Assembly (NCBI GenBank): GCA_009908385.1
Contig: JAAAPE010000089.1
Span: 1-32,800, forward strand
Length of the DNA: 32,800 bases
Source of the DNA: Gammaproteobacteria bacterium
GTDB lineage: Bacteria; Pseudomonadota; Gammaproteobacteria; Xanthomonadales; Wenzhouxiangellaceae
Direction: 5' to 3'
Shown: positions 1-32,800 of the stretch, in pieces
Numbering within the stretch: position 1 is the first letter of the stretch
How the letters are laid out: every line of letters begins with the position of its first letter
Notes under the pieces: generated by a model
What the model saw: only the letters and a program-made list of their open reading frames with translations
What the model was told of the DNA's origin: nothing
The model's database searches: none
Program-made: the position numbers and the translations under genes

Positions 1-468
1 CTCGTCGGAAAGCTGCCGGACCGCGTCGTCGGCCACGTCATAGAGCCAGAGCGTGTGCTTGCCCCCGTGCTCGAGCAGGAAGGCCAGGCGGGCCGAATCC
101 GAAGACCAGGACGGCGAGGCGACGCGCCCGCCCTCGGGCAGTCCCTCCACGGTCACCTTTTCGCCCGACTCGAGGTCGTGCAGCACGATGGATTCCAGCA
201 GGGTCGAGCGCGAACGCGAGAAGGTGACGGGGTCGATCCGGATGCCGGCGAGCTTGAGCTCGTCGCGGGCGACCTCCTCGAGCGGCTTGACCCACTTGTA
301 CTCGAAGGCCGCCAGCCAGCGCTTGTCCGGCGACACCGCCGAGGTCGGCTGCAGCGGCGCGTCCACCAGCGCCGTCAGCGCCGGATCGGGTTCACGGTAG
401 TTGTCGTTGGCCAGGGCCGTCGTCGCGGCCACGATCGTCAGCAGGGCAAGCGCCAGCAGTCGAGTCAT
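1..468 (-). CDS. Secreted S9-family (prolyl oligopeptidase-like) peptidase, N-terminal part only
   Basis: The reading frame opens at ATG 468 and runs without a stop to the window edge, giving 156 residues. Residues 1-20 form a signal peptide (MTRLL, then a hydrophobic run ending ALA), so the protein is exported. The rest reads like the beta-propeller domain that precedes the hydrolase domain in S9 peptidases. It contains an AVSPDKRWLAAFEY blade, a PSWSSDSARLAFLLEHG blade (a SPxWSxDGxxLAF-type repeat) and LWLYDVADD. The catalytic alpha/beta-hydrolase half would lie outside the window, so activity cannot be judged. Family known: exported oligopeptidases that trim short peptides. The nearest alternative is a TolB/WD40-like propeller protein without a hydrolase domain. 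Confidence 0.75.
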   Translation of the reverse strand, partial: MTRLLALALLTIVAATTALANDNYREPDPALTALVDAPLQPTSAVSPDKRWLAAFEYKWVKPLEEVARDELKLAGIRIDPVTFSRSRSTLLESIVLHDLESGEKVTVEGLPEGGRVASPSWSSDSARLAFLLEHGGKHTLWLYDVADDAVRQLSDE

Positions 469-560
469 GGTTGTCCTCGGGTCATTCGGAATTGGGGTGA
501 AACAGTATAGCGACGGGGAGTGGAGGGGTATGAGTGCCAGAAGTACCGTTCGGAGAAAGT

Positions 561-813
561 ACCAAGTACCGAATTCCAATTACCAAACAAATCTCAAATT
601 CCCATTTCCAATGACCGAAACGGCGGGTTCTCCTGGTTTTTCGCCACCTTCGCCCTGGGGGAACCGGCCAGGCTGGAATCCCTCGACAGATCCGAAATCC
701 TCGACCGTTGGGCGCTCAATCCTCGACAGCCATCAAGATCGGATCCGCCCGCCGTTTGCGTCATTGGAATTTGGAATTTGAGATTTGTTTGGTACTTGGT
801 GCTTGTAATTTGG
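561..813. repeat. AT-rich long inverted repeat (MITE-like) between two minus-strand genes
   Basis: The 371 bp between the S9 peptidase start and the rep stop codon hold no credible gene. Two arms, about 561-614 and 760-813, are imperfect inverted copies of each other. The left arm contains ACCAAACAAATCTCAAATTC and the right arm contains GAATTTGAGATTTGTTTGGT, its exact reverse complement over 20 bases. The arms are far lower in GC than everything around them and enclose a GC-rich loop of about 145 bp (615-759), in which CTCGACAG occurs twice. The structure suggests a nonautonomous mobile repeat or a large hairpin. No open frame or transposase is present. Confidence 0.75.
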
Positions 814-839
814 TCATTGAGGAGCCCGACTCCGACCCC

Positions 840-2834
840 CTACCCTTCCAGCATGGCCTTCAGGGCCGCGATGTTGTCCATGGCGTCCTCGGCCGAGGCT
901 TCTTCACTGCCGTGTCGGGCCGGCCAGGTGATGGCGTCTTCGGGCAGTTCGTCGAGAAAGCGGCTCGGCGTGGTCTCGACCTGTTCGCCGCCGCGGCGGC
1001 GACGGCGGGCATACGAGATCTGCAGCTTGCGCTCGGCGCGGGTGATGCCCACGTACATCAACCGTCGCTCTTCCTCGACGGTGTCCTCGTCCACCGAGCG
1101 GGTGTGCGGCATCAGGCCTTCCTCGCAGCCGGCCAGCCACACGCGCGGAAACTCCAGGCCCTTGGCCGCGTGCAGGGTCATCAGGCGCACCAGGTCGGCG
1201 CCGTCGTTGCGGTCGTCGTCCGGGCCGGCGGCCAGCGAGACGCGCGCGATCAGTTCGTCGGCCGAATTGACGTCGGCGCTCAGGCGTTCGACCCAGCCGG
1301 TGAGGTCCTTGATCGAGCGCCGCCGGCGGTCGGCCTTCTTCGGGTCGTCGTCGGTCTCGATCAGCCACTCCAGGTAGCCGATGTGGTCGAGCATCTCGGC
1401 GTAGGCCTCGCCGATGTCGCCGCGCTCGGCCCGGTCGTTGAAGTCGATGAGCATGTTGGTGAACGAGCGGAAACCCCGCTGCGCCTGGGTCGGCAGCTCG
1501 GTCTGGAACATCGGGTCGATGGCCGCCTCGAACAGGCTCTTGCGCGTGGCGTCGGCGTAGGTCGCCAGGCGCGACATCGCGCCCGAGCCCAGGCCGCGCC
1601 TCGGCGCGTTGGCCACGCGCATGAAGGCCGAATTGTCCTCCGGGTTGACCAGCAATCGCAGGTAGGCCAGGCAGTCGCGCACCTCGCGCGCGTCGAACCA
1701 GCTCGGCCCGCCGGAGATGACGTAGGGTACGGCGTACTCGCGCAGCTGCTGCTCGATCGCGCGGGCCTGGAAATTGGAGCGGTAGAGCACGGCGCAGTCG
1801 CCGAAGCGCGAATGCCCGCCGTGCACCTCGGTGACGACGGCGCGCGCGATCGACTCGGCCTCGTCGGCTTCGTCGGCGTACTCCACGATCTCGATCCTAT
1901 CGCCCGGGCCGTGCTCGCTCCAGAGCTGCTTCTCGAACTCGTGCGGGTTGCAGGCGATCACCGAGTTGGCGGCCGTCAGGATGTAGCCGGTCGAGCGATA
2001 GTTCTGCTCGAGCTTGACCACCGTGAGATCCGGCCAGTCGGACCTGAGGCTGACCAGGTTTTCCGGCCGCGCCCCGCGCCAGCCGTAGATCGACTGGTCG
2101 TCGTCGCCCACGGCGGTGAAGGCGCCGGTGTCGGCGGCCAGCTTGCCGAGCAGGCGGTACTGCGCCTCGGAGGTGTCCTGGTATTCGTCGACCAGCAGGT
2201 ACTTGAGCTTGTGGCGCCAGCGCGTGCGCAGCACCGGATCCTCGAGCATCTTCGCGGGAATCGCGATCAGGTCGTCGAAGTCGACGGCGTTCAGGGCGGC
2301 CAGGCGCTCCTGGTAGCCGGCGTAGATCTCGGCCGCGCGGGCGGCGTTCTCGCTCGTGGCCGCCGCGTGCGCCTGCTCGACGTTCAGGCCCGCGTCCTTG
2401 TAATGCCCGATGCCCGACTGCACCGCGTAGACCATGTCGCTGGGCGCGCCCGAAGGCAGCAGCTCGCGCACCAGGTCGCCGGCGCCGTGCTGGTCGAGAA
2501 TGCTCAGCCCCTTGCGCCGCCCGGCGGCCTCCGGCTCGGAGCGCAGGATCTGCCAGCCGAGCGAGTGGAAGGTCGAGATGGTCAGCCCCTCAATCTTCCT
2601 GCGCCCCAGTCGCTTGCCGATGCGCGACTTCATCTCGCGCGCGGCCTTGTTGGTAAAGGTGATCGCCGCGATCTCGCGCGCCCCGTAATGCCCCTTGTCG
2701 ATCATCCAGGCGATCTTCTCGGTGATCACCCGCGTCTTGCCCGACCCCGCACCGGCCAGCACCAGCAGCGGCGTGTCGATATGGGTCACCGCGGCATGCT
2801 GGGCCGGGTTGAGCTTGATGGCGGACTTCGACAT
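840..2834 (-). CDS. rep: ATP-dependent DNA helicase Rep (UvrD/Rep superfamily 1)
   Basis: A 664-residue protein, close to the usual Rep length of about 670. SF1A motifs occur in order: Walker A GAGSGKT at residues 28-34, VDEYQDTSEAQYR (motif II), AVGDDDQSIYGWRGA (motif III), QNYRST (motif IV), LMTLHAAKGLEFPRV (motif V) and LMYVGITRAERKL (motif VI). The segment after motif IV (AANSVIACNPHEFEKQLWSE) is closer to Rep than to UvrD or PcrA. Rep is a 3'-5' helicase that travels with the replisome and clears protein roadblocks. ATG 2834 starts the conserved MSKSAIKLNPAQHAAV; the longer upstream frame is repeat sequence. No Shine-Dalgarno is visible before this ATG, but TACAAT lies only nine bases upstream, so the mRNA may be leaderless. 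Confidence 0.95.
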   Translation of the reverse strand: MSKSAIKLNPAQHAAVTHIDTPLLVLAGAGSGKTRVITEKIAWMIDKGHYGAREIAAITFTNKAAREMKSRIGKRLGRRKIEGLTISTFHSLGWQILRSEPEAAGRRKGLSILDQHGAGDLVRELLPSGAPSDMVYAVQSGIGHYKDAGLNVEQAHAAATSENAARAAEIYAGYQERLAALNAVDFDDLIAIPAKMLEDPVLRTRWRHKLKYLLVDEYQDTSEAQYRLLGKLAADTGAFTAVGDDDQSIYGWRGARPENLVSLRSDWPDLTVVKLEQNYRSTGYILTAANSVIACNPHEFEKQLWSEHGPGDRIEIVEYADEADEAESIARAVVTEVHGGHSRFGDCAVLYRSNFQARAIEQQLREYAVPYVISGGPSWFDAREVRDCLAYLRLLVNPEDNSAFMRVANAPRRGLGSGAMSRLATYADATRKSLFEAAIDPMFQTELPTQAQRGFRSFTNMLIDFNDRAERGDIGEAYAEMLDHIGYLEWLIETDDDPKKADRRRRSIKDLTGWVERLSADVNSADELIARVSLAAGPDDDRNDGADLVRLMTLHAAKGLEFPRVWLAGCEEGLMPHTRSVDEDTVEEERRLMYVGITRAERKLQISYARRRRRGGEQVETTPSRFLDELPEDAITWPARHGSEEASAEDAMDNIAALKAMLEG

Positions 2835-2843
2835 GGGCGCGGC

Positions 2844-2849
2844 ATTGTA
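2844..2849 (-). promoter_or_regulatory. Candidate -10 box for a leaderless rep transcript
   Basis: On the minus strand TACAAT ends nine bases before the rep ATG, and the start codon has no purine-rich ribosome site. If this is the -10 box, transcription starts within about three bases of the ATG. No good -35 is seen at 17 bp, so the call is tentative. Confidence 0.3.
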
Positions 2850-2882
2850 GCGGAAAGACGATTCTACCCGGCGGGGCTGTCT

Positions 2883-3906
2883 ATTGGTTTTTTCGTTGTT
2901 TGGTTTTTTGGTTCGGCATCCGATGGGGGTGGTGGGCGGCTGCGCCGCGGGCGCTATGGGGCTTTCGGCACCCGGCACCCGGCACCCGGAACTGTAGTCC
3001 CGGACGGAGCGCAGCGGAGATCCGGGACCTTCTTGCAGAATGGCAGGGCGCTGGATTTTTTCTGATCCGTGGATCGGGGGATTGCGCCACCGAGCGCCGT
3101 GGCGTCCTCGACAAGTCAACTGCGATTTCGCCCGGGCCCGCTTCGCGGGGTCTTGCGGCGACTTACTTTTTTCAATTACCAAAAAAGTAAGCAAAAGGGC
3201 TCTTAAAAGATGCCGGATGGGCCGCAGGAGTCGAAATGGTGGTGGCTCCAGAATCCCGACTGCGGCTCTGTTCAGAACCGGTCTGATTCTCGGGTGGTGT
3301 TAGCAGGCTATAGGCGTAAACCGCACGAGAACGGCTCGACCTCGATGACCCCAGCTTCGGTTGGCGGAGCCGCGGCCCTCCAGCTGCGGGGCTTTGCCCA
3401 CGCGGACGCCTGCGCGCGCGAAGCGCGCGGTGTCGTGTCGTCCGAAAGTCCAGAAGCCGGACCAGGGCCACTTTCGGCTTCTGCCGAAGTCCCGGCGAAT
3501 CCAGCCGGGCTCGAACAACGCCGTAATCGGAGTTCTGGAGCCCCCACACAGTGCAAGTTCCGAGCCGCCCAACGGCGTCCTTTAAGCGCGTTTTTTGGTG
3601 ACTTTTTTCGCGCAGGAAAAAAGTTACCCGGCGCAAGAGCCTGCGAAGCAGGCCGGCCGGAACGCCTTTGACTCGTCGAGGACGCCACAGTGGCCGGTGA
3701 CGCGAACCTTCGATCTACGCAAGAGAAGAGTCCGGCGAGCTGGCATTCTGAGAGAAGGTCCCGGATCTCCGCTGCGCTCCGTCCGGGACTACGGTGCCGG
3801 GTGCCGAAAGCCCCACAGCGCCCGCGGCGCAGCCGCCCACCATCCCCCAACGGATGCCGAACCAAAAAACGAAATAACGAAGCAACGAATAAACGAAAAA
3901 ACCAAT
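2883..3906. repeat. Palindromic noncoding element, copy A (about 1.02 kb)
   Basis: The whole interval has inverted symmetry. The ends are a perfect 15-bp inverted pair ATTGGTTTTTTCGTT (2883-2897 and 3892-3906). Inward of these, the left arm (TTCGGCATCCG, GGCGGCTGCGCCGCGGGCGC, GTAGTCCCGGACGGAGCGCA, GATCCGGGACCTTCT) is mirrored in order by the right arm around 3745-3870. Further in, TTACTTTTTT/AAAAAAGTAA hairpins occur near 3162-3190 and 3596-3631. GGCTCCAGAA...CCGA is mirrored near 3244 and 3525. A perfect CGCGCGC-GAA-GCGCGCG hairpin sits at the middle (3413-3429). No transposase or tyrosine recombinase is encoded. A second copy lies at 28953-30096 in the same orientation; 3581-3663 is identical to 29659-29741 over 83 bp. 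The right end begins on the last base of the SDR stop codon, and the left end is 48 bp from the rep start. Confidence 0.85.
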
Positions 3907-4661
3907 CACCCAGCTTTAGCGATCACCCGCAACGGCAGGATCTTCATCAACCACCCGATCGGCCGCCAGGGCCACCCGGGCACGCAGGCGGTGGCCGGGG
4001 CGCGTTCGATGGCGCGCACCATGGCGCGGCTGCCCGTGACCTCGTCCACCTCGAAAGGCATCTTGCCGGCGTCCTCGTTGAGCTCGGTGCGGATGAACCC
4101 CGGCAGCAGGGTCGTGACCCGGATCGGCGTGCCCATCAGTTCCGCCCGTATGCCCTCGCCCAGGTGGGCCAGGCCGGCCTTGCTGGCGGCGTAGGCGGTC
4201 ATGTGCCCGGGCAGGCCGCGGACCGCGCTCATCGACGAGACCAGCACCAGGTGGCCGTGCTTCTGCTCGCGGAAGATCTCGACGGCGGCCTCGCACTGGG
4301 CCAGCGCCGCGACCAGGTTGGTTTCGACCACCTTGCGATTGTGCTCGAAGCGCCCGGTGCCGATTCGCCGGCCGTCGCCGACGCCGGCGTTGACCACCAC
4401 GCGATCGAGACGGCCGAGGCTGCGGGCGAAATCGCGGAAGACCTCGAACACACGCTCGTGGTCGTTGACGTCGAGCGCGCGCAGCTCGACGCGAACGCCG
4501 TGCTTGTCGGCGAGCTCGTCGCGCAGCGCTTCCAGGCGTTCGGTGCGGCGCGCGCACAAGGCGAGGTGGCAGCCCCGGGCGGCGAATTCGCGGGCCATGC
4601 CCCGGCCCAGGCCGGAGCTGGCGCCGGTGATCAAGATGGTGTCGGCTTTCGAATCGGTCAT
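3906..4661 (-). CDS. Short-chain dehydrogenase/reductase (classical SDR)
   Basis: A classical SDR of about 251 residues. It has the NAD(P)-binding TGASSGLG near the N-terminus, the structural NAG motif (VVVNAGVGD), and the catalytic Ser-Tyr-Lys triad (VSSMSAVRG followed by TAYAASKAG). An Arg-rich stretch after the second strand (CARRTERLEAL) favours NADP(H). The substrate cannot be read from the sequence. The C-terminus (WRPIGWLMKILPL) is hydrophobic and may touch the membrane. I place the start at ATG 4661 (MTDSKADTILITG); an in-frame ATG at 4670 adds three residues. CATAAT lies seven bases before ATG 4661, so this gene also could have a leaderless transcript. It follows the cyclase gene with a 46-bp gap. 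Its stop codon abuts palindromic copy A. Confidence 0.88.
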   Translation of the reverse strand: MTDSKADTILITGASSGLGRGMAREFAARGCHLALCARRTERLEALRDELADKHGVRVELRALDVNDHERVFEVFRDFARSLGRLDRVVVNAGVGDGRRIGTGRFEHNRKVVETNLVAALAQCEAAVEIFREQKHGHLVLVSSMSAVRGLPGHMTAYAASKAGLAHLGEGIRAELMGTPIRVTTLLPGFIRTELNEDAGKMPFEVDEVTGSRAMVRAIERAPATACVPGWPWRPIGWLMKILPLRVIAKAG

Positions 4662-4707
4662 GACGATCATTATGGCGCAGGCCGGCCGGCGCCGCGAAAA
4701 CCGGGAC

Positions 4708-6159
4708 TCAGCCGCGCGCCTGCACCACGCGGTCGCGCCCGGCGCGCTTGGCTTCGAGCAGCATCGCGTCGGCGCGGTCGAAGGCCCGCGTGATCGAGTC
4801 GCCGGGCGAGAGCTCGATCACGCTGAAGGTTCCCGCCAGGCCGGCCTCCACGCCGGGAACGTGAATGTCGTGCAGCGCGCGGCGCAGCTCTTCGGCCCGC
4901 GCGACCGCACGGTCGCCGCTGCAGGCGGGCATCAGGAGCATGAATTCGTCGCCGCCGAAACGCCCGAAGAGGTCGTCGTGGCGCAGCCGGGCCGCGACGG
5001 TGTCGGCCACGCGGCGCAGCGCCTCGTCGCCGGCCGAATGGCCCAGGCGATCGTTGATCTGCTTGAATCGGTCGATGTCGAAGATCACCAGCGCGGCCCG
5101 GGCGTCGCGTCCGCGCAGCAGCAGGAGCTCCTCGCGGGAGCGCTCGAAGAAATGCCGGCGACTGGTCACGCCGGTCAGCTCGTCGGCCTCGGCGATCTGG
5201 CGCAGCCGGCGATTCTGTTCGACCAGGGTCGGCACGGCCAGGCCGAACCAGGTGCTCGCCGCGATCACGGTCAGCGCGAACTGGTAGACCATGGCCTGTT
5301 CGTCGAGCCCGAACAGCCCGACGCTGAGCGCGATCAGCACGCTGAGCGCCGCGAGCGAGACGGCCACCCGGAAGGCCGACTCCGTATAGGTGATCCACAT
5401 CTGCGGGATGATCAGGAAGAAGACCGCGAAGGCCAGCACCTCGTCCTGGTCGAACATCGCGGTCAGCGTCATGACCAGGCCGAGCAGGGCGAGCAGGACG
5501 ACCAGCTTCATCGCCCAGGGCCCGGCCGGCCGTGGCACCGCCCGCAGGTCGATGACCGGGAAGGCGCGGCGGGCCGGTGGCAGGCGATGGGCCAGCAGGC
5601 CGGCGAACAGCGGGGTGAGCGTCACCGCGGCGGCCATGTCGCCGACCCACCAGGGCAACCACAGGCCGGCGCTGTCGGTGCGCGGCAGCGAGCCGCCCAG
5701 GATCAGCGCCTCGATGCCGAGCCGGGCGGCCAGCAGGGCCGAGAGCGAGGCCACGACCAGGAAGGCGATCACCCGCGCGGGCAGCGACAGGGCCCGCCGC
5801 TGGCGCCCGATCCAGCCGAGCGCGGCCGCGCCGACCAGGTAGGCGCCACCGTGCGCGAGGGCGAAGAGCAACCCGGCGACGAGGGTGCCCCCGGTGGGCC
5901 TCGGCGCGCCGTAGACGACGTCCGCCCAGAAGGTCACGGCGACCGCGGCGGGCACCAGTACGATCGCGGCACGATAGCCAGTGACCAGGAAGGCGGCGAG
6001 CGTCAGGGCGGCCGGGGGAAACCAGATGCTCGCGTGCGGCGCGTATTCCATCAGCGCCGAAGCGCGCCACAGCGCCACCCAGGCGAGTGCCAGCAGGATC
6101 ATCCGCGGCAGCGAAAGTCTCGACTCGGCGCCGGGCCGTTCTTGCTGGATGGTCGACAT
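4708..6159 (-). CDS. Membrane diguanylate cyclase, MASE1-GGDEF
   Basis: A 483-residue protein. Residues about 20-310 are a multi-pass membrane region with MASE1 signatures: ASIWFPPAALTLAAF near 43-57, then FWADVVYG, and a GAYLVGAAALGW helix. A GGDEF domain begins near residue 327 (ELTGVTSRRHF) and carries an intact active site RFGGDEF at 400-406, preceded by FDIDRFKQINDRLGH. RHDD at 393-396, five residues before GGDEF, matches the RxxD inhibitory I-site, so product feedback is expected. The enzyme should make c-di-GMP from two GTP at the inner membrane. The MASE1 ligand is not known from sequence. It is divergent from pilU and upstream of the SDR gene, probably on the same transcript. Confidence 0.93.
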   Translation of the reverse strand: MSTIQQERPGAESRLSLPRMILLALAWVALWRASALMEYAPHASIWFPPAALTLAAFLVTGYRAAIVLVPAAVAVTFWADVVYGAPRPTGGTLVAGLLFALAHGGAYLVGAAALGWIGRQRRALSLPARVIAFLVVASLSALLAARLGIEALILGGSLPRTDSAGLWLPWWVGDMAAAVTLTPLFAGLLAHRLPPARRAFPVIDLRAVPRPAGPWAMKLVVLLALLGLVMTLTAMFDQDEVLAFAVFFLIIPQMWITYTESAFRVAVSLAALSVLIALSVGLFGLDEQAMVYQFALTVIAASTWFGLAVPTLVEQNRRLRQIAEADELTGVTSRRHFFERSREELLLLRGRDARAALVIFDIDRFKQINDRLGHSAGDEALRRVADTVAARLRHDDLFGRFGGDEFMLLMPACSGDRAVARAEELRRALHDIHVPGVEAGLAGTFSVIELSPGDSITRAFDRADAMLLEAKRAGRDRVVQARG

Positions 6160-6269
6160 GTATTTGCTGTTTCGCTCTGGCGGCCGTGGGTCACCCAGCG
6201 GCCGGCCGGCCGCTGATCCCCGGCGATGATAGCAGCCGGGAGCCGGGCGGCAGGCCCCGCGGGGCGCGA

Positions 6270-6298
6270 TTGCAATGCAGCGGGCGCTTTCCTATGCT
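6270..6298 (+). promoter_or_regulatory. Sigma70-type promoter for pilU
   Basis: TTGCAA (6270-6275) and TATGCT (6293-6298) are separated by exactly 17 bases. Transcription would start near 6305, giving a leader of about 28 bases before the pilU ATG with its own ribosome site. It lies in the divergent gap between the MASE1 cyclase and pilU. Confidence 0.55.
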
Positions 6299-6332
6299 GG
6301 CCGCTGGTGCAAGCGACTCCTGAAGGGGCGGC

Positions 6333-7442
6333 ATGGAAATCGAGGCCTACCTGCGAGCCATGGTCAAGCACAACGCGTCCGACCTGTTCTTCAGCGCGGG
6401 CGCGCCGGCGGGCATCAAGATCCAGGGGGAGACGCGCCGCCTGGGCCAGGAGAACCTGTCCTCGCAGCAGGTGCGCAAGCTGGCCTATTCCCTGCTCAAC
6501 GACAAGCAGATCGCGACCTTCGAGGCCGAGATGGAGCTCAACCTGGCCATCGCGCTCGAGTCACTCGGCCGCTTCCGGGTCAACCTCTTCCGCCAGCGCG
6601 GTTCGGTGGCCATGGTGGTGCGCTACATCAAGAGCGAGATTCCCTCGATCGAGGACCTCGACCTGCCGCCGATCCTCAAGGACCTGATCATGGAGCCGCG
6701 CGGGCTGATCCTGGTCGTCGGCGCGACCGGCTCGGGCAAGTCGACCACGCTGGCCTCGATGATCGATCACCGCAACGAACGCCGCACCGGCCACATCCTC
6801 ACCATCGAGGAGCCGATCGAGTTCCTGCACAAGCACAAGAAGTCGATCGTCGACCAGCGCGAGCTGGGACTCGACACGCTCAGCTATGCCAACGCGCTCA
6901 AGAACGCCATGCGCGAAGCGCCCGACGTCATCCTGATCGGCGAGATCCGCGACCGCGAGACCATGAAGCACGCCATCAGCTATGCCGAAACCGGGCACCT
7001 CTGCCTGTCGACCCTGCACGCCAACAACGCCAACCAGACGCTCGATCGCATCATCAACTTCTTCCCGGAGTCGGCCCACCACCAGCTGTTCATCGACCTG
7101 TCGGAACACCTGCGCGCCATCGTCAGCCAGCGCCTGGTGCCGTCGAGCGACGGCAAACGCGTCCCGGCCGTGGAGGTTCTCATCCGCACGCCCTACGTGG
7201 CCGACCTGATTCTCAAGAACGACATCGACAGCATCAAGGAAGCGATGAAGGAAGGGGGGCAGGCGGGCATGCAGACCTTCGACCAGGCCCTGCTCAAGCT
7301 CTACCGGGAGAGCCGCATTTCCGAGGAGCAGGCGCTCGAGCACGCCGACTCGCGCAACGACCTCGGCCTGGCCATCCGCACTTCGCGCAACCGCAGCGCC
7401 GATGACGCACCGGAAGGCCTCAGCATTGACCAATTCGACTGA
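6333..7442 (+). CDS. pilU: Type IV pilus retraction ATPase PilU
   Basis: A 369-residue PilT/PilU-family hexameric ATPase that helps pull type IV pili back. Visible motifs are Walker A GATGSGKST at 130-138, the Asp box TIEEPIEF at 157-164, Walker B VILIGEIRD at 199-207 and the His box STLHANNA at 226-233. The N-terminus MEIEAYLRAMVKHNASDLFF and the C-terminal extension after the motor core (FDQALLKLYRESRIS, then an acidic tail) fit PilU better than PilT; PilT usually has AIRNLIREG-like sequence here. AAGGGG upstream of ATG 6333 is a ribosome site. The 3' end overlaps the next gene, a degenerate GGDEF-EAL protein. No pilT is visible in the window. Confidence 0.88.
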   Translation: MEIEAYLRAMVKHNASDLFFSAGAPAGIKIQGETRRLGQENLSSQQVRKLAYSLLNDKQIATFEAEMELNLAIALESLGRFRVNLFRQRGSVAMVVRYIKSEIPSIEDLDLPPILKDLIMEPRGLILVVGATGSGKSTTLASMIDHRNERRTGHILTIEEPIEFLHKHKKSIVDQRELGLDTLSYANALKNAMREAPDVILIGEIRDRETMKHAISYAETGHLCLSTLHANNANQTLDRIINFFPESAHHQLFIDLSEHLRAIVSQRLVPSSDGKRVPAVEVLIRTPYVADLILKNDIDSIKEAMKEGGQAGMQTFDQALLKLYRESRISEEQALEHADSRNDLGLAIRTSRNRSADDAPEGLSIDQFD

Positions 7443-8763
7443 GCAGGGCGATGGTCGCGATGCGGCCGACAAGATTCGCACCGCCCGGCTGGTCGATGCC
7501 CACGCCGGCACGCGGCGGGCCCGGCACAAGTTCCTGCGCTACGCCGAGTTCCGGTATCGTCAGTTCATCAAAGACCCGCGCCAGCATCCGCACGGGGTCG
7601 CCTGCATCCATCTCAACAACTGGCGCGAATGCCGCGACCACTTCGGTTTCGGCGGCCTGGAGACGATCAACGCCGAGATCGAGGCGCGCATGCTCGGCGC
7701 GCTGGTCGAACACGACATCTTCCTGCGCCTGGCCGACAGCAGCGTCGTCGGCGTGCTCTGGCCCGGGGAGGGTCATCGCGACATCGAGCGCTGGGCGGCC
7801 GGCATGCTCGACGCGCTCGGCGGTGCGGAATACCCGGTCGGCGCGCGCCGCGTGACGGCCACCTTCAGCATCGGCATGTGCTGGTTCGACCGGCGCGTGC
7901 GCGGCGCCGAAGAGGCCCTGCTCGATGCCATGCACCTGGCCGAACAACTCGCCGAAGAGGGCGAGAACCGCTATGGCCTGTTCCGGCCGGTGAAGGCGCC
8001 GCGGGCGGAACTCGGCAGCGAGACCCAGCTGGCGCGGCAGATTCGCCGCTCGCTGCAGTCCAACCGCCTGCGCATGGTGTTCCAGCCCCTGCTCGCTGCG
8101 GCCGCGGAGGGCGGGCGCTACTACCAGGTGTGGGCGCGGCTGATGACCGACTCGGGCAAGCTGGTGCCGGCCCGCCACTTTCTCGGCGTGGCCCGCCGCC
8201 ACGAGCTGATCGGCGGCCTGCAGCGCTGGACGCTGCGCCGCAGCGTGCATTACCTGACCACCGCCCACGGCAGCCCCTCGGCCGTTCGCCTGTTCGTCAA
8301 CGTCTCGCCCGAGGCGTTCAGCGAACCGATGTTCGAGTGGCTGGCGCGCATCCGCGAGCGTCACCCGGAGGTGGGCCCGCGCCTGATCGCGGAATTCGAG
8401 CTGTTCGACCTGGAAAACCGCGCCGGCGAGACCCGCGAAGTCATGCAGCGGCTGCACGAGCAGGGGGTGCGCATCGGGCTGAGCGGCATCGGCGAGAAGC
8501 ACCTCGGCCATCGCCTGCTCGACGAGGCCCCGGTCGACTACCTGCGCATGGCGCCCGGCTTCGCCGAGGTCCTGCACGACCGCGCCGGGCTGGTGGGCGA
8601 GTTCATGGCCTTCATCAGCCGCGCCCACCACGCCGACCGCGCCGTGGTCATGCCCGAGGTCGAGCGCGAGGAGCAGGTCATCGAGTTCTGGCAGGCGGGC
8701 GTCGATTTCATCCAGGGCGACTACATCGAACAGCCTCGGACCAGTCCGGAGCGGCTGGATTGA
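7426..8763 (+). CDS. Degenerate GGDEF-EAL protein, FimX-like c-di-GMP effector candidate
   Basis: Two-domain protein of about 445 residues (numbered from TTG 7426). The N-terminal half has a GGDEF fold whose active site is ADSSV (103-107) in place of GGDEF, so it cannot make c-di-GMP. The C-terminal half is an EAL domain. The FQPL start is kept (219-222), but the EAL glutamate region reads YQVWARL, with QVW at 234-236. The DDFG region reads SGIGEK, so phosphodiesterase activity should be lost. FimX, the pilus effector, has the same kind of changes (an EVL motif and a broken GGDEF), and RMVFQPLL with YQVWARL aligns naturally with FimX RLVYQP and YEVLLRL. It overlaps pilU by 17 bases from TTG 7426, which has GGAAGG eight bases upstream, or by 41 bases from ATG 7402. 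No response-regulator or PAS domain precedes it, unlike full FimX. Confidence 0.78.
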   Translation: MTNSTEQGDGRDAADKIRTARLVDAHAGTRRARHKFLRYAEFRYRQFIKDPRQHPHGVACIHLNNWRECRDHFGFGGLETINAEIEARMLGALVEHDIFLRLADSSVVGVLWPGEGHRDIERWAAGMLDALGGAEYPVGARRVTATFSIGMCWFDRRVRGAEEALLDAMHLAEQLAEEGENRYGLFRPVKAPRAELGSETQLARQIRRSLQSNRLRMVFQPLLAAAAEGGRYYQVWARLMTDSGKLVPARHFLGVARRHELIGGLQRWTLRRSVHYLTTAHGSPSAVRLFVNVSPEAFSEPMFEWLARIRERHPEVGPRLIAEFELFDLENRAGETREVMQRLHEQGVRIGLSGIGEKHLGHRLLDEAPVDYLRMAPGFAEVLHDRAGLVGEFMAFISRAHHADRAVVMPEVEREEQVIEFWQAGVDFIQGDYIEQPRTSPERLD

Positions 8764-8782
8764 ACGACGGGCGGGAAAGAAG

Positions 8783-8858
8783 TGGTGGAGCCGAGGGGAG
8801 TCGAACCCCTGACCTCAGCAATGCGAATGCTGCGCTCTCCCAACTGAGCTACGGCCCC
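8783..8858 (-). tRNA. tRNA-Ala (anticodon CGC)
   Basis: A full cloverleaf reads on the minus strand. The acceptor stem GGGGCCG pairs with CGGCTCC with one G-U. The D arm is GCTC/GAGC. The anticodon stem CAGCA/TGCTG holds loop TTCGCAT, giving anticodon CGC, which reads GCG. The T arm is AGGGG-TTCGACT-CCCCT. The discriminator is A, and the 3' CCA is encoded (8783-8785). GCG is a frequent Ala codon in this GC-rich genome. Confidence 0.96.
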
Positions 8859-8877
8859 ACGAGCAGGCAGGCCGGGT

Positions 8878-8907
8878 ATTTTACCCAACTTCGCCCGGAA
8901 AAGTCAC
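8878..8907 (-). promoter_or_regulatory. Candidate promoter of the tRNA-Ala gene
   Basis: On the minus strand GTGACT (8902-8907) and TAAAAT (8878-8883) are 18 bases apart. A start near 8871 would give a short 5' leader before the mature tRNA at 8858. Confidence 0.45.
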
Positions 8908-8968
8908 GAGGCAACCAATCTCCCGACGGGGGGTCCAACAAATGCCCGTCTCCTGCAAGGACCCTCCC

Positions 8969-10126
8969 TTGACCCCGCTACGACACCTGCATGCCTCGGA
9001 CCTGCACGGCCTCGCTCGGCTGGCCGTCGATGGCGTGGCGGGCACCAGCCATCTGGTCGAGCAGCTCCACGGAACAATCGCCCGGACCGCCGTGCCGCTT
9101 GCCCCGCCGGGACGCGGTGGCACGCAGGGCATTACCGGCCTGGTCTACCGCAGCGTGCGCGGCGTCAACTCGATCGTGGGCGCGGGTATCGATTGGGTGG
9201 CCGCGCCGATCATGGCGAGGCCGCCCGGCCCGCTGCCTTCCCGGATCCGCGAAAACTGGCTGGCCGCGCTCAACGGTGTATTGGGCGACCACCTGGCCGC
9301 CAGCGACAACCCGCTGGCCATTCCCATGTCTTTCCGACTGGCGGGCGAGCCGCTGGTGATGCAGCGCGAGGCGCTCGCCGCGCGCATCCAGGCGCCCACG
9401 GGCCGGCTGCTGATTGCCGCACACGGCCTGTGCATGAACGACCTGCACTGGCTTCCGTCCAACCTGCCGGGCCGTCTTGGCCGCCGCCTGGGCCTGACCC
9501 CGCTCTATCTGCATTACAACTCGGGCCGGCGCATCGAAGACAACGGCCAGGAACTCGCAGAGCGGCTCGAAGCGCTGGTGGCGAACTGGCCGGTGCCGGT
9601 CTCGGAGATCGTGATCGTCGCTCACAGCATGGGCGGGCTGGTCGCGCGCAGCGCGCAGGCACACGCCATGCGCGCCGGGCATCGATGGCCGCGCAGCCTG
9701 CGCGCCATGGCATTCCTGGGCACGCCGCATCACGGCTCGCCGGTCGAGCGCGCAGGTCATGTCGTCGATTCGATCCTGGGCGCCAACCCCTACAGCGCCC
9801 CGTTCAAGCGGCTGGGGGCCATCCGAAGCGCCGGCATCACCGACCTTCGCCACGGCTTGACGACAAGCGGCATGCCGGGGGAGAACTTCGGCAACGTGGA
9901 CTGTTTTACGCTGGCCGCCACGGCCCGCGGCCGATTCGGCCGGCTGTCCGGCGAGCGCTACGGCGACGGCCTGGTGCCGGTCGACAGCGCGCTCGGCCGA
10001 CACGCCGACCCGGACCGCGCCCTCGCCATCCCGGAAGCCCACTGCCGGGTGATCGCCGGTGCCGGCCACCTGGGACTGATCCATCACCCCGACACGTTGC
10101 GCCAGCTCGGACGCTGGTTGCGCTGA
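8969..10126 (+). CDS. PGAP1/lipase-like alpha/beta hydrolase
   Basis: A serine hydrolase of about 385 residues. The nucleophile elbow is AHSMGG with Ser220. Oxyanion-region AHGLCMND is near 151-158, LGTPHHGSPVE follows the nucleophile, and the C-terminal histidine is H367 in GAGHLGLIH. The GTPHHGSP motif and layout match PGAP1-like and triacylglycerol lipase-like proteins, which cleave lipid esters; the substrate here is unknown. The first 100 residues are an extra N-terminal region without a signal peptide (RLAVDGVAGTSHLVEQLHG), as in PHA-granule or membrane-linked hydrolases. I prefer TTG 8969, which has AAGGA seven bases upstream; ATG 8942 would add nine residues and has no ribosome site. 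The gene is convergent with selO. Confidence 0.75.
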   Translation: MTPLRHLHASDLHGLARLAVDGVAGTSHLVEQLHGTIARTAVPLAPPGRGGTQGITGLVYRSVRGVNSIVGAGIDWVAAPIMARPPGPLPSRIRENWLAALNGVLGDHLAASDNPLAIPMSFRLAGEPLVMQREALAARIQAPTGRLLIAAHGLCMNDLHWLPSNLPGRLGRRLGLTPLYLHYNSGRRIEDNGQELAERLEALVANWPVPVSEIVIVAHSMGGLVARSAQAHAMRAGHRWPRSLRAMAFLGTPHHGSPVERAGHVVDSILGANPYSAPFKRLGAIRSAGITDLRHGLTTSGMPGENFGNVDCFTLAATARGRFGRLSGERYGDGLVPVDSALGRHADPDRALAIPEAHCRVIAGAGHLGLIHHPDTLRQLGRWLR

Positions 10127-10166
10127 ATTGCCCCGCGCGCCGCCGGCGTGCGATCTCCCTCCGAAC

Positions 10167-11666
10167 TCAGGTACCGCAGAAGGTCTCGAGCACCCGCTCT
10201 TCGGGTTCGGGCGGCCGCGCCAGGTCGGCGTGTTCGGGCTGGTCGTCGAAGGGGCGCGCGAGCACGTCGACGAGGCGGTGCATGGGCGCGAAATCCAGGT
10301 GCTCGACGGCCGCGTCGGCCGCCCACTGGGCGAGGTGGTTGCGCAGGACGAAAGCCGGGTTGACGCGCTGCATGGCGGCCTGCCGATCAAAATCACCGCG
10401 CGTCTCGCCTTGCAGCCGCCGGCGCCAGCGCGCCAGCCACCCGTCGACAGCTGACGGCTGGTCGAACAGCTCGCGCAGCGGTCCGTCGGCGCGGTCGTCA
10501 TCGCCCGGCAGGGCCGACAGGCGGCGGAAGGTCAGGGTCAGGTCGGCCCGGCCTTCGTGCATGTGCCCGAGCAAGTCGAAAGCGAGGTCGACGTCACCCT
10601 CGCGGGGCGTGTCGATCCCGATCTTGGCGCAGAGCTGTGCATGGAAGCGCGTCTCGAAGGCCCGCGGAAAGGTCTCCAGAATGGCGTTGGCGCGTTCGAG
10701 GGCCGCCTCAGCGCTTTCGTCGAGCAGGGGCAGCAGGCACTCGCCGAGGCGCGCGAGATTCCAGTGGGCGACCTTCGGCTGCTGGTTCCAGGCGTAGCGT
10801 CCGCCGCGGTCGATCGAGCTGTAGACGGTCGCCGGATCGAAGGCGTCGATGAACCCGAACGGGCCGTAGTCGATGGTTTCACCGACGATCGACGTGTTGT
10901 CGGTGTTCATCACGCCATGGATGAAGCCTACCGGCATCCAGCGGGCGACCAGCGCCGCCGTGGCACCCACCACCCGCTCGAACAGCGCGGCGTAGCGTCC
11001 GGCCTGCCCGGCGAGATCGGGATGGTGACGGTCGATGACGTAATCGGCCAGGGTCCGCACCGAGTCCGGATCGCCGTTGCGCCCGAAGTACTCGAACGTT
11101 CCCACGCGGACATGGCTTCGGGCCACGCGGCACAGGATGCCGCCGGGCTCCGGACCGTCGCGGCGCAGGACCTTCTCTCCGGTGGCGAGGGCGGCCAGGG
11201 CCCGGGTGGTGGGGATGCCGAGCGCGGCCATGGCCTCGCTGGCAATGTATTCACGCACCACCGGTCCGATCGACGCACGGCCGTCGCCGCCGCGCGAGAA
11301 GCGGGTCGGCCCCGAGCCCTTGAGCTGCAGGTCGCGCCGGACGCCGTCCCGGTCGAATACCTCTCCGAGCAGCAGCGCCCGGCCGTCGCCCAGTTGCGGC
11401 ACCCAGTTGCCGAACTGGTGGCCGGCGTAGGCCATCGCCAGCGGCTCGGAACCGACGGCCGGCCGGTTGCCGGCCAGCCATTCCACGCCGGCCGGTCGCT
11501 CCAGGGTTTCGGGCTCGATGCCGAGCGAGCGCGCCAGGTCGTGGTTGAGGCGGATCAGTCGCGGGGCCGCAACCGGTGCCGGCCCGGTGCGCTGGTGGAA
11601 CTGCCCGGGCAGCCGGGCGTAGCTGTTGTCGAGCTCGACGCCGCCGAGCGCTTGTTGTCGATTCAT
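10167..11666 (-). CDS. selO: Protein adenylyltransferase SelO (YdiU/UPF0061)
   Basis: A 499-residue pseudokinase-fold enzyme that transfers AMP to Ser, Thr or Tyr side chains and is linked to redox stress. Recognisable blocks are AMAYAGHQFGNWVPQLGDGRA (79-99), QLKGSGPTRFSRGGDGRA (114-131, including nucleotide-binding Lys116), HGVMNTDN (250-257, proposed catalytic Asp256) and DYGPFGF (267-273, metal-binding Asp). The protein ends CGT, placing a cysteine third from the end. That is where eukaryotic SelO has selenocysteine and E. coli has CSS, so this is the cysteine form (codon TGC). It stands alone behind the M24 peptidase gene with a 134-bp gap. Confidence 0.95.
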   Translation of the reverse strand: MNRQQALGGVELDNSYARLPGQFHQRTGPAPVAAPRLIRLNHDLARSLGIEPETLERPAGVEWLAGNRPAVGSEPLAMAYAGHQFGNWVPQLGDGRALLLGEVFDRDGVRRDLQLKGSGPTRFSRGGDGRASIGPVVREYIASEAMAALGIPTTRALAALATGEKVLRRDGPEPGGILCRVARSHVRVGTFEYFGRNGDPDSVRTLADYVIDRHHPDLAGQAGRYAALFERVVGATAALVARWMPVGFIHGVMNTDNTSIVGETIDYGPFGFIDAFDPATVYSSIDRGGRYAWNQQPKVAHWNLARLGECLLPLLDESAEAALERANAILETFPRAFETRFHAQLCAKIGIDTPREGDVDLAFDLLGHMHEGRADLTLTFRRLSALPGDDDRADGPLRELFDQPSAVDGWLARWRRRLQGETRGDFDRQAAMQRVNPAFVLRNHLAQWAADAAVEHLDFAPMHRLVDVLARPFDDQPEHADLARPPEPEERVLETFCGT

Positions 11667-11800
11667 TCCGTCAGGGTCTCACATGCGTCATCGACGCCGT
11701 TACACGCCTTCAGCCGAACAGCGGATGCCCCCCGCTTGCCATGACTGCGTGATTGCCGCTTTGCCTGGACCGCCCGCTTCGACGGGCCCGGCCGCCGGCG

Positions 11801-13171
11801 TCATCGCACCACGTGCCACTCGGTCTGACGGCCGGCCAGGTAGATGACCCGTTCGCCGTCGAAGACCGCCGTCTGCTCGAGCTTGATGTTGACCGGCTGA
11901 TCGTCCCACTCGGCCACGGGCGTCTTGATGCTGCCCTCGATGGCGTAGGCGGTGTCGGGGTGCAGGGGCCAGTCGCCCGTTCCGGCCACTTCGCCGGGCA
12001 GGTCCCACATGCCGATCGTCGGCCCCGGACCGTGCCCGAAGAAGCCGATCGGGTGGGTGTAGACGTTGAACGACCAGGCGGCATCGCCCATCGCCCGCTG
12101 GGCGGCGGCCAGGATGTCGTTGCCGGTGCGGCCGGTCTCGAACTCCGCGGTCAGGCGGTCCTGCCAGTCGTTGCCCTGCGCCAGCGCGTCACGCAGGCCC
12201 TGCGGCACCGCCGATTCGCCCATGTCGAGCACGTAGGCCATTTCCTGCGTGTCGGTGCACAGCTTCAGGTAGCAGATACCGACGTCCGTGTGCAGGACAT
12301 CACCCGGCTCGATGATGCCGGCCTCGCCGCAGAACGGCGTCTCTTCGCCGCAGTCCATGCCCGGGCGCTGGATATTGACGTAGGGCATGAACCAGGGGTC
12401 GAGCCCCATCGACTCGAAGCGCTCGCGGATGAACCAGGCGACGTCTTCGGTGCGTGTCACCCCCGGCGTGATGACCCGGCCGGAAAAGGCCTCGGCAATC
12501 ACACCGCGGGCCAGCGCGACGATGTGGGGATAGACGTCCAGTTCCGATTCGCTGCGCGTCTCCAGCCAGCGCACGACCAGGGCCTCGGCGGAAACCACGC
12601 GCTCGTGCAGGGATTCCGGCAGCGCGGCCATCAGCTTGCGATGCAGTCCGTGGGTCAGGCCGTCGGCTTCCGGCCAGGTCGACGAGACGTTGATGCCGAT
12701 CCGCTCCGGGTCACGCTCGGCGATCAGTTCCCCCAGCGCCTGCCACTGCGCCTCCAGCGAACCACCCTCCCAGGCGGCCTCGTAGGGCTCGCCGAGCGGG
12801 TAGCGGTTGACCGTCAGACGATCCACCTCGCCCTCGCCGGTGCGGTGGAAGACCAGCATGGTCGTGCGCCGGGCCGCGAAACTCGGCTGCGGCACGAGCG
12901 TGAAGTAGACGGGGTCCTCGGCGTACTCGCGGTTGAGCACCAGCCACAGGTCGATTCCGGTTTCCGCCATCAGGCGCGGCAGCAGGTTTTCCAGCCGCTC
13001 GGTGAGCATCGTGTTCACCGGCTCGATTCGGGCGCGGTCGTCGAGCACGGCGCGATCGGCCGACTCGATGATGCGTCCCTGTTCGGCAGCCGGCGCGGCG
13101 GCCGCGAGGACGGAGAACAGCGCCAGGGCGGCCGGGACCAGGCCCGGCAGCGGGGTAGTCGATCGTTTCAT
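11801..13171 (-). CDS. Secreted M24-family metallopeptidase (Xaa-Pro dipeptidase/aminopeptidase-like)
   Basis: A 456-residue exported protein. Residues 1-28 are a signal peptide ending APA-A. The N-terminal creatinase-like domain (to about 200) is followed by a pita-bread catalytic domain with all five metal ligands of the family: Asp296 (HTDVG), Asp307 (CTDTQ), His380 (GHGPG), Glu412 (IEGS) and Glu432 (LEQT). It is therefore expected to be an active two-metal peptidase that cleaves X-Pro bonds or dipeptides outside the cytoplasm. Exact specificity is not readable. The start is ATG 13171 with GAGGA upstream; an earlier in-frame ATG at 13195 lacks this site and would displace the signal peptide. 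It follows the coiled-coil gene with a 48-bp gap. Confidence 0.87.
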   Translation of the reverse strand: MKRSTTPLPGLVPAALALFSVLAAAAPAAEQGRIIESADRAVLDDRARIEPVNTMLTERLENLLPRLMAETGIDLWLVLNREYAEDPVYFTLVPQPSFAARRTTMLVFHRTGEGEVDRLTVNRYPLGEPYEAAWEGGSLEAQWQALGELIAERDPERIGINVSSTWPEADGLTHGLHRKLMAALPESLHERVVSAEALVVRWLETRSESELDVYPHIVALARGVIAEAFSGRVITPGVTRTEDVAWFIRERFESMGLDPWFMPYVNIQRPGMDCGEETPFCGEAGIIEPGDVLHTDVGICYLKLCTDTQEMAYVLDMGESAVPQGLRDALAQGNDWQDRLTAEFETGRTGNDILAAAQRAMGDAAWSFNVYTHPIGFFGHGPGPTIGMWDLPGEVAGTGDWPLHPDTAYAIEGSIKTPVAEWDDQPVNIKLEQTAVFDGERVIYLAGRQTEWHVVR

Positions 13172-13219
13172 TCGGATTCCTCTCGTCGACGGCACGGCGC
13201 CGCCCTTTGTCGTGGCCGG

Positions 13220-13513
13220 CTACTTGAAGTGAGACTTGAAGTAGTTGAACGAATGCTGCAGCGCGTCCCAGGTGTGCTCGGCCTCGCGCTTGAGCTTCTT
13301 CCACTGCACTTCGCCGGCGCCGCGAAGCTCGTCGAGCTTGTTGGCCAGGTCCTTGCGGCGGCCGCGCATTTCCGCGAGTCGTTCGTGGTACTCCTCGCGC
13401 GCCTTCGATCCGGCCTCGCGGGCGTGCGACTCGTATTCGTCGATCCGCTCGTCGAGTTCGTCGAGACGGGACTTCAACCGTTCGATGAACGCCTTGCGTT
13501 CTTCGCTGCTCAT
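13220..13513 (-). CDS. Small charged coiled-coil protein
   Basis: A 97-residue hydrophilic protein made almost entirely of predicted alpha-helix. Charged heptads run from about residue 5 to 80 (RLKSRLDELDERIDEYESHA, then LAEMRGRRKDLANKLDELRG), followed by an aromatic end (HTWDALQHSFNYFKSHFK). No catalytic motif, signal peptide or membrane segment is visible. The composition resembles the sll1863-type stress-response coiled-coil proteins; that is only a resemblance. AGGAGGT stands seven bases before the ATG, an almost perfect ribosome site, so high expression is likely. It precedes the M24 peptidase gene. Confidence 0.75.
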   Translation of the reverse strand: MSSEERKAFIERLKSRLDELDERIDEYESHAREAGSKAREEYHERLAEMRGRRKDLANKLDELRGAGEVQWKKLKREAEHTWDALQHSFNYFKSHFK

Positions 13514-13604
13514 TTCGACCTCCTTGCCGATGGGTCCGATTGTTCCGTTGGGTCGATGGCAGTCTACGACAGCCGCGCGCGCCGGTGAAGCGTTACCGGT
13601 CCGA

Positions 13605-13703
13605 TCAGGCCAGCCAGGCGAATACGCCCAGCAGGCCCCACACGGCGATCAGGGCGAGGAGTCGGCGGGCGGTCAGGCGGGGTTGGTGTTCCGGGATCAG
13701 CAT
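13605..13703 (-). CDS. Putative 32-residue single-pass membrane protein
   Basis: A short frame starts at ATG 13703 with GGAGGG five bases upstream and ends at TGA 13605-13607. The product has a charged N-terminus (MLIPEHQPRLTARR) and one hydrophobic helix (LLALIAVWGLLGVFAWLA), the layout of many small inner-membrane proteins. It lies 91 bp upstream of the coiled-coil gene and is divergent from the HxlR regulator, sharing the region with the two palindromic sites. I cannot assign a function. Confidence 0.5.
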   Translation of the reverse strand: MLIPEHQPRLTARRLLALIAVWGLLGVFAWLA

Positions 13704-13740
13704 GGCGTCCCTCCAGGGTCGGGTGGCTCGAAACAAGTAA

Positions 13741-13755
13741 GTTGCAAAACGCAAC
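13741..13755. promoter_or_regulatory. Operator-like palindrome 1, GTTGC-N5-GCAAC
   Basis: A perfect 5-bp inverted pair with spacer AAAAC, located 60 bp before the HxlR-family ATG. It is repeated at 13779-13793 with the same half sites. HxlR regulators bind such short dyads, so autoregulation and control of the divergent small gene are likely. Confidence 0.65.
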
Positions 13756-13778
13756 CGGGCTACAGCTTACGCCGATTG

Positions 13779-13793
13779 GTTGCTTTTCGCAAC
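13779..13793. promoter_or_regulatory. Operator-like palindrome 2, GTTGC-N5-GCAAC
   Basis: Same half sites as 13741-13755 with spacer TTTTC. The centres are 38 bp apart, close to whole helical turns (about 3.6). It lies 21 bp before the regulator's start codon, where binding would block transcription or initiation. Confidence 0.65.
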
Positions 13794-13814
13794 TCATTCC
13801 CGCAAACTGGCCGC

Positions 13815-14333
13815 ATGAGCAAATCGAACCCCTGCCAAGGCAACTGCCCGATCGCCCGCGTGACCGCCCTGCTCGGCGACGGCTGGAGCCTGATGATCAT
13901 CCGCGAGGCCTTCCTGGGCAGCGGCAAGTTCAACGAATTCGAGCGGCGCCTGGGCATCGCGCGCAACATCCTGACCAACCGGCTGCGCAAGCTCGTCGGG
14001 GCCGGCCTGCTGAAGCGTCGTGAATCGGAAACCGACCGGCGCGTGGTCGAATACCGTCTCACCGCGGCCGGACGCGCCCTCTTCCCGGTGCTGATCGCCC
14101 TGTCGCAATGGTCCGAACAGCACCTGGGCGACTGCTCCCACTCGGTGCGCTACGTCGAACGCGCCACCGGCGAGGAGATCCGGCCGATCCGGGTCGTCAG
14201 CGCCGACGGGCGCGAACTCGACGCCGGCGAGCTGGTCATGCTGCCCGGTCCCGACGCGGACCCGGCCCTGAGGGCGCGGCTGAACGCCGCCCTGGATCAG
14301 GCCGGGAGCGAGGCGGCCCGCGCGGCCTCTTGA
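13815..14333 (+). CDS. HxlR-family winged-helix transcriptional regulator
   Basis: A 172-residue protein. The HxlR winged helix fills the first 110 residues: NCPIARVTALLGDGWSLMII, then FNEFERRLGIARNILTNRLR (recognition helix) and RRVVEYRLTAAGRALFPVL (wing and dimer helix). The N-terminal NPCQGNCPIA supplies two cysteines in the usual HxlR position, so redox or electrophile sensing is possible. The C-terminal 60 residues form an extra small domain (EEIRPIRVVSADGRELDAGE), also seen in longer HxlR proteins. ATG 13815 is chosen because the HTH alignment begins there; the long upstream frame crosses the operator region. The phospholipase D-like gene follows 36 bp downstream and is its likely partner. 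Confidence 0.9.
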   Translation: MSKSNPCQGNCPIARVTALLGDGWSLMIIREAFLGSGKFNEFERRLGIARNILTNRLRKLVGAGLLKRRESETDRRVVEYRLTAAGRALFPVLIALSQWSEQHLGDCSHSVRYVERATGEEIRPIRVVSADGRELDAGELVMLPGPDADPALRARLNAALDQAGSEAARAAS

Positions 14334-14369
14334 TGCCTGGGGGTGTGTGCACGCCGCGCCGGATCCACG

Positions 14370-15941
14370 ATGCGCGCCCCGCCCGGCAAGCGGGCCTGGT
14401 GGCGTGCGGCGCTCGCCGTGCTGATCGTTCTGGGACTGGCGCTGGTGTTCTGGCCCCGGCTTCCTGAACATCCCGACCCGGCGCGTTCCGAGGCGCTGCC
14501 GGCCGACGCGGCGCGCGAGACCCGCCTGGGCCGGTCCTTGGCCGGGCAGATCAGCCACCACCCCGGCCAGACCGGCGTTCACCCGCTCTACGGCCCGCTC
14601 GACGCCTTCGCCGCCCGCTACCTGCTGGCCCACGCCGCCGAGCGTACCCTCGATGTCCAGTACTACATCTGGGGCGACGACCTGACCGGCACCCTGATGC
14701 TGCACGCCCTGCTGGAGGCGGCCGACCGCGGCGTGCGCGTCCGGCTGCTGCTCGACGACAACGGCATCGAGGGCCTGGACCGGCGGCTGGCGGCGCTGGC
14801 CCGCCACGACCGGATCGAGATCCGGCTGTTCAATCCCCTGGCCCTGCGCTGGCCGCGCTGGGTGAACTACCTGACCGACTTCCGCCGCATCAACCGGCGC
14901 ATGCACAACAAGTCCTTCACCGCCGACAATCACGCGACGATCGTGGGCGGCCGCAACATCGCCGACGAGTATTTCGCCGCCAGCACCGGGCTGTTGTTCG
15001 CCGATCTCGACGTGCTCGCGGTCGGCCAGGTGGTCGGATCGGTATCCGACGACTTCGACCGCTACTGGAACAACGAACTGGCCTGGCCGATCGAGACCCT
15101 CGTCGACCTCCTCGACGAGGGCGATCCCGTCGCCGGCCTGCGGCGCGATGCGGCGGGCATCGCCGACGACCATCGCGCCGTCGCCTACCTCGACAACTTC
15201 GAGCAGTCGCGATTCATCGAGCGCTTTCTCGACGGGCGGCTCGACATGCTGTGGGGCCGAGCCGAGCTGCTCAGCGACGATCCGCGCAAGATTCTCGACA
15301 AGCCGGGCCCGAAAGGCCCGCTCGGCGACCAGCTGCAGGCGACCATCGGACTGCCGAAGGCGCGCATTTTCGTGGTCTCGCCCTACTTCGTGCCGACGCG
15401 CACCGGCGCGCAGCTGTTCGCGGACCTGGCCCGCAGCGGCGTGGAAGTCGTGGTGCTGACCAACTCGCTGGAAGCCACCGACGTCGCGGCCGTGCACTCG
15501 GGCTACAGCCGCTACCGCAAGCGCCTGCTGCGGGCCGGCGTGAAACTCTACGAGATGCAGCGCCTGTCGGGCCAGGAGCGGATGCGCGGCACCGGCCCGC
15601 TGGGCAGTTCGGGATCGAGCCTGCACGCCAAGACCTTCGCGGTCGACGGAAAGCGCGTGTTCGTCGGCTCGTTCAATTTCGACCCGCGCTCGGCGCGACT
15701 CAACACCGAAATGGGCCTGCTCATCGACAGCCCACGACTGGCCGGTGACCTGGAACGGACCTTCGTCGAGGACGTGCCGCAGCGCGCCTATTCCGTGCAT
15801 CTCGACGACGACGGACGGCTCTACTGGATCGAACGGACCGACTCGGGCAGCGTGCGGCACGAACACGAACCGCATACCGGCGTCTGGAAACGCATCGGGG
15901 TGGCGATCCTCGCCAGGCTGCCCATCGTCTGGCTGCTTTAA
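14370..15941 (+). CDS. Phospholipase D-family protein, cardiolipin synthase-like (ClsC/YmdC type)
   Basis: A 523-residue protein with an N-terminal membrane anchor (ALAVLIVLGLALVFWP, about 14-29) and two HKD active sites. The first is H179-x-K181-x4-D186 (MHNKSFTAD, followed by IVGGRNIADEYF) and the second is H419-x-K421-x4-D426 (LHAKTFAVD, followed by VFVGSFNFDPRS). Both are intact, so it should act as a phosphatidyltransferase or phospholipase. IVGGRNI and GSFNFDPRS are typical of the ClsC group, which makes cardiolipin from phosphatidylglycerol and phosphatidylethanolamine. No ymdB-like partner is adjacent. It lies 36 bp behind the HxlR regulator, so control by that regulator is likely. 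Confidence 0.85.
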   Translation: MRAPPGKRAWWRAALAVLIVLGLALVFWPRLPEHPDPARSEALPADAARETRLGRSLAGQISHHPGQTGVHPLYGPLDAFAARYLLAHAAERTLDVQYYIWGDDLTGTLMLHALLEAADRGVRVRLLLDDNGIEGLDRRLAALARHDRIEIRLFNPLALRWPRWVNYLTDFRRINRRMHNKSFTADNHATIVGGRNIADEYFAASTGLLFADLDVLAVGQVVGSVSDDFDRYWNNELAWPIETLVDLLDEGDPVAGLRRDAAGIADDHRAVAYLDNFEQSRFIERFLDGRLDMLWGRAELLSDDPRKILDKPGPKGPLGDQLQATIGLPKARIFVVSPYFVPTRTGAQLFADLARSGVEVVVLTNSLEATDVAAVHSGYSRYRKRLLRAGVKLYEMQRLSGQERMRGTGPLGSSGSSLHAKTFAVDGKRVFVGSFNFDPRSARLNTEMGLLIDSPRLAGDLERTFVEDVPQRAYSVHLDDDGRLYWIERTDSGSVRHEHEPHTGVWKRIGVAILARLPIVWLL

Positions 15942-15956
15942 GCGCGCTTCACGCGC
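15942..15956. terminator. Possible bidirectional hairpin between convergent genes
   Basis: GCGCG-CTTCA-CGCGC lies in the 18-bp gap between the stop codons of the phospholipase D-like gene and the borosin-type methyltransferase gene. It has no T tract, so only weak termination or mRNA end protection can be suggested. Confidence 0.3.
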
Positions 15957-15959
15957 AGG

Positions 15960-16793
15960 TCATTCGGTGCTTCCGCGGGCCTGCCGGTGGAGCTGGTACG
16001 CCCCGGGGGTGAGATCGGATTCGGCGATCCCCAGTCGCCGGAGCCGTTCGGCGCTCAGTACGGGCGGCGCCCTGGGCGGCAGGTACAACGTCGAGGCCTG
16101 CGTGAAGCGCACCTCGTGGAGCCGCTCGAGCGGCACCTGCTCGATGCGCGCTTCGTCAAGCGGGAACACCGCCGCCTCGTAGACCGTCACCGGGTGGTCG
16201 CGGGGGTAGTCTTCGGCGAGCACCTCGGCGAGCACGCGCACCCAGCGCGGATCCGACTCGAAGGCGTCGCGACCGAGGTCGCCGAGCGTGATCGGCTGCC
16301 ACAGGATCAGCGCGGCGGTGGCATCGAAGCGGCGTTCGTGCAGCAGGAAGTCGGTCGCCTCGAAGCTCTGACATCCGTTCAGCGCCGGGTCGACGCCCAG
16401 GTCGGCGAACAGGCAGTCCTCGGCCGAGATGCCCGGGTACATGACCGCGCGGTAGCCGGCCGAGCGCGCCCGACGGACGGCTTCGTGGGCCGGCCAGACG
16501 AACACGCCGGGATGCCCGTAGAACGCGGCGCAGACATGCAGCCCCTCGGCCAGCGGCGCGAGGATTCGCCGCACCATCTCGGCGTAGCTGTCGTCGCGTC
16601 GGCGGCCCCGGGCGTAGCTGTCCTGCAGCGACTCGACACGGTCGTTGAGCTCGCGCAACCGCTCGAGCGTGAGGCCGTCGACCACGCAGAAGACGCGGTC
16701 GGCGGCCTGCAGCAGGTGCTGTGCTTCACGGCTGAGGTGACCGCCCGGGCGGATGCCGGTGCCGACGACGCTCAGCCGGCCGCCGGGCGCCAT
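15960..16793 (-). CDS. Split-borosin alpha-N-methyltransferase (tetrapyrrole methylase fold)
   Basis: A 277-residue SAM-dependent methyltransferase of the TP-methylase fold. The N-terminus has VVGTGIRPGGHLSREA (9-24), the SAM-site variant of borosin-type enzymes, rather than the VGAGPGD of cobalamin and siroheme methylases. FYGHPGVFVWPAHEAVR and YPGISAEDCLFADLGVDP are also characteristic of this branch. Y60 and R66-x3-Y70 match the spacing of the catalytic Tyr66/Arg72/Tyr76 set of OphMA. Borosin enzymes methylate backbone amide nitrogens of a peptide; here the peptide would be the 67-residue product encoded immediately upstream. Its ATG overlaps that gene's stop codon by one base (TGATG), so the two are translationally coupled. 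Length equals that of split enzymes such as SonM, with no fused peptide at the C-terminus. A corrin methylase is the alternative, but no cobalamin gene is nearby. Confidence 0.85.
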   Translation of the reverse strand: MAPGGRLSVVGTGIRPGGHLSREAQHLLQAADRVFCVVDGLTLERLRELNDRVESLQDSYARGRRRDDSYAEMVRRILAPLAEGLHVCAAFYGHPGVFVWPAHEAVRRARSAGYRAVMYPGISAEDCLFADLGVDPALNGCQSFEATDFLLHERRFDATAALILWQPITLGDLGRDAFESDPRWVRVLAEVLAEDYPRDHPVTVYEAAVFPLDEARIEQVPLERLHEVRFTQASTLYLPPRAPPVLSAERLRRLGIAESDLTPGAYQLHRQARGSTE

Positions 16794-16996
16794 CAGAGAA
16801 TGATGAGCTGCATCTTGTTGTCGTCGATACCCGCTTCCCTGGCCAGCGTTTCCTTGTCGCCCTCGCGCACCAGCTTCTGGTGGTCGTCGGGCACGCCGAA
16901 GGCGTTCATGACCGCCTCGGGGTCCTTCCGGTACCGTTCGAGCGTTTCGGGGTCTTCGGCGAGACTCGTGAGGAACTTGCGCGTGTTGTCGGACAT
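16793..16996 (-). CDS. Borosin-type RiPP precursor peptide (67 residues)
   Basis: A 67-residue protein starting at ATG 16996 with a strong AAGGA ribosome site. Residues 1-55 are charged and helical (MSDNTRKFLTSLAEDPETLE, then RYRKDPEAVMNAFGVPDDHQ). This resembles the small helical borosin-binding and Nif11-like leader domains; DPEAVM followed by FGVPDDH is the typical DPEAVMxxxGL pattern. After a short acidic linker (GIDDNK) the chain ends in MQLIIL, a hydrophobic, beta-branched tail expected for a methylated core. No Gly-Gly or other protease site precedes the core, and there is no follower sequence after it. It lies 46 bp downstream of the amine oxidase gene and overlaps the methyltransferase gene. 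The precursor role is inferred from fold pattern and context. A nitrogen-fixation Nif11 protein is unlikely because no nif gene is present. Confidence 0.78.
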   Translation of the reverse strand: MSDNTRKFLTSLAEDPETLERYRKDPEAVMNAFGVPDDHQKLVREGDKETLAREAGIDDNKMQLIIL

Positions 16997-17042
16997 GGTT
17001 TCCTTCCCTCGGTTGGTATGGCAGAAGTAGCCGGCGAGCCGA

Positions 17043-18557
17043 TCAGCCCGCCGGATCGAGCCAGTCGGGCGCCGCCAGGTCGAAGCAGCGCCGCAGCATG
17101 TCCTCGGCCGAGCGCAGCGCCCCCTCGCTCCAGCCCTGGGCCGTGCTGTAGCTTTCGCCGCAGACGTGCAGCGCCAGGCCGGGCACCGGCGCGCACATGG
17201 CGTCGGTGACCTCCCAGCTCTTCCAGCCCGGCATCCAGCTGTGCCAGCCGCCGCCGTAGGGCCACACGCTCCAGTCGATGAAGCGGCCCGCGGTCGGATG
17301 CGGCACGTCCACGCCGTGCATTTCCGACAGTTCACGGCGGATCTCGGTCAGCGCGAGGTCGCTGAGATCGCTCTCGAGCGCCGGGCCGCGGCCGCTGTCG
17401 GGCGTCAGCGCCCGCCAGAAGCTGACCGCTTCGGTATCGGCGTAGCTGGCCATCATCAAGGCCTGGCCGGAGCCTTCGTCGACGCCGAGGTAGTAGCACT
17501 GGCGCATGGGCAGGTCGGTGTGCGACACGCCGTAGGTGCCCGCGGCGATGCGCCCGGGTCCATCGGGAACGTTCCGCCACCAGGGCTCGTCGAAGCTCAG
17601 GAAGATCTTGCAGGCCGGCGCGCCCTCGACCGAGTCGACGCGGGCGGCGAGCCCGCCGTCCCGCAGGGCCGGGCTGGCCTCGATCAGGCGCACGATCGGC
17701 GCCCGCGGGATCGCGAGCACGAGCCGGTCGGATTCCCATTCCCGGTCGGCGCCGTCGGCCCGGACCGACAGGCGCAGCCGGTTGCCGGCCGGCTCGATGC
17801 GGCGCAGCACGTGACGGCGGTGGATGCTGGCAGCGGCCTTCTCCACGGCGGCGGCCAGGGCTTCGGGCAGGTGCTGGTAACCGTGGGTGAGCCGGTACCA
17901 CTTGCCGCTCTGCTCGACCACGATCGAGACCATGGCGTCGAAGGCGTTCCAGTTCGCGAGCAGGGCGTAGATGCCGGTCATGCCGCGCAGCGCCAGCCAC
18001 GCCTCGTGGCTGATCACGCGCGAGAGCAGGTTCCAGAAGCCCCAGCGCCACAGCGGCCGCCCGTCGAACTCGTGCTTCCTGAGGTAGTCGAGCGTGGCCT
18101 CGCGCGAGCCGTGCGGATCCTGCGGCCAGAGCTGCTTGATCTCCGGCGCGATGCGGGTGCAGGCCAGGTCGAGCAGCTGGTAGTAGCTCAGGCCGCGCTC
18201 GTCCGGCGCCAGCTTGTAGGGCTGGACCGACGGGTCCGAGAATCGATCGATCCTGAACCGCGTCGCGCGCAGCCAGGCGAAGTCCGGTTGCGGCTCGACC
18301 GTTTCGCGCGGCAGGTCGAAGACGCGGCTGCACAGGCCGTAGACCAGCGGTTGCTGATCGTTGAAAAACATGCCGCCGAGTTCGGCCGGCAAGCTGCTGT
18401 CGGGCTGCATCCGGAGCGACCAGAGCCGCCCGCCGATGCGGTCGGTGGCCTCGAGGATCGTCAGCCTGGATGGATCGTGGCCGGCCTGCAGGAGTCGCCA
18501 GGCGACATAAAGCCCGGAGACGCCGGCGCCGACCACGGTGATGTGTTCGTGTTTCAT
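17043..18557 (-). CDS. FAD-dependent amine oxidase-family protein in the borosin operon
   Basis: A 504-residue flavoprotein. The N-terminus has the dinucleotide-binding VVGAGVSGLYVAWRLL and the ILEATDRIGGRLWS block of the amine oxidase family. The C-terminus has the second FAD signature HVCGESYSTAQGWSEGALRS, as in monoamine and polyamine oxidases. There is no signal peptide, so it is cytoplasmic. The family oxidises amines or C-C/C-N bonds, making H2O2. The substrate is unknown; the genetic position suggests it acts on the methylated peptide or its product. Its ATG overlaps the stop codon of the upstream cyclase gene (ATGA), and the precursor gene follows after 46 bp. AGGAG lies just ahead of the ATG. 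Confidence 0.85.
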   Translation of the reverse strand: MKHEHITVVGAGVSGLYVAWRLLQAGHDPSRLTILEATDRIGGRLWSLRMQPDSSLPAELGGMFFNDQQPLVYGLCSRVFDLPRETVEPQPDFAWLRATRFRIDRFSDPSVQPYKLAPDERGLSYYQLLDLACTRIAPEIKQLWPQDPHGSREATLDYLRKHEFDGRPLWRWGFWNLLSRVISHEAWLALRGMTGIYALLANWNAFDAMVSIVVEQSGKWYRLTHGYQHLPEALAAAVEKAAASIHRRHVLRRIEPAGNRLRLSVRADGADREWESDRLVLAIPRAPIVRLIEASPALRDGGLAARVDSVEGAPACKIFLSFDEPWWRNVPDGPGRIAAGTYGVSHTDLPMRQCYYLGVDEGSGQALMMASYADTEAVSFWRALTPDSGRGPALESDLSDLALTEIRRELSEMHGVDVPHPTAGRFIDWSVWPYGGGWHSWMPGWKSWEVTDAMCAPVPGLALHVCGESYSTAQGWSEGALRSAEDMLRRCFDLAAPDWLDPAG

Positions 18558-20362
18558 GACTCCTGCCTGACCGGGACGCGGGACGGACCGTGCCGGAAAG
18601 GCGTGCCCTTGTCGGGGTCGAACAGCACGGCGCGGTTGCGGCCCGCCTGCTTGGCCTGGTAGAGCGCCTGGTCGGCCATGCGCAGGATGTCGCTGACGGC
18701 ACACTTCGGCGAAATGCTCGAGACCACACCGATGCTCGTGGTCACCGGCATGACCGCCTGCTCGAAGACGAAGGACTCGGCCGCCACCTCGTCGATGATG
18801 CGCCGGGCGACCTCCAGGCCGCTGTGGTCGGTCTGGTCGGACACGACGATCACGAACTCGTCACCGCCGAGGCGGCACATGACGTCGCCTTCGCGCAGCA
18901 CGCGCTGGCAGCGCCGCACGAGCTCGCGCAGCACCATGTCGCCGGCGGCGTGGCCGTACTCGTCGTTGGTGTCCTTGAAATTGTCGAGATCGAGGATCAG
19001 CACCGCCCGGTCGAAGGAATCCGCGTTGGGCCCCGGCATCACGCTCTCGAGATAGGTCTGGAGGAAGCGCCGGTTGTAGGCATCGGTCAGCGGATCGAGA
19101 TTGGCCAGCCGCGCCGCCTTGTGCTGTTCCTCGATGGCGCGCGCATGCCGCTCGTAGAGCTGGCGCACGCGCCAGGTCAGGCCCAGGGCCAGGATGCTGG
19201 CCTCGACCACTGCGCCGAGGTAGATCAGGTACTCGAAGAAATCCGTGCGCGGCAGCCAGTCGAGGGAAATGAACACGCGCGAGTAGCCGCTAATCACGAA
19301 CAGGGTCCAGGCCGCAAGGAAGATGACACCCTCGGTCGCCCCCCGGCGAGCCGCGATGATGGCGCCGGCGATCAGGGTCGCGTGCGCCACGAGCTGGATC
19401 GGCTGGGTGATCATCGCCACGACCAGCAGATAGCGCATCGGGATCAGCAGCGCGACCACCGCCAGCGCCGCCAGCAGCCAGACGAAGCCCTTGATGGCCA
19501 CGGTCAGGCGCGGGGCGTGTCGCTGGGGATTGACGAAGGCCAGGAAAAACAGCCCCATCGTCAGCAACATCATGACGTAGCAGACGAGGTAGATCCTGGA
19601 AACCTGTGGCAACAGGGCCTCGGGCAGGAAATGTGTCTGCAGCAGGCCCGAATCCACGCCCAGCAGCAGCAGCAGGCTTCCCATGGCCATCACGTAGTAG
19701 AGATGGCCGCGCTGGCGCAGGTTCAGGTAGAGCACGAAGTTGTGGAAGATCAGCGCCACCAGGATGCCGAACAGCAGGCCGAACACGAGGAAGGCCTGCG
19801 ACCTGGACTCGGTGAAGGTCGCCCGGTCCTCGACCCAGAGTTCCAGCGGCTGCAGGCTGTTCTGGACCGTGTCCACGCGAATCAGGAGCAGCTGGGTCTG
19901 GCCCGGCGGCACGCGGAAATCGACGACGTAGTGCCGGCCGACGGTCTGTGTCGTGACCGTCCGGTCGTAGGCCGCGCTGAACGAAGCCAGCCGCCCACCC
20001 TGCTGCGGCAAGTGAACCTGAAACTCTTCGAAAAAGCGACGGGCGACCCGAAGCACGTACTGCCCCTCGGCGTCCCGGGGCGCGGTGAAGCGGAACTTCA
20101 GCCACATCGGCGGCGCTTCGGACTCCAGCGCCTGCGAGTACGGCACGAAACCGGCATCGCTGCGGATCAGCGCGCGCGGATCGAGTGCGCCTTCGGGATC
20201 GGGTCGCACGGCCGCCGAGGACTTGATGTCGCCGACGGCGCCCTGGGCCGGCAGCTGGACGAGATCGGCGCGGTGCTGGGCCTGCAGCGGCAGCGCCACG
20301 GCCAGCAGCACGAGCACCAGCGACAGCCACGCGAAACGCCGCCCGTCACGGCCGCTCGTCAT
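18554..20362 (-). CDS. 7TM-DISM diguanylate cyclase, first gene of the borosin operon
   Basis: A 602-residue protein. A signal-like N-terminal segment (FAWLSLVLVLLAVALPLQAQ) is followed by a periplasmic 7TMR-DISM extracellular beta domain (to about 185, WLKFRFTAPRD..YVLRVARRF). Seven membrane helices follow (about 195-385), then a short coil (RQLYERHARAIEEQHKAARL) and a GGDEF domain from residue 421. The active site RLGGDEF (497-503) is intact, and REGD (490-493) is an RxxD inhibitory site. It should make c-di-GMP in response to an external ligand. Start at ATG 20362 is chosen because GGGGGAA precedes it and the signal segment follows. The stop codon overlaps the amine oxidase ATG by four bases, so it is translationally coupled to the RiPP genes. 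Confidence 0.92.
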   Translation of the reverse strand: MTSGRDGRRFAWLSLVLVLLAVALPLQAQHRADLVQLPAQGAVGDIKSSAAVRPDPEGALDPRALIRSDAGFVPYSQALESEAPPMWLKFRFTAPRDAEGQYVLRVARRFFEEFQVHLPQQGGRLASFSAAYDRTVTTQTVGRHYVVDFRVPPGQTQLLLIRVDTVQNSLQPLELWVEDRATFTESRSQAFLVFGLLFGILVALIFHNFVLYLNLRQRGHLYYVMAMGSLLLLLGVDSGLLQTHFLPEALLPQVSRIYLVCYVMMLLTMGLFFLAFVNPQRHAPRLTVAIKGFVWLLAALAVVALLIPMRYLLVVAMITQPIQLVAHATLIAGAIIAARRGATEGVIFLAAWTLFVISGYSRVFISLDWLPRTDFFEYLIYLGAVVEASILALGLTWRVRQLYERHARAIEEQHKAARLANLDPLTDAYNRRFLQTYLESVMPGPNADSFDRAVLILDLDNFKDTNDEYGHAAGDMVLRELVRRCQRVLREGDVMCRLGGDEFVIVVSDQTDHSGLEVARRIIDEVAAESFVFEQAVMPVTTSIGVVSSISPKCAVSDILRMADQALYQAKQAGRNRAVLFDPDKGTPFRHGPSRVPVRQES

Positions 20363-20451
20363 CGATTCCCCCGGTGGTGGCGCCAGGCGCCCTCGGACAT
20401 CTGCGACATGTTCCCTCGAACCCTTTCGCGCAAAGAGTAAACGCCAAGCAG

Positions 20452-20470
20452 GGGCAAGTCCACTTGTCCC
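20452..20470. promoter_or_regulatory. Dyad-symmetric site in the cysK/borosin-operon divergent gap
   Basis: CAAGT-CC-ACTTG (20455-20466), flanked by GGG and TCCC, forms a near-perfect palindrome. It lies in the 274-bp region between the divergent cyclase and cysK start codons, about 90 bp from the cyclase ATG. It could be an operator. No regulator gene is adjacent, and no clear -35/-10 pair was found. Confidence 0.3.
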
Positions 20471-20636
20471 GGGCCCGGCGCGGGCACCGGTTCGCGCTCG
20501 AGCGCAATTCACTCGCATGAAGCCCCGGGCCGTGTACGCTATGAAGTCTGTTCGTTACTGGCTCTGGTCGGCGCCGGTCAACCCGAGCGCCGTTTTGCTG
20601 TCATAGCACCCGAACCCGACTCCGGGAGGGAAGGAC

Positions 20637-21593
20637 ATGATCTACGACAACATCCTCCAGACCATCGGCCGCACGCCGGTGGTTCGTATCAACCGTCTCG
20701 CGCCGAAGCTCGTCGACTTGTACGTCAAGGCCGAGTTCTTCAACCCCCTGTCCTCGGTCAAGGACCGGCTGGCGATCGGCATCATCGAGGACGCCGAACG
20801 GCGCGGCGAGCTCGAGCCCGGTCAGACGGTGATCGAGGCCACATCGGGCAACACGGGCATCGCCATGGCCATGGTCTGTGCGGCCAAGGGCTACCCGTTC
20901 GTGGCCGTGATGGTCGAGACCTTTTCGGTGGAACGACGCAAGCTGATGCGCGCGCTCGGCGCAAAGCTGATTCTCACGCCGGCCGAAGAACGCGGCACCG
21001 GGATGGTCAAGAAGGCCAAGGAGCTGGCCGAGAAGCACGGCTGGTTCATGGCACGGCAATTCGAGAACGAGGCCAACCCGGCCTACCACCGCAACACCAC
21101 CGGCCCGGAGATCCTGCGCGACTTTGCCGGCCGGCGGCTGGACTACTTCGTCACCGGCTGGGGTACGGGCGGCACCCTGACCGGCGCCGGCGAGATGCTC
21201 AAGCTGGCGCGTCCCGACATCCGGATCGTCGCCACCGAGCCGGACAAGGCGCAGCTGATGGCGGGCAAGGAGTGGCAGTCGCACAAGATCCAGGGCTGGA
21301 CCCCCGACTTCCTGCCCAAGGTGCTCAAGGTCGACGTTGCCGACGAGATCGTGCCGGTCGGCGATGAGGAATCACGCGACACCGCGCTGGCGCTGGCTAG
21401 CAAGGAGGGCATCTTCACCGGCATCTCCGGAGGCGGCACCGTGGCCGCCGCGCTGAAGGTGGCCGAGAAGGCGCCCGAGGGATCGAGCATCCTGGCCATG
21501 CTGCCCGATACCGGCGAACGCTACCTGTCGACCTTCCTGTTCGAGGACATCCACGAAGGCTCCGACGACGACTGGCTGGCCGAGCAAGTCTGA
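20637..21593 (+). CDS. cysK: O-acetylserine (thiol)-lyase, cysteine synthase A
   Basis: A 318-residue PLP enzyme that makes cysteine from O-acetylserine and sulfide. Motifs are NPLSSVKDR with PLP-lysine 42, the substrate loop EATSGNTG (68-74), the phosphate-binding GWGTGGTLTG near 172-181, and the C-terminal GISGGGTVAAAL where the pyridine-nitrogen serine region lies. The order and length fit the CysK group rather than cystathionine beta-synthase, which is longer. GGGAGGGAAGGA precedes ATG 20637. It is divergent from the borosin-type operon. Cysteine leads to methionine and SAM, but that is only a general link. Confidence 0.93.
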   Translation: MIYDNILQTIGRTPVVRINRLAPKLVDLYVKAEFFNPLSSVKDRLAIGIIEDAERRGELEPGQTVIEATSGNTGIAMAMVCAAKGYPFVAVMVETFSVERRKLMRALGAKLILTPAEERGTGMVKKAKELAEKHGWFMARQFENEANPAYHRNTTGPEILRDFAGRRLDYFVTGWGTGGTLTGAGEMLKLARPDIRIVATEPDKAQLMAGKEWQSHKIQGWTPDFLPKVLKVDVADEIVPVGDEESRDTALALASKEGIFTGISGGGTVAAALKVAEKAPEGSSILAMLPDTGERYLSTFLFEDIHEGSDDDWLAEQV

Positions 21594-21624
21594 GAGGAAG
21601 GGGCGGTCCCGGGGTCCATCGGCT

Positions 21625-23091
21625 TCAGGTGTCGTCGAACCGGTCGGCGAAGATGCCGTCCTGAAGCTCGAAGGCGCCGGCGTCGCAGTCGTCGCCGCTC
21701 GCTCCCGGCCGAGGAAGTCCACGCTGGTCGCTCAAGAGACCGAAGTCGGCCGGGCATTTACCGGCGGCGTCGATTGCCGCACTGGGCAGTCGCAGTCGAT
21801 GCGTCCGCGTCGGGCCACCGTTGTCGGCCAGCCCGGCCACATTGAGCACCCCCGCCGACGTTGCGCTGCCCGTACAGGTGGCATCGGTCGCCAGGCTGTT
21901 GCTCACCGCCGCCAGGGGACCGGCACAGGCGATCTGGCCCGCCTCCTGCTGCACGACCAGGCTGTTATGAATCTCGACCTGCCCATGGTCGATCGCGACA
22001 TCGATACCGTCTGCACCATCCTCGGACTGGTTTCCCACCAGTGAGGCGTGAACCAGCGTGACCTGTCCCGGTTCGGAGCCCTTTCCTTCGACCCGAATGC
22101 CACCGCCACCGCTGATGGTGAACTCCTCCGCCCCAGTGATCGCGTTGCCCGAGAACGTGGTGTTGATCGCCGACACCATGGCTTGATCGACGTACAGCCC
22201 GGCACCCAGGCCATCGTTGCCGTCGATGGTATTGCCCGCCAGGAGGCTGTCGGTCAGATCGAGCTGATGGCTACCGAGACGAAAGGACAGGCCACCGCCC
22301 TTGCTGCCATCGCCTGTGACCGCATTATCGACAATAGCCACCTGATCGAGCACGGCATCGCTTCGGAACACCGAAAGGCCGCCGCCCCGACCGAACGACC
22401 CGCTCAGTTCGTTGTCGGCAATTCGCGTGTCGTGAATTTCCAGTTCACCCAGAATCACCGCTACGCCACCGCCGGCAGCGCCGTCGGCCACTGAATTCGA
22501 CGTGATCTCACTGTCATGGATTTCGAGGCGGGCGCGGCGGACGGAAATGGCGCCGCCATGCGCATTCTGCCCGGAAGCCACGGTCGAGTTGCCGTGAACG
22601 ACGACATGGTTCAGCGTCAAATCCACATGCTCGACGCGAATTGCGCCGCCGGCCTGGGTATCGCCTGAAGTGGCCCCGCCGGTCAACGTCATGCCCGCCA
22701 GGTCGACGGAAAACTCGTTGCCCGATTCGGCGAGCAGATCGAAATGCCTCGAACCTCCGCCGGCGTCGATAACGATGCTGTCGGCCTCATCGGCAACGGG
22801 ACCGGTGATCGTCAGATCATCCTCGATGAGCATTTGACCCTCGCTCAGGGTCACGGTGGCGCCATCGAGGGCGGCTGCAAGAACGATCTCGTCGAGCCCT
22901 GCGCTGCCGCTCGCGCATCCGTCGTAGGCGGTTGCATCGTCGGCCGACGCCACGGCGCTACGCAAGGTGCAGTTCCCGTCGGCGGCGCCGACCGAAACGT
23001 CGTCCGCGCTATCGACGGTGATCTGCGCGGCCGACAGACTGCCGGCCAACGCAAGAGAGCCGACTGCCAACGGAACCCGGCCCGACAGCAT
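21625..23091 (-). CDS. Secreted right-handed parallel beta-helix protein with IFADRFD C-terminal tail
   Basis: About 488 residues. A signal peptide (MLSGRVPLAVGSLALAGSLS) ends near AAQ. Residues 25-70 are a CSLREA-like start block (CTLRSAVASAD). A long series of parallel beta-helix turns follows, rich in GGAIRVEHVDLTLNHVVVHG-type rungs with the HGN, GGG and N motifs of polymorphic outer-membrane and pectate-lyase-like folds. The end is a proline/aspartate-rich block (DQRGLPRPGASGDDCDAGAFEL) and then GIFADRFDDT. The IFADRFD tail resembles the short C-terminal tail found on many secreted proteins in Xanthomonadales-like bacteria. No catalytic residues can be named; an adhesin or surface matrix role is plausible. 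ATG 23091 shares TAATG with the preceding gene; ATG 23097 adds two residues. Confidence 0.8.
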   Translation of the reverse strand: MLSGRVPLAVGSLALAGSLSAAQITVDSADDVSVGAADGNCTLRSAVASADDATAYDGCASGSAGLDEIVLAAALDGATVTLSEGQMLIEDDLTITGPVADEADSIVIDAGGGSRHFDLLAESGNEFSVDLAGMTLTGGATSGDTQAGGAIRVEHVDLTLNHVVVHGNSTVASGQNAHGGAISVRRARLEIHDSEITSNSVADGAAGGGVAVILGELEIHDTRIADNELSGSFGRGGGLSVFRSDAVLDQVAIVDNAVTGDGSKGGGLSFRLGSHQLDLTDSLLAGNTIDGNDGLGAGLYVDQAMVSAINTTFSGNAITGAEEFTISGGGGIRVEGKGSEPGQVTLVHASLVGNQSEDGADGIDVAIDHGQVEIHNSLVVQQEAGQIACAGPLAAVSNSLATDATCTGSATSAGVLNVAGLADNGGPTRTHRLRLPSAAIDAAGKCPADFGLLSDQRGLPRPGASGDDCDAGAFELQDGIFADRFDDT

Positions 23092-23918
23092 TACCATGGC
23101 TGGCTTGCGCTCTCGGGCTCCTGGGCCGCATCGTCGTCGCGCCAGGCGCGGCCGGGAACCGGGATCAGTTTCGGCACTTTCCGTCGATACCGCTGGTAGT
23201 CCTCGCCAAGATGGCCGACGAGGTCGCGCTCTTCCAGACTGACGCCGATGAGGATGTAGACCGTCATTCCCGCAGCGAAGATCAAATGCCCCACCGTCAT
23301 CAACGGCGCCGCCCAGAAGGCGATCAGAAAGCCCAGGTAAAGGGGGTGGCGCACGATCCGGTAGAAAAGCGGCGTGACGAACGGGGGCGGCTGCGCCGCC
23401 CGATTACGAAACTGCGACCACACCTGCTTGAGCCCGAACAGGTCGAAATGGTCGATCAGGAAGGTCGCCACGAACACCATGGCGAAACCGGCCGCGAAGA
23501 GGGTCCACAGGATGGCTTGTCCGCCTGCGGCGTCCACCGACCAGAGCACGGGACCCATCGGCCGCCACTGCCACATCAACAACACCAGCAACGCGGTGGA
23601 GAACAGGACGTAGACGCTGCGTTCGGCCGAGCGAGGCAGGTGGCGCGCGAGCCAGGACTTGAAGCCGCTGCGCGCCATGATGCTGTGCTGCGCGCCGAAC
23701 AGGGCGATCAGACCCAGGTTGATGGCCACCGCCAGCGCCGGCGATCCCGCCTCGCGCCCGAAGCTGACCGAGTAAGGGACGAGCGTAGCGAGTGCCGGCC
23801 ACGCGTCGGCCAACGCCGTCGTCTGCAGGTTGCCCACGAACGCAATGAAGTAGAGGAACGCCACGAAGAAGAACAGATAGGTGACGATTCCGAACAGCAA
23901 GATCAGGCCCCTCTGCAT
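23091..23918 (-). CDS. mddA: Methanethiol S-methyltransferase MddA (isoprenylcysteine methyltransferase-like membrane protein)
   Basis: A 275-residue membrane protein with about six hydrophobic helices. It has the MddA pattern: LILLFGIVTYLFFFVAFLYF at the start, GAQHSIMARSGFK (75-87), RSAERSVYVLFSTALLVLLM, TFLIDHFDLFGLKQVW (152-167), VRHPLYLGFLIAFWA (189-203) and LEERDLVGHLGEDYQRYRRK (228-247). MddA methylates methanethiol with SAM to make dimethyl sulfide. The isoprenylcysteine carboxyl methyltransferase and NnrU families are relatives, but the HFDLFGLKQVW and RHP blocks fit MddA better. ATG 23918 has GGAGGG upstream. The gene is in the minus run behind the GFA gene (82-bp gap), and its stop codon overlaps the beta-helix start. 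Confidence 0.8.
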   Translation of the reverse strand: MQRGLILLFGIVTYLFFFVAFLYFIAFVGNLQTTALADAWPALATLVPYSVSFGREAGSPALAVAINLGLIALFGAQHSIMARSGFKSWLARHLPRSAERSVYVLFSTALLVLLMWQWRPMGPVLWSVDAAGGQAILWTLFAAGFAMVFVATFLIDHFDLFGLKQVWSQFRNRAAQPPPFVTPLFYRIVRHPLYLGFLIAFWAAPLMTVGHLIFAAGMTVYILIGVSLEERDLVGHLGEDYQRYRRKVPKLIPVPGRAWRDDDAAQEPESASQPW

Positions 23919-24000
23919 GGTGGCCCTCCTTCGGTCTGGAAGCCTACCCCGGGAAACGGCGCCGCCGACGATTCCCCGCCAGCGAATCCAGGCCCCGGGC

Positions 24001-24438
24001 TCAGGCCTCCGGTACGACTTCGCCGGAACCACCCATTTCGGTGGGCACGTCGCGCTGCTTTTCGATGCCGTCGTGGATCTTCAGAACGCTCTCGCCGTAG
24101 TGCACGTGCACCCCGGGCTGGAACGGGAAGTCGGGGATGATCGCCGCGTAGACGTCGACCAGACCCAGGTCGGGATGCTCGGTCAGCACGTGACCGCCGC
24201 ATTCGGTGCACCACTTGCGCACGCTCTGCGTCGTCTTGCTGTAGGCGCCCAGTCGATCCGCGCCTCGCGTGACGGTGACCCCATCCGGCGCCCACAGGGT
24301 GAAGGCGTTGACCGGCCCGGCCGACCAGTGCCGGCAGGACTCGCAATGGCAGTAGCCCATGGCCGCGGGCTCGCCGCGCACCTCGAGTTCGACCGCGCCG
24401 CAGAAGCAGCGGCCATGATGCACGCGAGATTCGTTCAT
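24001..24438 (-). CDS. GFA-family (CENP-V/glutathione-dependent formaldehyde-activating-like) zinc protein
   Basis: A 145-residue cytoplasmic protein with the GFA cysteine pattern: GRCFCGAVELEV (two cysteines), GYCHCESCRHWS (three cysteines) and KWCTECGGHVLT. These bind one or two zinc ions. Family members were named for reacting formaldehyde with glutathione, although many lack proven activity. No S-formylglutathione hydrolase gene is nearby. Start at ATG 24438 follows GGAG by six bases; an in-frame GTG at 24450 is possible. It lies only 12 bp behind the cupin gene, so they are one transcript. Confidence 0.85.
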   Translation of the reverse strand: MNESRVHHGRCFCGAVELEVRGEPAAMGYCHCESCRHWSAGPVNAFTLWAPDGVTVTRGADRLGAYSKTTQSVRKWCTECGGHVLTEHPDLGLVDVYAAIIPDFPFQPGVHVHYGESVLKIHDGIEKQRDVPTEMGGSGEVVPEA

Positions 24439-24450
24439 TGTCGTCTCCAC

Positions 24451-24930
24451 TCAGTCGTTGGTTTCCACGGTCTGCTCCTCCACGGGTATGGCGTCGATCG
24501 GCTCGTTGAAGGCGATGAAGAGCACGCATTCGCCGGCATCGAGACAACGCGCCGAGTGCGCCCGGCCGGGCGGTCCGTAGGCGTAGGATCCGGTTTCGAT
24601 CACGGCCGGGGCCTGGCCTTCGTAGTCGACCCGCATTCGCCCCGAAACCAGCACCATGCGCTCGGCCGAGGTGTGGGTGTGCGCCGGCAGGTCCGTGTTC
24701 GCCGGCACCTTGAAGAAGATGTCGGCGCGCGGTTCGGCCGGATTGCCGTGCAGTACGCCGATGCGGCAGGTATCGGGGAAGAAACCGGGACAGGGGCCCC
24801 ACTCGATGGCGGGGTCGTCGGGCGCGGTGACGCGCGCCTGGTCGCCGGCGATCGCCGCGTCCATTCCCGCGACAATGAAGCCGGACACGGCCAGGGCAGC
24901 CGCAGCCGGGAGCAACAGATGCTTTCGCAT
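24451..24930 (-). CDS. Secreted cupin-domain protein
   Basis: A 159-residue exported protein. Residues 1-28 (MRKHLLLPAAAALAVSGFIV, ending AIAG) form a signal peptide. The mature part has a cupin double-stranded beta-helix. LPAHTHTSAERMVLVSGRMR carries two histidines and a glutamate (HxH with later E), and the second motif YGPPGRAHSARC carries a third histidine, so a bound metal is likely. CPGFFPDTC near the N-terminus contains two cysteines that could form a disulfide outside the cytoplasm. No enzymatic function is assigned. AGGAG lies seven bases before the ATG. It follows the kinase gene with a 65-bp gap and is co-directional with the sigma factor. Confidence 0.82.
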   Translation of the reverse strand: MRKHLLLPAAAALAVSGFIVAGMDAAIAGDQARVTAPDDPAIEWGPCPGFFPDTCRIGVLHGNPAEPRADIFFKVPANTDLPAHTHTSAERMVLVSGRMRVDYEGQAPAVIETGSYAYGPPGRAHSARCLDAGECVLFIAFNEPIDAIPVEEQTVETND

Positions 24931-24995
24931 TTCGCTTCTCCTGATTTCTTGAATACTCGACAGGGGAAGCGAAGGCGGCGGATGAATCCCGCCAG

Positions 24996-27449
24996 TCAAT
25001 CCATCGAGAAACGCTGGAGCCGGGCACGCACCGGATGATCGGCCAGGCCGAGATCGACGAAACGCCGGTCCGTTCGATCCAGGGCGGCACGGGCTTCCCC
25101 GTCGCGGCCGAGTTGCGCGAGGATGCGCGCCTCGAGCAATCGCCGGTCGGCGGTATGGACCAGCAGGCCGGGAGCTTCCTGCAGCGACAGGCTGCGTTCG
25201 ATGGCCCCCAGCGCGGCTTCGGGCCGCTCTGTAGCGAGTGCGCAAGCGGCGCGGGCCTCGAAAAGCTGAGCGGCCGTGCGCGGTTTGGCGGCCAGGCTGT
25301 CGGTGGTGGACAGGCCCTCGAGCAGCGATTCGCCCGCCTGTGCAGCGCCGCTACGGCAAAGCGCGCCGGCCAGGATCAGGTCTACCGAGTCGATCACGAG
25401 CCGGTCGAAACCGCCCTGCTCGCGCAACATGTCGCGGGCCTGGCGAATGTCGGCCACGGCGGCCTCGATCTCGCCCAGGCGGATCCGGAAGTAGCCCCTT
25501 TGGCTGTAGTACAGCGGCCATTGGCCGGGCTCGCGACCGGTCAGCAGGGCGTATTCTGCACCGTAGTCCGCCAGCGACTGGAATGCGGCGTCGACCTTGC
25601 CAATCGCCAGCAGCACACGCGCCAGCGACCGGTGCACGGCGGCTCGATAATCGACCGGCTCGGGGTAAATGTGATCGTAGAGTTCGATCGCGCGCCGGGC
25701 CCGCCGCTCGGCCTTTTCGAACTCTCCGCGCGTGCGTTCCAGGCCGACGCTGTTGGCCAGGCTGACGACGTAGCCCTGGCCTTGCTCGCCGGCCGGAAGC
25801 TGCCGAAAGGCCTGCAGCGACCAGTCCCGAAACTGTGCCGCCCGGTCGAGGTGGCCGTTGGCGTGATGCAGGCCGGCCAGGCTGTCGAACAGGCCGGCGC
25901 GGCTGGACGCGGCGACGTCGGCGCTCGGCGGCATGCTTCGCCACAACGACTGCACCAGGTCGAGCGCAAGGTCATGCCGCCCGCGGTGGCGCTCGACCCA
26001 GGTGCGCGTGACGCGGACCCGGATCAGCGCCTCCCAGGCTTGAGGCGCTTCGGCCAGCGCGGATTCGGCCTCGATCAGCACGCTTTCGGCATCGTCGAGG
26101 GGATCGCCTGCGGCGATCATCAGCCGGCCGCGCTGTTCCAGGGCCCGGGCGCGATCGACCGGCGAGAGCGCGTCGTGTTCGCGCGCCAGGTCGGCGGCGG
26201 CGGTGAGCAGCGGTTCGGCATCGTGGTAGCGCCCGCGGGCCCGATAGACGTCGCCGATGGTTCGAAGCATGTCGAGGCGTTCAGCCGGCGGCGCACTGTC
26301 AGGGTCCATGGCGCGTTCGGCGCCGCGATCGAGAATCTCGGCGGTGGTCGGTAGTTCGTCGCGCGGGCGATCGGGCCGCGTCGCGCCCAGCAGGTCGACG
26401 AGGAAATCGCCCAGCGCCTCGGCCCGCGCCAGCGCCGCCTCGGTGTCGGCCAACGCCGCTTCGGCGCGCGCGGCCTGGTTGCGGGCGCGGTCGCGCTCGA
26501 GCGCGAGCTGCCAGGTCATCCAGGCGCCGCCGCCGACAATCACCACCAGCGCCAGGACGGTGACCGCCGACAGCGCGCGGTTGCGCTTCACGAGCCGCGA
26601 AAGACGGTAGATCAAGCCGCCATTGCGCGCGGCCACCGGCCGGGCCGCCAGCCAGGCTTCGATATCGGCGGCCATCGCCGAAGCCGAGGCGTAACGTTCT
26701 TCCGGGGCGTCCCGGGTGGCCCGCTGGATGATGGCATCCGTATCGGGGGCGGGGGCTTCGGTGTCGAGCAGGTCTTCGAGCAAGCGCCCGAGCTGCCAGA
26801 TATCCGATGCGGTGGTGAGTTCGGCGCCCTCGCGCTGTTCGGGGCTGGCGTAGTCGGGCGTCATGCCGTAGCTGCTGCCGGGACCGGCCCGGCGCAGGCG
26901 CGAGATGCCGAAGTCGACCAGGCGCGGCCGGCCGCTGTCGTCGACCAGGACATTGGACGGCTTGATGTCGCCGTGAATCAGCCCCCGCCGATGCGCATGA
27001 TGCACCGCCCAACACAGCGTACCCACCAGCTGTGCTCGCGCCCTCCGGTCGAGATGGGCGGCGGCACGATCGATCGTTTCCCCGGGCACCAGGTCCATGG
27101 CGAACCAGCGCATGCCGTCGTCGGTCTCGCCGCCGTCGATCAGCCGGGCGATGTTGGGGTGGTCGAGGCTGGCAAGCAGTTCACGTTCGCGCGCCAGCAC
27201 TTCGCGGCCGCCGGGCACGGGCCGGTCGCTGCGCAGCCATTTCAGGGCCACCTGCTGGTCGTAGGCGCCGTCGGCGCGCTCGGCCAGGAACACGACACCA
27301 CTGCCGCCGCGCCCGAGTTCGCGCACGATGCGCCAGGCGCCGATGCGCTCATCGATTTCCGGCTCGCGCGCTTCGCTGAGGCGGTCGAGGAAGCGCCGGA
27401 ACAACGGTCCTTCCAGCGCGCCGCCGGGCTTGAGGGGATCGTCGCTCAC
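24996..27449 (-). CDS. Hanks-type Ser/Thr protein kinase with TPR-rich extracytoplasmic part
   Basis: An 817-residue protein (from GTG 27449). The kinase domain covers residues 40-280. It has the G-loop GRGGSGVV (46-53), ATP Lys70, catalytic HGDIKPSN (159-166, HGD instead of HRD), DFG (179-181), activation segment [12 protein letters not shown] and [10 protein letters not shown] single transmembrane helix (294-313, [20 protein letters not shown]) is followed by tetratricopeptide-like helical repeats to the end, likely outside the cytoplasm. The start is GTG 27449, which overlaps the sigma gene's stop codon (GTGA); ATG 27473 would add eight residues. Position and overlap say it controls, or is controlled with, the ECF sigma factor by phosphorylation, as known for other ECF/kinase pairs. 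Confidence 0.9.
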
Positions 27450-27991
27450 GACTGCAGCCTTGCCGCGAGCCATTCACGGGCTCGCCGCCAGTCACGCTGG
27501 ACGGATCTCAGGGAGCGGCCGGTCGCCTCGGCGGTTTCCTCTGCGGTCAGGCCGGCGAAGAACCGGCATTCGACTATGCGCGCCCTCGGCCCATCGAGCT
27601 CGGCAAGCCGTTCGAGCGCCTGGTCGACGGAAAGCAGGTGCTCCGCCTCGCGGGTTTCGACCAGGTCGTCGTCGCGCAGCTCGTAATGGACCGCGCCACC
27701 ACCGCGTTTTTCCGCGAGCCGCTCGCGCGCGAAGTCGCACAGCAACTGCCGCATGATGCGGGCCGAGAGATTGAAGAAGTGCGCCCGGTCATTGACCGCC
27801 AGTGCGCCACTGTCGAGAAAGCGCAGGTAGCACTCGTGCACGAGCGAGGTGGTGTCCAGCGCCTCGGAACCGCGGCGGCAGCGATGCGCGAGCTGTTTGA
27901 GATCGACGTAGAGCAGGGCCACCAGCCGGTTGAGCGCCGGCTGGTCGCCTTCGCTGGCCGCGTGGAGAAGTTGCGTCAGTTCACCGGGCAT
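27446..27991 (-). CDS. ECF-type sigma factor (kinase-linked group)
   Basis: A 181-residue sigma factor. Region 2 spans about residues 18-95 ([18 protein letters not shown], with [14 protein letters not shown] and [20 protein letters not shown]). Region 4 spans about 115-178 ([20 protein letters not shown], then [20 protein letters not shown] and [16 protein letters not shown] with the helix-turn-helix). It has no anti-sigma gene next to it; a Ser/Thr kinase gene overlaps by four bases instead. In the ECF43 group, kinase phosphorylation of the sigma factor activates it; membership here is an inference. Target genes may include the downstream run of cupin, GFA, mddA and beta-helix genes. Confidence 0.9.
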
Positions 27992-28048
27992 GGTCGACTG
28001 GGCGGCGGTATACCCGCCGACCAGCCTACCACCCCGGCGAGCCCGGCA

Positions 28049-28312
28049 CTATCGGCGGCCGCCGCGCTTGCCTCGCGGCCGCTCCTCACGCACCTGCAGC
28101 GCCTGGCCGTTGAAGACGGTGCCGTCGAGGTCGGCCTGGGCGGCGCGCGCCTCGTGACCTTCCATGTCGATCGTGGCCATGCCCTTGCAGCGTCGGGTGA
28201 AGATATCCATCGGCAGCTTGAGGCCGCGAACCGTGCCGTGGCGGGAGAACAGTTCGCGCAGGTCCTTCTCGCGCGTTTCGGGGTGGATGTTGCGAACGAA
28301 TAGGGTCTTCAT
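28049..28312 (-). CDS. RRM-domain RNA-binding protein
   Basis: An 87-residue protein consisting of one RNA recognition motif. RNP2 is LFVRNI (4-9) and RNP1 is KGMATIDM (around 44-51, a variant of KGFGFVxM). The C-terminus is a basic, Gly/Arg-rich tail (REERPRGKRGGRR). Such proteins bind mRNA and act in cold or stress responses. ATG 28312 is used because the RRM begins directly after it; AGGAGG lies about 11 bases upstream. It is divergent from the cold-shock gene and 57 bp upstream of the ECF sigma gene, with which it may be co-transcribed. Confidence 0.85.
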   Translation of the reverse strand: MKTLFVRNIHPETREKDLRELFSRHGTVRGLKLPMDIFTRRCKGMATIDMEGHEARAAQADLDGTVFNGQALQVREERPRGKRGGRR

Positions 28313-28693
28313 GTCGTGGGCGGCCTCCTGGCCGGTAGTGATCAAACAGCGCGCGCGGCGGCCCGACCGGGGCCGGGGCCGCTTCGATGGAGAAGGCAGA
28401 GCTGTCCGCGAGGGTGGGTAAGCGTCCGGATGTCCATCCATCCAGTCCACTCATGGTGGGTGCCCCGGGTGCCGGATGCAAGGGGCGGAGAAAGATTCTC
28501 GAAATAAATGTAGCTATTTGTTGCGAACCGGCGTATAGTGCGAAGCGCTGCGGAACACAGCAGTGGTCGAATCTGAAAGTATTCCTTCCCGTCTACCCCC
28601 TCATTTTCCGCCATCTGAACTCTACAGCATCACCGGGATCGGCCGTGTGGCCGGGTCCCCATACATCATATTTTGAAAAGGTATAAAGACATC
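28313..28693 (+). promoter_or_regulatory. Divergent gap with long leader of the cold-shock gene
   Basis: No gene is seen in these 381 bp. AT-rich DNA around 28498-28545 contains TATAGT (28534-28539), the best -10 candidate. A start near 28546 would give a leader of about 148 bases before the cold-shock ATG, the length typical for CspA-type mRNAs. A hairpin (GGGA..GGCC-GTGT-GGCC..TCCC, 28635-28659) forms 35 bases before the ATG. This fits a temperature-sensing leader but was not folded. The -35 is weak. Confidence 0.4.
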
Positions 28694-28903
28694 ATGTCCA
28701 GCACAACCGGAACAGTGAAGTGGTTCAATGACGCGAAGGGCTTCGGCTTCATCTCCCAGGACAGCGGCGGCGCCGATGTGTTCGTTCACTTCAGCGCCCT
28801 GACCGGCTCGGGCTTCAAGAGCCTGGCCGAAGGCGCCAAGGTGAGCTTCGACGTCACCAACGGCCCCAAGGGCCCGCAGGCCGCGAACGTCGTTACCCTG
28901 TAA
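28694..28903 (+). CDS. Cold-shock protein (CspA family)
   Basis: A 69-residue OB-fold nucleic-acid chaperone. It has [15 protein letters not shown] with RNP1 [14 protein letters not shown] with RNP2 VFVHF, and the ending [18 protein letters not shown]. It binds single-stranded RNA and melts secondary structure. It follows a long AT-richer leader and is ended by a strong rho-independent terminator, so it is an independent unit. The exact csp letter cannot be assigned. The start ATG 28694 gives the normal family length. Confidence 0.95.
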
Positions 28904-28935
28904 GGGTTTCCGACGCACGCAGCTTTGCCGAAAAG

Positions 28936-28958
28936 CCCCGCCAATGGCGGGGTTTTTT
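28936..28958 (+). terminator. Rho-independent terminator of the cold-shock gene
   Basis: CCCCGCC-AAT-GGCGGGG (28936-28952) followed by six T. A textbook 7-bp GC stem, 32 bp after the stop codon. Its T tract is also the start of palindromic copy B. Confidence 0.9.
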
Positions 28959-30096
28959 CGTTTATTCGTTCGTTCGTTGCTTCGTTATTTCGTTTTCTGG
29001 TTCGGCATCCGTTGGGGGATGGTGGGCGGCTGCGCCGCGGGCGCTTTGGCGCTTTCTGCACCCGGCACCGTAGTCCCGGACGGAGCGAAGCGCAGATCCG
29101 GGACCTTCTTGCAGAATGGCAGTGTCTCGGCTTATTGCTCCCTGCCGTGGATCAAGGGTCCGCGCCACTGGTCGCAGTGGGAACCTCGACCAGTCAAAAT
29201 CGGTTTCGCCCGGGCCCGCTTCGCGGGGTCTTGCGGCGACTTACTTTTTTCAGTTACCAAAAAAGTAAGCAAAAGGGCTCTTGAAAGATGCCGGAGGGGC
29301 CGCAGGAGTCGCGCTCGCGGTGGCTCCAGAATTCCGACTGCGGCGTTGCTCGAAACCGGTCTCATTCTCCGGTGGCACTAGCGAGACCTTGGCGTAAACC
29401 GCACGAGAACGGCACGACCTCGATGACCCCGGCTTCGGTTGGCGGAGCCACGACCTCTCGGCTGAGGGGCTTGGCCCACCCGGAAGCAGGCGCGCGCGAA
29501 GCGCGCGGTGTCGTGTCGTCCGCAAGCCAGCCATACTGATCAGGGCCACTTTCGGCCTGGGTCGGAGTCCCGGCGAATCCAGCCGGGCTCGAACAACGCC
29601 GTAATCGGAGTTCTGGAGCCCCCACAGGGTCCAATTTCCGAGACGCCAGACGGCGTCTTTTAAGCGCGTTTTTTGGTGACTTTTTTCGCGCAGGAAAAAA
29701 GTTACCCGGCGCAAGAGCCTGCGAAGCAGGCCGGCCGGAACCGCCTTTGACTGGTCGAGGACGCCAACGCATGCGGCGTTCCAGTCGGGGCTAGAGATCA
29801 AGCCCTGGACGACCCACCGCAAGACCCCGCGAAGCGGGCCCGGGCGAAACCGCAGTTGACTTGTCGAGGCCAGCACAGCGACCGGTGTCGCGAACCCTTG
29901 ATCCACGAATCAGAAAAATCCGACCCCTCTGCCATCCGGCAAGAAGGTCCCGGATCTGCGCTTCGCTCCGTCCGGGACTACAGTGCCGGGTGCCGGGTGC
30001 CGAAAGCGCCATAGGGCCCGCGGCGCAGCCGCGCACCACCCCCGGCGGCTGCCGAAACCAAAAAACCAGAAAACGAAACAACGAAAAAACCAAAGA
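28953..30096. repeat. Palindromic noncoding element, copy B (about 1.14 kb)
   Basis: Same orientation and block order as copy A (2883-3906). It has a GGTTTTTTCGTT end, TTCGGCATCCGTTGGGGG, GTAGTCCCGGACGGAGCG, TTGCGGCGACTTACTTTTTT, the GGCTCCAGAATTCCGACTGC block, the central GCGCGCG hairpin at 29489-29505, and the mirrored right arm. The 83 bp at 29659-29741 are identical to 3581-3663. Copy B is about 120 bp longer because of an extra inverted module at 29817-29869. It begins in the T tract of the cold-shock terminator and ends 45 bp before the DUF2891 start codon. No transposase is encoded. Confidence 0.85.
29817..29869. repeat. Extra inverted module in copy B, 52/53 identical to 3106-3158 reversed
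   Basis: The 53 bases here, read on the opposite strand, match 3106-3158 of copy A's left arm with one difference. Copy A's right arm has no such module at this place. Copy B therefore gained a second right-arm unit, probably by unequal recombination between arms. Confidence 0.8.
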
Positions 30097-30140
30097 CCCA
30101 TGCGGTAAGCTCCCCTCATGCAGCTCCACGAGGATCCGCC

Positions 30141-31235
30141 ATGCAAAACATCCCCGGCCTTGCGGCACTCGCCCTGCTCGTCACCGTGACCGCGTCGACC
30201 GGCGCCGGCGCTGCGGGCGGGCGGCTCGATGCGGCGCAGGCTTCGCGCTTCGCCGAGCTGGCGCTCGACTGCGTCGACCAGGAATACCCCAACCTGATCC
30301 ATCACGTGATACGCGGCGACGACGACGTGGGTCCGCCGCGTGAGTTGACCCCGGCCTTCTACGGCTGCTTCGACTGGCATTCCTCCGTCCACGGGCACTG
30401 GCTCCTGGTGCGGCTCACCCGGCTGTTTCCCGAGGCGGACTTCGCCGACCGGGCGCGGGAGAAGCTCGCGGCCAACCTGACCGAGCCGAACCTGCTGGCC
30501 GAGGCGGCGTACATGGCACCGGAGGAGCGCGACGGCTTCGAGCGGCCCTACGGCCTGGCCTGGCTGCTGCAGTTGATCGCAGAACTCGACCAGTGGGACG
30601 ACCCGCAGGCCGAGCGCTGGCGCGACTGGCTGCGGCCGGTCGAGGCGATTGCCGTGCGACGAATGGAGCAGTGGATCCCCAAGCTGCACTATCCCATTCG
30701 CGTCGGCGAGCACGACCAGACGGCCTTCGCCTTCGGCCTGGCCCTGGACTACGCCCGGCAGGTGGACCGGCAGGCGCTCGCGGAAATCATCGAGCGGGCC
30801 GGCTCGGACTTCTACGCCGGCGACCGCGACTGCCCGCTCGACTACGAGCCGTCGGGGCACGATTTCCTGTCGCCTTGCCTGGCCGAAGCGGACTTCATGC
30901 GCCGCCTGATGCCGTCGGCGGAATTCGCGCGCTGGCTGGACGGCTTTCTGCCCGGCATCGGCGACGGGGACTGGCTGCCGGTCGCCGTGGTCACCGACCG
31001 GGCAGACGGCAAGCTGTCGCATATCGACGGGCTCAATCTCTCGCGAGCGTGGATGCTCGAGGGGATCGCCGCCGGACTGCCGCGCGACGATCCGCGCCGC
31101 GAGCCGCTAGCCGCTGCCGCCGCTCGCCACGCCGAAGCGGGACTGGAAGGGGTCAGCGACGAACACTACGCCGGCGGGCACTGGCTGGCGAGCTTCGCGG
31201 TCTACCTGACGAGCCGGCGCGGGGTGGACGAATGA
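30141..31235 (+). CDS. Secreted DUF2891-family protein
   Basis: A 364-residue protein with a signal peptide (LAALALLVTVTASTGAGA, about 7-24). The family signature FYGCFDWHSSVHGHW is at about 74-88. The predominantly helical remainder contains GLAWLLQLIAELDQW, KLHYPIRVGEHDQTAFAFGL, GHDFLSPCLAEADFM and YAGGHWLASFAVYLTSR. The (alpha/alpha) repeats and conserved His/Asp/Glu resemble glycoside-hydrolase-type barrels, but no activity is proven for the family. GAGGA lies upstream of ATG 30141. It is translationally coupled (ATGA) to the next gene. The promoter must lie in or against the right end of repeat copy B, 45 bp away. Confidence 0.85.
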   Translation: MQNIPGLAALALLVTVTASTGAGAAGGRLDAAQASRFAELALDCVDQEYPNLIHHVIRGDDDVGPPRELTPAFYGCFDWHSSVHGHWLLVRLTRLFPEADFADRAREKLAANLTEPNLLAEAAYMAPEERDGFERPYGLAWLLQLIAELDQWDDPQAERWRDWLRPVEAIAVRRMEQWIPKLHYPIRVGEHDQTAFAFGLALDYARQVDRQALAEIIERAGSDFYAGDRDCPLDYEPSGHDFLSPCLAEADFMRRLMPSAEFARWLDGFLPGIGDGDWLPVAVVTDRADGKLSHIDGLNLSRAWMLEGIAAGLPRDDPRREPLAAAAARHAEAGLEGVSDEHYAGGHWLASFAVYLTSRRGVDE

Positions 31236-32305
31236 ACTGGTTGATCGGCGCCCTGCTGGCCGCCGGCGTCGCCGCCGACGATCCGATGCCGCCAGACCCG
31301 GAGGCGGTCATGGCCGTGCCGGAGGCGCTGGCCGATCGCGCCCGCGAAGCGATCGTGTCGACCACGACCAACCGCACCGAGCGCCTCGACAGGCTGGTCG
31401 ATTTCCTGCACAGCCGCCAGGGTCTCGACTTCGGCTACAGCGCCTCGCCGACGCGAACGGTGGCCGAAACCTTTGCCGACGGCGAGGGCAACTGCCTGTC
31501 GTTCACCCTGACCTTCATCGCGCTGGCCCGGCAGGCGGGGCTGACCGCGTTTCCGCGCGAGGTCAACGTGCCCGACCAGTGGCGGCGCGAAGGGTCGGCG
31601 ATCCTCAGCGTCGGCCACGTCAACATCGGCGTCGACACGCCGCATCGGAAAGCCATCGTCGATTTCGAGCCCGACCTGATGCGGGCCCAGCGCCTCGCCC
31701 AGCCCTTCCGCGGCCGCCGCATCAGCGATGAACGGGCGCTGGCCCACTTCTACAACAACCGCGCCGCGGAGCTGCTCGTCGCCGGCCGCGCCGACGCGGC
31801 CGGGGCCTGGGTGACGCAGGCGCTGGCGATGGATGCCCGTTTCGAGCCGGCATGGATCACGCGCGGCGTGCTGGCGCGGCGCCGGGGCGAGCCCGAGCTC
31901 GCCGAACGCCATTTCCTCGTCGCGCTCGAGCTCGACGAACATTCGGTCAACGCCCTGGTCAACCTGGTCAGCCTCAAGCGCGCAACCGGCGAGCGCGAGG
32001 CCATGCAGCGCTACGGCCGCCGGCTGGAAGCCCTGGCCCCGGACGACCCCTACTTCCTGTGGGAGGTGGGCCGCTTCCACCGCGAACTGGGCGAACCCGG
32101 CCTGGCCCGGCGGGCGCTCGAACGCGCCGTCCGCCTGACCGGGGGCAAGGATCCGGAGCTGGTCGCGGGCCTGGTCGAGTTGCTCTTCGACCTGGGCGAG
32201 CGGGGGGAAGCGCGCCGCTACCTGGCGCGGTCGATGGACGCAGTGCACGGTCACGGCTCCGAGCGGGCGATCGAACACCTCGTTCAGCTCAAGAAGAAGC
32301 TCTAG
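31232..32305 (+). CDS. Transglutaminase-like/TPR exported protein
   Basis: A 357-residue protein. A short signal segment (MNWLIGALLAAGVAA) is followed by a transglutaminase-like cysteine-peptidase core with Cys88 (EGNCLSFTLTF), His129 (SVGHVNIGV) and Asp144 (VDFEPD), the order of the Cys-His-Asp triad. From about 165 to the end are four or more TPR helices (NRAAELLVAGRADAAGAWV, LARRRGEPELAERHFLVALE and others). Such fusions are seen in cell-envelope proteins. The catalytic role is inferred from motif order only. It overlaps the DUF2891 gene by four bases (ATGA), so the two are made together and may act together outside the cytoplasm. Confidence 0.75.
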   Translation: MNWLIGALLAAGVAADDPMPPDPEAVMAVPEALADRAREAIVSTTTNRTERLDRLVDFLHSRQGLDFGYSASPTRTVAETFADGEGNCLSFTLTFIALARQAGLTAFPREVNVPDQWRREGSAILSVGHVNIGVDTPHRKAIVDFEPDLMRAQRLAQPFRGRRISDERALAHFYNNRAAELLVAGRADAAGAWVTQALAMDARFEPAWITRGVLARRRGEPELAERHFLVALELDEHSVNALVNLVSLKRATGEREAMQRYGRRLEALAPDDPYFLWEVGRFHRELGEPGLARRALERAVRLTGGKDPELVAGLVELLFDLGERGEARRYLARSMDAVHGHGSERAIEHLVQLKKKL

Positions 32306-32361
32306 GCGACCTGTAAAGCTGCGGCTTGCGCCTGCCCAGCCGCCGGGTCGATGATCCAGGG

Positions 32362-32392
32362 CCGGCCACCGGACCCCACACCGGCGGGCCGG
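32362..32392. terminator. GC-rich hairpin between convergent genes
   Basis: CCGGCC-A-CCGG, then eight bases, then CCGG-CG-GGCCGG can fold into a strong stem. It lies between the TPR gene stop codon (32305) and the convergent hydrolase stop codon (32405). No T tract follows, so termination is uncertain. Confidence 0.3.
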
Positions 32393-32404
32393 AACCCACC
32401 GGCT

Positions 32405-32800
32405 TCACGGCATCGTTCCGATCAGTTCGATGATGCGCGAGGTCACCGACTGGATGGGCACGCCGTCGATGCCGCCGGCGGGGTCGTTGGCCAGCGCGAC
32501 CACGACCCAGGGCTTGGACTCGCCGTCCTTCTGCAGCAGCCAGGCGTGCGTGAGCACGTGCGTGCCGGTGGCCCCCGAGGTCAGGCTTCCGCCCTTGTAC
32601 CAGACGCGGGCCCACTGATTCCGGATGCCCGGCTGCGCCGCCTGGGATCCGAGGGCCTGGTCGACGATCTCGAAACCCGCCCCTGCCCGGGGCAGGCCGT
32701 TGAGGCCGGCGAAAGTCCGGCAGATATCGCGTGCGGTAGCGCGCCAGGTGCCGCTCGTGAGCAGGCTGTCGTGAAAGAAGGGGAAGCTGATCGGAAACGA
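32405..32800 (-). CDS. Class A beta-lactamase-like serine hydrolase, C-terminal part
   Basis: An open frame from the window edge (132 codons) that ends at TGA 32405-32407. It carries VWYKGGSLTSGATGTHVLTH, where KGGS corresponds to the KTG/KSG box of beta-lactamases and penicillin-binding proteins. AWLLQKDGESKPWVVVALAN follows as the usual beta strand after it, and DGVPIQSVTSRIIELI is the terminal helix. The SxxK and SDN motifs would be outside the window, so activity cannot be judged. KGGS instead of KTG is a variant, also seen in serine hydrolases that are not true beta-lactamases. Confidence 0.75.
   Translation of the reverse strand, partial: SFPISFPFFHDSLLTSGTWRATARDICRTFAGLNGLPRAGAGFEIVDQALGSQAAQPGIRNQWARVWYKGGSLTSGATGTHVLTHAWLLQKDGESKPWVVVALANDPAGGIDGVPIQSVTSRIIELIGTMP

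Follow-up and report, generated by a model that had tools for sequence, protein, structure and literature searches.

What ties a predicted peptide-methylating enzyme and its precursor to a flavin oxidase and a membrane-bound diguanylate cyclase, and in which direction would information pass between them? The question is raised by four minus-strand genes of the window (the whole stretch of 32,800 nucleotides analysed here) that overlap or nearly touch, an arrangement described in the first-pass annotation and borne out by the coordinates and junctions (Table 1). The diguanylate cyclase gene (DGC) is the first of the operon and has an ATGA in common with the amine oxidase gene (AO), 46 bp separate AO from the precursor gene (PRE), and PRE meets the methyltransferase gene (MT) in a TGATG with a 1-base overlap. 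Upstream lies a divergent gene for a pyridoxal-phosphate enzyme, which I take to be cysM-like, and the downstream neighbour is a phospholipase-D-like gene by Pfam. Scans for promoters and terminators gave no signal above chance, and no c-di-GMP riboswitch was found in the window, where the one Rfam match is a tRNA. EAL and MASE1-GGDEF genes lie elsewhere in the window.

Table 1. Genes of the four-gene operon, with positions in the window
Gene	Product	Position	Strand	Length and basis
MT	SonM-type peptide backbone alpha-N-methyltransferase	16793-15960	minus	277 aa; Pfam and SonM match
PRE	Borosin precursor	16996-16793	minus	67 aa, C-terminus KMQLIIL; SonA match
AO	L-amino-acid-oxidase-type FAD enzyme	18557-17043	minus	504 aa; Pfam and 8jhe match
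DGC	7TMR-DISM membrane diguanylate cyclase	20362-18554	minus	602 aa; DISMED2, 7TM-DISM, GGDEF

A split borosin pair and its two companions

The identities of the operon's components are near certain. MT contains a TP_methylase domain (Pfam, 3.6e-21). Its match to SonM has an E-value of 1.8e-51 and those to OphMA-type enzymes lie near 1e-48, whereas RsmI, the closest TP-methylase outside this kin, reaches only E 0.5. The comparison proposed in the first pass thus makes MT kin to both SonM and OphMA, upholds its description as a borosin-type methyltransferase and rules out another kind of TP-methylase. In the alignment, Y58, R67, Y71, Y93 and F99 of SonM correspond to Y60, R66, Y70, Y92 and F98 of MT, and the active-site residues Y58, R67, Y71 and Y93 are all kept; the roles of the five SonM residues are as given in the cited passages of PMC8429565.

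PRE matches SonA at E 1.9e-07. Its family matches are sub-threshold (Pfam LigA, 5.7e-05; NCBIfam IniB_NTERM, 1.5e-05), and its identity therefore rests on its likeness to SonA. An AlphaFold model from 20 input sequences (pLDDT 75.4) shows six helices, the sixth of them short, and 15 of its 20 matches in the PDB are SonA chains, with probabilities of 0.93-1.00, a TM to target of up to 0.87 and E-values of merely 0.14-0.62, weak because the chain is short. PRE is thus predicted to consist of a SonA-type leader fold (a helical borosin binding domain) followed by the hydrophobic core KMQLIIL. Judged by its sequence, the leader is of the kind bound by SonM-type enzymes, and backbone methylation is predicted at Leu64 and Ile66, which align with the methylated Leu63 and Ile65 of SonA. 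Methyltransferase and precursor are separate genes, and a single protein holds both the core and the binding domain, which forms the PRE leader by both the SonA match and the model; this is the arrangement of a split borosin, class 3 in the scheme as set out in the cited part of PMC11395268. The pair had been called a split borosin in the first pass, and the SonM match of MT, the SonA match of PRE and the SonA-like predicted fold all agree with that call.

DGC combines 7TMR-DISM_7TM (9.7e-27), DISMED2 (3.7e-11) and GGDEF (1.9e-41) domains. It bears REGDVMCRLGGDEF, which holds the I-site (REGD) and the catalytic motif (RLGGDEF, intact), and so has the full make-up of a 7TMR-DISM diguanylate cyclase; its DISMED2 domain should face the periplasm. 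AO carries an Amino_oxidase domain (Pfam, 5.8e-39) with a FAD-binding motif from the very start of its N-terminus. It matches PDB 8jhe at E 4.8e-70 and is also related to 7eii, and these nearest solved relatives carry the name L-amino-acid oxidases. A structure model of AO (pLDDT 53.1) was too poor for use and was dropped.

Conservation of the quartet and loss of its AO-PRE-MT block

Nine of 94 MT loci have the full order DGC-AO-PRE-MT, namely the window and L062-L069, all from the same family as the window. Five of the nine quartet genomes also supplied the contigs of the named loci L034-L038; among them is the quartet carrier Wenzhouxiangella sediminis XDB06 (L035), and Wenzhouxiangella is also where the closest named records belong. 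Identity at the most distant quartet falls to 49% for MT, 42-45% for AO, 42% for PRE and 34% for the DGC sensor. The first pass had asked for a search for the four genes together and for their order and overlaps: they occur together in eight loci of other genomes and the order is kept, but the exact overlaps persist in close relatives alone and give way to small gaps in distant ones. Against five orthologs, dN/dS is 0.14-0.23 for MT, 0.17-0.37 for AO, 0.21-0.45 for DGC and 0.10-0.37 for PRE, whose lowest value comes with saturated dS. On these comparisons of sequence, with the same order in eight further loci and dN/dS of 0.10-0.45 for all four genes, the quartet is more than a chance assembly. 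Several of nine window flank proteins have matches at L062, L063 (on one side, up to the contig end) and L064; none has a match at L065-L069, all of which keep the quartet whole (L065 being truncated a little way upstream of DGC).

AO is found (E <=1e-30) in 10 of 151 relatives, these being the nine quartet genomes and G022, in which DGC-AO runs up to the contig end. The DISM sensor is found at E <=1e-60 in 14 of the 151: the same ten, G012, G016, and G008 and G009, where it is known from a contig-end piece only (a second contig end in G009 bears a piece of a window-type MT, L078). Weaker matches in 38 more genomes bring the total to 52 of 151 at E 1e-6, and these lower-identity sensors occur also in genomes that lack the quartet operon.

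G012 and G016 retain a DISM-DGC that is 89-90% identical to that of L065, and share with L065 the neighbour genes on the MT side, but AO-PRE-MT is missing there; a search of the two genomes (completeness 84 and 90%) found no AO. Since their DGCs nest with that of L065 in the DGC tree (100/100), the AO-PRE-MT block was evidently lost, probably twice. The DGC left behind has a dN/dS of 0.12-0.15, and both genomes still hold a TPR-type borosin locus (L121, L146).

Signalling partners, trees and precursor cores

MT has matches in 71 of 151 relatives at E 0.001 and, at E 1e-20, in 10 of 369 class-wide and 15 of 398 phylum-wide genomes, the window's own included in both. The relatives and the class sample gave 93 loci, 94 with the window, and the phylum sample gave 12 more; many of them share a genome or stem from related species and are thus no independent events. 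A GGDEF protein on the same strand lies within 4.5 kb of MT in 81 of the 86 loci of the order. Nine of these partners are DISM-GGDEF and 72 TPR-GGDEF (three fused to MT, three with an additional GGDEF of another kind), and the partnerless loci are L078, L125 and L127 (cut on one side), L115 and L132. Outside the order a partner is present in 13 of 20 loci (eight TPR-GGDEF, three TPR-histidine kinase, one with both, one with a GGDEF of another kind) and absent from seven. The first-pass remark that no described borosin pathway with a diguanylate cyclase at its head was known to it is to be amended: such a partner is the rule in this order, and the link is partly in print, as the figure legend of the borosin type scheme names a 'GGDEF-sequence-containing domain' (PMC11395268, legend). 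What is peculiar to the window operon is its 7TMR-DISM sensor together with AO. This form looks new; a literature search for borosin with diguanylate cyclase or tetratricopeptide found nothing, though TPR or GGDEF partners may already have been described.

The TPR label stems from a profile built from sensors of the order itself; an independent Pfam check of the sensor regions found TPR_12 in 44 of 91 and DISM in 9 of 91. Most TPR-GGDEF partners have a hydrophobic stretch about 30 residues ahead of GGDEF and many have another about 410 residues ahead of it, so that hydropathy predicts a periplasmic TPR part. The same sensor sits on a hybrid histidine kinase in L147, L148, L190 and L192 (L148 by Pfam, the others by profile), and because a single profile recognises GGDEF proteins as well as hybrid kinases, it is the input, not c-di-GMP, that is constant in the TPR clade. 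Farther afield, a Ser/Thr kinase-TPR protein is the partner in L061 (an Acidobacteria MAG), and a STAND-TPR protein lies directly ahead of PRE in L056 (a Methanomassiliicoccus MAG). Of 18 cyanobacterial loci, 16 have TPR proteins beside MT and 16 have a same-strand kinase or STAND protein, as found by a neighbour search seeded with L039, L056 and L061, with a Pfam check for the L039 TPR proteins only.

Over the 94 loci, GGDEF domains less than 4 kb from MT lie 92 on the same strand and one on the opposite strand (728 kb), against 16 and five beyond 4 kb (712 kb). Some loci have 2-5 same-strand GGDEF genes, layout B places the DGC between PRE and MT, and in L108 (by Pfam), L128 and L136 TPR-GGDEF and MT form a single open frame.

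In an MT tree of 67 rows, hand-picked for spread over the layouts, the nine quartet MTs form one clade (100/100) within a larger group (22 rows, 97/92) that includes MTs of cyanobacterial, archaeal, acidobacterial and other origin, while the remaining 45 rows (97/92) hold all the TPR-GGDEF and TPR-histidine kinase types used. The AU test rejects a tree that unites all DGC-paired MTs in a single clade (p 0.0165); the pairing may have been gained twice, or may be old and later swapped. In the best GGDEF tree, too, the DISM type stands away from the TPR-GGDEF clade, and unlinked GGDEFs of the window's own genome fall between the two, but there the AU test does not reject one clade (p 0.218); it is therefore the MT tree that carries the case for separate pairings.

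A PRE-like leader turned up in 90 of 122 loci, duplicates counted. Among the window and L062-L154, all 9 of the DISM-type loci but none of the 58 others with a detected precursor have a precursor whose last four residues are hydrophobic, and such an end is also absent from the seven precursors of L185-L196. However, hydrophobic stretches that stop a few residues short of the C-terminus occur in five TPR-type loci near SonM (L187, L193, L194, L075 and L185), so that there is no clean split of cores by sensor and the idea that core class strictly tracks sensor class is weakened. Moreover, the DISM type is one clade, which makes the match a single event. Precursor tails in layout B are often like SNSTIKAYD, those in layout C are mostly acidic, and cyanobacterial ones have PDPDP repeats.

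What the methylated peptide may do

Tentatively, and at somewhat less than an even chance, I favour the reading in which the N-methylated peptide serves as ligand for the DGC receptor encoded beside it, the direction being my inference. MT would methylate the backbone near the C-terminus of PRE at Leu64 and Ile66; the core would then be cleaved off and leave the cytoplasm, and the substrate of AO may be either the freed peptide or an amino acid released from it or elsewhere. The first pass took flavin oxidation for a further modification of the peptide, which it may be; the nearest solved relatives of AO bear the name of L-amino-acid oxidases. On the periplasmic side the mature peptide would bind the DISM sensor of DGC and shift c-di-GMP, and this shift would switch the lifestyle of the cell or its neighbours. 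In relatives, TPR sensors joined to GGDEF or to a histidine kinase would do the same job. This is the simplest account because a signalling protein, varying in sensor and output, is the commonest companion of MT and PRE, because the DGC-paired MTs fall into more than one clade, and because the DGC can persist where the peptide genes are gone. The four-hydrophobic precursor ends of the DISM type, the 92:1 strand bias, the multiple same-strand GGDEF genes and the placing of the DGC between PRE and MT or in fusion with MT also count for it. Several points count against it. The operon contains no visible exporter, peptidase or signal peptide, and yet both types of sensor should, judged by hydropathy, face the periplasm; DISMED2 is predicted to sense carbohydrate (PMC8846402); the DGC that stayed behind after the loss may simply serve some other purpose; the match of core to sensor is loose and confined to one DISM clade; partners are absent from seven of the 20 loci outside the order and from L115 and L132; DISM sensors occur without the operon; and the three GGDEF-MT fusions also fit control of the enzyme.

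Those fusions lead to the main rival, which I consider unlikely: that DGC stands upstream, its sensor and local c-di-GMP setting the making, methylation or release of the peptide. The place of DGC at the head of the operon suits this order of events, as does the single frame of L108, L128 and L136. GGDEF enzymes work as dimers. SonM does too, according to the cited part of PMC8429565, and dimers on both sides would likewise fit. However, a kinase or STAND protein replaces GGDEF in the partners of other lineages, and two genomes keep the DGC without AO-PRE-MT. The c-di-GMP-linked control of production proposed in the first pass thus survives as one of two possible directions, while the reverse one, in which the peptide acts on the receptor, is favoured by the varying output domains and by the two genomes that have lost AO-PRE-MT but keep DGC.

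It is more doubtful still that the operon makes an ordinary natural product (metal-binding or antibacterial, for example), co-regulated with biofilm life and never in direct contact with the cyclase. Operon structure alone would give the co-expression, and the EAL and MASE1-GGDEF genes of the window agree with such a life, but no extra gene was seen to accompany the quartet (L065-L069 have no match to the nine flank proteins of the window), and the partner, where present, varies in sensor and output yet is always a signalling protein. A chance neighbourhood in DGC-rich genomes has a negligible probability: GGDEF genes are common (31 matches in the 2.94 Mb of the window's genome, and present in 147 of 151 relatives), but chance adjacency is refuted by the strand count near MT and by an order kept at 34-49% identity.

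The ligand reading can be widened to split borosins overall, which may, though I am rather doubtful of it, be largely peptide signalling systems, with a backbone-methylated ribosomal peptide made beside, and sensed by, a dedicated TPR or 7TMR-DISM receptor whose output is c-di-GMP, phosphorelay or protein kinase. If this were true, the window would hold the DISM-receptor and oxidase form, a peptide autoinducer feeding c-di-GMP. A frequent partner with varying sensor and output makes the purpose of borosins testable, as methylated peptide against the activity of the neighbouring receptor.

Comparison with known systems

The cited passages of the borosin type scheme (PMC11395268) likewise place a GGDEF domain in a borosin architecture, but mention neither a DISM sensor nor AO. 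The closest known system is SonM/SonA, a type IV split borosin of Shewanella oneidensis (PMC8429565, in the part cited; PDB 7ltc), with which the window shares a separate MT and binding-domain precursor, near full-length homology, the catalytic residues and a hydrophobic core. Of the 67 tree rows, L187 matches SonM best (77%), and the gene order of that locus is MT-PRE-TPR-GGDEF. Unlike SonM, the window MT sits on another branch of the tree, with cyanobacterial, archaeal and other MTs, and has a side-clamp loop shorter by 3 residues; its operon also adds a DISM-DGC and AO. AO resembles the L-amino-acid oxidases over most of its length, but among 151 relatives it occurs (E 1e-30) solely beside the DISM-type borosin.

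The receptors of RRNPP peptide quorum sensing are TPR proteins, as are many of the partners in relatives of the window. In that system of Gram-positives, too, the genes for peptide and receptor are adjacent (PMC10075063, in the passages cited). However, RRNPP receptors are intracellular, whereas here the peptide would carry methyl groups on its backbone, membrane DGCs or kinases take the part of receptor, and DISM stands in for TPR in the window.

Methyltransferase loci and GGDEF partners

Besides the window operon, the genome that holds the window has a second borosin locus (L079), on contig C19. At locus L099, one SonM-type methyltransferase is surrounded by five same-strand GGDEF genes. Two loci that pair a methyltransferase with a precursor resembling the borosin binding domain (BBD), L115 and L132, are exceptions to the rule of a same-strand GGDEF protein beside the methyltransferase, and a search within 4.5 kb of that gene found neither a GGDEF nor a TPR-histidine kinase partner. 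Loci at which the methyltransferase shares an open frame with other domains are listed in the table.

Features of the window and of other borosin loci
Locus	Position	Strand	Content
Window	4708-6159	-	MASE1-GGDEF protein
Window	7402-8763	+	EAL protein
Window	24996-27473	-	Ser/Thr kinase with MalT-like TPR region
L079 (contig C19, same genome)	4005-8774		TPR-GGDEF, precursor, TPR-GGDEF, methyltransferase
L056 (MAG bearing the label Methanomassiliicoccus)	1085-4739		Borosin pair and STAND-TPR protein
L108	6198-8768		One open frame: TPR-profile sensor, GGDEF, borosin methyltransferase (Pfam run)
L128	6174-8762		One open frame: TPR-profile sensor, GGDEF, borosin methyltransferase
L136	6234-8771		One open frame: TPR-profile sensor, GGDEF, borosin methyltransferase
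L058 (Burkholderiales MAG)	about 7720-8479		Methyltransferase and BBD-like leader in one open frame, running to contig end
L196			Open frame of 1177 residues containing methyltransferase domain

Other signalling genes in the window

The MASE1-GGDEF and EAL genes lie about 7-12 kb from the operon, and in the GGDEF tree the domain of the former groups, on a long branch, in the TPR-GGDEF clade. The window's Ser/Thr kinase has the same combination of kinase and TPR domains as the protein adjoining the L061 borosin; a methyltransferase beside the window's kinase gene is absent.

Precursor ends

In the cyanobacterial loci (L039-L057), the precursors end C-terminally in PDPDP-type repeats, which differ from a hydrophobic borosin core.
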